Part shown: piece after piece, positions 1-64,000 of the stretch
Layout: every line of letters starts with the position of its first letter
How positions within the stretch are numbered: position 1 is the stretch's first letter
Origin: Candidatus Gastranaerophilales bacterium
Lineage (GTDB): Bacteria; Cyanobacteriota; Vampirovibrionia; Gastranaerophilales; Gastranaerophilaceae
Assembly: GCA_944325875.1 (NCBI GenBank)
Contig: CALVBU010000003.1
Span: 1 to 64,000 of the forward strand
DNA: 64,000 nucleotides
Reading direction: 5' to 3'
Program-made: the position numbers and the translations under genes
The notes under the pieces: model-generated
The model's database searches: none
What the model was told of the DNA's origin: nothing
What the model saw: only the letters and a program-made list of their open reading frames with translations

Positions 1-76
1 TCAAGTATTGTTCCTACCTATAGTAATCGCTCTTATTAATCTCAATTGGAACTGTTTAATTTAAATTTGTATCAAT

Positions 77-105
77 TAGACACAAATAAAATAAAAAAGT
101 ATAAT
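77..105 (+). promoter_or_regulatory. Sigma70-type promoter of the HEPN-CBS gene
   Basis: A -35 box TAGACA (77-82) and a perfect -10 box TATAAT (100-105) are separated by exactly 17 bases. They lie 27 bases upstream of the CBS-domain gene, whose ribosome binding site (GGAG) follows at about 117-120. The promoter assignment is inferred from the match to the consensus. Confidence 0.7.
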
Positions 106-131
106 GAGTTAAAATTGGAGATAAATACGGC

Positions 132-827
132 ATGAACAATTTAAATAACGAATTTTTTGAAGAATTTAAAAAATTAGAATGTCATTCAAAAAAGAAAAAT
201 CATAATAGATCTAATGATAAAACTTTTATAGATAATGATATTATATTATCAAGAAATAAAGAATTTTGGAATCGCTATAAAGATTATAGGAATATACTAG
301 CACATGAATGTGATAATAATCATTTTACAATTACAGAAGAAGGTTTAAATATTTTTAAAAATGCAGTAAATAAAATATTAAATCCATTAACAGCTTATCA
401 AATTTGTATAAAAAACGTATTTCAAGTTACAGAAAATGAAAACATTTCAATTGTAATAAAAAAAATGCAAAAAGAAAATTTTTCAAATATTCCTATTATT
501 GATAATAAAAAAAATGTAATTGGTATTTTTAATTCTTATACACTATTCACATTCTTTTTAAATAATCTTCATGAAATAATAATAGAACCCCAAAAGATGA
601 CAATAAAAGATTTTAAACAATATTATTCATTAGATATAAATGAAGATGTAAAATTTGAATTTATTTCTAAAAACACCCCTATTGAAGAAATGTTAAATTT
701 AATTGATAGATATAAACATAAAAATCAAAAAATTGAAGCTTTTCTTGTAACCGAAAATGGAGAATCTTCACAAAAATTATTAGGGATTATAACATCTTTT
801 GATTTACTTAAACATTTGAATATCTAA
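132..827 (+). CDS. HEPN-like domain fused to paired CBS domains
   Basis: The 231-residue protein has two parts. Residues 1-95 are helical and charged and contain RNILAH at 53-58. This matches the R-x4-H signature of HEPN domains, many of which are RNases in toxin-antitoxin and abortive-infection systems. Residues about 100-143 and 182-231 look like a CBS pair (hydrophobic strands around IPIID and LGIITSFDLL); such pairs usually bind adenosine nucleotides and gate an attached activity. No signal peptide or membrane segment is visible. The gene has its own strong promoter and a GGAG ribosome binding site. It sits in the same island as a KAP NTPase and a recombinase. The CBS call is fairly safe. 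The HEPN call rests on one short motif, and a nucleotide-sensing RNase is only a hypothesis. Confidence 0.65.
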   Translation: MNNLNNEFFEEFKKLECHSKKKNHNRSNDKTFIDNDIILSRNKEFWNRYKDYRNILAHECDNNHFTITEEGLNIFKNAVNKILNPLTAYQICIKNVFQVTENENISIVIKKMQKENFSNIPIIDNKKNVIGIFNSYTLFTFFLNNLHEIIIEPQKMTIKDFKQYYSLDINEDVKFEFISKNTPIEEMLNLIDRYKHKNQKIEAFLVTENGESSQKLLGIITSFDLLKHLNI

Positions 828-917
828 AACTCAATATACTATAATATGAAATATCAGTAAAATATAATCACTTATCGTTGAAAATCAATATATGCAAAAG
901 AAAATTTTGAGCTAAAA

Positions 918-1151
918 TTACATTCTCTCAATATACCAATTCGAATTTCCAAAATGATTAAAATTCCATTGAAGTTGAAAATAAAAATTATATTCCATTG
1001 AATTATCATCTTTAAAATTATAAGAATACTTATTTAACTGAGTTTTGCGATAGCTTTCAAAAGCGTACTGAATTTCTTTTGCAAACTTTTTTCTAAATTC
1101 TGGATATGTTATGTTTAATGTTTCTTTTGTAAGTTTATTTTTTAGAATCAT
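918..1151 (-). CDS. Small hypothetical protein
   Basis: A 77-residue charged protein of unrecognised family, rich in aromatic residues near its C-terminus (repeated F/Y/W-N pairs). The ATG at 1151 is chosen because GGAGGG lies 5 bases upstream on the minus strand; longer readings from 1187 lack a comparable site. It is the only minus-strand gene in the island and is convergent with the HEPN-CBS gene. No function can be assigned. Confidence 0.5.
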   Translation of the reverse strand: MILKNKLTKETLNITYPEFRKKFAKEIQYAFESYRKTQLNKYSYNFKDDNSMEYNFYFQLQWNFNHFGNSNWYIERM

Positions 1152-1343
1152 CTGTACCCTCCAATGGCATAATAACTGCAAATTCATTTTTCAAGTCTCA
1201 TATTTTGTAGCAATACTCATCACTCTAGACTTTTTAAATGTCAAGCAAAACCATTCAAAGCTTATCATTCAGACACAATTTATTATTTAATAAATGCCAT
1301 TTTCATAAAATAAATATGCTATAATTAACAAAAGGAGATGCAC

Positions 1344-1664
1344 ATGACTATCAAATTTCCAATAAAATACAACAATCAGACTGTAACTAAAGAAATGTTT
1401 TTGGAAACATTGAATTATATTATTTGTTTTATTGAAAACCATTTTAATTGCGATTTAGAAATATATAGAAATGCATTGACTGTATTCAAATCAATGATTA
1501 AAGCTGCTAATGGTATAAATGATAGACGCCCAAATAAAGAATTGTGTAAACAAGCTTTTGATGTTCTTGAACAAATAAAAAATTTTAATGCAGATGAGAA
1601 AACAAAAAGACAAAATCAAGAAAAATGTGCTTGGTGTAAACTTATGATTGAAAAATTTTACTAG
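1344..1664 (+). CDS. Hypothetical protein, possibly an accessory of the KAP NTPase
   Basis: A 106-residue soluble, mostly helical protein with a C-terminal CAWC pair (residues about 96-99 from this start). The second of two closely spaced ATGs is preferred because AAAGGAG (1331-1337) sits 6 bases before it. A TATAAT box at 1318-1323 suggests its own promoter. It lies about 90 bases upstream of the KAP NTPase in the same direction. The family is not recognised, so any partnership with the NTPase is positional inference only. Confidence 0.55.
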   Translation: MTIKFPIKYNNQTVTKEMFLETLNYIICFIENHFNCDLEIYRNALTVFKSMIKAANGINDRRPNKELCKQAFDVLEQIKNFNADEKTKRQNQEKCAWCKLMIEKFY

Positions 1665-1754
1665 TTCTATTTAATATAAAAAATAATTAGAACTGAGAAA
1701 TTATCAGATAATATTTTTAATTATATTACTTTTTTATATTGGAGATTAAAAATA

Positions 1755-3077
1755 ATGTTAGAATCAGCATTTGAAGATGATAAGCTCGAAAGAAAAGAAA
1801 TTGCAGAAAATTTTAAAAATATATTATTGAATACAGATTTAAATGTTATTAGTGTTTCTGCACCTTGGGGTGGCGGTAAAACATATTTTATTCAAAACCT
1901 TATTAAACTTATGGAAAATGACTCAATAAATATTTTGTACAACGCATGGGAATCAGATTTTTATGAATCTCCATTGATACCAATATTTGTAGAGCTATTT
2001 AATGAACTGGAAAAAGTAGATCCAGAAACAAAACTCGAAGAAGACATAAAATGGACTAAAGAATTCGCTGAAAATATTTGTAAAAAATCTTCATTCCAAA
2101 TCGGTGTTAATTTAGGTGTTGTAAATTGTGCAGCAAATTTTGATCCAGATAAAAAAATGATTGATTCAGAATACATAGAATTAAAAGAAAAAATGCATGA
2201 ATTCAAAATTAAATTAACAAGTATTCAAACAAAGCTCAATAAAAAAATTATTATATTTGTTGATGAATTAGACCGTTGTCACCCAATGTATACTATTAAA
2301 ACACTTGAGATAATTAAACATTTCTTTGGTATTCCTAATATTATTTTTGTTTTGTCTGTTGATAAGAAGCAAATAGAAAACTCTGTAAGACAAATTTTTG
2401 GAGTCAACATAGGTGAAGAAAATGGCTATTTACGAAAATTTATTGATGTAGATTTTCAATTACCTACCCCTTCTATGGAACAGCTCGCATATTATAATTT
2501 AACTCAACTATGGGATAAAATTAATAAATTTATAGAAGATGGGCGATATTATAATTATAATCTTCAAATGAAAGAAGTAGCCTACGCGACTTATCCTGAG
2601 CCTGATTATGATAAAGAGCAAAATTATCTAAGCCATTTAATCTCAGAAATATCGAAAGTTTTAAATTTTTCAGCAAGAGACCTTGAAAAATTTTTTGTAA
2701 GGTTAAATTTAACTTTAGATATATTATTAGAAAAAGATATTTTGTTTATTGAACCTGTTTTAGTATTAAACGCTCTAGCTATTGTTAATATTGAAGTTTT
2801 TGATGACTATTTGAAAGACGATTTGTTAGAAAAATCAAAAGAACTAAATAAACTATTCCCAATTTGGAAGGGGATATTTAATAATTCATATATCGCAAAC
2901 TTAAGGCACGTGCATCGATGTGTTAGTATAGAAAAAAATACTGTAGAAAGCAATGTGTATAAATTAGAAATCATTTTAAAGAAATTAGGATTAAAAACTA
3001 TGGAACAAGGTGAGTTATATTTGACAAATTATCCAGAAAAAATAAAATTCATCCATAATTTTAATAATATGGAATAG
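1755..3077 (+). CDS. KAP family P-loop NTPase
   Basis: The 440-residue protein carries a Walker A motif APWGGGKT at residues 36-43. A Walker B with the diagnostic continuation FVDELDRC lies near residues 165-174, followed by a KTLEIIKHFF segment typical of KAP NTPases (PF07693 family). KAP proteins are STAND-related ATPases, often membrane linked, and some (for example PifA of plasmid F) cause phage exclusion. No convincing transmembrane pair is visible between Walker A and B here, so this looks like a soluble member. The start has GGAG about 10 bases upstream. It lies between two small unknown genes in an island with a HEPN-CBS gene and a recombinase, which favours a defence or conflict role without proving it. 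Confidence 0.85.
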   Translation: MLESAFEDDKLERKEIAENFKNILLNTDLNVISVSAPWGGGKTYFIQNLIKLMENDSINILYNAWESDFYESPLIPIFVELFNELEKVDPETKLEEDIKWTKEFAENICKKSSFQIGVNLGVVNCAANFDPDKKMIDSEYIELKEKMHEFKIKLTSIQTKLNKKIIIFVDELDRCHPMYTIKTLEIIKHFFGIPNIIFVLSVDKKQIENSVRQIFGVNIGEENGYLRKFIDVDFQLPTPSMEQLAYYNLTQLWDKINKFIEDGRYYNYNLQMKEVAYATYPEPDYDKEQNYLSHLISEISKVLNFSARDLEKFFVRLNLTLDILLEKDILFIEPVLVLNALAIVNIEVFDDYLKDDLLEKSKELNKLFPIWKGIFNNSYIANLRHVHRCVSIEKNTVESNVYKLEIILKKLGLKTMEQGELYLTNYPEKIKFIHNFNNME

Positions 3078-3157
3078 TTTTTATAATAGTTATTTTATAC
3101 TTGCAAAAAAATTCTTTTGAGTGATGTATGTAACTACAAAACTTGAAAGGATTTTTT

Positions 3158-3307
3158 ATGGCATATTTAGAAGATCTTATTAATGCTTTAATGGAAATTA
3201 AAAACTTAGATCCTGAAAATAAAAGTGCAAATATTTATATCGCAGGTAAATATTTATTTATCCGAAGGCCTGATCAAGAAGACGGTTATTATATTGAACT
3301 AAAATGA
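3158..3307 (+). CDS. 49-residue hypothetical protein
   Basis: A short ORF (MAYLEDLINA at its start, ending YYIELK) with GAAAGG 7 bases before the ATG. Its composition is that of a real small globular protein: a helix with LMEIKNLDP, then strands. It lies between the KAP NTPase and the DUF2924 gene on the same strand. No family is recognised. Confidence 0.5.
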   Translation: MAYLEDLINALMEIKNLDPENKSANIYIAGKYLFIRRPDQEDGYYIELK

Positions 3308-3379
3308 TACAATTTGTGTCTTTACCCTTGATATTGCAAGAATAAAGAGCGATAAATGCTAATACATAAAGGATTTAAT

Positions 3380-3712
3380 ATGAATAATAAACTGCTTGAT
3401 AGAAAAATGGAACGATGGAAAGAAAAATATCATGATTTTTCTCCAGAATTAAAGAAGCAAATAGATAAATTAGTTTTGAAATTTGAGGCTAAATCCACTT
3501 TAATTGATTGTACTTTGAATACGATGCAATCAAAAGCTACACTAATAGGGAAGCGATTTCTAAGAGAATATAATGGAAAAATACATGAAGTAAAAGCTCT
3601 AGAACAAGGCTTTTATTATAATAATAAAATTTATAAAAGTCTTTCTGCAATTGCTTATGAAATTACTGGGACTAGATGGAACGGAAAAAGATTCTTCGGA
3701 GTATGTAAATGA
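3380..3712 (+). CDS. DUF2924 domain protein, recombinase partner
   Basis: A 110-residue protein whose second half has the DUF2924 pattern: G-x-R-F-x-R-E-Y-N-G, a central GFYYNNKIYKSLSAIA stretch, then EITGTRWNGKRFFG near the C-terminus. DUF2924 genes are commonly found directly before large serine recombinases in prophages and islands. Here the two reading frames overlap by 4 bases (ATGA), so they are probably translationally coupled. The ATG at 3380 is chosen over an in-frame ATG at 3356 because AAAGGA lies 6 bases upstream. The molecular function is unknown; a DNA-directing accessory factor for the recombinase is a reasonable guess. Confidence 0.8.
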   Translation: MNNKLLDRKMERWKEKYHDFSPELKKQIDKLVLKFEAKSTLIDCTLNTMQSKATLIGKRFLREYNGKIHEVKALEQGFYYNNKIYKSLSAIAYEITGTRWNGKRFFGVCK

Positions 3713-5283
3713 TTAAAAAAATCAGATGCGCAATATATACTAGAAAATCATCAGAAGAAGGTCTTGAACAAGATTTTAACTCTCTTGATGCACAGAGAGA
3801 AGCTTGCGAATCTTATATTAATTCTCAAAAACACGAAGGTTGGATTCTAGTTAACAAACAATATAATGACGGAGGTTTTTCTGGTGGAACAATTGATAGA
3901 CCAGCATTTAAAGAGCTTTTAGAAGATATAAAAATGGATAAAATAGATATAGTTGTAGTTTATAAAGTTGACAGACTTACACGTTCATTAATGGATTTCG
4001 CAAAAATTGTTGATATATTTGATAAACACGCAACTTCTTTTGTATCCATTACTCAACAGTTTAATACTACAACATCTATGGGACGTTTAACTTTAAATAT
4101 GTTATTGTCATTTGCACAATTTGAAAGAGAAGTTACAAGTGAAAGATTAAGAGATAAATTTGCAGCTTCTCGTAAAAAAGGAATGTTCCTTCATGGTACA
4201 GCCCCATTAGGCTATAAAAAAGAAAACGGGACTTTGATAGAAATTCCAGAACAAGCAAAGATAGTTAGATTAATATTTAACAAGTATTTAGATCTCGGGT
4301 CAAGTATAAAACTTCAAAAATATCTAGAAGAAAATAATATAAAAACAGTGAATGGTAAAAATTTTAGTGTCGGACATATTTCAAAAATTCTAAATAATAA
4401 AGTTTATATTGGTAAAATTACCTATAAAAATGAAGAATATGAAGGCTTACATAATGGAATTATTGAGCCTGATTTATTTGAAAGAGTGCAACAAGGTATC
4501 AAAAACAATAAAGGTGAAAGGAAATATGCAACAAATAATAATCAATATGCTCTATTAAGTTCTAAATTATTTGATGATAAAGGAAACTATATGTCTCCTA
4601 CATATAGTTATAATCGACATAAGAAGCGTTATCGTTATTATGTATCACAAGCTAATATCCAACATAAAAAAGACTTTGCGGGTTCAGTAAATAAAATTCC
4701 TGGAGATGAAATTGAAAACATTGTAAAACAGGAAATAGCAGCTTTTATTTCGAATAAAACTAAAATTCAACCATATTTAAACAATTATGCATTAGAGGTC
4801 CAGAATACAATTTTAAGTTCTCTTGAAGATTTAAAGCTTAATGATCAGATAATACGATTAATTGTACATAAAGTGACAATATCTAAAGACAATATTGAAT
4901 TAGAATTAAATAAAAATATAACAATTAAGATTTTAGAAAATCTAGATTACAATAAAGAAATACCCATAAATATTCAAGATACTGAATTTATCATAATTAA
5001 AAAAGATATAAAAATAGTTTCAACTCCAAGCCATGGCAATAAACTAATTATAGGAGATGAAGTTAAATACAATTCTACTTTAATAAATGCGATAATAAAA
5101 GGCTTTTATTATTATAAATTATGGAAAGAAGAAAAGTTATCCCCAGAACAGAAAAAGAGTACATATATTTACAGATTAATGAATTTAAGATTTTTACCTC
5201 CTAATATTGTAGAAGATGTTTTAAATGGAAGACAAGCTGCAGAAATTACTGTAAAAAAGCTCTACGAGTTTGCAAAACTTTAA
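3709..5283 (+). CDS. Large serine recombinase
   Basis: A 524-residue site-specific recombinase. The resolvase/invertase catalytic domain occupies about residues 5-150, with the nucleophile in YTRKSS (Ser14), a DGGFSGGTIDRP loop and the VVYKVDRLTRS segment. The recombinase domain (about 170-270) contains TAPLGYKKENG and a YIGKITYKNEEYEGLHNGII block. The C-terminal third is helical and variable. Such enzymes integrate and excise elements between short att sites without tRNA homology. It is the last gene of the island and is coupled to the DUF2924 gene, so it is the likely mover of this region. All catalytic-domain landmarks are present, so it looks intact. Confidence 0.95.
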   Translation: MIKKIRCAIYTRKSSEEGLEQDFNSLDAQREACESYINSQKHEGWILVNKQYNDGGFSGGTIDRPAFKELLEDIKMDKIDIVVVYKVDRLTRSLMDFAKIVDIFDKHATSFVSITQQFNTTTSMGRLTLNMLLSFAQFEREVTSERLRDKFAASRKKGMFLHGTAPLGYKKENGTLIEIPEQAKIVRLIFNKYLDLGSSIKLQKYLEENNIKTVNGKNFSVGHISKILNNKVYIGKITYKNEEYEGLHNGIIEPDLFERVQQGIKNNKGERKYATNNNQYALLSSKLFDDKGNYMSPTYSYNRHKKRYRYYVSQANIQHKKDFAGSVNKIPGDEIENIVKQEIAAFISNKTKIQPYLNNYALEVQNTILSSLEDLKLNDQIIRLIVHKVTISKDNIELELNKNITIKILENLDYNKEIPINIQDTEFIIIKKDIKIVSTPSHGNKLIIGDEVKYNSTLINAIIKGFYYYKLWKEEKLSPEQKKSTYIYRLMNLRFLPPNIVEDVLNGRQAAEITVKKLYEFAKL

Positions 5284-5597
5284 TAATTTTAATTATCAAA
5301 TTTTTACTCGAAAATCTAGATAACAAGTCTAGATACATTTGTTATAATGGATAATTTTAATACAAGCATCTATGTAATCTTAATTTGTAAAAAGTTTTTA
5401 GAAATGAAATAATTAACAAGATAAGCTTGCACTTCGAAAAATCTAGTCTGAGACTTTTTTGAATTTTCGGTATAGATTTTAACAAATGAACATAAATTAA
5501 GTCTCAAAATATGATATTAATAATAAAAAATGCCCGAAATTCGGGCATTTTCTTAAACTTATAACTTGCACTTGATGTGCTTTATATACTAAAAAAC
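5284..5597. other. Non-coding junction between island and tRNA-Ser
   Basis: No gene is seen in this 314-base stretch. It holds a hairpin at about 5437-5474 (CGAAAA...TTTTCG arms around AGTC-TGA-GACT) and an intrinsic terminator at 5528-5551. The att site of the serine recombinase could lie here, but no direct repeat with the start of the window was found. Confidence 0.5.
5528..5551. terminator. Intrinsic terminator, probably bidirectional
   Basis: AAATGCCCGAA and its complement TTCGGGCATTT form a compact GC-centred stem. A-rich and T-rich flanks on either side suit transcription from either direction. It can end the recombinase transcript on the plus strand and the tRNA-Ser transcript on the minus strand. 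Confidence 0.8.
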
Positions 5598-5685
5598 GGA
5601 GTAATAGGGATTTGAACCCTAGATGCAGATTGCTCCACATAACACCTTAGCAGGGTGCCGCCTTCAGCCACTCGGCCATTACTCC
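5598..5685 (-). tRNA. tRNA-Ser (GCU anticodon)
   Basis: An 88-base type II tRNA on the minus strand. It has a perfect 7-bp acceptor stem (GGAGTAA/TTACTCC), a D arm beginning GGCCGAGTGG, an anticodon loop CTGCTAA reading GCT, a long variable arm and a GGTTCAAATCC T arm. CCA is not encoded. The long variable arm and anticodon identify a serine tRNA for AGC/AGU codons. It borders the recombinase island. Confidence 0.97.
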
Positions 5686-5839
5686 ATTTCTATTATTTAT
5701 TTGTCATGCTGAAACAATTCAGCATCAATTATATTTTTAATATAACATAAATATTTTTTTTCGTAAACGGTTTTATTTTATTTTTTTCAAGCTATAATAT
5801 TATTAATAACACAAATGCTTATTATGAAAGGTTTTTAAT

Positions 5840-6355
5840 ATGATTGAAATGAAAGTTATGGGTATTGCACTTGATACTAGAACTGGTTCTCCTATCGTAG
5901 TTTTACACGATAAAGAGAATAGAAAAGCTTTACCAATTTGGATTGGTTCAGCTGAAGCAAGCGCTATTATTAGAAAAATAGAAAATCTTGCTGTTGCCAG
6001 ACCTATGACACACGATTTAATAATCAATATTATTGAAAAAACCGGTTATCATCTCGATAAAGTCGAAATTAACGACGTCGAAAAAGATACTTATTACGCA
6101 ACACTATTCTTAAAAAATGATAACGATGAAATTCTTGAAATTGATTCAAGACCTTCTGACGCAATTGCTATTGCAATTCGAGTTGATGCACCTATATTTG
6201 TAACAGCTAATGTTATATCTAACGGTTCAGTATCCACCGACTCGGCAAGAGACGAAGAAGAAGCTCAAGAATTTAAAAAATTCGTTCAAAGCATTAAACC
6301 TTCTGATTTTGCTAAATTAATGAAAGATAACGATCACCACGAAAGTGACCAATAA
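5840..6355 (+). CDS. Bifunctional nuclease (DUF151/BFN) domain protein
   Basis: The 171-residue protein has a BFN domain (PF02577) over about residues 1-130. It shows the family hallmarks LDTRTGSPIVVLHDKENRKALPIWIG at 12-37, AxAIIRKIENLAVARPMTHDL, and a conserved IDSRPSDAIAIAIR segment near 110. Family members in plants and bacteria have been reported to have DNase/RNase activity, but in most bacteria the role is undefined. The C-terminal 40 residues are acidic and look unstructured. A TATAAT box (5793-5798) and a GAAAGG ribosome site precede it. It is divergent from tRNA-Ser. Confidence 0.92.
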   Translation: MIEMKVMGIALDTRTGSPIVVLHDKENRKALPIWIGSAEASAIIRKIENLAVARPMTHDLIINIIEKTGYHLDKVEINDVEKDTYYATLFLKNDNDEILEIDSRPSDAIAIAIRVDAPIFVTANVISNGSVSTDSARDEEEAQEFKKFVQSIKPSDFAKLMKDNDHHESDQ

Positions 6356-6503
6356 AAGAATTTTAATTATAACTTTATCATACTCAATATTAGAAATTTA
6401 AAATATATAATAAATTAAAAATTGTTACAAATATTTTGGATATTGAAATTAATATTCAATTATAGTTTTTTATATATATGAGAGAGTATAAAAAGAGGTC
6501 AAA

Positions 6504-6701
6504 ATGCTTGATTCAGTAAAAGCTGTTCAAGCCCAACAGTTGTACAGAGTTCAACCTGTAGCTTACAACGATGGCTCAAACGGCAGACAACCACAAAAAA
6601 ATTCTGAAGTTAACTTCTTTGCAAATGGCGGACATAACCTGAATTACCCGTCTGTCAAAGGCAGTGAAACTTTAGGAAAATCATTAGACTTTCTAGCTTA
6701 A
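6504..6701 (+). CDS. Small protein with LDFLA C-terminus (pair member 1)
   Basis: A 65-residue polar protein rich in Asn, Gln and Gly with no signal peptide or membrane helix. AGAGGT lies 5 bases before the ATG. It shares a C-terminal layout with the next gene: an NLNYP/NLNHP block, a spacer of small residues, then K-x-LD[F/L]LA at the very end. The two are therefore probably diverged copies. The function is unknown. A constant C-terminal tail on a disordered body would suit an export, docking or proteolysis signal, but that is speculation. Confidence 0.6.
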   Translation: MLDSVKAVQAQQLYRVQPVAYNDGSNGRQPQKNSEVNFFANGGHNLNYPSVKGSETLGKSLDFLA

Positions 6702-6744
6702 TTTTTCTTAACAATTTAGTAAATTTAGGCAATTTTTTTGATAC

Positions 6745-6769
6745 CCTATACTTTATAATAGTATAGGGA
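6745..6769. repeat. Perfect 9-bp inverted repeat between the paired small genes
   Basis: CCCTATACT (6745-6753) and AGTATAGGG (6761-6769) flank TTATAAT. There is no T-run after the hairpin, so an intrinsic terminator is unlikely. An operator overlapping a -10-like TATAAT, or an RNA hairpin in the leader of the second small gene, are the alternatives. Confidence 0.6.
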
Positions 6770-6792
6770 TAAATTAATATGGGGAATAATTT

Positions 6793-6999
6793 ATGTCATT
6801 ATCTGTCGGAAAGATTTTAGGAATAAGTGCAGGTTATAAAGCAGGCAATATTAGCAAACCTGAATTTACACTTGCAAACAATTTTATTCAACAATCTGTA
6901 TCTTCAGCTCAAACTTATAATTTAAATCATCCAGCTCAAGCAAACTCTACACCTTATGGAGAGTCTCCGAGAGCTAAACATTTAGACTTATTAGCGTAA
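6793..6999 (+). CDS. Small protein with LDLLA C-terminus (pair member 2)
   Basis: A 68-residue protein, Ser/Asn/Ala rich, without recognised domains. The ending AKHLDLLA parallels GKSLDFLA of the preceding gene, and TYNLNHPAQ parallels HNLNYPSVK. Ninety bases separate the two genes and contain a palindrome. GGGG lies about 8 bases before the ATG. A bidirectional terminator follows. No function is recognised. Confidence 0.6.
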   Translation: MSLSVGKILGISAGYKAGNISKPEFTLANNFIQQSVSSAQTYNLNHPAQANSTPYGESPRAKHLDLLA

Positions 7000-7025
7000 A
7001 TAAATGCAATCTCGAATATAAAAAC

Positions 7026-7053
7026 AAAGCAGCAGACAATAGTTTGCTGCTTT
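7026..7053. terminator. Bidirectional intrinsic terminator
   Basis: AAAGCAGCA (7026-7034) pairs with TGCTGCTTT (7045-7053). It lies between two convergent genes and has T-rich sequence on one side and A-rich sequence on the other, so it can serve both. Confidence 0.8.
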
Positions 7054-7058
7054 TGTGT

Positions 7059-7304
7059 TTATTCAACAAGCTCATATAAAGTCGACGATTCTTGAATACT
7101 TACATTATTAGAAGGAATACGTAAAACCTTTGCTTTTACTTTTCTATTTGCGTATTCAATCTCAATAATATCCCCTTCTTTTAGCTGCTTACCTGCTTTT
7201 GCAGGATTTCCGTTTACAGAAATTCTCCCCATATCCGAAACTTCATTAGCAACCGTCCGACGCTTTATCAATCTTGAAACTTTTAAAAACTTATCTAATC
7301 TCAT
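7059..7304 (-). CDS. rqcP: S4-domain RNA-binding protein, RqcP-like
   Basis: An 81-residue protein that is essentially a single S4 domain: MRLDKFLKVSRLIKRRTVAN at the N-terminus, then GRISVNGNPAKAGKQLKEGD and a short basic tail. This length and pattern match RqcP/YabO, the small S4 factor that works with RqcH on stalled 50S subunits in ribosome quality control and adds C-terminal alanine tails. Heat-shock protein Hsp15 is the other short S4 family, but it is usually longer with a basic extension. The gene is monocistronic here, convergent with the small-protein pair. Confidence 0.8.
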   Translation of the reverse strand: MRLDKFLKVSRLIKRRTVANEVSDMGRISVNGNPAKAGKQLKEGDIIEIEYANRKVKAKVLRIPSNNVSIQESSTLYELVE

Positions 7305-7371
7305 ATTTACATTCTAACATACAAAAAAACGTTTATGATATAATCTTTATGGATATTAACGGAGTTTTTAC

Positions 7372-8178
7372 ATGAAAAAATTATTTATTTATTTATTGTT
7401 TATCTTTTCGATTTTTTCCCAGATGGCATTTGCTTCTGATATAAAATTTGTACAAGTAACAGATGTTCATTACTCAAGAAATAACGAATATTCAGAAAAA
7501 GTATTAAAAGCTACCGTAGAAGATATCAATCAAATTGAGGGAGTATCTTTTGTTATTTTCACTGGAGATAACATAAACAGACCAAATCCTGAAGATTTAA
7601 TTAAATTCACAAACATTATCAATAAATTAAAGGCTCCTTATTATATTGTAATAGGAAACCATGACGTATTTAAATCAAATGGGCTTTCAAAAGACAGATA
7701 TCTTGAAATAATCAGAGCCAATAATATTTTATTCAGACAAAAAACACCTGATTACTATTTTAGAAAAGGCGACTTTGGCTTTATTATCGCTGATGGAGCA
7801 AAAGAGATAATACCAGGCGCAAACGGATATTTTAAAGAATCGACTTTAAAATTTGTAGATAAGCAATTATCTAAACATAAAAAACAAAAAATCGTTATAT
7901 TCCAACATTTTCCTTTAGTTGCACCATTTGAATCAAAATCCCATAATACATATAAAGCTGATGAATATATAAAATTACTAGGTAAACATTCTAATGTTAT
8001 AGCGATAATATCAGGACATTACCATACGAATGGAGAAAAAATGCAAGATGGAATTTATCATATTAGCTCACCTTCTTTACTAAAATTACCACATCAATAT
8101 AAAATTATTGATATTAACATTACAAAAGGGTTTTCTCCAATGATATACACTCAATTAAGGGAAGTAGCTGTTGAGTAG
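7372..8178 (+). CDS. Exported calcineurin-like metallophosphoesterase
   Basis: The 268-residue protein begins with a clear signal peptide (MKK, a hydrophobic stretch to about residue 21, and a likely cut after MAFA). The metallophosphoesterase motifs then follow in order: D-x-H in TDVHYS, GDN in FTGDN, GNHD near residue 94, QHFP and GHYH near 213. These are the ligands of a two-metal centre. It therefore probably acts in the periplasm or at the surface on a phosphoester. The substrate cannot be told. It precedes the CorC-type gene by about 80 bases on the same strand. Confidence 0.9.
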   Translation: MKKLFIYLLFIFSIFSQMAFASDIKFVQVTDVHYSRNNEYSEKVLKATVEDINQIEGVSFVIFTGDNINRPNPEDLIKFTNIINKLKAPYYIVIGNHDVFKSNGLSKDRYLEIIRANNILFRQKTPDYYFRKGDFGFIIADGAKEIIPGANGYFKESTLKFVDKQLSKHKKQKIVIFQHFPLVAPFESKSHNTYKADEYIKLLGKHSNVIAIISGHYHTNGEKMQDGIYHISSPSLLKLPHQYKIIDINITKGFSPMIYTQLREVAVE

Positions 8179-8256
8179 CGAGCTTCCTTGCATTTTTTGG
8201 CTAATAATATTATAATTGCATTAATAAGTAAGATTAGAAAAGGAAACATAATAATA

Positions 8257-9606
8257 ATGGATGAGACGGGCAATTTGACATTTAATTTATTTTTAATAGT
8301 CTTTTTACTATTTTCAAACGGTTTTTTTGTAGCTTCAGAATTTGCTATGGTAAAAGTTAGAAAAACCAGAATTGAACAATTAGTAAAAGAAGGTAACTTC
8401 AATGCAAAACTTGCACTGGAAGCTTTAAAAGATTTAGATAAATTTATCGCAGCCGTACAATTAGGTGTAACAATATCAAGTATCGGCTTAGGTTGGGTTG
8501 GAGAAGGAACTTTAGCTAGAATTATCGAACCGATATTTGCATTTTTACCTGGAATCAGCCAGAATATAGCGACTCATACTGTTTCGGTTTCAATCTCTTT
8601 CGCATTGATTACATTCTTACATGTTGTACTTGGTGAATTGATTCCAAAATCAATAGCACTGGAATATACAGAAAAAACTGCTCTTATCGTTGCTCGTCCA
8701 ATGCAATGGATTACAACAGTATTCAACCCTTTTATATGGTTGTTAAACGGATTTGGGAATTGGGTATTACAAATGTTTCATATCCCTCATTCTCATAAAG
8801 GTTCATTGGTTCATTCTACAGAAGAACTTGATATGTTGGTAAACGCAAGTTACGATGGCGGAGTGTTAAATGAGACTGAAAAAGATATGTTACACAACGT
8901 ATTTAAGTTCTCAGATTTAACAGCAAAACAGGTAATGATTCCACGCACAGATATGGTTTGTATTCCTGAAGATATGAGTTTTGAGGATTTAAATAACCTT
9001 GCAGCGGAAAGTCAATATACAAGATATCCTGTATACAGTGAAGATATTGACCATATTACAGGTCTAATCCACGTTAAAGATTTATACTCATTATCAATAA
9101 AAGGTCAAAAAGAACCAATCAAAGAACTTCTGAGAGAAGTTTTGCTTGTTCCTGAAACTATTACAATGGATAATCTTGTATTGGAATTCAAAAAAAGAAA
9201 AGGTCAAATGGCAATTGTAGTAGATGAATTCGGTGGAACATCAGGCCTAATAACTCTAGAAGATGTATTAGAAGAAATCTTTGGTGAAGTTCAAGATGAA
9301 TTTGATGAAGAAGAAGAATGCGATATTAAAGAAATTGAACCTAATAAATACATTGCAAATGCAATGATGAGATTAGATGAATTAGCTGAATTTTTTGAAA
9401 TTCCAAAAGAAGCTATTGATGACGACGATATTGATACAATAGCAGGATTAGTAGTAAAACTTCTAGGACGCATTGCAACCGTTGGAGATACTGCTCAATT
9501 TGAAAATTTAACATTCAGCGTAAAAGAAATTGATGGAGCAAGAATCACTAAATTAGAAATTGTAAAAAAGCCGATTGAAATAGAAGAAAAAGAGGACGAA
9601 CAATAG
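8257..9606 (+). CDS. CNNM/CorC-type membrane protein (DUF21-CBS-CorC)
   Basis: The protein has about 449 residues from the ATG at 8257, chosen over the in-frame ATG at 8188 because AAAGGA lies upstream and the product then begins just before the first membrane helix. The DUF21 transmembrane domain fills the first ~190 residues (VASEFAMVKVRKTRIEQL and GELIPKSIALEY are typical). A CBS pair follows (about 210-330, PRTDMVCIP to GGTSGLITLEDVLEEIFGE), then a CorC/HlyC C-terminal domain. The family is linked to Mg2+/Co2+ efflux and was once called hemolysin C-like. The gene is followed after 2 bases by the GT8 pair. Confidence 0.93.
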   Translation: MDETGNLTFNLFLIVFLLFSNGFFVASEFAMVKVRKTRIEQLVKEGNFNAKLALEALKDLDKFIAAVQLGVTISSIGLGWVGEGTLARIIEPIFAFLPGISQNIATHTVSVSISFALITFLHVVLGELIPKSIALEYTEKTALIVARPMQWITTVFNPFIWLLNGFGNWVLQMFHIPHSHKGSLVHSTEELDMLVNASYDGGVLNETEKDMLHNVFKFSDLTAKQVMIPRTDMVCIPEDMSFEDLNNLAAESQYTRYPVYSEDIDHITGLIHVKDLYSLSIKGQKEPIKELLREVLLVPETITMDNLVLEFKKRKGQMAIVVDEFGGTSGLITLEDVLEEIFGEVQDEFDEEEECDIKEIEPNKYIANAMMRLDELAEFFEIPKEAIDDDDIDTIAGLVVKLLGRIATVGDTAQFENLTFSVKEIDGARITKLEIVKKPIEIEEKEDEQ

Positions 9607-9608
9607 AA

Positions 9609-10604
9609 ATGATAAATATAGCACTCGGATTTGACAGCAATTTTGCACCTTATGCAGCTGTTACAATAAAATCAATTTTGCTACACAACAAAAATATTAA
9701 ATTCTATATTCTATATGACAATTTAAAACAAACTGATATAAACAAAATAGATAAACTAATACAAACTGGAGATAATTGCTCTGCAGAATGGATTGATATG
9801 AAAGGGAAATTTGATCACTTAAATGCAGGTGGTTGGAACTCAAAAAGCGTTTATTTCCCAGTAGCACTACCATCATTATGTCCTGATGATAGGATTTTAT
9901 TCTTGGATGCAGACATTATTGTAAATAATAGTCTTGAAGAAATCTATAATCAAGATTTAGAAGGATATTATCTTGCTGGAACCTTAGATTATGGAATTAT
10001 GTCAGAATTTAACAGCAATTCAAAAGTAACATCTCAAACCTGCGGTGGAGACATTCCTGCAAAAGATTATTTTAAAACAATTTTTGGATATACTGATATT
10101 AAAGATTTCGAAACTTACATAAATGGCGGGATTTTGCTATTAAATCTTAAAGCAATTCGAAATGATGATATAGAAAATAAAATGTATGAAGTTTTCAATA
10201 AAATAGACTTTGCCTTAAATGAACAAGATTGTTTTAATTATATAAGCAAAGGCAAAAAGAAACTTCTCCAAAACAAAGATGCAATACTTATTCTCAAAGA
10301 CTACGTAATCAAAGATATCCCAAATGATTACAAACAAGAATACATAAGTAATTGTGATCAAAATATCAATCATACAATTGTACATTTTATAAAAAAACCT
10401 TGGTTATATCCTGAAGAAAATATACCATATTCTAACGTTTTTCAAAAATTAAGAAACTTAACTCCATATAAATATTTTAGACATAGAAAAGAAATTTTTA
10501 AATTCAGACTTCATAAAAAAGCAAAATATTTTGTTTTATTCGGGCAGACTATATTTTCAGACAAAAAGAATACTAAAAATTTAATGGAGAGTAATCTTAA
10601 ATGA
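9609..10604 (+). CDS. GT8 family glycosyltransferase, copy 1
   Basis: A 331-residue GT-A fold transferase of family 8. The N-terminal INIALGFDSNFAPYAAVTIK is the nucleotide-sugar strand. The metal-binding DxD lies in ILFLDADIIV near residue 98. NGGILLLNL marks the acceptor-side helix, and IVHFIKKPW near 260 corresponds to the C-terminal HxxGxxKPW ligand motif, slightly altered. Such enzymes in outer-membrane bacteria commonly add glucose or galactose to LPS core. The stop codon overlaps the next gene's ATG by 4 bases, so the two copies are coupled. Confidence 0.92.
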   Translation: MINIALGFDSNFAPYAAVTIKSILLHNKNIKFYILYDNLKQTDINKIDKLIQTGDNCSAEWIDMKGKFDHLNAGGWNSKSVYFPVALPSLCPDDRILFLDADIIVNNSLEEIYNQDLEGYYLAGTLDYGIMSEFNSNSKVTSQTCGGDIPAKDYFKTIFGYTDIKDFETYINGGILLLNLKAIRNDDIENKMYEVFNKIDFALNEQDCFNYISKGKKKLLQNKDAILILKDYVIKDIPNDYKQEYISNCDQNINHTIVHFIKKPWLYPEENIPYSNVFQKLRNLTPYKYFRHRKEIFKFRLHKKAKYFVLFGQTIFSDKKNTKNLMESNLK

Positions 10605-11545
10605 TCAATATTGCATTAGGATTTGATAAGAATTTTGCAGCATACGCAGCAACAACAATTAAATCAATTCTATTACATAATAAAAATTTAAAATTTTATT
10701 TAATGCATGATAATCTACCAAAAGCTGATATAAAAAAAATCAGCAAAATGATAGAAGAACATAAAGAAGATTATCAATGGATTGATATGTCTGGAGAATT
10801 CGAAAATCTATTTACCGGTAATTGGAAATCTAAAACTCTTTATTTTCCATTAAAACTACCATCTATATGTGATGATAACAGAATACTATTTTTAGATGCA
10901 GACACATTTGTTTTAGATGATTTATCAACATTTTATAATCAAAACCTCGACGGATATTATTTAGCTGCTGTAAATGATTATGGAATGTTGAGCGACCTAA
11001 AAACTGATAATAGGCTCAAACTAGGCAATGAAACAGTTGATATCAAAGAGTATTTCCAAAAAATAAGGAAATGGAATAATACGGATATGCAAAGATATTT
11101 CAACAGCGGAATGCTTCTAATGAATTTAGATGAAATGCGCAAAAATAACGTTGAAGAACAAATGTTGGATAGCCTTAAATATAATCTTTTTGCATTCCCT
11201 GACCAAGATTGTATCAATTATGTATGCCATGATCATGTTAAAATAATCGAGCCAAAATATAATTTTATGGTTATTTTTAAATCAACATGGAACCGCTTAG
11301 ATGATGAATTCAAAGAAAAACTAATTCCATACAAAGAAGAACGAATTAGACCACTAATTGTTCACTATCTTTTAAAACCTTGGAAAAAACCTATGGATAA
11401 CCTTCCATTTTCTAAAGAATATAATCAAGTAAAACAATCAACTCCTTATAAAAACAAAATGACTAAACAAGAGATGTTCCAATTTAAAATAAGCAAAAAT
11501 GGAACGTACTTGCGCTTGTTTAATAAAACCATATTTGAACTATAA
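10601..11545 (+). CDS. GT8 family glycosyltransferase, copy 2
   Basis: A 314-residue paralogue of the preceding gene, similar throughout: INIALGFDKNFAAYAATTIK at the start, ILFLDADTFV with the DxD, NSGMLLMNL, and VHYLLKPW near the C-terminus. The two probably arose by tandem duplication and act on the same surface glycan in consecutive or alternative steps. The downstream intergenic region has no strong terminator. The substrate is unknown. Confidence 0.92.
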   Translation: MINIALGFDKNFAAYAATTIKSILLHNKNLKFYLMHDNLPKADIKKISKMIEEHKEDYQWIDMSGEFENLFTGNWKSKTLYFPLKLPSICDDNRILFLDADTFVLDDLSTFYNQNLDGYYLAAVNDYGMLSDLKTDNRLKLGNETVDIKEYFQKIRKWNNTDMQRYFNSGMLLMNLDEMRKNNVEEQMLDSLKYNLFAFPDQDCINYVCHDHVKIIEPKYNFMVIFKSTWNRLDDEFKEKLIPYKEERIRPLIVHYLLKPWKKPMDNLPFSKEYNQVKQSTPYKNKMTKQEMFQFKISKNGTYLRLFNKTIFEL

Positions 11546-11669
11546 AAGCATGGTCACCTCCACTACAAACTTTAGTAATTTAAAAACTTTTCCTCTTTTT
11601 AAATGATGTGACAAAACCCAGATGTTATAGAATAGAATTGTAAAGAAATTTTAACAATTGGGTAATTTA

Positions 11670-12497
11670 ATGAATCAGACTTTTGATTTTACATCATACA
11701 ACAATATAAAAAGGCTTTCAGAAGATGAACTGATTGCACTATGGGGAGAATACTTCAAAGATAAAAACAATAAAGAAGTAAGAGATACTCTTATTGTTCA
11801 ATACATCTACTTGATTCGTTATGTAGTAGGTAGAGTAAAAGTTACCCTCCCTTCAACCATATCAATAGAAGATATCGCTGGATATGGAGTGGAAGGGCTT
11901 ATAAATGCTATTGAAAGATACTCTCCACAAAAGAATACAAGATTTGAAACTTACGCTCTTATTAGAATAAGAGGGGCAATTTTAGATAAAATCCGTTCCG
12001 AAGATTTTCTTCCAAGAAGTGTAAGAAAAAAATTAAAAGAAATAAAAAATGCGCAAGAAGAATTAAAGCAGACTCTAGGCAGAATGCCAACCACTGCTGA
12101 AGTTGCACAATACTTAGATATGGATGCAGAAAAAGTAACACAAATACTTTCTGAAGATGCTACAATGACATCCATCTATGACAAAAAAGGAAACACTGAC
12201 GACAGCGTCGAAATCATAGACACCATTCAAGATACGCACAAACTTAATCCACAAGAACAAATGGAAGAAAAGAATGTAAAACAAGAATTAGAAAGAGCAC
12301 TCAAAAGACTTCCTGAAAGAGAACGTATCATAATGGTTTTGTATTATCAAGAAAACATGACATTAAAAGAGATTGGAGCAACGATAAATATGTCAGAATC
12401 AAGAGTATGCCAGTTACATGCACAAGCTATTATGAAATTGAAAAATATCTTGAGCGAAAACCGTACATCTCGTATGCGCCAAAGTATTATCGCGTAA
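11670..12497 (+). CDS. FliA/WhiG-type sigma factor
   Basis: The protein has about 275 residues with the full alternative-sigma layout. Region 2 contains EDIAGYGVEGLINAIERYSP and RFETYALIRIRGAILDKIR, region 3 contains GRMPTTAEVAQYLDMD, and region 4 contains LPERERIIMVLYYQENM with the HTH LKEIGATINMSESRVCQLHA. This is the flagellar/sporulation FliA-WhiG-SigB group. The ATG at 11670 is taken as start; a TTG at 11658 in the same frame is possible because AAAGAAA precedes it. No flagellar genes are in the window. It is convergent with an OmpA-like gene, overlapping it by 11 bases. Confidence 0.93.
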   Translation: MNQTFDFTSYNNIKRLSEDELIALWGEYFKDKNNKEVRDTLIVQYIYLIRYVVGRVKVTLPSTISIEDIAGYGVEGLINAIERYSPQKNTRFETYALIRIRGAILDKIRSEDFLPRSVRKKLKEIKNAQEELKQTLGRMPTTAEVAQYLDMDAEKVTQILSEDATMTSIYDKKGNTDDSVEIIDTIQDTHKLNPQEQMEEKNVKQELERALKRLPERERIIMVLYYQENMTLKEIGATINMSESRVCQLHAQAIMKLKNILSENRTSRMRQSIIA

Positions 12498-13083
12498 CAT
12501 CATAATCAAAAATAACAAAATCTACTCGTTTATCACGAAAACCTTTTTGCGATACATTATCTTTAAATGGCATAATTTCACCAAATCCTAATGGAAAAAC
12601 TCTTGCAGAGCTTATTTTCCCAACTTTTACAATATAATCAGCAATTCTATTAGCTCTTGCAATAGATAACTCCCAATCGTATGAATAAATACTATCCGCC
12701 GACAAAACTTCATCGGTATGGCTTTCTATCACACAATCATTATCATATTTTTGCAAAACATAAATTATTCTGTTTAAAATATCTTTCCCTGATGCTTTTA
12801 TCAAATATTTCTCTGGAGAAAAAAACTCCTCCTCTGCAATACTCAAAACCAGCCCCCTTGGAACTTTTGTATACATAATTGTATCTTTCTGAGGCAATAC
12901 AGTAGTAAATGAATTTTGAATTTGATTAATTTTTGAATCTAGACTAGTGCTCAAATACAGACTTTCTAAAGCCTGTACATTAATACCAGAAAATAATAAA
13001 ACTATAAATGTAACGAGAAAAACAAAGAAGCCTTTCAAAATCCACGACCTTTCAGGGTATATTATTTCCTGAAAGGTCGTCAT
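12487..13083 (-). CDS. OmpA/MotB-type peptidoglycan-associated protein
   Basis: The 198-residue protein has one hydrophobic segment (about residues 17-35) and a C-terminal OmpA-like domain (about 75-195). The domain shows VIESHTDEV, the ELSIARANRIADYI helix and RVFPLGFGE, followed by DKRVDFVIF; these correspond to the peptidoglycan-binding core of OmpA, Pal and MotB. A single membrane anchor with little else suggests a periplasmic cell-wall tether. Its first 14 codons form a 13-bp inverted repeat. A TTG start at codon 17 (giving MKGFFVF, a good signal-peptide start) is an alternative. The gene follows the M16 homologue by 19 bases. Confidence 0.82.
   Translation of the reverse strand: MTTFQEIIYPERSWILKGFFVFLVTFIVLLFSGINVQALESLYLSTSLDSKINQIQNSFTTVLPQKDTIMYTKVPRGLVLSIAEEEFFSPEKYLIKASGKDILNRIIYVLQKYDNDCVIESHTDEVLSADSIYSYDWELSIARANRIADYIVKVGKISSARVFPLGFGEIMPFKDNVSQKGFRDKRVDFVIFDYDVTR
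13044..13080. repeat. 13-bp perfect inverted repeat at the start of the OmpA-like gene
   Basis: ACGACCTTTCAGG (13044-13056) and CCTGAAAGGTCGT (13068-13080) flank an 11-base AT-rich loop, immediately after the annotated start codon. In RNA it forms a strong hairpin that would hold GAAAGG, the likely ribosome site of the alternative TTG start. No T-run follows, so a terminator is less likely. Confidence 0.75.
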
Positions 13084-13102
13084 AAACTATTACCTAATAT
13101 GG

Positions 13103-14317
13103 TTAAGGCTTTAGAACTGATAAGACATAATTATCATTAAAATATTTTTTAGCACAATCTTGAATTTGTTCAGCAGTCACTTTTAAGATTTTATCCTTTA
13201 ATTTTTCATTAAAATCAAAACCTAAGCCCTGAATACCGTGATGTGCAATCAAACAAGCTTGCTGACTATTAGTTTCTTGCATAAACGCCCATTTGCCAAT
13301 AATATTATTTTTAGCATTATGCAATTCTTCATCACCTACAAGAACATTTTTAATCTTATCAATCTCTTCTTTAAATCCTGCAAGAGAAACTTCGATATTT
13401 TTAGGTTCAGTTGCAATATAAATTGAAAAATTACCACACAAATCAAAAGGTTCAAAAGAACTTCTTACAACATAAGCTAACCCTTTCTTATCTCTTAATT
13501 CTAAGAAAAGTCTTGAAGAAAGCCCTGAAGCTCCAAGAATTATATTTAAAAGAACTAGTGCAGGATAATCTTCTGACAAATAAGTCGGCACAATCCATCC
13601 TTGAAGGATATGAGCCTGATTAGCATCAGGTTTTATAATTTCAGCAGTTTTCTTTTCATTTAAAATAGGTATATCTTTTTCAGAGTCAATTTGAACAGAC
13701 TCAGGTAATGTACCTAAATTTTGCTCTAAATCTGAACTAATATCATCAAAATCTAAATCCCCAACAAAAGTTAACACCTTTCTACTTTCATTTATAATCT
13801 TATTATAAGCGTCAACTACATCTTCTTTTTTTATATTTTGGGCATTTTCAAGAATTTTTGTATAAGTGTTGCCGTATGGATGATTTTCAAACATAGTTCT
13901 ATAATAAGCATCCGAAACTTTTCCTCGAGGAGAATCAAGTTCAGCAACAATCTCACCTGTCATTTTGGCAAGCTCTTTTTCACATTCATCAAACGTAGAA
14001 TTTTTAATAATATCAGTCATTATTTCCAGAGCTTTTGAAAAATCTTCATTCAAGCAAAGAAAACGAAACCTTAAATAATCCTGTTTTAAATCTACAGAAA
14101 ACTCAATTGCATACGCATCCAATTCTTCAGCAATCTGCTGTGCTGAACGAGTTTTTGTTCCTTGCATAAATAATCTAGCCATAAGTGCGTGAATACCTGC
14201 TGATTTTTCAGGCTCTTCTATCGTAAAATTTAGACATAACGCAACTCGTGGAGTGTTTTTATTTCTCTTATAAAAGAATTCTGTATTGTTTTTAAGTTTA
14301 GTAATTTTGCTTTCCAT
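13103..14317 (-). CDS. M16 family peptidase homologue lacking the zinc motif
   Basis: The 404-residue protein has the two-lobed M16 layout: an N-terminal lobe with RLFMQGTKTRSAQQIAEELD and a C-terminal lobe with SSRLFLELRDKKGLAYVV. The inverted zinc motif HxxEH expected just before the FxGT signature is replaced. Aligned back from QGT, the residues read A-L-M-A-R, so both histidines and the glutamate are lost. The GLAYVV/R-S-S-F region typical of the alpha (R/Y) subunit is kept. It is therefore probably the non-catalytic partner of a two-subunit M16 peptidase encoded elsewhere. A promoter at 14339-14367 drives it, with a GGAGAGA ribosome site. Confidence 0.88.
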   Translation of the reverse strand: MESKITKLKNNTEFFYKRNKNTPRVALCLNFTIEEPEKSAGIHALMARLFMQGTKTRSAQQIAEELDAYAIEFSVDLKQDYLRFRFLCLNEDFSKALEIMTDIIKNSTFDECEKELAKMTGEIVAELDSPRGKVSDAYYRTMFENHPYGNTYTKILENAQNIKKEDVVDAYNKIINESRKVLTFVGDLDFDDISSDLEQNLGTLPESVQIDSEKDIPILNEKKTAEIIKPDANQAHILQGWIVPTYLSEDYPALVLLNIILGASGLSSRLFLELRDKKGLAYVVRSSFEPFDLCGNFSIYIATEPKNIEVSLAGFKEEIDKIKNVLVGDEELHNAKNNIIGKWAFMQETNSQQACLIAHHGIQGLGFDFNEKLKDKILKVTAEQIQDCAKKYFNDNYVLSVLKP

Positions 14318-14338
14318 AAAACTCTCTCCTATAGGTGA

Positions 14339-14367
14339 ATTTTAGCACAGTAAGGCTAAAATTACAA
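14339..14367 (-). promoter_or_regulatory. Promoter of the M16 homologue
   Basis: On the minus strand TTGTAA (14362-14367) and TAAAAT (14339-14344) are spaced by 17 bases. They lie back to back with the kdsA promoter, with only 10 bases between the two -35 boxes. Confidence 0.6.
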
Positions 14368-14377
14368 TCATATATGC

Positions 14378-14406
14378 TTGCACTTGGAAATTCTTACTGC
14401 TATAAT
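14378..14406 (+). promoter_or_regulatory. kdsA operon promoter
   Basis: TTGCAC (14378-14383) and TATAAT (14401-14406) are spaced by exactly 17 bases, close to the sigma70 consensus. The expected transcription start, about 7 bases after the -10 box, falls on the ATG at 14413, which predicts a leaderless transcript. Confidence 0.8.
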
Positions 14407-14412
14407 AATCGT

Positions 14413-15234
14413 ATGAATATGAAGAGAATTAAATTAAGAGACTTTGAAATCGGCGGCGATAAACTGACAATACTTGCAGGTCCTTGCGCAATCGAAAGTC
14501 AAGATATTTTAAATAAAACAGCAGAAAAACTAAAAGCTATTACACAAAAATTAGATATTAATTTTGTGTTCAAGTCATCTTTTGACAAAGCAAATCGTTC
14601 TTCCATAACTTCTTATAGAGGTCCTGGAATGGAAAACGGATTAGAAATGCTTTCAAAAGTAAAAAAAGAATTTGACTTACCGATAGTAACGGATATTCAT
14701 ACTCCTGACCAGGCTTCACCTGTAGCAGAAGTTGCGGATATAATACAGATACCTGCATTTTTATGCAGACAAACGGATTTACTTGTAGCTGCTGCAAGAA
14801 CCGGCAGAATTGTTAATATAAAAAAAGGACAATTTCTAGCTCCTGAACAAATGGGTCCATTAATTAAAAAAGTAGAAGATAGCGGCAATCATAATATTTT
14901 ATTAACAGATAGAGGCACCTCATTTGGCTATAACAATTTAGTAGTGGATTTTAGAGGTATTCCTATTATGCAAAGCTTTGGATACCCTGTAGTTTTTGAT
15001 GCTACTCACAGCGTTCAACTTCCTGGTGCAAACGGATGCTCATCTGGCGGGGATAGAAGATTTGTACCAACATTAGCAAAAGCTGCAATGGCTGTTGGCG
15101 CAAATGTCTTATTCTTTGAAATTCACCCAGATCCAGATTCTGCACTATGCGATGGACCGAATATGGTGGCTCTAGATGATGCAGAAGCTCTATTTAAAAA
15201 ATGCAAAGATATATTTGAGCTTATAAGGAGCTAA
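14413..15234 (+). CDS. kdsA: 3-deoxy-8-phosphooctulonate synthase (KdsA)
   Basis: A protein of about 273 residues that condenses arabinose-5-phosphate with phosphoenolpyruvate to Kdo-8-phosphate for LPS inner core. Family hallmarks are LAGPCAIES near the N-terminus, FKSSFDKANRSS, GLEMLSKVKKEFDLPIVTDIH, NIKKGQFLAP, LLTDRGTSFGYNNLVVDFR and FDATHSVQLPG. The ATG at 14413 (or the in-frame ATG at 14419) is chosen because the upstream promoter ends at 14406; the longer reading from 14335 would contain the promoter and gives an unrelated extension. There is no room for a ribosome binding site. It is first in an operon with an MBL hydrolase and pheS. Confidence 0.96.
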   Translation: MNMKRIKLRDFEIGGDKLTILAGPCAIESQDILNKTAEKLKAITQKLDINFVFKSSFDKANRSSITSYRGPGMENGLEMLSKVKKEFDLPIVTDIHTPDQASPVAEVADIIQIPAFLCRQTDLLVAAARTGRIVNIKKGQFLAPEQMGPLIKKVEDSGNHNILLTDRGTSFGYNNLVVDFRGIPIMQSFGYPVVFDATHSVQLPGANGCSSGGDRRFVPTLAKAAMAVGANVLFFEIHPDPDSALCDGPNMVALDDAEALFKKCKDIFELIRS

Positions 15235-15236
15235 TT

Positions 15237-15872
15237 ATGATTATAAAAACTTATATAGCCGGACCATTTGATGCAAATAATTATCTTGTAATAGACAGAG
15301 ACTCTAGAGAAGCTGTTTTAATTGATTGTTCTGATTTTAAGCAAGAAATTATAGATGAAATCAGAAATAATAATATTAATTTAAAATATATTCTCATTAC
15401 TCACGGACACTTCGATCATGTTCTCGGCATCAATAGAATGAAAAAAGAACTTAATGCTGAAGTAATAGCTCCTGCAGAAGATTTAATTTTAATAGAAAAT
15501 ATAAATGACCACGCAAGATTTTTTGGTCAAGAAATAATAGATATACCTACTCACGACAAAACTTACGATGACGGTATTGATTTAAGAATAGGTAAACACG
15601 AAATTGAAGTAATAAGAACTCCCGGACATACAGAAGGCGGAGTTTCCTTGTTAATTGGTAGAAACCTGTTCTCAGGAGATACATTATTTAAAGATAGTTT
15701 TGGCAGAACAGATTTATATGGTGGAAATTCAACAAAACTTATAAACAGTATTGTCTATGAATTATTCAAATTACCGGATAACACAATAGTTTATCCAGGT
15801 CATGGAAATTCTACAACTATTGAATATGAAAAATTACACAACGACATAATGCATTATGTAAAAAGAGGATAA
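15237..15872 (+). CDS. MBL-fold hydrolase, glyoxalase II-like
   Basis: A 211-residue metallo-beta-lactamase-fold enzyme with THGHFDH (HxHxDH) near residue 60, TPGHTEGG near 132, SGDTLF near 148 and YPGHG near 184, all the ligands for two metals. Small proteins of this kind hydrolyse thioesters such as S-lactoylglutathione or related adducts; without the glyoxalase II C-terminal domain the substrate is open. Two bases separate it from kdsA and two from pheS, so it is cotranscribed. Confidence 0.92.
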   Translation: MIIKTYIAGPFDANNYLVIDRDSREAVLIDCSDFKQEIIDEIRNNNINLKYILITHGHFDHVLGINRMKKELNAEVIAPAEDLILIENINDHARFFGQEIIDIPTHDKTYDDGIDLRIGKHEIEVIRTPGHTEGGVSLLIGRNLFSGDTLFKDSFGRTDLYGGNSTKLINSIVYELFKLPDNTIVYPGHGNSTTIEYEKLHNDIMHYVKRG

Positions 15873-15874
15873 AA

Positions 15875-16909
15875 ATGAAAGAACAACTGGAAAAAATTTA
15901 CGCAAGCGCGAATGAAGATTTAGAAAAAGCAAAATCTATAAGTGATTTAGACGAAATAAGAGCGAAATATTTAAGCAGAAAAGGCGAATTCAACGAAATT
16001 AAGAAAAACCTTAAAAACTTATCTGATGAAGATAAAAGAATTGTAGGTTCGCTTGCAAATGAAATTACCAGAAAGCTTGAAACCTCAATTCAAGAAAAGC
16101 ATAATGAATTTTATAAAAAAGAACTTGATGAAAAATTAGCAAAAGAACGCATTGATGTAACATTGCCTGGAAAATTTGTTCCAAGAGGCAAAGTTCACCC
16201 AATTACTTCTACAACCAATGAAATCGTAGCAAGCTTACAAAGTCTAGGTTTTTCAGTTGTACCTGACGCACTATCTCCTGAAGTTGAAACAGAGTACTTT
16301 AACTTTGATATGTTAAATGTACCAAAAGATCACCCAGCAAGAGATGTGCAGGATACATTCTACACACTTAATGCAAAAAATGTTGTTCTAAGAAGCCAAA
16401 CTTCAGGGGCTCAAATTCACGTTATGGAAGAACAAAAACCACCTATTAGAATAATTGCACCGGGAAGAGTTTACAGAAATGAAAACATAAATGCACGTAA
16501 AAATAACTTCTTCCATCAAATTGAAGGTCTTTATGTAGACAAAGATATTACATTTGGGGATTTGAAAGGTGTATTAAACGAATTTATAAGAATTTATTTT
16601 GGAGCAAGCAGACCTACAAGATTTAGAAGCAGCTTCTTCCCATTTACAGAACCTTCAGCAGAAGTTGATGTACAATGCATTATGTGTGAAGGCAAGGGCT
16701 GTCGTACATGTTCCGGTACAGGCTGGTTAGAAATCTTAGGATGCGGAATGGTAGATCCTAACGTACTAAGAGGTGTGGGAATCGATCCTGAAATTTATAC
16801 AGGATTTGCATTCGGAATGGGCGTCGAAAGGCTTGCAATGCTAAAATACGCTATTGATGATATAAGATTATTCTTCAATAACGATGTTAGATTCCTAAAA
16901 CAATTCTAA
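15875..16909 (+). CDS. pheS: Phenylalanine-tRNA ligase alpha subunit
   Basis: The 344-residue catalytic subunit of the class II PheRS. An N-terminal coiled coil (about 1-90) for tRNA binding is followed by the catalytic core with motif 2 (APGRVYRNENINARKNNFFHQ), FPFTEPSAEVDV, a CxxC-type insert (CIMCEGKGCRTC) and motif 3 GFAFGMGVERLAML. Length and motifs are normal. pheT is not in the window, which is notable because the two subunits are often adjacent; here pheS ends the kdsA operon and a strong terminator follows. Confidence 0.98.
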   Translation: MKEQLEKIYASANEDLEKAKSISDLDEIRAKYLSRKGEFNEIKKNLKNLSDEDKRIVGSLANEITRKLETSIQEKHNEFYKKELDEKLAKERIDVTLPGKFVPRGKVHPITSTTNEIVASLQSLGFSVVPDALSPEVETEYFNFDMLNVPKDHPARDVQDTFYTLNAKNVVLRSQTSGAQIHVMEEQKPPIRIIAPGRVYRNENINARKNNFFHQIEGLYVDKDITFGDLKGVLNEFIRIYFGASRPTRFRSSFFPFTEPSAEVDVQCIMCEGKGCRTCSGTGWLEILGCGMVDPNVLRGVGIDPEIYTGFAFGMGVERLAMLKYAIDDIRLFFNNDVRFLKQF

Positions 16910-16930
16910 ATCTAAACTAAATTTAAAATG

Positions 16931-16965
16931 AAGACGATTATCTTTGGAGATAATCGTCTTTTATT
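16931..16965 (+). terminator. Terminator of the kdsA-pheS operon
   Basis: A perfect 13-bp stem (AAGACGATTATCT / AGATAATCGTCTT) with a TTGG loop is followed by TTATTT. It lies 22 bases after the pheS stop. Confidence 0.9.
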
Positions 16966-17022
16966 TGCCAGTTATTACCAATTAGAACTTCAGCATAAAT
17001 ATAAGGTATGTGCTACGAAAAA

Positions 17023-17766
17023 TTACTTACATTTAGTAGCCCCATCCCAACTTAATTTGTCCGGACATTTCAAATAATCCAAATTCTCATTATAAATTAC
17101 CCACGCAGTACGCCCATGACCTGAACTATGAACAAAACTATAAGTGGTTTCATTTTTTGTTCCATCAGGGACAAAACCATATTTTGTTAAATAAAAGCCA
17201 AACAAATCTGTACCCATAATATTAGGAGCAGTTTTACCATTCACATCCACAAACACCCATGCACAAACATTTTCCAAATATTTTCCAGTTCCCCTGACGT
17301 CTTTACAAGTTCCATCGTTTATTAATACCATAATCCCGCTACCATCAAGCATAGAAAGAGAAGAAACCTTACTATCAAGCTCAGTTACCTTTGAACCATT
17401 AGCATAATAATAGCGATCAGCAAGCCCACATTCTGATTTTTTTAAACCAGCATCACAGATTTTTATATTTTTTACTTGAGAAAACAATATATCCTTCATA
17501 ATTTTTGCATTTTTAGCTTCATACCCAAGATCTTCTTCATCCTCCGCTGCTGCATCTCGATTACCAAATCCCCATAAATCAGGCGTTCCATTTTTTTCCA
17601 CAGCAAATAAATATGCCTGAGATAATATGCTATACATCTTTTTTAATTTAGTTACAGTAACTTTTTCCTGATTTCTTTGTATTAATGTCGGTAATGTCAT
17701 TGCTGCAACTATTCCTATTATACCTAATGTAATTAGTACTTCCGATAAGGTAAAACCTTTTTTCAT
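17023..17766 (-). CDS. Type IV prepilin-like protein
   Basis: A protein of about 247 residues starting MKKG/FTLSEVLITLGIIGI, a textbook prepilin peptidase site (cut after Gly4) with Glu5 of the mature protein and a hydrophobic helix. The body is a globular pseudopilin-like domain with several cysteines. The ATG at 17766 is preferred over 17781 because AAAGGA lies 7 bases before it. It is probably exported and assembled by a type IV pilus or type II secretion machine. Such single prepilin genes are numerous in Gastranaerophilales. No assembly genes are adjacent. Confidence 0.9.
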   Translation of the reverse strand: MKKGFTLSEVLITLGIIGIVAAMTLPTLIQRNQEKVTVTKLKKMYSILSQAYLFAVEKNGTPDLWGFGNRDAAAEDEEDLGYEAKNAKIMKDILFSQVKNIKICDAGLKKSECGLADRYYYANGSKVTELDSKVSSLSMLDGSGIMVLINDGTCKDVRGTGKYLENVCAWVFVDVNGKTAPNIMGTDLFGFYLTKYGFVPDGTKNETTYSFVHSSGHGRTAWVIYNENLDYLKCPDKLSWDGATKCK

Positions 17767-17879
17767 GAAATATCCTTTCATACATCAATATATTTATACA
17801 TTCATATTGTAACACGTCATATATATTAATGCAATACATCAACTTTAGCCTATAATACAGGTTTTATAAAATAAAAAAA

Positions 17880-18209
17880 ATGATGTTTAATATTAGTATG
17901 AAAAAAATGTTTGGAAAAAGATTAAGAGAATTAAGAACTGCCAAAATGCTGACTCAGGAGACAGTGGCAGAACTTATTGATATTAAGCCAGAGAATTACT
18001 CAAGAATTGAAAACGGACTATCTTTTCCAAAGCCTGAAAATATTGTAAAACTTAGCAAAGTGCTTGATGTAGAAATTGCCGAATTATTTCAGTTTTCACA
18101 TTTGAACGATTATGACAAAATTCTTGAATGCATTATTGACAAACTCAAAAAAGACAAAGACGCAACAATAATAACTTATAAGTTTCTCAAAAGTCTTGGC
18201 AAGCTATAA
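17880..18209 (+). CDS. XRE-family transcriptional regulator
   Basis: A 109-residue protein with an N-terminal helix-turn-helix of the Cro/C1 type: GKRLRELRTAKMLTQETVAE, then IKPENYSRIENGLSFPKPEN. A short helical C-terminal part follows and may dimerise. The exact start among ATGs at 17880, 17883 and 17898 is not settled; a TATAAT at 17851-17856 lies upstream. It is divergent from the prepilin gene and may regulate it, but no operator is evident. Confidence 0.88.
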   Translation: MMFNISMKKMFGKRLRELRTAKMLTQETVAELIDIKPENYSRIENGLSFPKPENIVKLSKVLDVEIAELFQFSHLNDYDKILECIIDKLKKDKDATIITYKFLKSLGKL

Positions 18210-18213
18210 AAAC

Positions 18214-19272
18214 TTACTTAACAACCTTATGCAAACCATGTGGCTTGTCAACATTACGATGCAAGCATTGTGCAATTTCTAAGGCAAGGAGTTGAATAAT
18301 TACAACTATTGCAAAAGATTTTATAACCTGGCTTTCACAATTTATATCCAAATTAAATTTCGGATTAACTTTCTCATTTGAACATCCTATTATACATAAT
18401 GGAGCTTGGTAATCTTCTTCGATTTTATTCAAATTTTTAATAGCGGTATAACTTAACTCATCCACAGAAATATGAATCATTGCAGGTTTATTATTTAAAA
18501 TCGCAACGTGCCCATGCATAAACTCACCTAGAATATTTGAATAAACATTTATATAAGAAGTTTCCTTTATTTTTAACGAAGCTTCTTTGGCAATAGCATA
18601 AGAAATTCCATCTGCAGTAATTACAATATTTTTATACTTAGAAAGGAATTTTGCCATAGATTTTATTTCATCATGCAAGGAATATGCCATTTTGACATAG
18701 TCAGAAAGTGATTTTAAATCACTCAAATAAGGCACGATATCTATACCTTTATGAGCTGCATATTTTAAAACTAACAAAGTACAACAGAGCATCTGTGTTG
18801 TAAGAGATTTAGTAGCAGCAATACTTTTTTCTTCTCCTGCACAACAATCAATCTTGAAATCAGAAGCCTGCCAAATCGTAGAATCCTTTTTATTCGTAAT
18901 ACAAAGAGTTCTCATTCCAAATTCTTTAGCCTTTTTCAATGCAGAATTTGTATCAGAAGTTTCCCCCGATTGGGTTATAAAAACATACAAAATATCATTA
19001 TCGTGAGGAACGGCAGATTTCAACAAGAATTCACTAGAATAAATTGCACGAGCTTCCATACCAGCAACATTACCGAATAAATCAGCAGCATACCTTGCAC
19101 AGTGGTATGAAGATCCGCTCGCAACAAGTACTATCTTTGAAATATCAGTAGGAATATCAAATAAAATATAATTTCCGTCATTAACATGAGTTCTAAACAA
19201 ATTGTCTAAAACTTCTGCTTGTTCAAATATTTCTTTCTCCATACTGGATTTTTGAGGTTTTTCAAACAACAT
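18214..19272 (-). CDS. SIS-domain sugar isomerase, GlmS-like without glutaminase domain
   Basis: The protein has about 352 residues with two SIS domains: GSSYHCARYAADLFG and TQSGETSDTNSALKKAKEFG in the first, and LKIKETSYIN plus GEFMHGHVAILN in the second. The C-terminal NVDKPHGLHKVVK corresponds to the conserved tail of glucosamine-6-phosphate synthase. The N-terminal glutamine amidotransferase domain is absent, as in FrlB- or AgaS-type deglycases/isomerases and NagB-II. It probably interconverts or deaminates an aminosugar phosphate. The ATG at 19272 follows AAAGGTG by a few bases; a GTG at 19278 is the alternative. It is 35 bases downstream of gatB. Confidence 0.85.
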   Translation of the reverse strand: MLFEKPQKSSMEKEIFEQAEVLDNLFRTHVNDGNYILFDIPTDISKIVLVASGSSYHCARYAADLFGNVAGMEARAIYSSEFLLKSAVPHDNDILYVFITQSGETSDTNSALKKAKEFGMRTLCITNKKDSTIWQASDFKIDCCAGEEKSIAATKSLTTQMLCCTLLVLKYAAHKGIDIVPYLSDLKSLSDYVKMAYSLHDEIKSMAKFLSKYKNIVITADGISYAIAKEASLKIKETSYINVYSNILGEFMHGHVAILNNKPAMIHISVDELSYTAIKNLNKIEEDYQAPLCIIGCSNEKVNPKFNLDINCESQVIKSFAIVVIIQLLALEIAQCLHRNVDKPHGLHKVVK

Positions 19273-19307
19273 AAACACCTTTAATAACCACTAGGGCAGG
19301 CAAAAGC

Positions 19308-20750
19308 CTACCCTAGAATTTCTTTCATTAAATCATTAACTGCTTTTGGATTAGCTCTACCTTTAGTTTCTTTCATAACTTGACCTACGAAGAATCCTAA
19401 TAGCTGAACTTTTCCGCCTCTATATTTTTCTACCTGCTCAGGGTTAGCGTCAACAACTTTTTGACATACTTCTTTGATTGTCCCTTCGTCAGATATTTGG
19501 CTTAATCCACGTTTTTCAACGATTTCAGAAGCCTTTGTACCATCTTTCATCATATCAATAATTATTTGTTTACCAATATTATTTGAAATTGTATTTTTCT
19601 CAATTAAAGCAATAAGCTCAACGAGATTTTCAGGTGTTAATTTTGTATCTGTAATCTCAATATGATCTTCTTTCAAGTAAGCTGCAATTTCACCCATAAT
19701 AAAGTTTACAGCGATTTTTGGAGTAGCACCCAACTCAAGAACTTTATCAAAGAATAAAGCAAGTCCCATTTGTTCAACAATTACACTTGCGTCATATTCG
19801 CTCAAGCCTAAGCCCATATATCTTTGACGTTTTTGTTCAGGAAGTTCAGGCATCTTATCTTTAATTTCTTGAACCCATTCTCTTGAAATTTCCAAAGGCA
19901 TTAAATCAGGTTCAGGGAAATATCTGTAATCGTGAGCATCCTCTTTACCTCTCATTGAACGAGTTTCTCGAGCATTATCATCCCACAATCTTGTTTCTTG
20001 AACTACCTGACCACCTTCTTCAACAATTTCAATTTGTCTGTCAATTTCATATTCAATAGCTCTTTGAAGTGCTGAGAAGCTGTTTACGTTTTTTATTTCA
20101 GCACGAGTACCGAATTCTTTTGAACCTTTTGGCATAATTGAAATGTTTGCATCACATCTCATTGAACCTTCTTCAAGGTTACCATCACAAACACCGATAT
20201 ATCTTACGATGTTTCTTAATTCTTCCATATAAGCTCTTGCTTCTTCTGCACTTCTCATATCTGGCTCAGATACAATTTCCAAAAGCGGAGTACCGGCTCT
20301 GTTCAAATCTACCAAAGAATAGCTTGAACCAGCTAAACCTGCTGCACCTGCGTGAACAAGTTTGCCTGCATCTTCTTCTAAGTGAGCTCTTGTAATCCCG
20401 ATTCTTTTACCTTTAATATCAATATGACCATTTACACAAATAGGTTCATCATATTGAGAAATTTGATAACCTTTCGGCAAATCAGGATAAAAATACTGTT
20501 TTCTATCAAATTTACATCTTGCAGGAATTTCGCAATTCAGAGCAAGACCTGTTAATATACCCATATTAACAACTTCTTTGTTTAAAACTGGCAATACCCC
20601 AGGCATACCAAGCGTAATAGGGCTTGTTTCTGAATTTGGATCTTTACCAAACTCTGTACCGTCAGGGGCAAATATTTTAGATTTAGTTTTAAGCTGAGCG
20701 TGAACTTCTAAGCCTATAACCACTTCATATTTATCTCTTAAACTTTCCAT
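19308..20750 (-). CDS. gatB: Asp/Glu-tRNA amidotransferase subunit B
   Basis: A 480-residue GatB. The N-terminal catalytic cradle shows VIGLEVHAQLKTKSKIF, DLPKGYQISQYDEP and DLNRAGTPLLEIVSEPD, and the C-terminal YqeY-like tail ends with GRANPKAVNDLMKEIL. It binds misacylated Glu-tRNA(Gln) or Asp-tRNA(Asn) and, with GatA and GatC, converts the amino acid to the amide. GatA and GatC are not nearby. A 17-spaced promoter (20773-20801) and AAGGAG ribosome site lie directly upstream. Confidence 0.98.
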   Translation of the reverse strand: MESLRDKYEVVIGLEVHAQLKTKSKIFAPDGTEFGKDPNSETSPITLGMPGVLPVLNKEVVNMGILTGLALNCEIPARCKFDRKQYFYPDLPKGYQISQYDEPICVNGHIDIKGKRIGITRAHLEEDAGKLVHAGAAGLAGSSYSLVDLNRAGTPLLEIVSEPDMRSAEEARAYMEELRNIVRYIGVCDGNLEEGSMRCDANISIMPKGSKEFGTRAEIKNVNSFSALQRAIEYEIDRQIEIVEEGGQVVQETRLWDDNARETRSMRGKEDAHDYRYFPEPDLMPLEISREWVQEIKDKMPELPEQKRQRYMGLGLSEYDASVIVEQMGLALFFDKVLELGATPKIAVNFIMGEIAAYLKEDHIEITDTKLTPENLVELIALIEKNTISNNIGKQIIIDMMKDGTKASEIVEKRGLSQISDEGTIKEVCQKVVDANPEQVEKYRGGKVQLLGFFVGQVMKETKGRANPKAVNDLMKEILG

Positions 20751-20772
20751 AGCATCTCCTTATTATGTCCTC

Positions 20773-20801
20773 AGAGTAGCACAAAAACTATCCGCATGCA
20801 A
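20773..20801 (-). promoter_or_regulatory. Promoter upstream of gatB
   Basis: On the minus strand TTGCAT (20796-20801) and TACTCT (20773-20778) are separated by 17 bases. They lie in the 59-base gap between the SPOR gene and gatB, so gatB probably has its own start besides any read-through. Confidence 0.6.
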
Positions 20802-20809
20802 ATCTTGAA

Positions 20810-21517
20810 TTACTGTTCTATTAGCACTCTGGCAGGGTAATTTTTTATTAACAAATCTTTTGCAGCACTCATTGCCTTTTCTTTAGTATTAAATGATCCG
20901 ACCTGTAATGTATATTCTCCACCAATCTTTCTTATAAAAGGCGACAATCCTAATCCAGCATCTAGCAGAATACTTTTAGCAACTTCTGCTTGTTCTATAG
21001 TGGTATAAGAACCTACAACAACTTTTGCATTCACTGTATGAGGAACAGGAGCTGTTTGTGCAGCTTCATTATGAGCAGGTGCCTGAGTTACTGTTTTTTC
21101 TTGGACAGATTGAGGCTTAGCTTGAGGCTCTTCCTCCATATATACACTATCTTCTGCTACTGCAGAATTTTTAATTGTATTTTGAGAATTTTGCTTTGGA
21201 ATAACAACTTTTCCACCATCAACAATAGCAAGACCTTCACCACCTAGAGCTTCAGAATTATCCTCCATATGAATTTCTTTTAATCGCTCATCAACCTCAC
21301 CAGGTTTCACAAGATCTTCGGTCTCAACAGTATCATCACCTAACGAAATTTCGACATCCGGTGACATGAGCTTTGCAAAACCAAGGAATACAATTAATAG
21401 TACAAAAAAAACGGATATAAACATTATAAAACCCTGTCTAGGATTTCTGTTTACTAGCTTTTTGTAGTCTTTATAGCTTATATGCGCGGGCTGCATTGGT
21501 TCATCTTCATGAATCAT
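20810..21517 (-). CDS. SPOR-domain membrane protein
   Basis: The 235-residue protein has a short cytoplasmic head, one transmembrane helix (about residues 29-48, FIMFISVFFVLLIVFLGFA), an acidic Pro/Gln-rich linker (50-155) and a C-terminal SPOR domain (about 162-233, with VVGSYTTIEQAEVAKSIL and YTLQVGSFNTKEKAMSAAK). SPOR domains bind denuded glycan strands at the division septum, so it is probably a division or cell-wall factor. It starts 2 bases after the DUF366 gene in the same leftward cluster. Confidence 0.9.
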   Translation of the reverse strand: MIHEDEPMQPAHISYKDYKKLVNRNPRQGFIMFISVFFVLLIVFLGFAKLMSPDVEISLGDDTVETEDLVKPGEVDERLKEIHMEDNSEALGGEGLAIVDGGKVVIPKQNSQNTIKNSAVAEDSVYMEEEPQAKPQSVQEKTVTQAPAHNEAAQTAPVPHTVNAKVVVGSYTTIEQAEVAKSILLDAGLGLSPFIRKIGGEYTLQVGSFNTKEKAMSAAKDLLIKNYPARVLIEQ

Positions 21518-21519
21518 AC

Positions 21520-22074
21520 CTATACTCCTCTAACCTTTGTACTCGCCATTATTATATCATCAATTTCTTCTGAATAATTTTTCAAAATTTCTTCGGCTAA
21601 CTCTTTTATATCAGTAATACCTAAATCATTTGTCAATCCACAAGCTTTTACCGGAGCTCCTGTAGAATCAATATTTATCCCTGTATGTATTAATATTGAA
21701 GTCAAGGATTTTGTCGCAATAGAAACAGTTAATTTCTTACCGTCAACATACAAATCATCTCCGCTTCTTACAGGGTGAATTCCTCGTCTTTCAAGCGCTT
21801 CTTTTATTGTGCAAATCAAAAGTCTTTGGCGAAAAACACCTTCTACCAAACCTACGTTAAATTGTTCTGAGATAAAACTCAACATTGATTTGCTATATAT
21901 AGGTTCGTTATTGATAACATCTTCAATATCAACCATTTCTGTCAATTTAACTTCACATTCACCCAAGAAAGCAACTGTTGAATCACTTTGAATTTTAAAA
22001 TTTTTATAAATCCAATGTGGCGATAATTGCCAGCCTTCATACTTTATTTCTTGATCTATTAATTTTGTTTTCAT
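21520..22074 (-). CDS. DUF366 family protein
   Basis: A 184-residue protein that I recognise as DUF366: the opening IKYEGWQLSPHWIYKNF, a FLGECEVKLTEMVD segment and the central RRGIHPVRSGDDLYVDGKKLTVSIATKS are its conserved blocks. The family function is not established. Here it lies 13 bases downstream of queC, and the pairing suggests a link to deazaguanine (preQ0/queuosine) metabolism. This is contextual inference. Confidence 0.75.
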   Translation of the reverse strand: MKTKLIDQEIKYEGWQLSPHWIYKNFKIQSDSTVAFLGECEVKLTEMVDIEDVINNEPIYSKSMLSFISEQFNVGLVEGVFRQRLLICTIKEALERRGIHPVRSGDDLYVDGKKLTVSIATKSLTSILIHTGINIDSTGAPVKACGLTNDLGITDIKELAEEILKNYSEEIDDIIMASTKVRGV

Positions 22075-22087
22075 ATACGTTTCATCC

Positions 22088-22753
22088 CTAAAAAAGAATT
22101 CTCAAATACTCACTCGCACCATTATACTGAAGTGCATGCTTTAATCTTTGACAAGATTCACATTCCCCGCAATGTTTATCCCCGCCGACATAACAGCTTT
22201 TAACGAGTTCCAGCGGAATCTTATTTTCTAAAGCTTCTCTTACTATATCATTTTTAGAATAATTAATCAATGGAGCAATAATCTTAGGCTTTTTAAGCGT
22301 TGAATATTCAAACTCAGCATTAACTCTATCAATAAAGTCTTGAGTATTATCAGAAAAAGTTTCCCCCTCTTCTTTATTTGCTCCAATTATTATATCATCA
22401 TATCCTTGAGCATCGGCAAAACAACCTGCCACATTCAAAAACAAACCGTTACGATTTGGCACCCAAACTGATTTCATCGATTCGTTATAATCATTAATGT
22501 TAGTAGGCACATTAATATTATCATTGACTAAAGCTGTTGTTGTAATATCTTTTAGCCAATTCAAACTCACAACTTGATGATGAATTTCATAATGCTTAGC
22601 AATTTGTTTCGAAGCATCAATTTCATATTGAGCAGACCTTTGCCCGTAATCAAAAGTCAAAGCTAATACCGAACCGTAATTTTTCCTCACCAAACCTAGA
22701 CTTACAAGAGAATCTAATCCCCCTGAAAGCAATATTATTGCATTCTTAACCAT
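22088..22753 (-). CDS. queC: 7-cyano-7-deazaguanine synthase (QueC)
   Basis: A 221-residue ATP-dependent enzyme that turns 7-carboxy-7-deazaguanine into preQ0 for queuosine. The PP-loop ILLSGGLDSLVSL is at residues 6-18. VPNRNGLFLNVA and IIGANKEEGETFSDN form the substrate region. The zinc site is C-x8-C-x2-C-x2-C in CYVGGDKHCGECESC. It overlaps the HEAT-repeat gene by 8 bases. queD, queE and queF are not in the window. Confidence 0.97.
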   Translation of the reverse strand: MVKNAIILLSGGLDSLVSLGLVRKNYGSVLALTFDYGQRSAQYEIDASKQIAKHYEIHHQVVSLNWLKDITTTALVNDNINVPTNINDYNESMKSVWVPNRNGLFLNVAGCFADAQGYDDIIIGANKEEGETFSDNTQDFIDRVNAEFEYSTLKKPKIIAPLINYSKNDIVREALENKIPLELVKSCYVGGDKHCGECESCQRLKHALQYNGASEYLRILF

Positions 22754-23729
22754 CTAACTCCTTGCGAATTCGTTTTGCCATTTCATCATCTTCATCAATT
22801 TCATATTCTTCAAGAATTGAAACAGCTTCTATCTTTAACACATCACTATATGTAGGCTCTTTGATAACTTCATCTAATATACGTCTGCCTACCATATTAT
22901 ATAGAGCTATTAATGCATTTTTTTTAACCTCATCATCACTATCAACAAAGCAAGCTTTTATAGCATCATAAGCTTCTTCATAGTCACTTTCCATTAATGC
23001 CTCAATAGCATTAATCCTAATTTGAGGAGACTCATCCATTAACGAAGACTTTAAAGCATTAAATACACGCTGATTTTTTTCTAAACGTAATTTACCTAAA
23101 GCTTCAATTACACGTTCTTTCAAAAAAGTAAATTTATCAATAATACCCTGTTTCGTTTCCAATATACTAACTAAAGGATCTACAGCACGTATATCACCTA
23201 ACATACCAAGTGCAGAAGCTGCAGATTCTCTCAGATATACTGACCTTTCATCTTCATCTTTAACGACTTCAATAAGTGGTGCAACTGCATACTTATCACC
23301 AATTCTTCCGAGTCCATCAGCACAGGCAAAACGAACTTTATAGTTTTCATCCTTATTATTCAAACAGTACAAAAGCGGAGTAACAGCTGAAGTATCCTTC
23401 AAATTTGCGATAGCTTTTGCACACATTACTCTTACATTGATAAACTTTTCTTTATTTAAGCCATCATCACCAGTTTTTAACAACAAAATATCTAAAAGAG
23501 GGCTTAAAGAAGACTTATCTCGGAATCGGTCACTACACTGTATAATCACCATCAAAACATCCGGATTTTTACATACAGACAAGAAATAATTATATATTTC
23601 TACTAAATTATCCCGTTCATAAGTTTCATCAAGACTGTTAATCTTACGAATAACTTCGTCAGTTTCACCATCTGTCAAATTGCATTTTTTTGCTATCGCT
23701 TCTAAATCCAATTTACTCTTTTCTTCCAC
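22746..23729 (-). CDS. HEAT-repeat protein
   Basis: The 327-residue protein is built of helical HEAT/PBS-lyase-like repeats from about residue 60 onward (units such as AVTPLLYCLNNKDENYKVRF, YAVAPLIEVVKDEDERSVYL and RAVDPLVSILETKQGI). These make a curved scaffold for protein-protein contacts, as in phycobilisome-lyase-like HEAT proteins of cyanobacteria; a true lyase role is not implied. No membrane segment is present. It is the first gene of the leftward cluster, behind a 17-spaced promoter (23747-23775). Confidence 0.88.
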   Translation of the reverse strand: MEEKSKLDLEAIAKKCNLTDGETDEVIRKINSLDETYERDNLVEIYNYFLSVCKNPDVLMVIIQCSDRFRDKSSLSPLLDILLLKTGDDGLNKEKFINVRVMCAKAIANLKDTSAVTPLLYCLNNKDENYKVRFACADGLGRIGDKYAVAPLIEVVKDEDERSVYLRESAASALGMLGDIRAVDPLVSILETKQGIIDKFTFLKERVIEALGKLRLEKNQRVFNALKSSLMDESPQIRINAIEALMESDYEEAYDAIKACFVDSDDEVKKNALIALYNMVGRRILDEVIKEPTYSDVLKIEAVSILEEYEIDEDDEMAKRIRKELDG

Positions 23730-23746
23730 TTATTACCCCTGTTTAG

Positions 23747-23775
23747 AATATACTACAAATGTATTTTTTTATCAA
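23747..23775 (-). promoter_or_regulatory. Promoter of the HEAT-queC-DUF366-SPOR cluster
   Basis: On the minus strand TTGATA (23770-23775) and TATATT (23747-23752) are 17 bases apart, about 18 bases before the HEAT-repeat start codon. Confidence 0.6.
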
Positions 23776-23797
23776 GTTTTAAGCCCTTTTTAAACTT

Positions 23798-23828
23798 AAA
23801 AAGCTCTCCTTTTATCGGAGAGCTTTTT
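23798..23828. terminator. Intrinsic terminator
   Basis: AAAAAGCTCTCC (23798-23809) pairs with GGAGAGCTTTTT (23817-23828). It directly follows the stop codon of the membrane-protein pair on the minus strand. Confidence 0.85.
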
Positions 23829-23830
23829 AA

Positions 23831-24733
23831 TTATGCTTTTGCATTGACAGCTTGCTTTTCTTTCTTATGAGCCAAATACTTTTCACAAAGAATATTTGCT
23901 GGTTTTGTTACCGCCACCGGAACAATATATCGATAAACTAAAGCAAATACTAGCATTGTTTTCAGTTTTCCCATACCATTAATCTTTTTCATCAACAAAT
24001 CTGCTTCATCTTTTGTGCCAAGATATTTACCGATACGTGACTCCAAGAATTTATCAGCTTTAACTTTGTTATATTCTGTTAATTCTTCTTTTACAATTTT
24101 TCTGCCTTCTTTTTTAGCTGCAGCTTTAAGAGCTTCATTATCTGCCTTTATTTTCTCATTTTCTACTTTAGCCTTTGCAAGCTCTTTATTATATTCATCA
24201 ACCAAAGTCAAATTTTCATCATTACATTGATTTGCTGCATATCTGACAGTCATTTTTGACCACCAATCAGATAATGAACTATCAAGCATATATGCACCTG
24301 CTGTTGATAATACAAATGTCAAGAATTGGTTAACAGCAAGTGTCTTTTTACGATCTTTATCCATTTTTGATTCATCCATAGATAAAGTCTTATAAATATA
24401 CATACCACTTGTAATTAAAGACCCAATTGCTAAAAAGTGACTAAATAAATTATCGCTTTCTTTAACCGCATTAGTTATTCTATCTGTAGTTTTATTATCA
24501 AACAATGGTGGTATGACTTTATTAGCAAAAAATTCACCAATTTTGTCATATCCGTCATTACATTTTTTTATTACTGATTTAAAAAACTTAGATTTCTTTG
24601 CAACAGACTCTGCTACTTGCTCAGCTCCACCAGTAAATGCCGGTGCATTATTATATTTTCTATTATTATTTGATGCAGAATACTGAGTATTATATCTTGC
24701 TTGAGGAGTATATGTATTTAATGTTACGTTCAT
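23831..24733 (-). CDS. Hypothetical membrane protein, tandem copy B
   Basis: A 300-residue protein of unrecognised family. The N-terminal 35 residues are Asn/Tyr/Gln rich and end in APAFTGG. Hydrophobic segments lie near residues 95-115, 133-152 and 258-278, and a long charged, Lys/Glu-rich helical region (175-240) could form a coiled coil. The order of parts matches the preceding gene, with which it shares a 1-base stop/start overlap (TAATG). It is probably a diverged tandem duplicate working in the envelope. No signal peptide is obvious. Confidence 0.7.
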   Translation of the reverse strand: MNVTLNTYTPQARYNTQYSASNNNRKYNNAPAFTGGAEQVAESVAKKSKFFKSVIKKCNDGYDKIGEFFANKVIPPLFDNKTTDRITNAVKESDNLFSHFLAIGSLITSGMYIYKTLSMDESKMDKDRKKTLAVNQFLTFVLSTAGAYMLDSSLSDWWSKMTVRYAANQCNDENLTLVDEYNKELAKAKVENEKIKADNEALKAAAKKEGRKIVKEELTEYNKVKADKFLESRIGKYLGTKDEADLLMKKINGMGKLKTMLVFALVYRYIVPVAVTKPANILCEKYLAHKKEKQAVNAKA

Positions 24734-25638
24734 TATTGAGCTCCTCCTTTTGCGTCAGTTGATGATTTTTTCATAAAATTATCCATTCCTGCATTTTTAA
24801 CTGTTGTAGTTGTTTTTTCTGTTTTTTGAGTATTTTCATTTGTTGGATTTGGCTTTGGGGCTACTTTTGGTTTCTTTTCCATACCAAATACATATTTCAA
24901 GATCGGAGGTATTAAAGCAATCGTTAAAATTGAACGAGGAATTGCAATTGCCCAATCTGTAATATTCTTCATATACAACTTCATTGCATCAAGTTGTCTC
25001 AATAAAGCTTTTTTCTCTATTTTTCCATCTTTATCTAATGTTTGTTTAGCAAGCTCTACCAAACGTCCATATTTTTTATCCAATAACGGGAATTTATATT
25101 TTAACGAAGGCACATCTTTATTTATATCAGATACACCATTTTTAATATTTTCGATTATTTTTTCATAATGCTTTTTATAATTATCCATTATATTGTTAAC
25201 ACCTTGATCCCAAGGGCTGGTAATTATTGTAGAAGCTACAAAACCAATTACACCAGATGCCATTGAATGACCTGAAGCATAGATTTTGTCATCTTTATCT
25301 TTTTTACCAGGAAGAGCCATAATCGTTAAAGGTCTTAATATACCTGCTAAGAATAATGCCATCAATGCACTACCTGCAACGTTATGATCTTCTGCAAACC
25401 TCAAAAGACCATTATAAATTTTTGACCCGAAGATTTTATCTTTAAATGTGTTATTTAAAACACTAGCGGCAACCTCACTCTTTCCCGTAAAGTTGCCGCT
25501 AAATTTATTTTTATCCTCGTTTACATTTTTGCCACACAATCCCGCACGCTCTTTTTCCTTGAAGTTCTGCGGGTCTTTATGGACCGTAGAGGAACCCTGT
25601 CTTAGGGTTGTATCATATTTTATTGCATTAATTTTCAT
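24733..25638 (-). CDS. Hypothetical membrane protein, tandem copy A
   Basis: A 301-residue protein with a polar N-terminus (about 50 residues, ending in FSGNFTGK), hydrophobic segments near 90-110, 128-146 and 232-255, a charged helical stretch between them and a Thr/Lys-rich disordered tail. The topology parallels the next gene, including a KDKDDK/MDKDRKK turn before the second helix. No known domain was recognised. About 195 bases of leader separate it from nadC. Confidence 0.7.
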   Translation of the reverse strand: MKINAIKYDTTLRQGSSTVHKDPQNFKEKERAGLCGKNVNEDKNKFSGNFTGKSEVAASVLNNTFKDKIFGSKIYNGLLRFAEDHNVAGSALMALFLAGILRPLTIMALPGKKDKDDKIYASGHSMASGVIGFVASTIITSPWDQGVNNIMDNYKKHYEKIIENIKNGVSDINKDVPSLKYKFPLLDKKYGRLVELAKQTLDKDGKIEKKALLRQLDAMKLYMKNITDWAIAIPRSILTIALIPPILKYVFGMEKKPKVAPKPNPTNENTQKTEKTTTTVKNAGMDNFMKKSSTDAKGGAQ

Positions 25639-25755
25639 GTCCCACCATTCAGTTAATGTCTCTGTACATTTATTTTAAATCAAAGGAAAAAATTTTTTGC
25701 CATACTTTTTAAGAAAGTTTACAATTTTTTTGCAAAAATCAACTAAAAATATGAA

Positions 25756-25787
25756 AAGGAGAAGAAATTCAGGTTTTTCTTCTCCTT
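25756..25787 (-). terminator. Terminator downstream of nadC
   Basis: AAGGAGAAGAA (25756-25766) and TTCTTCTCCTT (25777-25787) form an 11-bp stem, followed on the minus strand by TTTTC. It lies 47 bases after the nadC stop. Confidence 0.75.
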
Positions 25788-25833
25788 AACATTTAGTGTT
25801 ATATTGACACTATATAAATACTTTATATATTTA

Positions 25834-26664
25834 CTAGATATCCAAAGCCAAATCCAAAGTCGGAGCTTTGGCAACAATTGCACTTGATGAAATTATGTCA
25901 ACACCACATGCTGCAATAGATTTTACTGTAGACAAATTAACATTACCACTAGCTTCAACTATTGCACGATGATTTATATATTCACAAGCTTTTTTCATAG
26001 TTTCTGTATCCATATTATCCAGCATGATAATATCAGCACCAACAGCTACCGCTTCTTTTACCTGTTCAAACGTATCACATTCCACTTCAATTTTATGTGT
26101 AAAAGAAATTTTATCTCTTAGTTTTGTCACCGCATTCGTAATAGTACCTGCTAGACGAATATGGTTATCTTTAATCATTGCACAATCAGACAGATTAAAT
26201 CTGTGCATATGTCCACCGCCTACAAAAACTGAATATTTTTCAAATGGTCTGAAGTTTGGAGTAGTCTTTCTTGTATCAACAATTTTTGCACTATATTCCC
26301 CCACGGCATCCTGATACTTACGAGTTTCTGTTGCTATACCACTCATTCTTTGAACATAATTTAGTGAAACTCTTTCGCCCATCAAGACATATTTGGCAGG
26401 CCCTGAAATATCTGCAATTTTGTCACCTTTTTTTATTTCATCTCCATCTTTAAAGTAAAATTTCAATTTAACATCAGGAGAAAGAATTTTAAATACGGTT
26501 TTAAATACTTCACAACCACAAAGTACACCATCACTTCTTGTATTTAAAGCTCCGGATAACATATCGCCATCTTCTGCCAAATTTTCAGTTGTAATATCTC
26601 CAAATCCAATATCTTCTTCTAATGCTCTTTTTACGTGATCCTCTATATAAAAATTACTTAACAA
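25834..26664 (-). CDS. nadC: Nicotinate-nucleotide pyrophosphorylase
   Basis: A 276-residue quinolinate phosphoribosyltransferase that converts quinolinate and PRPP to nicotinate mononucleotide in de novo NAD synthesis. Visible hallmarks are EDIGFGDITTE at the start, NYVQRMSGIAT, VDTRKTTP, GGGHMHRFNLSD, IKDNHI and VDIISSSAI. In RKTTPNFR the usual PGLR has Asn-Phe, a mild deviation. It overlaps nadB by 11 bases and is translated after it. Confidence 0.97.
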   Translation of the reverse strand: MLSNFYIEDHVKRALEEDIGFGDITTENLAEDGDMLSGALNTRSDGVLCGCEVFKTVFKILSPDVKLKFYFKDGDEIKKGDKIADISGPAKYVLMGERVSLNYVQRMSGIATETRKYQDAVGEYSAKIVDTRKTTPNFRPFEKYSVFVGGGHMHRFNLSDCAMIKDNHIRLAGTITNAVTKLRDKISFTHKIEVECDTFEQVKEAVAVGADIIMLDNMDTETMKKACEYINHRAIVEASGNVNLSTVKSIAACGVDIISSSAIVAKAPTLDLALDI

Positions 26665-28270
26665 AATCTAATTCTCCTTCTTTCTTAGTAAAACAACTAT
26701 GAACACAATCTTCGTTTGTATTCAAATAATCCAATCTGTAGTGCGCACCTCTTGATTCTTTACGATTTAGAGCAGAATGCGCAATCAATTTTGCAACAAC
26801 AAGCATATTTTTCAACTCATATTCTGATTTATCAAGACATTTATATGATCTTGGGAATTCAGCTTGTAGTTTATCAAGTTTTTCTATTGCTGTCATTAGA
26901 GACTTTTCACTTCTCAAAATTCCAACATAATTCCACATGATATCTTTTAATTTTTTTTTCATTGAATCGGTATCAAGCGGTTCAAGATCAACCTCTTCTG
27001 AATATCTATCGATTATTGATTTTATCTCACCATCAATTTGTTTTGGAGAAGATAAATTATCGTTTTTAATATAATTAGCTACTTCATAAGCACATACAAC
27101 ACATTCAAGAAGCGAATTACTTGCCAAACGGTTTCCACCATGTAGTCCTGTTGAAGAAACCTCTCCTATTGCAAAAAGACCTTTTATTGAAGATTCACCT
27201 TCAATATTAGTTTTAATTCCGCCCATATAATAATGAGCAGCCGGAGCCACAGGAATAAAATCTTTTGATATATCAATACCATGTTCCAAACATTTTTTAG
27301 AAATATTAGGGAATCTTTTTGCTAATTTTTCTTTATCGATACAAGTTGCATTCAAATAAACATTATCAGTATTATTTACTTTCATTTCATTAAAATTAGC
27401 TCTTGTAACAATATCACGAGGCGCAAGTTCTTTACGTTCATCGTATTTTTGCATAAATTCAATACCATCAGCATCAACAAGCTTTGCACCCTCACCTCTC
27501 ACAGCTTCTGAGATCAAGAATCTGTTAACATCATCATCAAAAGCTAATGCTGTAGGATGAAATTGTACGAATTCCATATCCTGCATAACAGCTCCGGCAT
27601 TATATGCCAATGCTAGACCGTCGCCTGTTGCGCCTTCAGGGTTTGTTGTAAATTTGTACAACTGCCCGATACCACCTGTCGCAAGTATTACAACAGGAGA
27701 ATAAATCGTTTCATATTCAGATGTAATAGAATTATAGACTAATACGCCCTTGCATTGATTTTCTCCATTTACAAGTAATTCTATTGCAAGCCCATCCTCA
27801 TAAATATCAATATTATTGTTATTTCTAACACTTTCACAAAGTGCTAATTCAATCATTTTTCCGGTTGCATCTCCGCCTGAATGCAAAATTCTTCTTACAC
27901 TATGAGCAGCTTCTTTTGTAAAAGCAAAGTTGCCATCGTTATCTCGATCAAATTGAACACCAAATTTCAATAAATCTTTAACGACTTTATCTGAATTTTC
28001 GGAAATAAATTTGACAGTATTAAACTCACTTAATCCAGCTCCAGCTTTAATAGTATCTGTAATATGAGATTCTGTAGAATCAGCCTTATTTTCACTTAAA
28101 ACTGCAACCATCCCACCTTGAGCATAACGCGAATTACTTTCGCCTAATTTTGATTTTGTAATTACCAAAATCCCATCAGGAAGCTTTGCCTGCTGCTCAA
28201 TTTTTAATGCAGCATAAAGTCCTGCTATGCCACTGCCTACAATAATTGTTGAATATCTGGAGTATTTCAT
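26654..28270 (-). CDS. nadB: L-aspartate oxidase
   Basis: A 538-residue FAD enzyme that oxidises aspartate to iminoaspartate, the first step of de novo NAD synthesis. It has the dinucleotide-binding IIVGSGIAGLYAALK, SRYAQGGMVAVLS, RRILHSGGDATG, FVQFHPTAL, APAAHYYMGGI and GLHGGNRLASNSLLE, and the C-terminal helical domain. nadA is not adjacent. It is first in a two-gene operon with nadC. Confidence 0.97.
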   Translation of the reverse strand: MKYSRYSTIIVGSGIAGLYAALKIEQQAKLPDGILVITKSKLGESNSRYAQGGMVAVLSENKADSTESHITDTIKAGAGLSEFNTVKFISENSDKVVKDLLKFGVQFDRDNDGNFAFTKEAAHSVRRILHSGGDATGKMIELALCESVRNNNNIDIYEDGLAIELLVNGENQCKGVLVYNSITSEYETIYSPVVILATGGIGQLYKFTTNPEGATGDGLALAYNAGAVMQDMEFVQFHPTALAFDDDVNRFLISEAVRGEGAKLVDADGIEFMQKYDERKELAPRDIVTRANFNEMKVNNTDNVYLNATCIDKEKLAKRFPNISKKCLEHGIDISKDFIPVAPAAHYYMGGIKTNIEGESSIKGLFAIGEVSSTGLHGGNRLASNSLLECVVCAYEVANYIKNDNLSSPKQIDGEIKSIIDRYSEEVDLEPLDTDSMKKKLKDIMWNYVGILRSEKSLMTAIEKLDKLQAEFPRSYKCLDKSEYELKNMLVVAKLIAHSALNRKESRGAHYRLDYLNTNEDCVHSCFTKKEGELDFVK

Positions 28271-28503
28271 AATTTGTGCCTTATATTAAATTACACTTAA
28301 CCCTATCAACAAAGTATAATAACCCAAAATTTTAAAAATTTCCACCCTAAAGATAAATTTTTTATTAAGTTTTTAATTTTAATCCAAATCATATTTCTTA
28401 AATATATCTATTTAATATTGTCACCATAAAAATTTCCTCGGTCGATTAAAAGTGATAGATATCATTTTATAAATATAATAGACAAACCAAAAGGGGGTTT
28501 ATA

Positions 28504-29172
28504 ATGACAACACAACCAATAAGAATACTTCTTGTAGAAGACCATAAGCTAATGCGGGTAGGATTAAAATCCCTATTTGAGGAACATAAAGAACTGGAAG
28601 TTATATCAGAAGCCCAAAGTGGAAAAGAAGCAATAGAAAACTATAAAATTTCTCACCCTGATGTTGTATTAATGGACATAGGACTGCCAGATATGAGCGG
28701 GATTGAAGCTACTAAAAAAATTTTAGAAAGCAATCGTAACGCAAAAATTTTAATACTGACATCACACCTTTCAGAACAAGAGGTAATGGATTCTTTACAT
28801 GCCGGCGCTTGCGCTTATGTAATGAAAGATATAAACATTGAAATTTTAAAAATGATTATAAGAACAGTAAAAGACGGAGCGATGTGGCTGGATCCGCAAG
28901 CAGTACCGATATTACGGGAAAAGAACTGCGGAGTAATTCCACCGCGACAAATGTCAAGAGCAATGTTCAAAGAACAACATGCAAACCTTACACAAAGAGA
29001 ATATGAGGTTCTAAAGCTTGTCGTTGACGGCAAATCAAACAATGAAATAGCCCAAGAATTAACAATATCAGAACACACCGCAAAAGCTCATGTTTGCAAT
29101 ATTATACAAAAACTCGTCGTAGATGATAGAACTCAAGCGGCAGTGAAAGCATTAAAAGAAGGACTTGTTTAA
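28504..29172 (+). CDS. NarL/FixJ-type response regulator
   Basis: The 222-residue protein has a receiver domain (about 6-125) with the acidic pocket in LLVEDHKLM, phospho-acceptor Asp in VVLMDIGLPDMSG and the conserved Thr/Lys positions in LILTSH and AYVMKD. A LuxR-type HTH (about 160-220) reads LTQREYEVLKLVVDGKSNNE. The linker carries a small Cys-Gly-Val-Ile-Pro-Pro insertion. No histidine kinase is adjacent. AAGGGGG gives a strong ribosome site. A perfect 20-base palindromic terminator follows. Confidence 0.95.
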   Translation: MTTQPIRILLVEDHKLMRVGLKSLFEEHKELEVISEAQSGKEAIENYKISHPDVVLMDIGLPDMSGIEATKKILESNRNAKILILTSHLSEQEVMDSLHAGACAYVMKDINIEILKMIIRTVKDGAMWLDPQAVPILREKNCGVIPPRQMSRAMFKEQHANLTQREYEVLKLVVDGKSNNEIAQELTISEHTAKAHVCNIIQKLVVDDRTQAAVKALKEGLV

Positions 29173-29209
29173 AGTACTTGAAAATAAATATTTTTTTGTT
29201 AATATAGAA

Positions 29210-29234
29210 GTTGCGAGATATCTCGCAACTTTTT
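29210..29234 (+). terminator. Terminator of the response regulator
   Basis: The sequence GTTGCGAGATATCTCGCAAC (29210-29229) is a perfect palindrome, followed by TTTTT. It separates the regulator from tRNA-Arg. Confidence 0.88.
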
Positions 29235-29259
29235 AAGTTATAAAACCCGAATAAAATAT

Positions 29260-29333
<74 letters not shown>

Positions 29334-29340
29334 AGGTTTA

Positions 29341-29385
29341 AAAAATAATAGCGATAAGGCATTTGAACTTATCGCTATTATTTTT
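29341..29385. terminator. 18-bp stem terminator between tRNA-Arg and integrase
   Basis: AAAAATAATAGCGATAAG (29341-29358) pairs perfectly over 18 bp with 29368-29385. It is A-rich on one side and T-rich on the other, so it works in both directions. It isolates the prophage from the tRNA. Confidence 0.85.
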
Positions 29386-29405
29386 TAGTTTAGATTTTTA
29401 TATTT

Positions 29406-29426
29406 TTGGGTGACATTTGGGTGACA
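29406..29426. repeat. Tandem direct repeats, possible integrase arm sites
   Basis: TTGGGTGACA occurs twice (29406-29415 and 29417-29426) with an 11-base period, about one helical turn. The repeats lie between the tRNA-Arg end and the integrase stop. Arm-type sites of tyrosine integrases are commonly arranged this way. The assignment is inferred from position. Confidence 0.55.
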
Positions 29427-29440
29427 AGCAACATAATATA

Positions 29441-30673
29441 TTATCTTAGTACTTGTGATAAAGTTTCTGCGGCCCCCTCATCGGCTTTTTTCATTATATG
29501 GCTGTAAATATCGCTTGTTGTACTGACTTGAGAATGACCAAGTCTTTTACTTACGGTTACCGGATCAACTTTCATAAATATTAATATACTAGCCTGGGAA
29601 TGACGGAATATGTGTGGGGATAGTTTTATTTCTCTTTTTTGTTTTGTTTCTGGTAATTCTTTATTTTCTTCTTTGATTTTGATATTATATTTATTCTGCA
29701 ATTTCCTGCAGTAATTCGTTACAGAATCAGGATGCATAGGTAATCCATTCTCTTGTGTAAAAATAAAATTATCTTTCCCTATCCATTTATTTCCTATGGA
29801 TAATTTTTGTTCCATATATATTTTTTTATATTGTTTTAATAGTAAAACAGTTTCTTTTGGTAATGTGACATAACGAATAGAACTTTCTGTTTTTGGACTT
29901 TCTTCGTAAATACCACGTTCTTGAGTATATAAAAGATTATTATCTATATATATTGTATTTTCTTTAAAATTAATTTTATTCCATTTTAAGCCTAAAATTT
30001 CACCTCTTCTTGCTCCAGTAACAGCAAGAAGTTTAATTAGTACTTTCCATTTAAGAGGTTCTTTTTCTAGTATATTAAAAATCGTCTTTATTTCATCAAT
30101 TTCAAGATATTGTGCAGATTTTCTTTTATTTTTTGGTGGGCTGGCCTTAGAAGCTGCATTGTATGTAACAAGCATTTCCTTTTCTGCTTGCTTTAATATT
30201 GTTCCAATTAATGAATGATACTCTCTAATAGTTTTTGCACTCAATTTTCCTCCTGTTGTTAGGTTTGTATCATTTCTCAATTGTTCATAAAAATTATTTA
30301 AATGCTGAGGCCTTATATCGGTCAATTTAATGTGTCCTATTGCAATATTTATCCGTTCAAGCAATTTTTTATATAAAGTTATTGTTTGATGTTTTATGCC
30401 ATTTTTTTCTTTTAGATTTATAACATATTCTGCATATTGTGAAAATGTTTGACGGTTGTCAACAACTAGCCCACTTTTACATTCTTCCTCGTATAATGTT
30501 GCGATACGATTTAATTCTTTTTGAATTTTATTATCACTCCAATTTTCAGGAACTTTCCATGTTTTAGTATAGGGTTTAAGTCTTTTACCGTTGCTATCCC
30601 TACCTTTATATATTTTTATTCTATAAGATATAATTTTACCGTTTTTATTTTTTCTTGCTTCTATATTTGGCAT
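29441..30673 (-). CDS. int: Phage tyrosine integrase
   Basis: The 410-residue protein has an N-terminal arm-binding part (1-60), a SAM-like core-binding domain (about 75-185) and a catalytic domain (about 190-400). The catalytic residues are visible: Arg in VTGARRGEILGLKW, Lys in PKTESSIR, His-x-x-Arg in SPHIFRHSQAS, the second His in RLGHSQVS and the nucleophile Tyr in SDIYSHI. It integrates and excises the prophage at tRNA-Arg. It is transcribed towards the attachment site. Confidence 0.96.
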   Translation of the reverse strand: MPNIEARKNKNGKIISYRIKIYKGRDSNGKRLKPYTKTWKVPENWSDNKIQKELNRIATLYEEECKSGLVVDNRQTFSQYAEYVINLKEKNGIKHQTITLYKKLLERINIAIGHIKLTDIRPQHLNNFYEQLRNDTNLTTGGKLSAKTIREYHSLIGTILKQAEKEMLVTYNAASKASPPKNKRKSAQYLEIDEIKTIFNILEKEPLKWKVLIKLLAVTGARRGEILGLKWNKINFKENTIYIDNNLLYTQERGIYEESPKTESSIRYVTLPKETVLLLKQYKKIYMEQKLSIGNKWIGKDNFIFTQENGLPMHPDSVTNYCRKLQNKYNIKIKEENKELPETKQKREIKLSPHIFRHSQASILIFMKVDPVTVSKRLGHSQVSTTSDIYSHIMKKADEGAAETLSQVLR

Positions 30674-30760
30674 TGGAGTCCCTGTTTATTTAATATTAAA
30701 ATTGCAATTTTCATTAAATATGTATTATCAAATTCTTTAGTTCAATCATGTTTGATCTTC

Positions 30761-31291
30761 TTAATATTTTAGTTCGATAATTTTCCATTGGTTATCATTT
30801 TTTGCCCAAGTTCTACTCATTGATTCCCCATCAGCATTTGTAAATGTTTGGATAACTTTGTTTTTTGAGATTGTTTTGAATGTAATTGTTGATGCTGCTA
30901 TTGGTTTATTTGTTATTGTATGGTACAAAATAGCAATATTGTTTAACGATTTTAATTGTTGATATTCCGTTTCGTATTCTTCTGTTAGATCTTTTTTGTA
31001 TTTTGCAATTAGGGCATCTCTCATATTATTAAGCATACTTATGCCAAGACCAGCAAATGGATTATCGTCATTCACTAATTCTTCTGTTGCATCAGCTATT
31101 GCACTATCAGCGATTTTTTCAATATCATAATATTGCAAAGCGGTTTGACTATCTTGGTATTTTTGAGCAAGTGTTAATTCAAAAATTGCATATTGTACAG
31201 ATTGTCTAAATATAATATATAGAGAACTAAGTATAAGTAATATTAATAAAATAAAAGTACCAATAAAAATAACTAATTTCTTTTTGTTCAT
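30761..31291 (-). CDS. Membrane-anchored hypothetical protein of the lysogeny region
   Basis: A 176-residue protein with one N-terminal transmembrane helix (residues 6-28, FIGTFILLILLILSSLYIIF) and an extracytoplasmic domain. The domain has a helical part and a C-terminal beta region ending SRTWAKNDNQWKIIELKY, reminiscent of DUF2939/NTF2-like folds. It lies 15 bases downstream of the repressor and so is probably expressed in the lysogen, which would suit superinfection exclusion or another lysogenic-conversion role. The family assignment is tentative. Confidence 0.65.
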   Translation of the reverse strand: MNKKKLVIFIGTFILLILLILSSLYIIFRQSVQYAIFELTLAQKYQDSQTALQYYDIEKIADSAIADATEELVNDDNPFAGLGISMLNNMRDALIAKYKKDLTEEYETEYQQLKSLNNIAILYHTITNKPIAASTITFKTISKNKVIQTFTNADGESMSRTWAKNDNQWKIIELKY

Positions 31292-31306
31292 AAATTAACT
31301 CCTTTT

Positions 31307-31936
31307 TTATCTTGCTACTCTACCCCACCATCTAATTTCACCAATAACTTCAAAATCAAAATCAATGCTCTTGGAAAAATCGATATAAAATGCATCATAT
31401 TTTTTTTCATTGTCAGAAATTACTTTAATAGTATTTGGTGGTATGTTTTGTAAGCGTTTTGCATAAAGTTGACCGTCAATCCTTACACAATAAATGCGAC
31501 CATCATAAATTTCTTTTTTTGATGTGTCTATCAGTAGGCTATCGCCACCTTCTATAGTTGGATACATGCTATCTCCTGATGCAAATATCATTTGGGTTTT
31601 ACCAGAAACAATACCAATATCTTTGGCAAGTTGAGAACTAATCTCATATATTCCAGTTTGTTTTTCATCGTAAATAGCTATACCATAACCCATACTTGCA
31701 GTAACGTTTCCTAAAACGGGAATTTGAACAAAGGTACTGTTAATAAAATTGTTGTTTAAGTTAACATTAAATGCTTTTTCAATTTTTTTAATTTCGTCAG
31801 GTTTGAATTTGCTGTTTCGTGCTGCTCTAGCACTCATTGCTCCTTTATCAATTCCTGTAATCAGACATAACTCTTTTTGTGTAATATTACGTTTTGTAAC
31901 TTGTAAAAGAATTGCTATAACTGTATTATAATCCAT
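31307..31936 (-). CDS. CI/LexA-like phage repressor with S24 peptidase domain
   Basis: The 209-residue protein has an N-terminal helix-turn-helix (about residues 15-60, TQKELCLITGIDKGAMS) and a C-terminal S24 peptidase fold. The catalytic Ser lies in FASGDSMYPTIEGGD and the Lys in QLYAKRLQNIP. A cleavable Ala/Gly-type linker is likely around GNVTASMGYG. It is expected to hold the lysogenic state and to self-cleave on RecA activation. It is divergent from the early promoter at 31985-32013. Confidence 0.93.
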   Translation of the reverse strand: MDYNTVIAILLQVTKRNITQKELCLITGIDKGAMSARAARNSKFKPDEIKKIEKAFNVNLNNNFINSTFVQIPVLGNVTASMGYGIAIYDEKQTGIYEISSQLAKDIGIVSGKTQMIFASGDSMYPTIEGGDSLLIDTSKKEIYDGRIYCVRIDGQLYAKRLQNIPPNTIKVISDNEKKYDAFYIDFSKSIDFDFEVIGEIRWWGRVAR

Positions 31937-31962
31937 ATTACTCCTATAAATAATGTAGTTTT

Positions 31963-32013
31963 GTTGACTTTATTTAAAAGCATGTTGACTTTATTAACAA
32001 AATATTGTATATT
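31963..32013 (+). promoter_or_regulatory. Early phage promoter with duplicated operator-like repeat
   Basis: TTGACT (31985-31990) and TATATT (32008-32013) are spaced by 17 bases. The 13-base TGTTGACTTTATT around the -35 box is repeated upstream at 31963-31975, 21 bases apart (two helical turns). The repeats are good candidates for repressor binding between the divergent repressor and early genes. Confidence 0.7.
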
Positions 32014-32169
32014 AATTTCATAAGTTATTTTACATGTCTTTAAATGACTTTATGTTAATAAGATTAACACAAAGGCAACTATATTGTTGTCTATTGTGTA
32101 AATTTTGTTTACAAAAATTTATGCAAATATTATATTTTATTTCAAAAAATTTAGTGAAAGTTGACAATT

Positions 32170-32352
32170 ATGGTAAAAGAAATGACATTTTATTCAACAA
32201 AACAAGCAGCAGAGATTTTACATATATCTCCTGAAGTTTTAACAAGAAAATGTAGAAATAAGGACATTACTTATAAAAGATCAGGTCGTAAGTATTTATT
32301 TTCAGATAAGGATATAAATGATTTTATTATAACAGGAGGTAAATATGATTAA
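32170..32352 (+). CDS. Excisionase-like HTH_17 protein
   Basis: A 60-residue protein with the MerR-like winged HTH of helix_turn_helix_17 proteins: FYSTKQAAEILHISPEVLTR, then ITYKRSGRKYLFSDKDINDF. Such small proteins act as excisionases or DNA-binding accessory factors in phages. The ATG at 32170 is chosen over the upstream TTG. It is the first gene after the early promoter, about 150 bases downstream of it. Confidence 0.8.
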   Translation: MVKEMTFYSTKQAAEILHISPEVLTRKCRNKDITYKRSGRKYLFSDKDINDFIITGGKYD

Positions 32353-32617
32353 TTCAAACAATGCTTTGAATATTTTATCTTTTAAAATTCCGACTATGCT
32401 GACAATCAAAGAAGCGGCAGATAAAACTGGTGTTGCTGCTCACTTTATCAGAAACTTGGCTATTCAAAATGAGATTGTTCATGTCAGATGCGGGAAAAAA
32501 TATTTGATTAATCTTGAAAAATTTATTGAATATTTAAACACATCAAAAGGAAGTGGAAAATCTGATGTTACAGGTACAGACAATAAATTTAAAATCAGTC
32601 CAATAAAAGTTAAATAA
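32345..32617 (+). CDS. Second excisionase-like HTH protein
   Basis: A 90-residue protein with another HTH_17 domain (LTIKEAADKTGVAAHFIRNL, then VHVRCGKKYLINLEKFIEYL) and a polar C-terminal tail. It overlaps the preceding gene by 8 bases, with AGGAGG ahead of the ATG. Two such domains in a row suggest division of labour between excision and early-gene control; which is which cannot be read from the sequence. Confidence 0.8.
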   Translation: MINSNNALNILSFKIPTMLTIKEAADKTGVAAHFIRNLAIQNEIVHVRCGKKYLINLEKFIEYLNTSKGSGKSDVTGTDNKFKISPIKVK

Positions 32618-32646
32618 TTTTTATATGTGAATAAAGGAGAATAGAA

Positions 32647-32892
32647 ATGTTTAAATTTATCGAGAGAGCAATACTACAGCAAAAATTAAGGAATACACCT
32701 TATGATATTAAGGTTAATGCAATAACAAAAATTGTTGAACGTGTAATTAGAACAAACCCAAAAGCATTAATGCCAATTATCACAAGAATAGGTATCGTGA
32801 TGAATTACATTTTTGAAAAAAGACTTGTGAATTATTATTTTCTAAATAAAAGGCAAATTCCATTACTTTGTGAGGATTTAAATTGTTTGTAA
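32647..32892 (+). CDS. Hypothetical phage protein
   Basis: An 81-residue basic, helical protein without recognised domains. AAAGGAG lies about 8 bases before the ATG. It ends the first early operon, before a terminator at 32918-32950. Confidence 0.55.
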   Translation: MFKFIERAILQQKLRNTPYDIKVNAITKIVERVIRTNPKALMPIITRIGIVMNYIFEKRLVNYYFLNKRQIPLLCEDLNCL

Positions 32893-32917
32893 TTCTTAAC
32901 TCCTAAATAATAAACTT

Positions 32918-32950
32918 GGCTTTGGTAAAAGCCAAAGCCTATTTTTTTTA
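32918..32950 (+). terminator. Early-operon terminator
   Basis: TTGGCTTT and AAAGCCAA (about 32918-32937) form the stem, followed by GCCTA and a run of eight T. Confidence 0.8.
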
Positions 32951-32977
32951 AGGTTTAAGCAAGAAGGGTGTAAATTG

Positions 32978-33280
32978 ATGGACAAAAAGCAACTATATGC
33001 TAAGCTTCAGGCTTTAAAAGCTGAACTACCTGTATGTGAATCTATTTCCGAATTATTGGGTACTGAAGGATTTAAACTTGCAGTTAAAGAATATAAAACA
33101 AAATTTAAAGACGCGATAGATGCAGAAGATAAAAAAGAAATTTCTTCTTATAAAAAAACTTTGGATTTAATCATTGATTTCCAAGATTTTTTAAATAAGC
33201 AAAAAAACAGAGCTGAAGAAATTCCTGAATTGATAAGTGAAATTGAATACAAACTTCAACAAGGAAATTTATTTGAATGA
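32978..33280 (+). CDS. Hypothetical phage protein
   Basis: A 100-residue, highly charged, helical protein (Lys/Glu rich, coiled-coil-like around residues 40-95). AAGAAGGGTG precedes the ATG at 32978. It overlaps the next gene by 4 bases. No family is recognised. Confidence 0.6.
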   Translation: MDKKQLYAKLQALKAELPVCESISELLGTEGFKLAVKEYKTKFKDAIDAEDKKEISSYKKTLDLIIDFQDFLNKQKNRAEEIPELISEIEYKLQQGNLFE

Positions 33281-33753
33281 AAGATGTTACTATAACATAT
33301 AATGGTCGAGAATACCCTGCATTAGAAACTAGAAATATTACGGCAGGCAATTTAGTCTGTAAGCGATATGACCAATATAGCATTAGTGTCAAGCACAATG
33401 GGCTTATTTCTAAATTTTTTATAAAACCTCATTCGTTTTGGTATGACACAATTTATGCAGGGAGTTTTCATTACGATATGAATACGGATATAATTACATG
33501 GCTATTATGGTCCGACTATGATCCGGCATTTATTTTTATTTTTGTTCCATTACTTAAAGTTTTAAAAGATAAAGATAGAGTTCTTATTTCTGTAAGACGT
33601 GGACGTATAATCGAGAGATACAAGATAATAATTAAAGAATTAATACCTCTCGTTGGTTGTGGAGAAGATAAATATGGATTATATCCTGTTGCTAAATCTG
33701 GTTTCGAGAAATTGAAATCAAAGGTCTACCGGGGGTGCTATGCGAAAAGATGA
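33277..33753 (+). CDS. Hypothetical phage protein
   Basis: A 158-residue protein with an N-terminal beta-rich part (DVTITYNGREYPALETRN) and a hydrophobic stretch near 92-108 (PAFIFIFVPLLKVL), too short to call a firm membrane helix. It is coupled to its neighbours by overlaps at both ends. No function is recognised. Confidence 0.6.
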   Translation: MKDVTITYNGREYPALETRNITAGNLVCKRYDQYSISVKHNGLISKFFIKPHSFWYDTIYAGSFHYDMNTDIITWLLWSDYDPAFIFIFVPLLKVLKDKDRVLISVRRGRIIERYKIIIKELIPLVGCGEDKYGLYPVAKSGFEKLKSKVYRGCYAKR

Positions 33754-33883
33754 GTTAATTGCTGAAAATAAATGTCTAAAAGAAGATCTAAAAAAAGTTT
33801 GTGAGTGTCATTTGAAATTAATAAGAATTCTTGATAACAAAATAAGCGAAAATGCTCAAATAAAGGAAAAAATTAAACAATGA
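33740..33883 (+). CDS. 47-residue coiled-coil small protein
   Basis: The ORF reads MRKDELIAENKCLKEDLKKV and continues as an amphipathic helix to the end. GGGGGTG directly precedes the ATG. It overlaps the previous gene by 14 bases and the next by 4 bases (ATGA), an arrangement that supports real translation. The heptad spacing suggests dimerisation. Confidence 0.55.
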   Translation: MRKDELIAENKCLKEDLKKVCECHLKLIRILDNKISENAQIKEKIKQ

Positions 33884-34080
33884 CAAAAAAGTTAAGTCCC
33901 AGAGAAACGGAAGTATATCAATTAATTATATGCGGAGCGACTAATAAATCAATTTGTCAACGGCTATGTATAGGTAAAAGTACCCTTGAATGCCATATAT
34001 CAAGTATTTATAAAAAAAAAGAAGTTAAGAACCGTATTGAATTAATAAACAAGCATTATGAAAAGAGGTTTAAGTGTTAA
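33880..34080 (+). CDS. Stand-alone LuxR-type HTH protein
   Basis: A 66-residue protein that is almost entirely a GerE/LuxR helix-turn-helix: LSPRETEVYQLIICGATNKS, then LCIGKSTLECHISSIYKK. There is no receiver or ligand domain. It probably binds DNA as a phage regulator or interferes with host LuxR-type regulators such as the response regulator near the attachment site. The role is inferred from the domain only. Confidence 0.82.
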   Translation: MTKKLSPRETEVYQLIICGATNKSICQRLCIGKSTLECHISSIYKKKEVKNRIELINKHYEKRFKC

Positions 34081-34217
34081 ATACTATATTAGAAAACATT
34101 ATAATATTTATTGTATTTATTTTTTTATTTTTATTTGTGTTTATCGACATCATTCACGAATATTGTAAGAAACATGTAGATAAACTAGAGGATAAAGAAA
34201 TTGAAGTTAAGAAATAG
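34074..34217 (+). CDS. 47-residue single-pass membrane protein
   Basis: A GTG-started ORF (GAGG 5 bases upstream) encodes MLNTILENIIIFIVFIFLFL, a continuous hydrophobic helix, followed by a charged tail rich in Lys/Glu/Asp. It overlaps its neighbours by 7 and 17 bases. The layout (short lumenal end, helix, cytoplasmic charged tail) resembles small phage membrane effectors. No family is recognised. Confidence 0.5.
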   Translation: MLNTILENIIIFIVFIFLFLFVFIDIIHEYCKKHVDKLEDKEIEVKK

Positions 34218-35061
34218 TTTACCTAATGAAGATTGTTCTTCGAGTGGCTGGGGATATAACTATATTCTATCTTGGATTTCGGATGCAACAAGAATGAACC
34301 GGACTGAGTTTGAAAAATGGAAACAAATTGCTTTGATTCAGAAAAAAGATCCGCAATATATAAATAAATATTTAAAAGCACTTAATTGCAAAAAGAATAT
34401 GAGGTCTGAAATGACAGAATTAAACAATAATAAAAAAATAGAACTTTTAAATATCTTAACTGATAAAGAAAAACAAATTATTGCAGAAATTGTAAAAGGT
34501 TCTTCTTTTAAGACTATTCCTTTTAATTTGGGGATTTCTCAGAATACTTTTGCAACATATATGTCCGGCATTTATAAAAAGACAAAAAAATTAGTAAATT
34601 ATGGGCAAAAGCTTAAACAAACGACACTGGTAGATTATTTATTTAACCAATGTGGTTTTAAATGTGTTGATTTTATTGATACATCTCAAGATAACAACAA
34701 ATCTAAAATTGTCAGCACCATTCCAAATACTACTGTCAAGAAAACTAATAAAGCCTTTGATGACGCAACTATTCAGAAAGAGAATCACCTTCCAGAACAA
34801 AATATAAAAATTTTGGAACAAAAACTTATAGATTTTGGTATTGACAGAATTCTTGGTAGTTTAAAAGTATCACGGGATTTTTTGCAGGGTAAATATAAAC
34901 AATTGTGTGAAAATCTCGGAGATTTGCTTGTGCAAAGTTCAGTGGATAAAGTACAGGAAAGCCCTGATTATATGCTTGCACATGATTATGATGATGCAAT
35001 ATGGGGTTTAACACGTGCAATTATTGAATTGGAGAATAATGAAAATGGAAATAAAGTTTAA
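34201..35061 (+). CDS. LuxR-type HTH phage protein with long C-terminal extension
   Basis: The 286-residue protein starts at TTG 34201 behind AGAGGATAAAG. A polar N-terminal region contains a WISDATRMNRTEFEKW helix. A LuxR-like HTH lies at about 86-140 (LTDKEKQIIAEIVKGSSFKT and LGISQNTFATYMSGIYKKT). The C-terminal helical part (200-280) is of unknown type. A second HTH of the same class in one early operon suggests a regulatory pair. It overlaps dnaN by 23 bases. Confidence 0.72.
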   Translation: MKLRNSLPNEDCSSSGWGYNYILSWISDATRMNRTEFEKWKQIALIQKKDPQYINKYLKALNCKKNMRSEMTELNNNKKIELLNILTDKEKQIIAEIVKGSSFKTIPFNLGISQNTFATYMSGIYKKTKKLVNYGQKLKQTTLVDYLFNQCGFKCVDFIDTSQDNNKSKIVSTIPNTTVKKTNKAFDDATIQKENHLPEQNIKILEQKLIDFGIDRILGSLKVSRDFLQGKYKQLCENLGDLLVQSSVDKVQESPDYMLAHDYDDAIWGLTRAIIELENNENGNKV

Positions 35062-36139
35062 TGCAAAAGATTTTTTAGAAGTTTTAAATAAAATAAAACA
35101 TATTGCAAGATTTGATAAATCTTGCCCTATATTGAGCAATGGAATTTTTGAGACTACTGAAGATGGATTGAAAATTACTGTTTCCAGCCTTTTAAACAGA
35201 GCAGAAATTAATGCTGATGTAGTTGTAATTGAGTCTGGTAAATGTCTTATAGAAATAGATAAGCTAACGGCTATTATTTCGACATTAACCGGTGAAACAT
35301 TTATTGAAGAGAAAGATAATGTTATTTGGATCAAAAGCGGAAAAACTAAATGCCGTTTAGATAAAAATCTACTTGAAGATTACCCGGAAAACCTTTTTGG
35401 CTTTTCTAATTCTGAATGTACATTTAAGATTTCTTCAGATGCTCTAATAGAAGGGATTAAAAAGACGGAAAAATTTACTGCTAAAGCTGAAAACTCAATG
35501 TTAAGCGGGATAAATTTAAAAATAGATAATAATATGGCCAAATTTGCAGCAACTGATGGAAATAAGTTAGCGTATATTTTAAAATGTTCTAAAAGTCCTG
35601 ATGCGTTTTGTGATATTATTATCCCTTATGATTCTGCAATGAATATGCTTCCTCTATTTTCTGCAGATACGGATATTGAAGTGTTTGTAGAAAAAGGGAT
35701 ATGCAAATTTTTATTCCACAATGCTGAAGGTAATGTTATTTTTAGTACAAGATTATTAGAAGGGCAATATCCAAAATTTGAGCAGCTTATACCTAAAGAA
35801 AGTCAAATAAATTTTGAATTAAATAAAGATGAACTAAAGAAAGCTCTTGAACGAATTAGTGTAGTTGAGTCAAAAGATGATAAGTGTATTGTTCTTCTTT
35901 CTGTAAAAGGTTCATTGTTAACAGTTGAAGCTAAGGATTACAAATGCAATGATATATTAACATTGTCTGAAAAATCCGGAGATGATATTTCTTTTGCTCT
36001 AAACAGAATTTTTTTAGACACTGTTTTGAATGTATTAAGTACTGATAATATTAGATTTTGCATGAATACTCCGTTAAGTGCGGTATTGTTTCCGGATATG
36101 GAGCATAAGTATATGATTATGCCAATGACGATAAAGTAG
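35039..36139 (+). CDS. dnaN: Phage-encoded DNA polymerase III sliding clamp (beta)
   Basis: A protein of about 366 residues with the three-domain architecture of bacterial beta clamps: MKMEIKFNAKDFLEVLNKI at the start, LSGINLKIDNNMAKFAATDG in domain 2, LEGQYPKFEQLIP near the middle and the C-terminal MIMPMTI, equivalent to the usual MPMR ending. It encircles DNA and holds polymerases. The ATG at 35039 is chosen because GGAG lies 5 bases upstream; the track start at 35015 lacks a site. A phage clamp suggests that the phage redirects the host replisome. Confidence 0.93.
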   Translation: MKMEIKFNAKDFLEVLNKIKHIARFDKSCPILSNGIFETTEDGLKITVSSLLNRAEINADVVVIESGKCLIEIDKLTAIISTLTGETFIEEKDNVIWIKSGKTKCRLDKNLLEDYPENLFGFSNSECTFKISSDALIEGIKKTEKFTAKAENSMLSGINLKIDNNMAKFAATDGNKLAYILKCSKSPDAFCDIIIPYDSAMNMLPLFSADTDIEVFVEKGICKFLFHNAEGNVIFSTRLLEGQYPKFEQLIPKESQINFELNKDELKKALERISVVESKDDKCIVLLSVKGSLLTVEAKDYKCNDILTLSEKSGDDISFALNRIFLDTVLNVLSTDNIRFCMNTPLSAVLFPDMEHKYMIMPMTIK

Positions 36140-36162
36140 TAGTTTTTATGGAGGGGAATTTT

Positions 36163-36387
36163 TTGTTTGAAGCTTTTCAAAAATATGAAGAAAAAACATT
36201 TATAGGATTTTGTACAGAACCTGAAATTAAATATTCAGAAAAAGGTACTGCAAGCTGTAAATTTTCTATTCCCTTGAGTGAATCAAAAGGTAGCAAAGAC
36301 GTTTTGTGGCTGAATTGTAAGCAGAATTTTTCGTTCGTGGATTTAAAGCTTGCGGATCCAAAAGAAACAAATAAGGAGGGAGAATAG
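36163..36387 (+). CDS. Short SSB-like (OB-fold) protein
   Basis: A protein of about 74 residues. KTFIGFCTEPEIKYSEKGTA and then SCKFSIPLSE align with the first strands of single-stranded-DNA-binding proteins (the usual IGRLTKDPELRYTPSG block). The normal second half of the OB fold and the acidic tail are missing. The TTG at 36163 is preferred because GGAGGGG sits 6 bases upstream; an ATG at 36148 has no site. It directly follows dnaN. It could be a minimal SSB or a decayed one. Confidence 0.5.
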   Translation: MFEAFQKYEEKTFIGFCTEPEIKYSEKGTASCKFSIPLSESKGSKDVLWLNCKQNFSFVDLKLADPKETNKEGE

Positions 36388-36711
36388 ATGGCAAATAAAA
36401 TTGAATTTAAATGTAATTTTCCGAAACTTTGTAATCAGGCCAATGCAAAACTTGTATGGATTGATGAAATACGAGATTGTGATTTTATATTGAAATATCC
36501 GCATCTGAAAGCGTTGTTTGAATATGATAGAAAGCAGCCGGATGGTAAATTTTACAATATAAACAGAGGGGATTATTTGTTGCTGTTTTTTGTTGGGGAT
36601 AAAGGAATAATGTTCTCAACATTAAGACGTGATAACCCTTCCAACAGGTCAAAGTATATAAACAAAATCGGTAAATGGTTTGAGGTTGAAATAAAGAATG
36701 AGAACGCTTAA
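36388..36711 (+). CDS. Hypothetical phage protein
   Basis: A 107-residue soluble protein with mixed alpha/beta character, conserved-looking aromatic positions and RGDYLLLFFVGDKGIMFSTL near the middle. GGAGGGAG precedes the ATG, which abuts the previous stop. No family is recognised. Confidence 0.6.
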   Translation: MANKIEFKCNFPKLCNQANAKLVWIDEIRDCDFILKYPHLKALFEYDRKQPDGKFYNINRGDYLLLFFVGDKGIMFSTLRRDNPSNRSKYINKIGKWFEVEIKNENA

Positions 36712-36750
36712 TTAAGCATAACTTAGAAATAAGAAGAAAGGATTTGAAAA

Positions 36751-36945
36751 ATGGTAAAAAAAATCAAATGGATACCCGGAGAAATTTTGGATAATGATTA
36801 TCCTGTGTTTGGGGATTATTTATACTTTGCAGACAATAGATTAATACGCTCTGATGTTTTTGGAAATGTATCTGATTTGAAACGAGATTTAAAAAATCAG
36901 AATATTGAATTTAGCAACATTCGTGCCGCAAGAATTAAAGGATAA
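36751..36945 (+). CDS. Hypothetical phage protein
   Basis: A 64-residue protein with AAAGGA 9 bases before the ATG. It looks like a small beta domain (WIPGEILDNDYPVFGDYLYF) followed by a helix. No family is recognised. Confidence 0.5.
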   Translation: MVKKIKWIPGEILDNDYPVFGDYLYFADNRLIRSDVFGNVSDLKRDLKNQNIEFSNIRAARIKG

Positions 36946-36949
36946 AATA

Positions 36950-37180
36950 ATGCCAGATAAAGAGATAATAATTGACGGAGTAAAAATTCTTGCAACTACA
37001 AAATCTGTAAAAAGATATATGAAAGACGGTTGTAATTATTCCCTATACTGTGCTTGTCATAATTGTAAAAATGAGAGTTGGTATGATGATGATTATTGCA
37101 ATAATGAGAGGTTACATTTTGTAGATTGTGGAAAGACTACAAGGATATATTGCGAAAAGTATGAGGTTAAAAATGATTAG
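36950..37180 (+). CDS. Cysteine-rich small phage protein
   Basis: A 76-residue protein with eight cysteines clustered from residue 22 on (C-N-Y-S-L-Y-C-A-C-H-N-C, then DYC, VDC, IYC). The pattern suggests one or two zinc sites. AAAGGAT precedes the ATG at 36950; longer readings lack a ribosome site. It overlaps the next gene by 8 bases. The function is unknown. Confidence 0.6.
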   Translation: MPDKEIIIDGVKILATTKSVKRYMKDGCNYSLYCACHNCKNESWYDDDYCNNERLHFVDCGKTTRIYCEKYEVKND

Positions 37181-37574
37181 AATGTGTCATTATTATAAAC
37201 ATAGAAAAATTTGTACATATGCTAAAAATTGTGGTGAACAGTTACCGTCCAATAAATCCATTTGTACTTCTAATTTATATTATAGTATGGGGTTAGAAAA
37301 AGAATGTGAAAAGCTTGAAGCTCGTGTTAAGTATTTGGAAGAAAAACTCAAATGGTACGACCATTACAAAGATAGTGCATTGGAATTAAAAGAAAAATGC
37401 AACCATCTTGTTGACGTCAACAAAATGGTAGAAGAAAAGCTAAAAATTGCAGAAGAATCATTAAAAAGTATAAAAAAATTTGTTACTCTTGTAAAAGAAA
37501 CTGATGAAGAATTAATTTTTAAATACTCTGAAGAAGCTAAAATTGCACGTCAAGCTCTGCAAAAGATTAAGTGA
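37173..37574 (+). CDS. Coiled-coil hypothetical phage protein
   Basis: A protein of about 133 residues. The first 40 contain paired cysteines (MCHYYKHRKICTYAKNC) and the remainder is a long Lys/Glu coiled coil. GAGG precedes the ATG at 37173. Its stop overlaps the end of a broken minus-strand gene by 8 bases. No family is recognised. Confidence 0.6.
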   Translation: MIRMCHYYKHRKICTYAKNCGEQLPSNKSICTSNLYYSMGLEKECEKLEARVKYLEEKLKWYDHYKDSALELKEKCNHLVDVNKMVEEKLKIAEESLKSIKKFVTLVKETDEELIFKYSEEAKIARQALQKIK

Positions 37575-37750
37575 GTTTTTTAAGTATTTGAATTTCTTCA
37601 AGAAATTCTTTAAAATGCTTTTCGCAAAAATGGCCAATTATAATAGGACACCCTTTTTCGTAAAAAAACTAACCTATATTCAGCTTTTTCTTTACTTGAA
37701 ATAGAACAAGGTAAATTACATTCCTTATATTTTGTTACTTCAAAATTAAT
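37567..37750 (-). pseudogene. Frameshifted remnant of a small cysteine-containing gene
   Basis: On the minus strand a protein-like reading begins around 37750 with ATT AAT TTT GAA (INFEVTKYKECNLPCSIS). It runs to a run of seven T near 37667. Removing one T lets it continue as VFYEKGCPIIIGHFCEKHF to a stop at 37567. Without the correction it runs into nonsense. The expected ATG appears as ATT. Both the missing start codon and the shift point to a decayed gene, or to a sequencing error plus a rare start. The Cys-x-Cys spacing would suit a zinc site. Confidence 0.45.
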
Positions 37751-37784
37751 ATAAATAAAATAGTACAAATACGGGAGAAAGAAA

Positions 37785-38207
37785 ATGGATAAATTAAAAG
37801 AAAAATTACACGCAACAATTTCAGAATTAAAAAATATTGAAGAAAGTATTGATTTTAAAATAAGCTCAATACAACAATGCAACACAATAAAAATTGCACT
37901 TATTTCTTTATTAAAAGCTATAGGTGCAAAGTATGATGAAAATTTAATATATGAGTATGGTCAAAATATTGTTAATAAAAAATTCTTTGCAACAAAAATT
38001 TTCGATATAAACGATAACAATGAAATATTAAAAGTTATAGATATAATCTATTCTACTCTATCCGATGTCATAATGGAAAAAAGTAATTGTGAATTAGATA
38101 GAATAACTTTTAATATTCAGAATATAGAAACATTAAGAGATAGAGATGCTTTTGCAGATTTATTAAGAGGTATTTTAGTTTATAAAGTTGAGGTAGAAAA
38201 TGAGTAA
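37785..38207 (+). CDS. Hypothetical phage protein
   Basis: A 140-residue helical protein. GGGAG lies about 9 bases before the ATG. The N-terminus is coiled-coil-like (KLKEKLHATISELKNIEES). No domain is recognised. A region of about 200 bases upstream holds only the broken minus-strand gene. Confidence 0.6.
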   Translation: MDKLKEKLHATISELKNIEESIDFKISSIQQCNTIKIALISLLKAIGAKYDENLIYEYGQNIVNKKFFATKIFDINDNNEILKVIDIIYSTLSDVIMEKSNCELDRITFNIQNIETLRDRDAFADLLRGILVYKVEVENE

Positions 38208-38262
38208 TATTAAGACGGTGTAAGAATTCACCAATCGTTGTAAAAATAAAGGAAGTGAATAA

Positions 38263-38406
38263 ATGATTAAAGATATTAAAAATTGTGAAATTTATGTGAA
38301 ATATGGCATTCCTGTATTGCATGTAATTAATGCTGAAGCTAAATCATGTTCGGATGTTACAAAATACAGCAAACCGCTTGCTATATCTAATGTTCAGAGC
38401 GATTAA
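38263..38406 (+). CDS. 47-residue hypothetical phage protein
   Basis: A short ORF starting MIKDIKNCEIYVKYGIPVLH with AAAGGAAG 7 bases upstream. It is a mix of strands and short helices and contains two cysteines. No family is recognised. Confidence 0.45.
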   Translation: MIKDIKNCEIYVKYGIPVLHVINAEAKSCSDVTKYSKPLAISNVQSD

Positions 38407-38437
38407 TGTGTGTGTAAAACAAAGAAAGGAAATAACA

Positions 38438-38620
38438 ATGGACGTAGCATTCGGAACCAAAATTAGAAACACAAAAACAGGTGAAATCGGATTATTAATA
38501 AAAACATACCTAAACAAATTTGCCGACAAAAATGTAATGTATGCGGTTTGGGTTGATATCAACGGTAAACGAAAATATGATGAATTAGATAATCTCAAAC
38601 CGCTAGAAGATGAGGATTAA
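38438..38620 (+). CDS. Small beta-rich hypothetical phage protein
   Basis: A 60-residue protein (FGTKIRNTKTGEIGLLIKTY, then YAVWVDINGKRKYDELDNL) that looks like a small beta barrel. AAAGGA lies 7 bases before the ATG at 38438. Longer readings of the frame begin inside the previous gene and lack a site. The stop directly abuts the next ATG. Confidence 0.6.
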   Translation: MDVAFGTKIRNTKTGEIGLLIKTYLNKFADKNVMYAVWVDINGKRKYDELDNLKPLEDED

Positions 38621-38803
38621 ATGGATATAAACCTATTAAGAAGCAAAGTTAATAAAACGCAGCGAGATTTAACCGCTGCTTCTCTCTGGCTTAATGATGC
38701 TGTTGCAAATTTTCATTATAAGAGAGGCGAACTTGCTGCTCTTCAATGGATGCAATCTGTTGTTGAAAATAAAGTTGAAAAACATGTAGAAAGTCAAAAC
38801 TAA
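38621..38803 (+). CDS. Small helical hypothetical phage protein
   Basis: A 60-residue helical protein (LLRSKVNKTQRDLTAASLWL) without recognised domains. It starts immediately after the previous stop, which suggests translational coupling. Confidence 0.5.
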   Translation: MDINLLRSKVNKTQRDLTAASLWLNDAVANFHYKRGELAALQWMQSVVENKVEKHVESQN

Positions 38804-38813
38804 GGTATAAAAA

Positions 38814-39731
38814 ATGGAATACGGTTTTAATATAATAATAGCAGAGAAACTTGGTGTTAATGAAGCCATAATGATAAGAAATTTTCAGTTTTGGCTTGAA
38901 AAAAATAAAGCAAATGAAAAAAATTATTGTGATGGTAAATACTGGACATATAATTCAATTGCTGCTTTTTGCAAGATTTTTCCTTTTTGGTCTCGTGATC
39001 AAATTAGATATATTTTAAAAAAGCTTACAGACAAGGGGATTTTAATAAGTGGAAATTTTAATAAAAATCCTTATGACAAAACTCTTTGGTATTCATTAGA
39101 CGAAGATAGAGTTGCGGAATTATTAAAAAAAGATACTGAAAATATCCCTAATCCATCTGGTAAAAAGACTGAATCGATTTGTGAAAATTCCTCTCTCGAT
39201 TTGGGAAAATTCCCACATCGATGTGGCGAAATTCCCAAACCTATACCAGATATAAACACAAATAGTAAACCATGTGAAAACACACATACAAAAGAGTGTG
39301 CGTGTGAAATTTTTTCTAACAGCTGGGAAGTTGATGAGTTTTGCAAGGATTATAAAGCATTGAAAAATTCGGAGTTTGAAGCGTCTGAAGATGATCGTAT
39401 TGCAATAGCTAAAACATTGAATAAAAATGGTGGTTATGGTTTGCAAAAAAGAGAATATTGGAAAGATGTGTTTAAAAAATCTTCTCGGGGTTGGAAAATT
39501 ATTGAAAAGGATATTTGTCGAATAGTACCTTGTTCTCTCGATAAGGTTTTGACTGAACATTCTAGGATAAAGGCTAATGAATTGGGTCTATTGCCGCCTA
39601 AAAAAGAGATTTGTAAGTCTGAAATGATATGTGAACCTGAGATTATAGAAAGTAAAGATAAAATCGATGCTGCAAGAGATAAAGCGCGTAGCGAAATAGA
39701 CTGGGAAGCATTCAAAACCCATGCTCGATAG
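38814..39731 (+). CDS. Winged-helix phage replication initiator-like protein
   Basis: The 305-residue protein's first ~105 residues look like the winged-helix domain of phage replication/DnaD-like proteins: LGVNEAIMIRNFQFWLEKN, YWTYNSIAAFCKIFPFWSRD, IRYILKKLTDKGILISGNF. The middle is low-complexity and Cys/His containing. The C-terminal half holds helices with WKDVFKKSSRGWKIIEKDI. It lies near dnaN and the SSB-like gene and has no helicase or primase neighbours. Initiator is the best guess; a transcription regulator is possible. Confidence 0.7.
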   Translation: MEYGFNIIIAEKLGVNEAIMIRNFQFWLEKNKANEKNYCDGKYWTYNSIAAFCKIFPFWSRDQIRYILKKLTDKGILISGNFNKNPYDKTLWYSLDEDRVAELLKKDTENIPNPSGKKTESICENSSLDLGKFPHRCGEIPKPIPDINTNSKPCENTHTKECACEIFSNSWEVDEFCKDYKALKNSEFEASEDDRIAIAKTLNKNGGYGLQKREYWKDVFKKSSRGWKIIEKDICRIVPCSLDKVLTEHSRIKANELGLLPPKKEICKSEMICEPEIIESKDKIDAARDKARSEIDWEAFKTHAR

Positions 39732-39879
39732 AAAAATTTTATTTTCACTTCTAAAAATTGATTTAAAAGGCTTGCAATCTCTTTAGCTAAAACAATTTCA
39801 ATAGGTTTTCAAAATCATGGTTTACCCCGATAGTTTTTAAAATAAAAATCGTTTATATTAAAAATGCGATGAGGAAAGT

Positions 39880-39996
39880 TTGAAACTTTCGGAGCAGTTT
39901 TTGAAACTGGTTGAACCTATTCTTTTAAGATTATGGCAAGCGGGACTTCCGATATCAACAAAGACAAAAATGGAAAGAGAGGCTTACTGTGTTTAA
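39880..39996 (+). CDS. Possible 38-residue protein
   Basis: A TTG-started ORF (GAGGAAAG directly upstream) reading MKLSEQFLKLVEPILLRLWQ, then AGLPISTKTKMEREAYCV. It overlaps the next gene's GTG by 8 bases. Its amphipathic start and the coupling support it, but it is short. Confidence 0.35.
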   Translation: MKLSEQFLKLVEPILLRLWQAGLPISTKTKMEREAYCV

Positions 39997-40447
39997 AATT
40001 CTTTGCAATAACAAAGAATGCAAAAGACATAAGTGTATTATAGATCAGACATTTGTAATTATTCCTAAAAATAAAAAATATTCTTTTGCTTTTATGAAAA
40101 CTGCTCATTGTCCGATTTGTAAAAGACATTACACCCTTATTACCAATTTTCAGTTTAAAAAAGAAGGTGTAGATTTTAATAATAAAGCTTTTGGTTGTTT
40201 TACACCAGAGTATAAGCTGTTTGTAGGTAAAGAGGCTGATATTATTTTTGAAAAAATTTTTGAACAACAGAAAGCTGTCTTATATGAGATTTTAAAGAAT
40301 TCGGCAAATGTAAAATCGGGCTTTTATTTGAATTATTCTGAATATGGTATTATAAAACGCTGCTATTCTAATCTTTCAACACTAAAGCTCGGCCGAATCA
40401 AATATAATTTTGAAGATCTAGAAAAAGAAAATTTATTATTTCTATAA
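39989..40447 (+). CDS. Cys/His-rich hypothetical phage protein
   Basis: A 152-residue protein started at GTG 39989 with AGAGAGG upstream. CNNKECKRHKC near the N-terminus and CPICKRHY near residue 41 give a likely four-ligand zinc site. The rest is alpha/beta with no recognised domain. A clear terminator follows it. Confidence 0.6.
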   Translation: MFKILCNNKECKRHKCIIDQTFVIIPKNKKYSFAFMKTAHCPICKRHYTLITNFQFKKEGVDFNNKAFGCFTPEYKLFVGKEADIIFEKIFEQQKAVLYEILKNSANVKSGFYLNYSEYGIIKRCYSNLSTLKLGRIKYNFEDLEKENLLFL

Positions 40448-40470
40448 ACTAAGTAATAATGGGTTACTAC

Positions 40471-40495
40471 AAAGGGTGGAAACACCCTTTTTCTT
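40471..40495 (+). terminator. GNRA-loop intrinsic terminator
   Basis: AAAGGGTG (40471-40478) and CACCCTTT (40483-40490) are closed by a GAAA tetraloop and followed by TTCTTTCTT. It ends the early/middle transcript before the structured element. Confidence 0.88.
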
Positions 40496-40503
40496 TCTTA
40501 ACA

Positions 40504-40613
40504 CAGGTAGGGCATAAGCCCTAAACGCATTATTGTTGGCCCAATAATGCGATTAACCATAAAATCCCCTTATGATTACCTGCATTTTGCATGTTATCAG
40601 ACATGCTTATTTT
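40504..40613 (+). ncRNA. Structured four-way-junction element (possible phage RNA or DNA site)
   Basis: A closing stem CAGGTA (40504-40509) / TACCTG (40577-40582) encloses three hairpins: GGGC-ATAA-GCCC (40510-40521), a perfect 10-bp stem 40526-40535 / 40542-40551, and CATAA-7 nt-TTATG (40558-40574). A further 6-bp hairpin (GCATGT/ACATGC, 40589-40606) followed by TTATTTTT looks like a terminator. The layout resembles a tRNA cloverleaf but lacks T-loop, D-arm and anticodon features. No promoter is clear. It could be a small RNA, a leader of the Dam gene, or a DNA site. Confidence 0.45.
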
Positions 40614-40642
40614 TATGCAAATTGTAAAGTTTTGGAGGTTTT

Positions 40643-41491
40643 ATGGTTTTAAGACAGAATTTTGGTGGTTATTTAATTAATTGGGTTGGAGGGAAAAGAC
40701 AACTTAGAGAAACGGTTTCTTTGTTAATTCCTTCTAATATATCAAGTTATATTGAACCTTTTGGCGGTGGAGGTTGGGTTTTATTTTATTATCATCGTTG
40801 GGCTGACCTTGAAGTATATAATGATTTGGATAATCGACTTGTTAACCTGTTCAGGGTTGTTAAGTATCATCCTTGTGAACTTGCGAGAGAAATGTGTTAT
40901 TTATTTCACTCAAGGGAACAATTTTTATCATTAATACAAAACCAAGGAGAAACCGATATACAAAAAGCCGCAAGATTTATGTTTATTCTTTCTCGCTCAT
41001 TCGGTGGCAGGGGAAAGCATTTTGGAGTTTCTTACGAGAGCTCTATCAAATCTGCAGGTGGGTTAATTGAACGTGTAGATAAAATTTCTAAAAGACTTGA
41101 TAAAGTTATTATTGAAAATTTATCCGCTATGGATTTGATCCCGCAGTATGATAATGAAAATGCTTTTTTCTACTGCGACCCACCTTATAGTTCGGGAGCA
41201 GGATATGAGGTTGTTAGTGCAGCAAAGTTTGAACATGAACGTCTAAGAAACACCTTAAAAAATATAAAAGGACGTTTCCTTTTAAGCTATGATGACGCTC
41301 CCAAAATAAGAGAATTATACAAAGATTTTAACATAATAGAGACCGAACGTATAAATGGAATTAATAGAAAAGATATAAAAAATAATATTTATAAAGAGCT
41401 TTTAATCTGTAATTATGATGTTGAAAATATCAATGGAGTTTGGCAGGTTAAAAATAATAATTTTTCTCAGGGCAGTATTTTCGATGTTTAA
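40643..41491 (+). CDS. dam: DNA adenine methyltransferase, Dam (D12) class
   Basis: The 282-residue protein shows INWVGGKRQLRETV and YIEPFGGGGWVLF, the AdoMet-binding region, then a central target domain and the catalytic FFYCDPPYSS, the DPPY motif. It methylates adenine N6, typically in GATC. No cognate nuclease is adjacent, so it is probably an orphan phage methylase that protects phage DNA or marks it for packaging or repair. It has a GGAGG ribosome site and overlaps the next gene by 8 bases. Confidence 0.95.
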   Translation: MVLRQNFGGYLINWVGGKRQLRETVSLLIPSNISSYIEPFGGGGWVLFYYHRWADLEVYNDLDNRLVNLFRVVKYHPCELAREMCYLFHSREQFLSLIQNQGETDIQKAARFMFILSRSFGGRGKHFGVSYESSIKSAGGLIERVDKISKRLDKVIIENLSAMDLIPQYDNENAFFYCDPPYSSGAGYEVVSAAKFEHERLRNTLKNIKGRFLLSYDDAPKIRELYKDFNIIETERINGINRKDIKNNIYKELLICNYDVENINGVWQVKNNNFSQGSIFDV

Positions 41492-42215
41492 TGTTGATTT
41501 TAAAGATATAAAAAAATTGACGGTTAATCTAAAAAATTGTCATAAAAATGCTTTTCCAAAAACAATTTGGTATACATTAAACAGAATGGCAAGAGATACG
41601 GTATTATTATCAAAAAAAGAAATAATGCCTAAGTTTTTTAATTTGCGTAATAGTTATATACAGGGCTCTGTTGGTTATAAAAGTGAAAAAACTTTTGATA
41701 TAAGTTCTATGCAAAGCTTTGCGGGACAGTTTTCTTCATATAAAGGAAAGGCTACTGGTCAGTTAGAAAAACAAGAATACGGAAAACCGGTTATTTCAAA
41801 AGGGGCTTATACTTTTGCAGCGACTCCTGCTGCTCGTGGTGGAAGTTATAATAAAACTGTAAAAAAATCAAATCTTTTCACTTCTTTGAATGTGAAAAAA
41901 TTAAGTGATTTGGTCGCAAATCCTACAAGTAATTCAAGTAAAAGAATTGCCCAAGCTCAGGCTTTTGCAATAAGAAATAAAACTACAGTGAACGTTTTGC
42001 TAACGAATAGTAAGGGGCATAAAGGCATTTATAAAATTTCAAAAAAAAGTGTAAGTCTTCTTTATGATTTAAGGAATAAAAAAACTGTAATAAAGCGTTC
42101 TCAATGGTTGAAGACGGCTTCGGATAGAATACTTATGACTGCTGAACGAATCTATATAAGTGAAGCAAATAAAAGATTTGAGAAAGAACTTTCCCGTGGA
42201 TTGAGCCATTCTTAA
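41484..42215 (+). CDS. Putative phage structural protein (minor tail Z-like)
   Basis: A 243-residue basic protein. The N-terminal half (KNAFPKTIWYTLNRMARDTV, then KEIMPKFFNLRNSYIQGS) resembles the lambda gpZ/minor-tail-Z group, in which a short Asn-Arg-x-Ala-Arg helix is followed by a chaperone-like repeat. The C-terminal half is helical. The ATG at 41484 overlaps dam; the longer reading lacks a ribosome site. Its place before the terminase genes is unusual for a tail protein, so the assignment is weak. Confidence 0.5.
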   Translation: MFNVDFKDIKKLTVNLKNCHKNAFPKTIWYTLNRMARDTVLLSKKEIMPKFFNLRNSYIQGSVGYKSEKTFDISSMQSFAGQFSSYKGKATGQLEKQEYGKPVISKGAYTFAATPAARGGSYNKTVKKSNLFTSLNVKKLSDLVANPTSNSSKRIAQAQAFAIRNKTTVNVLLTNSKGHKGIYKISKKSVSLLYDLRNKKTVIKRSQWLKTASDRILMTAERIYISEANKRFEKELSRGLSHS

Positions 42216-42246
42216 AGGCAAAAGGTACTCCCTCGGCATTTAGAAA

Positions 42247-42275
42247 GCTCGGGGTTGTTTTTCCGACCCCCGAGC
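42247..42275. terminator. GC-rich hairpin upstream of the terminase
   Basis: GCTCGGGG (42247-42254) pairs with CCCCGAGC (42268-42275) around a T-rich loop. It ends in TTAAAAAG without a strong T-run, so it may be a terminator or part of the DNA packaging region. Confidence 0.55.
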
Positions 42276-42304
42276 CTTAAAAAGTCCCCCATTATTTAGA
42301 AAAG

Positions 42305-42391
42305 CATGAAATCATGAAGAAATACTTTTAAAAGCCTTATATATCGGCATTTTTATTTTTTAACCATGAAGAAAGCATGAATAACCATGAA
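42305..42391. repeat. Five CATGAA repeats at the small terminase gene, possible cos/pac site
   Basis: CATGAA occurs at 42305, 42313, 42365, 42376 and 42386; the last copy contains the small terminase start codon. The last three are about one helical turn apart (11 and 10 bases). In lambda the Nu1 protein binds repeated R sites in cosB next to its own gene. This is inferred by analogy. Confidence 0.45.
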
Positions 42392-42962
42392 CAAAATAAC
42401 AAAAGCTGAGTTGGCGAGACGCTTTAAAGTAAATCAATCTAGAATAAATGCCCTTTTGAATGATAAAAAGATATATGAAACCTCTGATGGATTAATAGAT
42501 TTAGATGACCCTCGTAATGTAGCTTATATTGAAGAGCGAAAATTAACAGTCCCAAAGTATACTGGAATTCCAACAAAAGAGGAACTTCAAACCGAAGAAG
42601 ATATTGAAGATGATGGTCTGATTAAAATTTCAGGCATTGGTAAAAACGACCCTTTATATCAGGAAAAAGTCGCTAAATATAAGAAAGAAAACATTCTTCT
42701 TGATTTAAAGATAGCGACAGCAAAAAAAGAAGTTATAGAAACTGAAGTTTTAAATAAAGTTATTATACAGTCATATGAGATTTTTCATAATTTACTTTTA
42801 GAAGCACCCTTACAAATTATTGATGAAATAAGAAATCTAATCTTAACGGGACAACATCAAAATGACTTAGATGTAAAACTTTTGGTTTCAAAAAACGAAG
42901 AAATTTATAAAAATGGTTTGGAACAAACCAGAAAAGCTTTAAAACGATTTTATGATAGTTGA
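42387..42962 (+). CDS. Small terminase subunit, Nu1-like
   Basis: A 191-residue protein with an N-terminal winged-helix/HTH (ITKAELARRFKVNQSRINAL) like lambda gpNu1, an acidic linker and a helical C-terminal part for oligomerisation and contact with the large subunit. It recognises the packaging site. It overlaps the large subunit by 11 bases. No good ribosome site is visible, in line with repeats filling the leader. Confidence 0.85.
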   Translation: MNKITKAELARRFKVNQSRINALLNDKKIYETSDGLIDLDDPRNVAYIEERKLTVPKYTGIPTKEELQTEEDIEDDGLIKISGIGKNDPLYQEKVAKYKKENILLDLKIATAKKEVIETEVLNKVIIQSYEIFHNLLLEAPLQIIDEIRNLILTGQHQNDLDVKLLVSKNEEIYKNGLEQTRKALKRFYDS

Positions 42963-44868
42963 TAAACGTGATGTACAGATTGATAAAATTATTGATTTAG
43001 CGTTAAGTTTTTCTAAAAAAGATATTTTGCCTACAGTTTCTGAGTGGGCAGAAGCTAATAGATTTCTAAGCAGTAAAGTTACTCCCAAACCAGGGAATTT
43101 TAAATTTGATTTTGCACCCTACACACGTGAAATTGCAGATTGTTTCTCCAGAACTAGCAATGTTAGAGAAGTCGCTGTAATGAAAGGAGTTCAATTAGCA
43201 TTTACGACATCAGTTTTTGATAATGCAATTGGTTACCATATGTCCGAAAACCCATCTGGGATAATGCTTGTTTCTGGAAGTAAATCCTTACTGAAGGATT
43301 ATAAAAAAGTAAAAATTGACCAATTAATAGACGATTCAGGGCTAAGAGGCCGAGTTATCGCGGATACTGGTAACAAAAACAGCCGTAGACAAGGTGACAC
43401 TTCATCTTTAATTGAGTTTGTAGGAGGATTTTTAAGAATTGTTGGAGCGAGAAGTGCGGATGATTTACGTTCTTTCCCTGTAAAAATATTATTACTTGAT
43501 GAATTAGATGCATACCCAGAAAAGCTTGGAGATGAAGGTAATCCTATAGAATTAGCAGTATCTCGTACTGACTCATTTGGAAAAGATAAAAAAATTGGAT
43601 ATATTTCTACTCCATTATTAAAACATTCAAGTCATATAAACAAATACTATGAAAAAGGAGATCAACGAAAATATTATGTACCTTGTCCTTTCTGTGGAGA
43701 ATATCAGGAATTAATATTTTATTCTAAAAATGGAGGTTTATACCCTGAGGAAAAAGGGATTGAGTATGATGGTGTTATTTTCAAGCCTTATGGTTTAATA
43801 TTTAATTCAAAGGAGTGCAAACAAGGATGTTATGATTCCGTTGTTTATAAATGTAAGCATTGTGGAGAATTAATAAATGAGCATTATAAACCATTTATGG
43901 TTAGTAAAGGATACTGGAAACCAACAGCCATAAGTAAAGTCCCATATTTTCAATCTTATCAAATATCTGGACTATATTCACCGAAAAAAGAATGGTGGGA
44001 AATTGTAAAAAGATTTATTAATGCAGGAAATGACCCTGAAAAATTAAGAATTTTTTATAATCTTGATTTAGGATTGCCATTTGAAGACACAACGGCAGGT
44101 ATATCTTCCGTTTCAATAACTAAATTAAGAGATGGAAAATATGAAAAAGATGTTATTCCAGAAGGAGCTTTATTTTTAACGGCAGCATGTGATGTTCAAG
44201 ATAATAGACTTGAAGTTGAGATTAAAGCGTGGGGTGATAGATTTCGTAATTGGGGTATTGACCATATCGTTATTCCAGGGGATACATCTAATCCAATGGA
44301 TCCGTGTTGGCAATCTTTACTTGATATAAGAGATAAAATCTGGGCCGGAAAACAAATTTTTTATATGTTGATAGATTCTGGTGATGGAGAAAAAACAGAT
44401 TTAATATATCGGTTTTGTGAACAATATGGAGAGGGTATAATATTCCCATTAAAAGGTATAAGCTCAACCACAAAAACAGGTGACAAATATAAAATCCGTT
44501 CGCTTGATAACTATTCTGTTAAATTGATTGAAATCTATGTCGATTCCTATAAAAATCAGCTTGCTGGGTGGTTTAATCAAGATTGGCGCGAATCTGATGA
44601 GGATTATCCTGATGGTTGGTCAACAATTGCCAATAGTTATTCAGATGAATATTTACGTCAACTAACAACCGAACATAGAGTTAAAAAAATTACTGATAGT
44701 GGACTAATTACTATAAATTGGGTTGCACATGGTCGAAATGAAGCTTTTGACTTAAATGTTTATAATTTGTGTGCAGCAGAATTAGTAATTAGTGAAATAT
44801 CTCGTAACTACTTGAACTTGCAGTCATCAAATTCTGGAAAAGTATTTGAATTTTTAAAGGCGGCTTAA
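42952..44868 (+). CDS. Large terminase subunit, lambda gpA family
   Basis: A 638-residue packaging motor and nuclease. The ATPase domain has a degenerate Walker A region (EVAVMKGVQLAFTTSVFDNA), as in lambda gpA, and Walker B LLLDELDAYPE near residues 178-188. Two CxxC pairs (CPFCGEYQEL and CKHCGE) form a zinc element. The nuclease domain starts around LTAACDVQDNRLEVEI, and DSGDGEKTD supplies further acidic residues. Length and order are normal for the PF05876 family, which packages cos-type genomes. Confidence 0.95.
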   Translation: MIVDKRDVQIDKIIDLALSFSKKDILPTVSEWAEANRFLSSKVTPKPGNFKFDFAPYTREIADCFSRTSNVREVAVMKGVQLAFTTSVFDNAIGYHMSENPSGIMLVSGSKSLLKDYKKVKIDQLIDDSGLRGRVIADTGNKNSRRQGDTSSLIEFVGGFLRIVGARSADDLRSFPVKILLLDELDAYPEKLGDEGNPIELAVSRTDSFGKDKKIGYISTPLLKHSSHINKYYEKGDQRKYYVPCPFCGEYQELIFYSKNGGLYPEEKGIEYDGVIFKPYGLIFNSKECKQGCYDSVVYKCKHCGELINEHYKPFMVSKGYWKPTAISKVPYFQSYQISGLYSPKKEWWEIVKRFINAGNDPEKLRIFYNLDLGLPFEDTTAGISSVSITKLRDGKYEKDVIPEGALFLTAACDVQDNRLEVEIKAWGDRFRNWGIDHIVIPGDTSNPMDPCWQSLLDIRDKIWAGKQIFYMLIDSGDGEKTDLIYRFCEQYGEGIIFPLKGISSTTKTGDKYKIRSLDNYSVKLIEIYVDSYKNQLAGWFNQDWRESDEDYPDGWSTIANSYSDEYLRQLTTEHRVKKITDSGLITINWVAHGRNEAFDLNVYNLCAAELVISEISRNYLNLQSSNSGKVFEFLKAA

Positions 44869-44869
44869 A

Positions 44870-45136
44870 ATGACAAATTTCGAAGATTTAAAAAGGCTAG
44901 AACAAAACATCAAAAATATTGATATAGCTATAGAACAAGCGACACTAAATGGTGGGGTTAGCAGCTACTCGTTAAATACCGGACAGGGTTCTACTTCTGT
45001 AAAACGTGCAACATTTAAAGAGTTGATTGAAATGCGAAATAATCTTGAATATTTATATAACGAGAAAAAAGAGCATTATTCAGGTGAAAATATATCTATT
45101 ATAAGGAATAGTAATGTTTATTCAGGACATTTTTAA
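44870..45136 (+). CDS. Head-tail joining protein, gpW-like
   Basis: An 88-residue protein with a helix (FEDLKRLEQNIKNIDIAIEQ), a short beta turn with TGQGSTSVKRATF, then a helix (KELIEMRNNLEYLYNEKKE). This matches the alpha-beta-alpha pattern and genome position (between terminase and portal) of lambda gpW. It overlaps the portal gene by 23 bases. Confidence 0.8.
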   Translation: MTNFEDLKRLEQNIKNIDIAIEQATLNGGVSSYSLNTGQGSTSVKRATFKELIEMRNNLEYLYNEKKEHYSGENISIIRNSNVYSGHF

Positions 45137-46700
45137 TAAGTTAAAATATAGTGAAAATCGTTCAGGTAATAATCAAAATGAACCTGTAGCTTATTGCAGC
45201 AGCGATTATTTTAATAATTATTTTAGCGGAGAAAAAGATTATTTTGCGATGAATGGTTGCAAGGAATATAACGTAGACTATTACTTGATGGCAAATAGAG
45301 CTTATAATCTTTACCAAACGAATGAATTTGTAAAAGCTGGTGTTGATAGGTTTGTTCAGTTTCTTGTTGGTACTGGATTAGAATTATATCCAACTCCAAA
45401 ACAAGATTTCTTAAATAGAAAATATAATATAATATTAAAAGACAGTTTTAAAAAAGATATAAAAGATTTATGGGAACTTTATTGCACTGAAAAGGAAGTT
45501 TCTGCAGATAGACAGAATGATATACATCAACTTGCGAATATTGTAGCTTTTAATGCTATTGTTGGTGGTGATGTATTAATTATAAGACGTGTAATAAATG
45601 GTTATAACGAATACCAACTTATTGATGGCCGTAATGTTTACTCAAGTAAATATGTAAATGCAGATACCGGTAATAAAATAAAAAATGGTGTTGAGGTTGA
45701 TAAAAAAGGCTGCCATGTTGCATATTATATTTTAGATGATGATGGGAAAGAACAACGTATTAAAGCATACGATGATCAAGGTAATTTATTTGCTTGGTTA
45801 GCATATGCAAATAAAATTCGTATTGGTTCGACCAGAGGCTATTCTATTCTCGGTGCAATAATGCAAAAAATGGATAAAATCGGTGATTATACTGAGAATG
45901 AAGTTTTAGCAAGTGCATTAAATGGAAAATTTGTTGCAACTATAGATCAAGACTCTACATCTACAGGGATTAATCCTTTAAATAACAAAACTCTTGGGGG
46001 TGCTTCAAGAGTTTTTCAAAATTTAGGGCAAGAGAAATTTGAAGATAAAAATTTAATAAGTAAACTACATACTCAGCTACGTCAATTTACAAATGGCTTG
46101 ATTTTGCATATGCCTAAAGGACAAAAACTTCAAGCTTATGATACAAAACGCCCTAATGTGAATTTTGGGGTTTTCCTTGATGCTAATATGAAATATGATT
46201 ATGCTTCGATGGGATTACCTTATGAAGTAGTATTAATGGTATTTCAAAATAATTTTTCTGCTTCTCGTGCATCTTTAAAGATGTTTGAGGCAATTCTGAA
46301 ATTTACACGCAAATATCTGTGTGTAAATGGCTTTTATAAACCAGCATATGAACAGTTTTTTGATTTGGAGACCTTAAAGGGAAATATTGAAGCACCTTAC
46401 TATATTGAGTTACGAAATAAGCTTGGGTATGCAGATAATGCATATTTACTTGCTAAATTTGAGGGAATGCCAATCCCGCATATTGATCCGGTCAAGGAAG
46501 TTAATGCAGTTGTTACAAAATTAAAAAATGGGTTATCAGATTTTGAAGGGGCTTTGCAGGAACTTGGAAGTAAAACAAATTTTGAAACACTATGCAAGAG
46601 TTATTCTGATCAAATAAAAAAACTAAAAGAAAATGGCATAAATCTTCAGGGAATAACCCCTGAAGATAAAAATGATGAGGATGATAATAATGACAGATGA
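45114..46700 (+). CDS. Portal protein, lambda gpB family
   Basis: A 528-residue portal (PF05136 family). The N-terminal stretch with YLMANRAYNLYQTNEFVKAG is followed by the wing and stem domains (GGDVLIIRRVINGYNEYQLI, then IGSTRGYSILGAIMQKMDKI). A long C-terminal helical region has a Gln/Asn/Asp-rich tail. It forms the dodecameric ring through which DNA enters. AAGGA lies 6 bases before the ATG. It overlaps the following gene by 11 bases. Confidence 0.94.
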   Translation: MFIQDIFNKLKYSENRSGNNQNEPVAYCSSDYFNNYFSGEKDYFAMNGCKEYNVDYYLMANRAYNLYQTNEFVKAGVDRFVQFLVGTGLELYPTPKQDFLNRKYNIILKDSFKKDIKDLWELYCTEKEVSADRQNDIHQLANIVAFNAIVGGDVLIIRRVINGYNEYQLIDGRNVYSSKYVNADTGNKIKNGVEVDKKGCHVAYYILDDDGKEQRIKAYDDQGNLFAWLAYANKIRIGSTRGYSILGAIMQKMDKIGDYTENEVLASALNGKFVATIDQDSTSTGINPLNNKTLGGASRVFQNLGQEKFEDKNLISKLHTQLRQFTNGLILHMPKGQKLQAYDTKRPNVNFGVFLDANMKYDYASMGLPYEVVLMVFQNNFSASRASLKMFEAILKFTRKYLCVNGFYKPAYEQFFDLETLKGNIEAPYYIELRNKLGYADNAYLLAKFEGMPIPHIDPVKEVNAVVTKLKNGLSDFEGALQELGSKTNFETLCKSYSDQIKKLKENGINLQGITPEDKNDEDDNNDR

Positions 46701-47166
46701 AAAAATGTTTATGGACTTACCTCAAGATGAGCAACAAATGCTTATTGATGAGATAAAAAAATTAAAGCTTACTTGTGAACCTAAAAAAATGAAAGCTTCA
46801 GATATATATGCATTGATAGATAATGCAACTCAAAAGGTTGATACAACTCAGGAAAACAATAAAGAGCAATCAATTAAATCGATTGAAGAACAGCAAAATC
46901 CAGATAATGTAAATCAAGTACTATCTGAAACAAATGATAAAGAACAATCAACTGTGGAAAACTTAGAAAATAATGAAAAAACGGCAGTGCACCCCAAAAA
47001 AAATGAGCAAGAACAAATCACTCCAGAGGATAAAAATGAGGAAATAAAAAAAGAAGAAAGCTCTAAACAAATGTCAAAAAAAATACAAAAATATAATGGA
47101 CTCTGTATTAGCTGTTATTCAAAAGTTTACGATGGTGTTTGTTGTGGATGCGGGAGGCGTTATTAA
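46690..47166 (+). CDS. Acidic phage protein with C-terminal zinc ribbon
   Basis: A protein of about 158 residues. A short helical start (MTDEKMFMDLPQDEQQMLID) leads into a long Glu/Asn/Lys/Gln-rich disordered middle. The end reads CISCYSKVYDGVCCGCGRRY, a likely Cys4 zinc knuckle. It lies between portal and protease and overlaps both. It could act in assembly, but no family is recognised. Confidence 0.65.
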   Translation: MTDEKMFMDLPQDEQQMLIDEIKKLKLTCEPKKMKASDIYALIDNATQKVDTTQENNKEQSIKSIEEQQNPDNVNQVLSETNDKEQSTVENLENNEKTAVHPKKNEQEQITPEDKNEEIKKEESSKQMSKKIQKYNGLCISCYSKVYDGVCCGCGRRY

Positions 47167-48242
47167 TGCAGATAAAAATTAGAGGTGAGATTGGTTGGGA
47201 TGTTTTTGTTGGTGATATAGAACGCCAATTAAAATTTGCTGATGGTGATATTGAAATTTTGCTCGATACTCCTGGCGGGAGTGTTTATGAAGGGATTTCA
47301 ATTTATAATGCCATAAAAGATTATTCAAAAGGTAAAGTAACAATTCGGGTCTCAGGTATGGCTTGCTCTATGGGCAGTTATATTATGTTAACAGGGAAAT
47401 TGCCAGGTAACGAACTTGTGTTTGAACCGAACTCAATTGTAATGATACATAATCCTTCGGGCAGTATCTGGGGTGATTATCGAGACATGCAAAGCTATAG
47501 CCAATTATTGGTAAAACTTACTGATTTATTCCGAAATAAATATGTTGAATCAACTAATTTTTCTTATGATGAAATAACAAAAATGATGGATGATACTACT
47601 TATTTTATAGGTCAAAAAGAGCTTGAAACTTGGGGGAATGTTCTGAAGGTTGAAAAGCCAGAAGATATCCTTGATGCGGATATTTTAAAGGCATCAGCAA
47701 TGGAAAGATTTAATGCTTTAAAAGCAAAAATGACAAAAGAAATTGTAAAAGCTGACTTTGATAAAGTATTGCAAATGTCGGCAGTTGATTTCTTAGGTAT
47801 GACGAATGTTAATCAGACAAAATGTTTAATAAATAGTACGATAACAAATCAACAACAGGAGGGAAAAATGGATTTAAATGAATTAAAAGCAAAGTATCCT
47901 GATATTTATGCACAGGCAAAATCAGAAGGGTACAACGATGGTGTAGAAGTTGGTTGTAATCTTGAACGAAAAAGGGTTGAAGATCACTTAAGATTTTTTG
48001 ATATTGCAAAAGATGAGGCAATTTCTGCAATAAAAGAAGGTAAAACTTTTGCAGATATGATGTCAGCGTATACACATAAACAGATATGTGCAAATACAGT
48101 CCAAACAATGCAGAAAAACTCTCCAACAGCTATTAATACAAATGATCCTACAAAAGCAGAAGGCGAAAATCCAAAAGAAAATGCACAAAAAGCAGAAATT
48201 GAAAATTCTTTAAAAGCTCGTGGATTAATGGAGGTTAAATAA
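47166..48242 (+). CDS. Capsid maturation protease, ClpP (S14) type, with scaffold region
   Basis: The 358-residue protein has a ClpP-like domain over residues 1-190: LLDTPGGSVYEGISIYNAIK, then the catalytic Ser68 in GMACSMGSY, His95 in MIHNPSGS and an Asp in the following MDDTTYF region. From about residue 235 the protein is a helical, Lys/Glu-rich scaffold-like extension. This two-part design is that of lambda gene C. The start overlaps the previous stop (TAATG). A strong internal start gives the scaffold alone. Confidence 0.9.
   Translation: MQIKIRGEIGWDVFVGDIERQLKFADGDIEILLDTPGGSVYEGISIYNAIKDYSKGKVTIRVSGMACSMGSYIMLTGKLPGNELVFEPNSIVMIHNPSGSIWGDYRDMQSYSQLLVKLTDLFRNKYVESTNFSYDEITKMMDDTTYFIGQKELETWGNVLKVEKPEDILDADILKASAMERFNALKAKMTKEIVKADFDKVLQMSAVDFLGMTNVNQTKCLINSTITNQQQEGKMDLNELKAKYPDIYAQAKSEGYNDGVEVGCNLERKRVEDHLRFFDIAKDEAISAIKEGKTFADMMSAYTHKQICANTVQTMQKNSPTAINTNDPTKAEGENPKENAQKAEIENSLKARGLMEVK
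47868..48242 (+). CDS. Nested in-frame scaffold protein (Nu3-like)
   Basis: Inside the protease gene, AGGAGGG (47857-47863) lies 4 bases before an in-frame ATG at 47868, much stronger than most starts in this phage. Translation from it gives 124 residues, MDLNELKAKYPDIYAQAKSE onward, a helical, charged scaffold with a basic tail ending SLKARGLMEVK. This is the lambda C/Nu3 arrangement, in which the scaffold is made in excess from an internal start. Confidence 0.75.
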   Translation: MDLNELKAKYPDIYAQAKSEGYNDGVEVGCNLERKRVEDHLRFFDIAKDEAISAIKEGKTFADMMSAYTHKQICANTVQTMQKNSPTAINTNDPTKAEGENPKENAQKAEIENSLKARGLMEVK

Positions 48243-48595
48243 TGATAACAGGAATAAATTGTGTTTATACTGAAGCAAAATTAAGAATTGCTACAAAAGG
48301 TACAGTGAAAGCTGGAACCGTTCTTGGAGAAATTACTGAAGGAAATATTTTGGCTCCATACAAATCAGATTCTGTAGATGGCAGTCAAACTCCTTGCTAT
48401 ATTCTGGCAGATGATGTTGAAAATACAACATCCGGCAGTTTGGATGTAGATAATGTTAGGGTTATAGCTTATGGCCAGATTAACGGAAATGCTTTAATTC
48501 TTGCTAAAGCCGAAGATACTATTGCAACAATAAGAACAGCATTAAAAAATTCAGGGATTTTAGTTATGAATGTTCAGGAAGGAATAGGTGAATAG
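48242..48595 (+). CDS. Head decoration protein, gpD-like
   Basis: A 117-residue small beta protein (residues 20-60 with GTVKAGTVLGEITEGNILAP, then CYILADDVENTTSG and ALILAKAEDTIATIRTAL) that fits the lambda gpD head-decoration family (PF02924). It caps the three-fold axes of the expanded capsid. It follows the protease with a 1-base stop/start overlap and is followed directly by the major capsid gene. Confidence 0.88.
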   Translation: MITGINCVYTEAKLRIATKGTVKAGTVLGEITEGNILAPYKSDSVDGSQTPCYILADDVENTTSGSLDVDNVRVIAYGQINGNALILAKAEDTIATIRTALKNSGILVMNVQEGIGE

Positions 48596-49669
48596 ATGCT
48601 AATAGATTTAAGTACATATTTCGCGGGAGGTTTTGAACGAAAAAAGGCTGCTCCGCAATTTTTAAGTGGTTTGTGTGAAGAGGTTTTAACTAATAAAGCT
48701 GCTGTAAAATTAGATAGTAGACTTGTAAAATCTTTATATTCTATCGATTTACCTCAGTGTACAGGTGGTCGTTTCCATGATTTAAGCGGCTATAATAGCG
48801 TAGATTTTAAAATTCCACAATATAATGATTATACAGCGTTAACTGATAAATGGTTTTTAGAAAGACCTTTTGGAACTGTACCTTATGGGGATAGGGTTGC
48901 AGATGCTGTTGAAGAAGTTTCTAAAAATCAGGGGATTTTTTCAGCATATCAGGCAAATGCTAAAAGTAAACAAGTTGCAGATGGTTTATTGAATGGTAAA
49001 ATTAAATTAGTAGATGGTAGTGAAATTAAATTTAATAAAAAAGCTACTCATGATATTTCTGTGGCAACTAAATTTACTGAATCGTCAGCAAAAATTCTTG
49101 ATGATTTGGCAAAAGGTTGCAAATTAATAAAAGATGATGGTTTAGTTTCTACAAATGAGTTTCATTTTATTACAAATGGCACTGTAACAAATGCTATTGT
49201 TACAAATGATGAAGTTCAAAAAATTGCTAAAAAACTTGATGGAATTGATTTAGCAGCATTGGGTATGCCTGAAGAAAAAACTCCTGGGGCAACATTGTCA
49301 GGTCGTATTGCTTGTGGTGCTTATATTGTTAATATTTGGAGTTATGATGGAACTTTTACAATTCCAAAAGGTTTTGGATTAGCAAATGAAGGTAAAACGG
49401 CAAGTTTTATTCCTGATGGTAGAGGTATTTTATTGCCAAAAAATCCTGAATTAAAGATGTATTATGGAGGACTTGTAACTTGTCCGAATATGTCTCCTAA
49501 CATGCAAGATGTCTTTAATTCTATTCAAATTATTAAAGCAAAAGAATATGCATATTGTTACCCTAAGGCTAATGCTGGAACAACAACACTTGAACACGGA
49601 GTAAAAGCAGCTCCATTATTTGTTCCTACAAACCCAGATGGTTATGTATCATATTCAAATCTTATGTAG
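48596..49669 (+). CDS. Major capsid protein, gpE-like
   Basis: A 357-residue protein of the lambda gpE family (PF03864). It has an N-terminal region with SIDLPQCTGGRFHDLSGYNS and a central domain with IPQYNDYTALTDKWFLERPF. C-terminal parts include AYIVNIWSYDGTFTIPKGFG and an ending rich in aromatic residues. It is the shell protein. The gene starts directly after the decoration gene, which is the lambda gene order (D, E). Confidence 0.92.
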   Translation: MLIDLSTYFAGGFERKKAAPQFLSGLCEEVLTNKAAVKLDSRLVKSLYSIDLPQCTGGRFHDLSGYNSVDFKIPQYNDYTALTDKWFLERPFGTVPYGDRVADAVEEVSKNQGIFSAYQANAKSKQVADGLLNGKIKLVDGSEIKFNKKATHDISVATKFTESSAKILDDLAKGCKLIKDDGLVSTNEFHFITNGTVTNAIVTNDEVQKIAKKLDGIDLAALGMPEEKTPGATLSGRIACGAYIVNIWSYDGTFTIPKGFGLANEGKTASFIPDGRGILLPKNPELKMYYGGLVTCPNMSPNMQDVFNSIQIIKAKEYAYCYPKANAGTTTLEHGVKAAPLFVPTNPDGYVSYSNLM

Positions 49670-49677
49670 GTCATTCT

Positions 49678-50115
49678 ATGAATGGATTTGAAATGCTTGA
49701 AAATGATAAACAGGTCATTATTGATAATGGCCTGTTTTCAACGAAATGTATTTTATACAGTTCTGATGGAAAAGTGCAAGGTCGTTGTTCTAATTTATCT
49801 GAAGATGATCCTGATTTTAACAAAGATGATAAATTGAATTGTTTTGCTCCGTTTATTGGAATTGATATAAACACAGATACAGGATTAGGTATCTTTGCAG
49901 ATAGGGCTGAAGTAACAATAAATATATCAAGTGTTAAAATTGGAGTAATAGCTGAAAATTGGCTTATTGATATTTATTTCCCAAGTATAAAAGAGTGGAA
50001 AAAATTCAAATGTGAGCACGTTGCGATAGATAGAATGCTTGGAATTTACTTAATTAAACCAAGTATTGCGAAAGAAATTCCTGATATATCAGCATTAAGA
50101 AATGGTAGGTTTTGA
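49678..50115 (+). CDS. Putative head-tail connector protein
   Basis: A 145-residue beta-rich protein (RAEVTINISSVKIGVIAENW, then IDIYFPSIKEWKKFKCEHVA) with no certain family. The position between capsid and tail sheath suggests a lambda FII-like or Mu gp-like joining protein. It overlaps the next gene by 4 bases. Confidence 0.6.
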   Translation: MNGFEMLENDKQVIIDNGLFSTKCILYSSDGKVQGRCSNLSEDDPDFNKDDKLNCFAPFIGIDINTDTGLGIFADRAEVTINISSVKIGVIAENWLIDIYFPSIKEWKKFKCEHVAIDRMLGIYLIKPSIAKEIPDISALRNGRF

Positions 50116-50765
50116 TGGAGCCGATTTTTGATGAATTAATACAGCCAATGATGCAGACGTTTGCTGTTGATTTAATTGCAGAGATAATATCTTCAGAACG
50201 AGATAACCAAGTTGCAATCGCCAATAAAATGGGCAAGGAAAATAGCTGGATAAAGAAATATATTGATTTTAAAGTAAAAAATCATGAATTCCGGAGTCCG
50301 CCAGAACATGAAATGGCTTGTGCATATATTTACTTTTCTCGTTCAGATTATGATGGTAGTCAGACAATGTCAAAATTGTCGTCTACAAATCAATTGGTTA
50401 TAGAAGTTTTTGCTTCTGGAGAAAATGATTTACTGGATGAATGTAATGTTAAAATGTCAGCAGATCTTGTTGCTGATATTCGCTTAGACTATCTTGTAGC
50501 ACAAATAAAGCAAATAATGATGAGTGAGGCTGCAGAAAATATCAGAGTAAAAGCAGGAATATCATCTACTATTTTAAAATCTATAGAGCGAACTTTTTAT
50601 CCGGAAAAACAAAATATTGCAAAAAGCGTATTATCTCAAAAACTTATATTTGAGCTTAGTTTTAATGAAAAAACTAAATATTTAACAGGTACAAAAATTA
50701 AAGAATTATATATACAAAATCATATTCGTAATGAGTTATTGTCAATTCTTATTACTGATTTGTAA
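50112..50765 (+). CDS. Putative tail terminator / completion protein
   Basis: A 217-residue alpha/beta protein. The position directly before the sheath gene is that of the tail terminator in contractile phages (Mu gpK-like, lambda gpU-like). The motif STNQLVIEVFASGENDLLDE and a basic C-terminal helix are the most conserved-looking parts. No known domain was recognised. Confidence 0.5.
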   Translation: MMEPIFDELIQPMMQTFAVDLIAEIISSERDNQVAIANKMGKENSWIKKYIDFKVKNHEFRSPPEHEMACAYIYFSRSDYDGSQTMSKLSSTNQLVIEVFASGENDLLDECNVKMSADLVADIRLDYLVAQIKQIMMSEAAENIRVKAGISSTILKSIERTFYPEKQNIAKSVLSQKLIFELSFNEKTKYLTGTKIKELYIQNHIRNELLSILITDL

Positions 50766-50777
50766 GGAGGATAATTA

Positions 50778-52640
50778 ATGGTTGTAAAATCTATTTCGTC
50801 TGATGCTCGTGCATCGGCGACTGGCGTTGCATTTTATCAACGAGCACAAAATGCTGGAGCATATCTAAGACCTGAAAAATTACTATTTTTAGGTAATTAT
50901 CAGGATGGTAAGACTGTGGAAGAAAATACTATTTATTCAGGTTTGGGAAATGCTGATGACATTGGAGCCATAATGGGTTTTGGTTCACCTTTACATCGTA
51001 TGGCCTTAAAGGCTTTTCCTGCTGACGGAAGCGGTGCAAACGTGGAAACATACTTTTTACCTGTTCCTGAAATTAAAAGTGGAACAAAGCATAAGGTAAA
51101 TTTATCTGTAAGTGGTTCCCCTACAAGTAACGCTACACTATATTTCAGATATAAAGAACAAATATTTGAGGCTGCAGCAGACATTGCATCAAAGGTTGCA
51201 ACATCAGCACATAATAACCCTGCACTAGATCCAAAAGGTATAAAACTAAATTCATATAATTATGAAAAAATTCCTTTTACTCTGCAAAAAGGTAAAAGTG
51301 CAAAAGAGATTTTGACGGCAATTAAAGAAGCTTTAGATGAATATGTTGAAGTTCCTTTTACCTTTGTTGTAGATGATAAGGCTTCCGCATCTGCAGCAAA
51401 ATTGAAGTCATCATTAGCAATTAATTGCACTGAATTAACTGCAGAGGATTATTATATTGCATACTCAGTTGATGGTGGAGAGCGTAAAGAAATTTCCATT
51501 GGAACTATATCTGCAGAAACAGCTGAAGATGTTATTACTTCTTTGAGTGGGCATTTGGAGGGTGTAACAATTTCTGCGGATACTCCTAGTGAAGTTAGTT
51601 CGACTTATACTCTTACTTCCCAAACAAGCGGAGCTGATTCAAAAGTCGAAATTCTAGTTCCTTCAACAGGTACTGATTTATTTGCAGCTTTGAAATTATC
51701 AGGAACTGCAAGCGGTAGTTCGACAATTGTTTTAACTTTAGAAGCAAAAGTTAAAGGAGAATCAGCGAAATTTGAAGTGGATGTTGTAAATTCAGAGTAT
51801 AAACCTGTAACTGAAGAGGATTATGGGGTAAGCTTTTCAACAGCAGTTATAAGCGAGGCTGCCGGTCTTGTAAAAATTGATGATTATTTAGATTTAATTT
51901 CAGAAGAACTAGGTATAACAAGAGTATGCTCGCAATTTAACGATGATAACTCTATTGATGCAATGATGGAATATTTTCAGGGCTGGCGTACTGATACAAA
52001 AATTGCTCAGTATGTAACTTGTTATACATCAAAAGAGTATCCAGAAAATAATTTAGTGAGGGGAACTGTTGATGTAGATTCTCTCGTTGCATTTGGGAAT
52101 AAACGTAGAGAGGATCAAGTGAATGTTCAAATCTATGGTGATTATGGAAAATTGAGACCTTTGAAATGGTCATTGAGAGATAAACTTTTAAAAGCTGGTA
52201 TTCCTAATCTTGAGCCTCTTGCCGACGGGGGGTATCAAATTGGTGATTTGTGTACTTTTTATCATCCACAAGGCAGTAAAAAAGCTTTATATATGTATGA
52301 CAGAGATGTATGTTGCTTAGGTAATATTGCATATAATTTAATGTACACATTTAAGTATGATGAAAATTGGAAATCTGTCATTGTTATAAATAATGATGAT
52401 TTTTCAACAAATCCAAAAGCTAAAAAAATAAGTGCATTTGTTGATAAAATTAATAGCATTATAAGGTCTTTAGGAGATGCTGGTTTACTTGCAAATGTTG
52501 AAAAATCTATCGGCTATACTATATGTGAAATTGATGACACAAATCCTGATCGTTTGAATACAAATACATTCTCTGATTTATCTGGTGTAAATAGGATTAT
52601 GGATATTTGTAATATGGTCGGATTTAACTATGGAGGTTAA
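50778..52640 (+). CDS. Contractile tail sheath protein, Mu gpL-like
   Basis: The 620-residue protein, with a strong AAGGAGG ribosome site, forms the outer contractile tube. The N-terminal GVAFYQRAQNAGAYLRPEKL and LGNADDIGAIMGFGSPLHRM lead into a large Ala/Ser/Thr-rich insertion (about residues 95-345) that probably makes extra surface domains. The C-terminal half (DDYLDLISEELGITRVC, then ENNLVRGTVDVDSLVAFGNK) is sheath-like. It is longer than the roughly 495-residue Mu protein, with the insertion accounting for the difference. Confidence 0.87.
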   Translation: MVVKSISSDARASATGVAFYQRAQNAGAYLRPEKLLFLGNYQDGKTVEENTIYSGLGNADDIGAIMGFGSPLHRMALKAFPADGSGANVETYFLPVPEIKSGTKHKVNLSVSGSPTSNATLYFRYKEQIFEAAADIASKVATSAHNNPALDPKGIKLNSYNYEKIPFTLQKGKSAKEILTAIKEALDEYVEVPFTFVVDDKASASAAKLKSSLAINCTELTAEDYYIAYSVDGGERKEISIGTISAETAEDVITSLSGHLEGVTISADTPSEVSSTYTLTSQTSGADSKVEILVPSTGTDLFAALKLSGTASGSSTIVLTLEAKVKGESAKFEVDVVNSEYKPVTEEDYGVSFSTAVISEAAGLVKIDDYLDLISEELGITRVCSQFNDDNSIDAMMEYFQGWRTDTKIAQYVTCYTSKEYPENNLVRGTVDVDSLVAFGNKRREDQVNVQIYGDYGKLRPLKWSLRDKLLKAGIPNLEPLADGGYQIGDLCTFYHPQGSKKALYMYDRDVCCLGNIAYNLMYTFKYDENWKSVIVINNDDFSTNPKAKKISAFVDKINSIIRSLGDAGLLANVEKSIGYTICEIDDTNPDRLNTNTFSDLSGVNRIMDICNMVGFNYGG

Positions 52641-52646
52641 TAATAA

Positions 52647-53015
52647 ATGGCAGGATATTTAAAATCACTTACGATAGAGGGATATGGCTTTGGTGTACCA
52701 AGTGATTGCGAGGTTAAGGTGCATATTGGAGGTGAGCAGATTACTGAGTATATCACTTTTGGTGATGGAAGATCTAGGGCAGTAAAAAAAATCGTTCCAG
52801 GACGTATAGAAGGATGTCAGGTTGATGCAAGTGAAGTTAAGGTATTAGAATCTTTTCTTGGAAAAGAAAAATTGTCAATAAGAGCTGAAACTGATGAGAA
52901 ATCATATACTTGTGAAGGGATGATAGTTTCCGAATCCTTAAGTATAGGTATAAAAAATAATGTTACCGAGGCTTTTGATATAGTATCAAATTCTGGAAAA
53001 CTTAAACATAGTTAA
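52647..53015 (+). CDS. Tail tube protein, Mu gpM-like
   Basis: A 122-residue beta-rich protein (GYGFGVPSDCEVKVHIGGEQ, then FGDGRSRAVKKIVPGRIEGC) in the position and size range of Mu gpM (PF10618). It builds the inner tube. It starts 6 bases after the sheath stop. A terminator follows, so sheath and tube may be made in larger amounts than later genes. Confidence 0.85.
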   Translation: MAGYLKSLTIEGYGFGVPSDCEVKVHIGGEQITEYITFGDGRSRAVKKIVPGRIEGCQVDASEVKVLESFLGKEKLSIRAETDEKSYTCEGMIVSESLSIGIKNNVTEAFDIVSNSGKLKHS

Positions 53016-53022
53016 TAGATTT

Positions 53023-53058
53023 GCTGAAACGATAAATTTATAATCGTTTCAGCTTTTT
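53023..53058 (+). terminator. Partial terminator between tail tube and chaperone
   Basis: GCTGAAACGAT (53023-53033) and ATCGTTTCAGC (53043-53053) form an 11-bp stem followed by TTTTT. It lies inside the tail operon, with no promoter visible after it, so it probably lowers rather than ends expression of later genes. Confidence 0.85.
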
Positions 53059-53072
53059 AAAAGGAGAGAATA

Positions 53073-53492
53073 ATGAAAATAGAAGAAAAAATGTCAAAGA
53101 GTGAAGCTGAACTTTATATAGATGAACTGGCTGAAAAACTTGAAATAGACCTTCTTGATTTTAATGTAAGAGAGAAATCTCCTGAAGAAAAAAAGTCTTC
53201 AGCATATTTTTTGCAAGGAGTAATGGCTGGATTGGTTTTTTATGATGAAGAAAAAGGTTGTTTAGTTCAAAAATTAACAAGGACAGTTCGTGCTGGAGAT
53301 TTTGAACGCAATGAACTTTATTATAAGAATAAATTCAAGGTTAGAGACGCAAGAAAATTAAAAGAGGGTAGTTATGATGCTTCTATAAAGATGCTGGCTA
53401 GTGTTTGTGAACTACCTGAAGCTATTATAAATGAAATGTATGGTACGAATTTAGAAATTGCCATGGCCTGCTTGGATTTTTTCTTGAAATAA
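53073..53492 (+). CDS. Tail assembly chaperone, short form (gpG-like)
   Basis: A 139-residue helical protein with AAAGGAGAG before the ATG. It lies between tail tube and tape measure, the place of tail assembly chaperones. Residues about 85-139 contain ARKLKEGSYDASIKMLASVC and end CLDFFLK at the stop. The last codons contain a slippery T-TTT-TTC heptamer that directs some ribosomes into the -1 frame (see the extended form). Confidence 0.85.
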   Translation: MKIEEKMSKSEAELYIDELAEKLEIDLLDFNVREKSPEEKKSSAYFLQGVMAGLVFYDEEKGCLVQKLTRTVRAGDFERNELYYKNKFKVRDARKLKEGSYDASIKMLASVCELPEAIINEMYGTNLEIAMACLDFFLK

Positions 53493-53647
53493 GATTGCCA
53501 AGAATATTGGCAATGGCGGATTTTCTCTGGCTTGAAAGATTTGATACATCAACAAATGTTGATAATATGTTGGCTTGTGAGGTTTTAGAAAAAGCTCCTC
53601 TTGCTTATAAGTATGAAGCCAAGAAAAATAGTGTTCCGAAAGGTTAA
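53073..53647 (+). CDS. Tail assembly chaperone, long -1 frameshift form (gpGT-like)
   Basis: In the -1 frame from 53483 the reading stays open for 54 codons to TAA at 53645-53647, just before the tape measure start. It adds a helical domain containing MADFLWLERFDTSTNVDNML and ending KKNSVPKG. As in lambda gpG and gpGT, the long form would be made at a low ratio and link chaperone to tape measure. The frame shift is inferred from sequence, not measured. Confidence 0.8.
53477..53514 (+). other. Programmed -1 ribosomal frameshift signal
   Basis: The slippery heptamer T-TTT-TTC (53477-53483) precedes the zero-frame stop at 53490-53492. After a 10-base spacer comes a perfect 8-bp hairpin: ATTGCCAA (53494-53501), 5-base loop, TTGGCAAT (53507-53514). 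This has all the parts of a standard -1 signal. Confidence 0.85.
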
Positions 53648-53649
53648 TT

Positions 53650-55437
53650 ATGTCTTTTTCTATTTTTACAAAATTTAAAGCTATAGATGGAATTAGTCCA
53701 GCTTTTAAGAGTATGATCGACAAGGGGAATAGTTTTCAACAGCAGGCCGGAAGAATTCAAGGGGCATTTGCTAGAACATTTCGATCTGTTGGATCTGGTT
53801 TAAGGAACTTGAGATCAGGTTTCAGTTCTATTACTGATAAAATTTTTAGTATAAAAAATGCTTTAATGAGTAGTTTTGTTGTTATTGGACTTCAAAAAAC
53901 TTTTGGAGCTATAAAAGGTTTTATTCAAGAAACTATTACTGCAGCGCAAGGTCAAACGTTGGCAGAAGCTAAATTATATACTATTTTAAAAAATGTTCAT
54001 TCTATTCAGGCAAGAGGACCGCAAGCATACAAAGCTGCAGGGGAGCACTTATCAAAAATGGCTACTCATTTGCAAAGAGTAGGTATTATCGGTGATGAAA
54101 TTACTCTTGCAGGTTTTCAACAGCTTGCGACTTTTCAAATGTCTGACAAGGAAATAAGTATTTTGGCTGGAGGAATGAGTGATTTGCTTGCCCAGCAAAA
54201 AGGCTTAAATGCAACCCAACAAGATGCTGTAGGAATTGCCAATCTTATGGGTAAAGTTATGGATGGACAAGTTGGAGCTCTAAGACGTGTAGGTGTATCA
54301 TTCACTAAAAATGAAGAAAAAATATTAAAAACTGGAACAAGATTGCAACGAGCATCAATGCTTGCAAAAGTATTACAAAATAATGTAGGAGGTGTTAATC
54401 TAGCGATTGCCAAAATGCCTGAAGGTAAAATTCAAAATATGACAAATCAGTGGAGTGATATGTATGAAAATATAGGTATTAAACTTATGCCTATATTAGC
54501 AGATTTGGCAGGTTGGTTTGCTCCACATATCCCTAAAATTGAAAGTTTTATTTTGAAACTTATTGATAAAACTATTGAGTTGAAAAATTCAATGGTAAAT
54601 GTATATAATAGTTTTAAAAATTTTTATGGGTATATTATAGACAATTCTGATAAAATTATAGCTGCAATAAGTGGAATTGCTACAGTTGCTCTTATTGCAA
54701 ATTTTAATAATTTAACTTGGGCTATATTGGGACTTACTATAAAATTAGGGGCTTTTACTGCTTCTGTTTGGGCAAGTGTTACAGCAATTGCGGCTCAAAC
54801 AGCTGCATTACTTTCTAATCCTATGACATGGGTAGCTATAGCAATAGGTGCGGTTGTTGCAGGTTTAGTGTTATTGGCATTGAACTGGGATAAGGTAAAA
54901 GCTGCTACTCTTGATTTTGTTCAAAAGGCTAAGTTATGGATCTTAGATTTATGGCAAAAAATAGAGCCTATATTTAATAAGATTAAAGAAGCTGCAGCTT
55001 TAGCTTTTAGATTTACTCCAGTTGGAGCAGTTGTGAATGTAACAAGAAATATAAATGAAAAAAGGAAACAGTCGAAAGAGAAAAAAATACCGGGGTTTGC
55101 TTCTGGAACGAATTATTTTTCTGGGGGTCTTGCTATTGTAGGGGAACGTGGGCCAGAATTGGTTCATTTGCCACAAGCAACAAAAATCTATAATAATAAT
55201 AGAACAATCCGTATGATAGAGCAGATGTCTAAACCTCGAAAAGATAATGTTCTTGATTTTGAAAAATATTTGAATAAACGTTATGAAATAGATTTGCCTC
55301 GTTATAAAGATTTAAACAGTGGGGTTTTAGAAATAGAATTGACGGTTCCTGAAGGATACGATGCAAAAGTCGTCAATGCCAAAACCCCTGATGGTAGAGA
55401 CTTCAAAGTTAAGTTAAGAGGGAAACGTAAGCAATAA
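53650..55437 (+). CDS. Tail tape measure protein
   Basis: A 595-residue protein with long helical, Lys/Ala-rich regions and at least two hydrophobic segments (about 330-360 and 395-420, AIAIGAVVAGLVLLALNW). The N-terminus resembles the tail-length tape measure start (FSIFTKFKAIDGISPAFKSM). Its length sets tail length; at about 1.5 A per residue a tail of roughly 85-90 nm would be expected. A Gly/Pro-rich loop with FASGTNYFSGGLAIVGERGP near the C-terminus is typical of the family. It follows the chaperone directly. Confidence 0.88.
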   Translation: MSFSIFTKFKAIDGISPAFKSMIDKGNSFQQQAGRIQGAFARTFRSVGSGLRNLRSGFSSITDKIFSIKNALMSSFVVIGLQKTFGAIKGFIQETITAAQGQTLAEAKLYTILKNVHSIQARGPQAYKAAGEHLSKMATHLQRVGIIGDEITLAGFQQLATFQMSDKEISILAGGMSDLLAQQKGLNATQQDAVGIANLMGKVMDGQVGALRRVGVSFTKNEEKILKTGTRLQRASMLAKVLQNNVGGVNLAIAKMPEGKIQNMTNQWSDMYENIGIKLMPILADLAGWFAPHIPKIESFILKLIDKTIELKNSMVNVYNSFKNFYGYIIDNSDKIIAAISGIATVALIANFNNLTWAILGLTIKLGAFTASVWASVTAIAAQTAALLSNPMTWVAIAIGAVVAGLVLLALNWDKVKAATLDFVQKAKLWILDLWQKIEPIFNKIKEAAALAFRFTPVGAVVNVTRNINEKRKQSKEKKIPGFASGTNYFSGGLAIVGERGPELVHLPQATKIYNNNRTIRMIEQMSKPRKDNVLDFEKYLNKRYEIDLPRYKDLNSGVLEIELTVPEGYDAKVVNAKTPDGRDFKVKLRGKRKQ

Positions 55438-56693
55438 TGAGCTATGCTGATAGAAGAAAACAAATTATATGGACATCCCCCTCTGGAAAGAAATTTACTT
55501 TAGAAACTGATGGGAAGATTAAATATTCGAGAAAACGAAAGGGTGAGGTAAAAAATAATCCTACTCGAAGTTTTGGTAAAAAAAACAATAGAAGTTCTTA
55601 TAAGACAGTAAATATGTCAGATGATACTTTTCAAGATATGGGAGTATCAGGGCGTGATTTTTCTTTAAAAATTTATTTTTTAGGGGACAATCATGATATA
55701 GAAGCAGACGCTTTTGAAGCTGCATACTGTGAATATGGAAAAAGTAAATTACAACTTTCTTATGGAAATATAATGACTGTTCAGGCTTTGGATATAGACT
55801 TTGAACAGGATAACGTTGAAAGAACTTCTGTTACTGAAGTTAATATTTCTTTTCATCAATGTGGCAGTAATATATACCCAATAGCAAAGGCTTCTAAAAG
55901 TTCTTCATTAAAAAAGAATATAAGTCAAATTCAAACAGCACTCTCCGAAAATTTTGCAGATACAGTCTATAGCCTTGAAGATAAGCAGGCTTTTGCAGAT
56001 CGATGGTCTCAAAATTTGGATAAATTGAGTCAAAAGCTTACCAATATTCAATCATCTGAATTTATGAGTATATTATGGGATATTAAGTCTCAAAATATAT
56101 TAAACAATCCGCTTGTGATGTCAACACAGCTTGGAATGTTATTGAAAAAAGGATTTTTAACATACAAATCAGCTTCAGATGTAATTAATTCAATTTCAGA
56201 TTTAATAACCGATTTTTTACCAAATACAAGTGTTTCAAAATCTGAATATACTTCGGATGATTTATACTTAAAATCAACTATTATTGCAGGTTGTGAGGTT
56301 ATAAGTAATAGCAATTTTGAAACTCGAAAGGATGCGATTGAAGCTGTTGAAAATATTCAGGATATTAATGATCAGTATGTAGAGCAAACTCAAGAAATAG
56401 AACAAATTATAAATGAAAAGTTAGAAGATACAATAATAAGTGAAGTTGATACTACTGAAATTGTCAATGAAACAATTGCATCTGTTGTTGAAAAAAGTGA
56501 TGATTTAAAAATTGAAAAAACTATTACGTTAAATGATAATTCAAATCCTTTAATGATTGCTTTTGAATATTATCCTGATATGTTTAAATCTGATCCTGAT
56601 GCTGCAATAGAATATGTAAATAAAACAAATAATTTTACAGGTGATGATTTTTTCTTTTTGGAAAAAGGTCGAAAGATTGTAATTTATGTTTAA
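55437..56693 (+). CDS. Mu gpN-like DNA circularisation / tail protein
   Basis: The 418-residue protein's first 140 residues (IIWTSPSGKKFTLETDGKIK, RSSYKTVNMSDDTFQDMGVS and EVNISFHQCGSN) match the DNA_circ_N domain of Mu gpN, a tail or baseplate protein that helps DNA circularisation after injection. The rest is helical, with a Glu/Ile-rich repeat region near 310-365. It overlaps the tape measure gene by 1 base and the next by 8 bases. The family name reflects Mu; the mechanism here is inferred. Confidence 0.8.
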   Translation: MSYADRRKQIIWTSPSGKKFTLETDGKIKYSRKRKGEVKNNPTRSFGKKNNRSSYKTVNMSDDTFQDMGVSGRDFSLKIYFLGDNHDIEADAFEAAYCEYGKSKLQLSYGNIMTVQALDIDFEQDNVERTSVTEVNISFHQCGSNIYPIAKASKSSSLKKNISQIQTALSENFADTVYSLEDKQAFADRWSQNLDKLSQKLTNIQSSEFMSILWDIKSQNILNNPLVMSTQLGMLLKKGFLTYKSASDVINSISDLITDFLPNTSVSKSEYTSDDLYLKSTIIAGCEVISNSNFETRKDAIEAVENIQDINDQYVEQTQEIEQIINEKLEDTIISEVDTTEIVNETIASVVEKSDDLKIEKTITLNDNSNPLMIAFEYYPDMFKSDPDAAIEYVNKTNNFTGDDFFFLEKGRKIVIYV

Positions 56694-57822
56694 GAAAATT
56701 CTTAAAGGTGATACGGATTATGATAATATATCCCGTAAATTATACGGCACTCCTGATAAAGCAGGCAATCTTAGTAAAATAAATAATAATACTGATGGGT
56801 ATATTATTGTCCCCATTGATGAAGATCTACCTGCGGATGGAGAGGGGGTTCGCTGCAATATAGATGGGGTTCTTTATCAAAAATTTTATAATTATTACCT
56901 AATAAATATACTTGGAGCTGTTAAAGGGGTAATTTTAGAATTTGATACTAATCCTGAGGATCTATCATTTAAACGTGGTCAAAGTGTGTCTGTATATGAT
57001 AATGATGGCTTATTTTTAAATGGCTATATTTCGGATATAAAACCTCAAAAAAACATTTCAGGTTGGAATACATTAGTTTATATAATGTCTTCTGCCGGAA
57101 TTTTACTTGATACAGTAGTTCCAGAACCGTTAAATTTTTCTTATTTAAGTATTGAATCTATAATCCAAACTATTTGCGATTATTTTGGTCTTACCGTTGA
57201 GTTTGAAAATAATCAAAATCTTAATTATGTGTCTCAAACGGAAATAGGTAATAGTTATGGGGCGTATGAAGATGAGACCTGTTGGGAATTTATAACAAGG
57301 CTTGCATCATCAAGAGGATTTATTGTTGATGATGATGGAACAAAATTATATATTGGAACAATAAAAGATGAAGATGTTGTAATGTCTTTTATTGAAGGGG
57401 AAACGATAGGTGTAACTGATTGGCAAGCAAAATTTTTAACAGGAAATCTTGCCCGATATTATGTTGCTTTGAGTCAATATCCGGAACCCTCACAAGCTGT
57501 TGCCGAAATCCCGTATGATTTGCCTATAACTAAAAGGATATTAGCAGATGATACATACTCCGGAGGTCTTGGTGATTTTGCAAGATGGACAGCTTGTCGT
57601 TCAATAGGAGATGCAATAAAGGTTAAATTAGCGGTTAATGATTTTTTTAATCTTAAAAAAGGCGATTTTGTTTATTTGCAATCTCCATCCTGTTATATTT
57701 TTGAAGAAACAAAAATGATAGTGGAAGAGTTTGAGCAAGATGGAGATAAAGGGAATTTTATAACGTTAACCCTTCCTTGTGCTTATACAGGTGTAATTCC
57801 GGAAAGTTTGCCGTTATGTTAA
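56686..57822 (+). CDS. Baseplate hub protein with N-terminal LysM-like domain
   Basis: The 378-residue protein's residues 1-50 resemble LysM/tail protein X (ILKGDTDYDNISRKLYGTPD, then GYIIVPID). The remainder matches the Mu gpP/P2 gpD hub fold: FDTNPEDLSFKRGQSVSVYD, LSIESIIQTICDYFGLTVEF and FITRLASSRGFIVDDDGTKL. It would sit at the tail tip and connect tube to spike. In P2 the X protein is separate, so this fusion is unusual. Confidence 0.82.
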   Translation: MFKKILKGDTDYDNISRKLYGTPDKAGNLSKINNNTDGYIIVPIDEDLPADGEGVRCNIDGVLYQKFYNYYLINILGAVKGVILEFDTNPEDLSFKRGQSVSVYDNDGLFLNGYISDIKPQKNISGWNTLVYIMSSAGILLDTVVPEPLNFSYLSIESIIQTICDYFGLTVEFENNQNLNYVSQTEIGNSYGAYEDETCWEFITRLASSRGFIVDDDGTKLYIGTIKDEDVVMSFIEGETIGVTDWQAKFLTGNLARYYVALSQYPEPSQAVAEIPYDLPITKRILADDTYSGGLGDFARWTACRSIGDAIKVKLAVNDFFNLKKGDFVYLQSPSCYIFEETKMIVEEFEQDGDKGNFITLTLPCAYTGVIPESLPLC

Positions 57823-58295
57823 AACTAACTAAAATATTAGATAAAACAGTTTCAGGATTTATCAGAAAATTTAAAGCTACTTTTTATGGCTCAGATGCTG
57901 TTTATTTAGAACAGTATCATGGGGGAGGAGACGATTATAATCCTCCTAGTAATATTCGAGCATTATCTGCTTTTTTAGGTAATAATCCAAGAGATGGTGC
58001 AATCTTTCTATTTAGAGATAATACAGAGAGAAAATCTGATCCCGGAGAAAAACGTATTTATTCTACAGATGAAAATGGTGAAATTATCAAAGCTGAAATT
58101 CATCTAAAAAATAATGGAGATATTGTTATAATCCCTTCTGGTAAAATTTTAACATCAGGAAAATGGGAACATAATGGGGATTTAGAGGTTTTAGGCACAA
58201 TTAAGGGTGGTGTTGTAGTAGCCCAAAATGGAGTAAGTGGAACTTATTCTACTTCTGTTACTTCAGAAAAAGGTATTGTAACCGGAGGTAAATAA
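57816..58295 (+). CDS. Baseplate spike protein, Mu gp45-like
   Basis: A 159-residue protein with a beta-helical C-terminal part (IHLKNNGDIVIIPSGKILTS, then NGDLEVLGTIKGGVVVAQNG) and an N-terminal OB-like part, as in Mu gp45 and P2 gpV spikes. It pierces the outer membrane. It starts inside the end of the hub gene (ATG at 57816); the reading from 57777 would be a longer overlap without a ribosome site. Confidence 0.85.
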   Translation: MLKLTKILDKTVSGFIRKFKATFYGSDAVYLEQYHGGGDDYNPPSNIRALSAFLGNNPRDGAIFLFRDNTERKSDPGEKRIYSTDENGEIIKAEIHLKNNGDIVIIPSGKILTSGKWEHNGDLEVLGTIKGGVVVAQNGVSGTYSTSVTSEKGIVTGGK

Positions 58296-58727
58296 TTGGA
58301 TTTCTTGATGATTGAGAATGGTGATGGTGGGGAACTCGATATAAATGCAGATGGAGATCTTGTACTAAATAGCACTTTGTATAATGCAGTTTATTTAAGT
58401 CTTTTTGGAGGATTGGCCTTTTATGATGAGATTGATATAGAAGATTCAGAGATTGAAAATGAAGATATTGAAGGAGAACTAAGAAAGCCAGTATTTGTTA
58501 ACAATTTGAATAATCTTTCTGGAATTGCAGCATCAAAATTGAATTGGATGATTGCGGCAGGTCTTGTTAAAAATATTGAGGCTGAGGCTAAAGAAAAAGG
58601 TAATAAAATTACTGAACTGATTATTACATTAATTCGTCCTGATGACGCTACTGAAAAATATACTCTTCTTTGGGATCAAGAACAATCAGAATTAAAGCAA
58701 TTTGGAGTAATATATGGCAGGTTATAA
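58296..58727 (+). CDS. Baseplate protein, Mu gp46-like
   Basis: The 143-residue protein starts at TTG 58296 with GGAGG 7 bases before it. It has the gp46/P2 gpW-like layout: a beta-rich N-terminus (LDINADGDLVLNSTLYNAVY), an acidic loop and the KNIEAEAKEKGNKITELIIT helix/strand. It contributes to the baseplate wedge. It overlaps gp47 by 14 bases. Confidence 0.85.
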   Translation: MDFLMIENGDGGELDINADGDLVLNSTLYNAVYLSLFGGLAFYDEIDIEDSEIENEDIEGELRKPVFVNNLNNLSGIAASKLNWMIAAGLVKNIEAEAKEKGNKITELIITLIRPDDATEKYTLLWDQEQSELKQFGVIYGRL

Positions 58728-59937
58728 AAAGAAAACTTTGAAAGAAATCCAAGCTAGTATTATTAGTGATTACACTACAAGAATAAAAAGAGAAACAGGT
58801 ATAGACACTCCTTTATTACCCAAAGCAGTTGTTCGCTCTTTAGCTTGGGCAGTTGCGGGTGTTGCGGCTATGCAGCAAAATTATTTAGCTTGGGTATATC
58901 TTCAAATACATCCTAAAACTTGTTCATTCCCGATTTTAAAAATGTGGGGTTCTTTGTTGGGAGTAGAATATAAAACGGGAACAAAGACTACTTTACAGTT
59001 AGAAATAACAAATGTTACAGCTACTTCAATTATTTCTGGGACTTTATGGAAAAGTTTAAAAAATGGAGTTGTTTATGCTTCTCTTTCTACAGTTTCACCT
59101 GTTGAAGGAGTTGTATCTTTAAGTGTTGAAGCCAAGACTTCGGGCCCTATAGGAAATTTAACTTTAGAAGAAGAGCTAAATATAACAAATCCTTATGAAG
59201 GGATTCCGGATAAAGCTACTGTTAAATCTGTTTTGGTTACTGGAAGCGATAACGAAGATATCGAAGATTATAGGAACAGGGTATTAATTGCTTTTAAGAA
59301 AAAAGCTCAAGGCGGCAGTTTAGTTGATTATTTTTTATGGGCAACTGAAGTAGCTGGAATTGTTGACGTATTCCCTTATGTATTAGAATCTGGAACTATT
59401 GTATTGTATATAGTTTCAAATGGAAGTGGTAAAGATAGGACCCCCTCAGGTAATATTTCCCCAAACCCTTTCCCAGAATGGAAAGATGGTAACATGAAAG
59501 AAATTTCAGGCTCTGGGTTGTTTTATCAAGTAGCAATGGCAATAAATGGGACTGAAGATATGAAAAATACCCGTCGTCCTGCAGGTGCAGTTATTAATTT
59601 AAAAGAGCCAGAATATACAGGTTATCGAATAGAAATAAATGGATTGAGTCCGGCAACCAATGAAATAAATTCAAAAATAAAAGATGCTATTATTTCATAT
59701 CTTGATACTAAAAAACCTAATATCTTGGCATTGGGCTATACAAAACAGGATGCGACAATAAATGCCAGCAAATTAAATGCTACTGTTCAAAATGCAATTA
59801 GTGCTGATAATGGAACTTACAATTCTTTCGTTTTGAAAAATTCAAATGGAACATCTATTAATGAAGATATTTTAGGAATAGGTTCACTTGCGTATTTAGA
59901 AAAGCTGAAAATTAACAATGTGGATATTGTATTATGA
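58714..59937 (+). CDS. Baseplate J / Mu gp47-like wedge protein
   Basis: A 407-residue protein of the baseplate J family. LLPKAVVRSLAWAVAGVAAM at the N-terminus and GSDNEDIEDYRNRVLIAFKK near residue 175 are typical, followed by GGSLVDYFLWATEVAGIVDV. The C-terminal domain is beta rich. It forms the baseplate wedge with gp46 and gp48. The reading frame overlaps gp48 by 4 bases. Confidence 0.92.
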   Translation: MAGYKKKTLKEIQASIISDYTTRIKRETGIDTPLLPKAVVRSLAWAVAGVAAMQQNYLAWVYLQIHPKTCSFPILKMWGSLLGVEYKTGTKTTLQLEITNVTATSIISGTLWKSLKNGVVYASLSTVSPVEGVVSLSVEAKTSGPIGNLTLEEELNITNPYEGIPDKATVKSVLVTGSDNEDIEDYRNRVLIAFKKKAQGGSLVDYFLWATEVAGIVDVFPYVLESGTIVLYIVSNGSGKDRTPSGNISPNPFPEWKDGNMKEISGSGLFYQVAMAINGTEDMKNTRRPAGAVINLKEPEYTGYRIEINGLSPATNEINSKIKDAIISYLDTKKPNILALGYTKQDATINASKLNATVQNAISADNGTYNSFVLKNSNGTSINEDILGIGSLAYLEKLKINNVDIVL

Positions 59938-60590
59938 TATTTCAAAGTTTTAAAAGACTTCTTGGAAATGGTCGTGCTTGGCGTTTGGTTAATGCGAATA
60001 TCAGTTCCTTGGTTCATGCATTAATAAAGCCATTTGAAGATATAAGAAGGTCTGCATATCGAATTGTTTATGCTCCATTTCTTACATCTAATATTTATGC
60101 ATCTGAAGATGAGCAATTAGCAGATGTTGAAAACTATGAAGAGCTTTTCGGAATAGAAGCAATTTCTAATATATTAAAAGAGCGTCAAGCTAATGCTGAA
60201 GTTCAATGGGCTCTGCGTGGCGGACAAGGTTTTGGGTATATTGAACAGGTTATGGCACGAGCCGGTCTTCAAGTAAAAGTTGTCGAAAATATTCCGATGA
60301 AAGATTTTGGGTATTTAGGTAATTTTAAATACGGTTATACCAGATATGGACAAACTGTAAATGATACAAAAGTTCAATACGGAGCTTCGGGATATAAATT
60401 AATTTGTAATGGAGCTTTGTATTACGGCCAGAATTATGATGATCCTGTTAAAATAACTCGTTGGGATAAAGTTTTATTAATAACAGTTGTAAATCCTATG
60501 ACATATGGCCAGTATAAAATTTTTATGGATCTGTTATTAAAAACTCGTCCAGCAGAATATGTATGTCTTTGTAAAATTACATTGTATTAG
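59934..60590 (+). CDS. Tail protein, Mu gp48 / YmfQ-like
   Basis: A 218-residue protein following baseplate J, as in Mu (gp47, gp48). N-terminal MIFQSFKRLLGNGRAWRLVN and ALIKPFEDIRRSAYRIVYAP, and the central ERQANAEVQWALRGGQGFGY, fit the DUF2313/YmfQ wedge family. It is coupled to gp47 by ATGA. Confidence 0.85.
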   Translation: MIFQSFKRLLGNGRAWRLVNANISSLVHALIKPFEDIRRSAYRIVYAPFLTSNIYASEDEQLADVENYEELFGIEAISNILKERQANAEVQWALRGGQGFGYIEQVMARAGLQVKVVENIPMKDFGYLGNFKYGYTRYGQTVNDTKVQYGASGYKLICNGALYYGQNYDDPVKITRWDKVLLITVVNPMTYGQYKIFMDLLLKTRPAEYVCLCKITLY

Positions 60591-60599
60591 GGGAATTTT

Positions 60600-62861
60600 A
60601 TGAAAAATTTATATGATTATGAAAGAACACAAACCGCAACAACAGAATTACCCTTTGGAGCTTTAAAAAATGAAAGCGCACCAGGAAAACAAGATGGAAC
60701 TGATATTGTCGCGGAACACATTCAAGACCTTGCTTACTCTTTATATCAAGTGTTACAACTTGCAGGGATTAATCCTAATGGGGAACTCGAAGATGGCAAT
60801 AATAAAACTCAGTTTATTGAATCTTTAACTAACATTGGGATATTTAGATATAGTGACAAAACTTCTTATAATTATGGCGTTTTTGCTTGGCAAGTAATTG
60901 GTAATACATTTACTTTGTACAGATCATTAAAAAATTCAAATTCAGATGATGTTAATAATAACGAATCTTGGTTAAAAATTTTAGAAATTGGTGCAGATAA
61001 TAAAATTAATTTTAATGTTGATACTAATATTTTGGGCTTAAGTGCAAATCCAAGCTTGTCAAATTTATCTGAAGCTGGGGAGGATAGGCTCAATGTCTCA
61101 AAGATGTATGAGACTGGAACGGTATCTGAGGATACAAAAGGTTTTAAAGAACTTTTGGAACGTGCACATTCGACTTTTGATTTATCTAAGTTTGAGGTTG
61201 TAGGAACTCCAACTATTACAGATGATGGTATTGCAAGCGGTTTTAGCAATACTAATAGTATCAAGCCCAAAAATTTAATATCTTTTGGAGGTAACTTTTG
61301 GATATTAGGGGTTAAATTTAAACCTACTGCTAATGTTACTAATGATAGACATCAGTCAATTTTTTCAGACGCTAAAAATTCTGCAACTAATTTCTTATTT
61401 GGTACTAATGTTGCAGGGAACAAATTAATATTAATAATAAAAAATAATAATGATATTACCCAATATATCATAAATGAACTTGGGATTGGTAGTCTAAATC
61501 TTAATGAATTTAATACAGCATTATTAATATATAAAGACCAGAAATTAAGTGTATTATGTAATGATAGTAATGTTTTAACCAAGAGCGTAAACTTAGATGA
61601 TTATACTTTTAATAATGCACAATCGATAGGATACAATAGTGCTGGAGGACAAGTTTATTATGGTTCAATCGACCTTAAATCCATAGCAGTATGGGCTGGT
61701 GTACCCGTTTTCAACGGCAACAAAACAGGCTTAGACGTTATAAAAGAAGATAACTATGAAGTTGTAGGAGAGCCGACTATTACTGATGATGGAATTGCAA
61801 GCGGATTTTTATCTGGTAGTGGTAATACTAATGATACAAATTTCATAAAAACAAAAGTTCAACTTTCTCAATTAAAAGGTCATTCTTGGGAGATACATGG
61901 TAAGTGGATTAATAAAAATGTTACTACGCCTAACACGACAAATTGCTTTTTTGATTTTGGAAGTTGGAGTGCTTATGGTAGCGTTATTTATCACACAAAT
62001 ACGGGAAGTATATTTTGTACGAAAAGAACTGGGACATCGAGTGATGCTGATAACCAAGGTTCTTATGCGACAATAAAAACAATACCTACAAATCTATCAT
62101 ATATTAATTATATTTATGGTTTTGATATAAATACAGGTAAATATTATACCAAAATCGAATATGGAGAGGGATGGGTAGAAATTGGGTCTTATATTCCTAC
62201 TACTGAGAATAAAGAATTATATTTAATAAATATAGCTCCTGAATATTATATAAGGATTGGGTCAGGGTCTGATACAGCATATAATAAAAATTCCACTGAT
62301 TTAAATGCTTTTAAAGTATATATTGACGGTAATTTAGTATATCAACCTTGCTTAAAAGTACCATACACATTAAGTAATGCGGGTGAGTTAGGTTCAAAGA
62401 TTGTTGATGTAGCTTACAGAAATCGTGTTCAAGATTTGTACGAACAAAAGGGCGAAGCCTTATACTATACCATTGATGAACAAAACCAAAACTTCACATT
62501 GCCAATGGCTGATATATACGGAATGATTACCAATAGAGCTGATGTTAATTTGGGTAATATTACTGAAGTTGCAAAAAACTTAATTAAAAGTTTAGCGGGT
62601 TCTCTTGTTGAAGTTACGGATAATTATGCAGTATTTGACAATAAATTTTGTATTCAATATGGGATAAGTAATGCTCCATACAACGGTGCTTATATTAATT
62701 TTTCTAAAAAATTCAAAACTGCAATTAGTGTTGTAGCTGTTGATGCTTCTTTTGGAGCGCAAAACATTGAAACATCCGCAGGAGAATTAACGGCGTCTTC
62801 TTTCAGAGTTAGAAACCTAGCAAGCCATAATGTTTATTGGATTGCTGTAGGGACAGTTTAG
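60600..62861 (+). CDS. Tail fibre protein with duplicated LamG-like modules
   Basis: The 753-residue protein's N-terminal 130 residues, including DGTDIVAEHIQDLAYSLYQV, attach to the baseplate. Two tandem modules begin FEVVGTPTITDDGIASGF (about residue 199) and YEVVGEPTITDDGIASGF (about 387). Each is followed by about 180 residues of beta-rich, concanavalin/LamG-like sequence. The C-terminal tip ends in a beta segment (SSFRVRNLASHNVYWIAVG). It probably binds a surface polysaccharide of the host. Confidence 0.85.
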   Translation: MKNLYDYERTQTATTELPFGALKNESAPGKQDGTDIVAEHIQDLAYSLYQVLQLAGINPNGELEDGNNKTQFIESLTNIGIFRYSDKTSYNYGVFAWQVIGNTFTLYRSLKNSNSDDVNNNESWLKILEIGADNKINFNVDTNILGLSANPSLSNLSEAGEDRLNVSKMYETGTVSEDTKGFKELLERAHSTFDLSKFEVVGTPTITDDGIASGFSNTNSIKPKNLISFGGNFWILGVKFKPTANVTNDRHQSIFSDAKNSATNFLFGTNVAGNKLILIIKNNNDITQYIINELGIGSLNLNEFNTALLIYKDQKLSVLCNDSNVLTKSVNLDDYTFNNAQSIGYNSAGGQVYYGSIDLKSIAVWAGVPVFNGNKTGLDVIKEDNYEVVGEPTITDDGIASGFLSGSGNTNDTNFIKTKVQLSQLKGHSWEIHGKWINKNVTTPNTTNCFFDFGSWSAYGSVIYHTNTGSIFCTKRTGTSSDADNQGSYATIKTIPTNLSYINYIYGFDINTGKYYTKIEYGEGWVEIGSYIPTTENKELYLINIAPEYYIRIGSGSDTAYNKNSTDLNAFKVYIDGNLVYQPCLKVPYTLSNAGELGSKIVDVAYRNRVQDLYEQKGEALYYTIDEQNQNFTLPMADIYGMITNRADVNLGNITEVAKNLIKSLAGSLVEVTDNYAVFDNKFCIQYGISNAPYNGAYINFSKKFKTAISVVAVDASFGAQNIETSAGELTASSFRVRNLASHNVYWIAVGTV

Positions 62862-62876
62862 TTAGAGAGGTATATA

Positions 62877-63626
62877 ATGATTGAAAATTACACATCAAAA
62901 GAATATGCAGATAAAGCAGTTGAAGCAAATGCATTGAAAAAAATGCTATATATTTTATTGACTCCGACAGAATTTGAAAAAACTGTACTTGATTTCACAA
63001 CACAAATAGTTCAACAACCGATATTCAATGAAGATGGCGAACAAATCGGGACTGAGGACGTTGAAATTCAAGTGCCTGTAATGATTGAAAAAGAAGTGCC
63101 TATTTATGATGAAGAGGGCAACCAAACAGGTGTTGAAGTTATCAAAGTTCAATCTTCACACAAAGAAAAATATATGGAAGATATTGCGACATTGGTTATC
63201 GCAGAGCCTAATTATTATATTTGTACAGAAGATAATTATACATACGGCGATATTAATGAAAATTTAGAAACTGAAAAAATAAAAAATAGAACTCTAGATT
63301 TTTACAAAAATTTTATTGTGACTTCTTGGGGTGCATTTAGAAAAACACCGAAAGGTTATTCTTCTGCTGTTGAAGCGGTAAATACTGTATTTAATATGGT
63401 TAATGTTGCACAAGCTTTAACAGAAGATTTGGCAACTCTTTTAATTTTCTATGAAGTGCCCGATTTTACAAAAGCAGAACAATGTACAGAAGAATGGCTT
63501 GTCGCACATCAGAAAAAACATAAAGCTTGTGACTTGCAAACTTTTATGAGTTGGTATTTAGAATTTCAAACAGTATGGGCTAAAACTCAATATACTGATA
63601 TTCCAATACCTGAAATGGAATTGTAA
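62877..63626 (+). CDS. Tail-fibre-associated hypothetical protein
   Basis: A 249-residue protein following the fibre gene by 15 bases with GAGAGG before the ATG. An Asp/Glu/Gln-rich repeat-like region (GEQIGTEDVEIQVPVMIEKE, then EEGNQTGVEVIKVQSSHKEK) separates two helical parts. It could be a fibre chaperone or a second fibre part by position. The family is not recognised. Confidence 0.65.
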   Translation: MIENYTSKEYADKAVEANALKKMLYILLTPTEFEKTVLDFTTQIVQQPIFNEDGEQIGTEDVEIQVPVMIEKEVPIYDEEGNQTGVEVIKVQSSHKEKYMEDIATLVIAEPNYYICTEDNYTYGDINENLETEKIKNRTLDFYKNFIVTSWGAFRKTPKGYSSAVEAVNTVFNMVNVAQALTEDLATLLIFYEVPDFTKAEQCTEEWLVAHQKKHKACDLQTFMSWYLEFQTVWAKTQYTDIPIPEMEL

Positions 63627-63652
63627 TTGCTAATCACAAAGTTAGTTTAGAT

Positions 63653-63670
63653 GTGGGGAACAATCCCCAC
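63653..63670 (+). terminator. Hairpin after the tail genes
   Basis: GTGGGGA (63653-63659) and TCCCCAC (63664-63670) are separated by ACAA. The following T-tract is weak (GTTTAC), so it may be a terminator or a leader hairpin of the next gene. Confidence 0.55.
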
Positions 63671-63707
63671 GTTTACGGAAAATAAAAAGAATAAAAAAGG
63701 AGGATTT

Positions 63708-63947
63708 ATGAAAAAATTCGCAATTATGTTAGGTTTATTACTTTTTTGTTGTCAAGCAGTATTGGCTGAAGAAATTACTACAAATAAACCAATACAAAAT
63801 TTTGAGGACAATAGGGCTACTGTTGCCATTCAAAAACAGCCAACTACAGAAAACACACAAAAGCAATCAGTAAAAAATAACTGGTTTTGTATTGTGCTAC
63901 AAATCAACGGTAAAGTTCTTGATTCTACCTTACCTATGGCAAAATAG
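63708..63947 (+). CDS. Small secreted phage protein
   Basis: A 79-residue protein with a signal peptide (MKKFAIMLGLLLFCCQAVLA, likely cut after Ala20) and a short polar mature part rich in Thr, Lys and Gln. AAAGGAGG 5 bases upstream of the ATG at 63708 decides the start; the frame open from 63651 has no site. Its place after the tail genes suits a lysogenic-conversion gene or a lysis accessory. No catalytic motif is visible. Confidence 0.7.
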   Translation: MKKFAIMLGLLLFCCQAVLAEEITTNKPIQNFEDNRATVAIQKQPTTENTQKQSVKNNWFCIVLQINGKVLDSTLPMAK

Positions 63948-64000
63948 TAATGGAATTGTATTTTATTTGAGCATTAGATTTTAATTCTTGGGAGTAACAA

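Follow-up and report, generated by a model that had tools for sequence, protein, structure and literature searches.

A temperate prophage with a contractile tail, carried in the 64-kb stretch of Gastranaerophilales DNA analyzed here (the window), has a probable tail assembly chaperone (TAC) gene that is predicted to encode two products through a programmed −1 ribosomal frameshift; on the basis of sequence comparisons, we put the probability of this reading at about 0.93. Most ribosomes would pass T TTT TTC without a shift, incorporate Leu-Lys, and stop at a TAA codon, yielding a 139-aa chaperone. In a minority, both Phe tRNAs would re-pair on TTT-TTT after a backward slip of a single base; these ribosomes would go on through 54 further codons of the −1 frame and produce a 191-aa fusion of chaperone and extension. 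If the two forms act as lambda gpG/gpGT and P2 gpE/gpE+E′ do, the shorter would cover the tape measure protein, the longer would bring in the tail tube protein, and the frequency of slippage would set their ratio. We infer the slipping agent (ribosomes, not RNA polymerase), the slip efficiency, and the role in assembly. The features of the region are as follows.

50778 to 52640, + strand: tail sheath gene (PHROG 165 tail sheath, E = 2e-35).
52647 to 53015, + strand: probable tail tube gene (PHROG 4699 tail tube protein, E = 0.005, a weak match; position after the sheath gene).
53073 to 53492, + strand: zero-frame TAC gene encoding a gpG/gpE-like short product of 139 aa (ORF, position between tube and tape measure genes, a weak Pfam match, weak to moderate fold matches).
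53477 to 53483, + strand: slippery heptamer T TTT TTC (X_XXY_YYZ), read from the sequence.
53484 to 53647, + strand: extension in the −1 frame, with 54 codons and a stop following Phe-Phe (open frame, homologues).
53490 to 53492, + strand: zero-frame TAA stop, 6 nt 3′ of the heptamer, read from the sequence.
53494 to 53514, + strand: 8-bp hairpin with a 5-nt loop, 10 nt past the heptamer (predicted fold; present, not conserved).
53650 to 55437, + strand: tape measure gene (many PHROG tape-measure matches).

The host element is a temperate contractile-tailed Gastranaerophilales prophage with a lambda-like head and a P2/Mu-like tail. A tyrosine integrase gene (29441 to 30673, − strand) lies near a tRNA gene (29260 to 29333), and the region spanning both (29260 to 30673) is likely the prophage attachment site. 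Other prophage genes encode an S24/CI-type repressor, a GpA-type terminase, a lambda-type portal, a Clp-type protease, a lambda head decoration protein, and a phage_cap_E capsid protein. The tail genes are arranged in the order sheath, tube (a weak match), chaperone, tape measure, hub, and baseplate. The prophage also carries a DNA polymerase III beta sliding clamp gene with all three Pfam domains (35015 to 36139, + strand) and a D12-class adenine DNA methyltransferase gene (40643 to 41491, + strand).

Assignment of the 139-aa product as a tail assembly chaperone is likely and rests mainly on gene position, between the tube gene (itself weakly matched) and the tape measure gene. The protein matched Pfam Phage_TAC_7 (PF10109, which includes P2 E, Mu gp41, and gp14) with an E value of 0.004, and weak matches to this family were also found in 6 of 16 relatives; since the score of 17.6 bits is below the curated cut-off of 25, we do not claim formal Pfam membership. 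An AlphaFold2 model built from the alignment of relatives (pLDDT of 87) matched three unnamed viral proteins with TM scores of about 0.7 and a tape measure chaperone of Burkholderia phage Mica with an E value of 0.002 and a probability of 1.0, but with a TM score of 0.46. No match to the model was found in the PDB. Profile comparison with the single sequences of Mu gp41 and P2 gpE was not significant, and tblastn searches of annotated phages with the chaperone and one distant homologue gave no match.

The TAC ORF ends in GAT TTT TTC TTG AAA TAA, which places the heptamer in X_XXY_YYZ phase. Read from the heptamer, the −1 frame meets its first stop at the TAA at 53645 to 53647, and the tape measure ATG at 53650 lies 2 nt past that stop. 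The stretch from 53493 to 53647 (155 nt), previously non-coding, is now covered by the −1 frame, and the 10 nt from 53484 to 53493 separate the heptamer from the hairpin stem. An earlier note on this DNA had proposed a −1 programmed frameshift in the tail chaperone, naming T-TTT-TTC, a 10-base spacer, a perfect 8-bp hairpin, a −1 frame of 54 codons, and the 155 bases; sequence and fold bore out each of these numbers, and the heptamer, its phase, and the extension in relatives support the proposed frameshift. An extension of the Mu gp41 type, by a −2 shift (equivalently, into the +1 frame), was not found in the window, where the +1 frame shuts no more than 43 nt after the zero-frame stop. TTTTTTC occurs 75 times on both strands of the 64-kb window, and an open frame of 52 codons has a chance probability of about 1.5% at 31% GC, as calculated from base composition. 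Once relatives are included, the combination of heptamer and open −1 frame is, as judged from the aligned sequences, far beyond chance.

The chaperone and its alignment served as queries in searches for homologues in IMG/VR and in genomes of the family, order, and phylum. The viral contigs gave no match to a single chaperone sequence; the alignment-based search matched 12 viral-contig loci. The final sample comprised 27 distinct homologues from Gastranaerophilales genomes (18 sequences, including that of the window) and viral contigs (9 sequences), about 26 to 84% identical. T TTT TTC was kept in the same phase in all 27, down to about 26 to 30% protein identity, and in every one the heptamer and the zero-frame stop that followed it were 3 or 6 nt apart. 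The 27 sequences share ancestry, and these counts are therefore not counts of independent events; at the same time, synonymous sites should be near saturation, because many pairs are only 26 to 50% identical in protein. Conservation of the heptamer in relatives, which the earlier note had named as a check, thus held in every homologue examined, and the −1 extension was open in all close relatives. Inspection by eye of the relatives' sequences upstream of the heptamer found no conserved Shine-Dalgarno-like stimulator.

Codon choice at the site was constrained in a manner not seen at the other invariant residues of the protein. In all 18 genome sequences Phe-Phe was encoded by TTT-TTC, and in sampled window genes TTC makes up 13% and TTT 87% of Phe codons. 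The residue before Phe-Phe was variable (D, N, S, R, or G), and T was the last base of its codon in every case (GAT, AAT, AGT, CGT, or GGT); other invariant chaperone residues used mixed synonymous codons in the same 18 sequences. By this codon comparison, the nucleotide-level constraint sits exactly where tandem −1 slippage would need it. The same pattern bears on transcriptional slippage, in which RNA polymerase would insert an extra U within the T6 run and the fusion would come from ordinary translation of the altered message. The run is present at the site, a polymerase slip there could lead into the same frame, and ribosomal and transcriptional slips can co-occur at one site (PMC5009743). 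However, the run is only six T long, and polymerase slippage would favor T7 (NNT TTT TTT), which codon usage would also lead one to expect; instead, a C breaks the run in all 18 genome sequences. The strict X_XXY_YYZ phase, moreover, is a requirement of tandem tRNA slippage, and we consider slippage by the polymerase very unlikely.

The −1 extension was homologous and open in 26 of the 27 sequences, for about 50 to 57 codons from the heptamer (extension alignment A2 covers 16 of the sequences; the rest were compared separately). Close relatives differ in the −1 frame mainly at third codon positions (for example, 9/7/26 for L011 versus L013), and on this comparison the extension is under purifying selection. 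A −1 overlap can be mimicked by an indel, and the arrangement could in principle be a pseudogene or a sequencing-error frameshift in a once single gene. That possibility, to which we give almost no weight, is already refuted by conservation, as 26 of the 27 distinct sequences break at the same codon and have an open extension.

Re-initiation after the chaperone stop, which would make the extension a separate gene, is suggested by the mechanical ORF list, where a 50-aa ORF starts at TTG 53495; an ATG at about 53512 to 53513 is another candidate start and in many close relatives belongs to a conserved MAD(F/Y) motif. No Shine-Dalgarno-like sequence, however, precedes the downstream start in the window, and L011 does not have that ATG. 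In two other homologues (L023 and L024), the extension contains no ATG, GTG, or TTG at all, and in two more (L005 and L016) its first 24 and 27 codons, respectively, are free of start codons. Separate translation of the extension therefore cannot be the conserved mode. Two separate genes would also leave the invariant slippery heptamer unexplained, and we regard them as highly improbable. If expression is by frameshifting, as we prefer, the correct gene model for the extension is the fusion, in place of the separate small ORF that is all the mechanical list shows.

The one exception to the open extension is genome G119 (L022/L034), where the heptamer is kept and the −1 frame continues for only about 11 codons past Phe-Phe, ending at the tape measure start. 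A search of this genome for the extension elsewhere found no other match. In L022 (this region at about 1914 to 2010), the tape measure gene follows directly, with its own ribosome-binding site. A different arrangement was observed at L036 (G357:C50:32484-32795, minus strand), where an antisense ORF between the chaperone and tape measure genes matches the chaperone profile (E = 8e-8) and is perhaps an inverted, diverged chaperone copy.

Downstream of the window heptamer, positions 53494 to 53501 pair with 53507 to 53514 in eight perfect pairs (−10 kcal/mol); no other TTTTTTC in the window has a perfect 8-bp hairpin 4 to 13 nt downstream. These properties would suit an essential stimulator in a strict textbook arrangement of heptamer, spacer, and hairpin. 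Perfect hairpins of this kind number 47 on the + strand per 64 kb, however; because about 0.5 chance coincidences of heptamer and hairpin are expected anywhere in the window and the fold downstream of the heptamer has a z score of only −1.0, the hairpin alone is unremarkable. Of its eight pairs, all of which form in the window, the next closest genome relatives retain only 6, 6, 4, 4, 4, 3, and 2. Pairing across the nine closest sequences (59.7% of cells) was no better than in shuffles (mean of 60.3%), and two cells had changed on both sides. A conserved consensus RNA structure was sought in the nine-sequence alignment and was not found (consensus fold of −1.7 kcal/mol). Since even the closest relatives do not conserve the hairpin, it should be left out of the signal; of the textbook arrangement in the earlier note, the heptamer held up in the comparison with relatives and the hairpin did not. 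This is in line with Atkins et al., and in certain tailed phages a stimulator is seemingly not involved in frameshifting (PMC5009743).

An essential stimulatory role for the hairpin is accordingly unlikely. From these comparisons, it is probably incidental or window specific, and it may modulate this one site. A hairpin seen in a single genome needs a conservation check before it is read as part of a signal. A second small hairpin (ATCAAC...GTTGAT) at about 53545 to 53565 on the + strand is kept in the four closest sequences and absent from the folds of L012 and L013; its distance from the slip site, on the downstream side, is probably too great for an effect there. A stronger version of the preferred reading would be a −1 frameshift independent of any hairpin, long maintained in Gastranaerophilales prophages, with the heptamer and a stop 3 to 6 nt downstream as its sole determinants. 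L022, which lost the extension yet kept the heptamer, would hint that the slip site or a very short extension is still useful. This version is conceivable, if doubtful.

Tail-chaperone frameshifting, established in lambda and P2, is with these data extended to temperate contractile-tailed phages of the Gastranaerophilales, which are non-photosynthetic Cyanobacteriota, and the comparative evidence is unusually clean. The nearest parallel in organization is P2 gpE/gpE+E′. Both systems have the order sheath, tube, E, E′, tape measure (in P2 terms), a −1 slip close to the chaperone end, on six T that are phased alike (the annotated P2 site is T TTT TTG), and a short extension, of about 57 aa in P2 and 54 aa in the window, that ends beside the tape measure start. 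The P2 heptamer ends in G, whereas that of the window ends in C, and the zero-frame stop follows the heptamer by about 20 nt in P2 versus 3 to 6 nt in the window group. The two chaperones have diverged beyond significant pairwise similarity, and the weak alignment of the window extension with P2 E′ (P = 0.015, probability of 3%) is too little for a claim of homology.

In PaMx73, a Mu-like phage of P. aeruginosa, T TTT TTC lies in a tail assembly gene (core ORF35/36) (PMC4378225). Heptamer and −1 direction are identical to those of the window; unlike the window prophage, PaMx73 has a flexible (siphophage) tail, and 43 codons, rather than 2, separate its heptamer from the zero-frame stop. Mu gp41 shares gene position with the window gene and belongs to a contractile tail with similar baseplate genes. 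It differs in its verified −2 shift (PMC5009743), as opposed to −1, and shows no significant similarity to the window protein. In the Vibrio phages with the nearest sheath (VP16T and 1.246.O), the presumed chaperone ORFs contained no in-phase X_XXY_YYZ heptamer; these phages are too distant to inform the present case.

Lambda G/GT, the match named in the earlier note, shares the functional logic of two chaperone isoforms made from one gene and acting on the tape measure and tail proteins, and its −1 shift occurs at a low level, with a stimulatory signal thought unnecessary (PMC5009743). The lambda tail is non-contractile, in contrast to that of the window prophage, and the likeness drawn here is one of function; P2 E/E′ and PaMx73 are the better matches. 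Functionally, the window case belongs to the P2/lambda class, as a new member and not a new kind.
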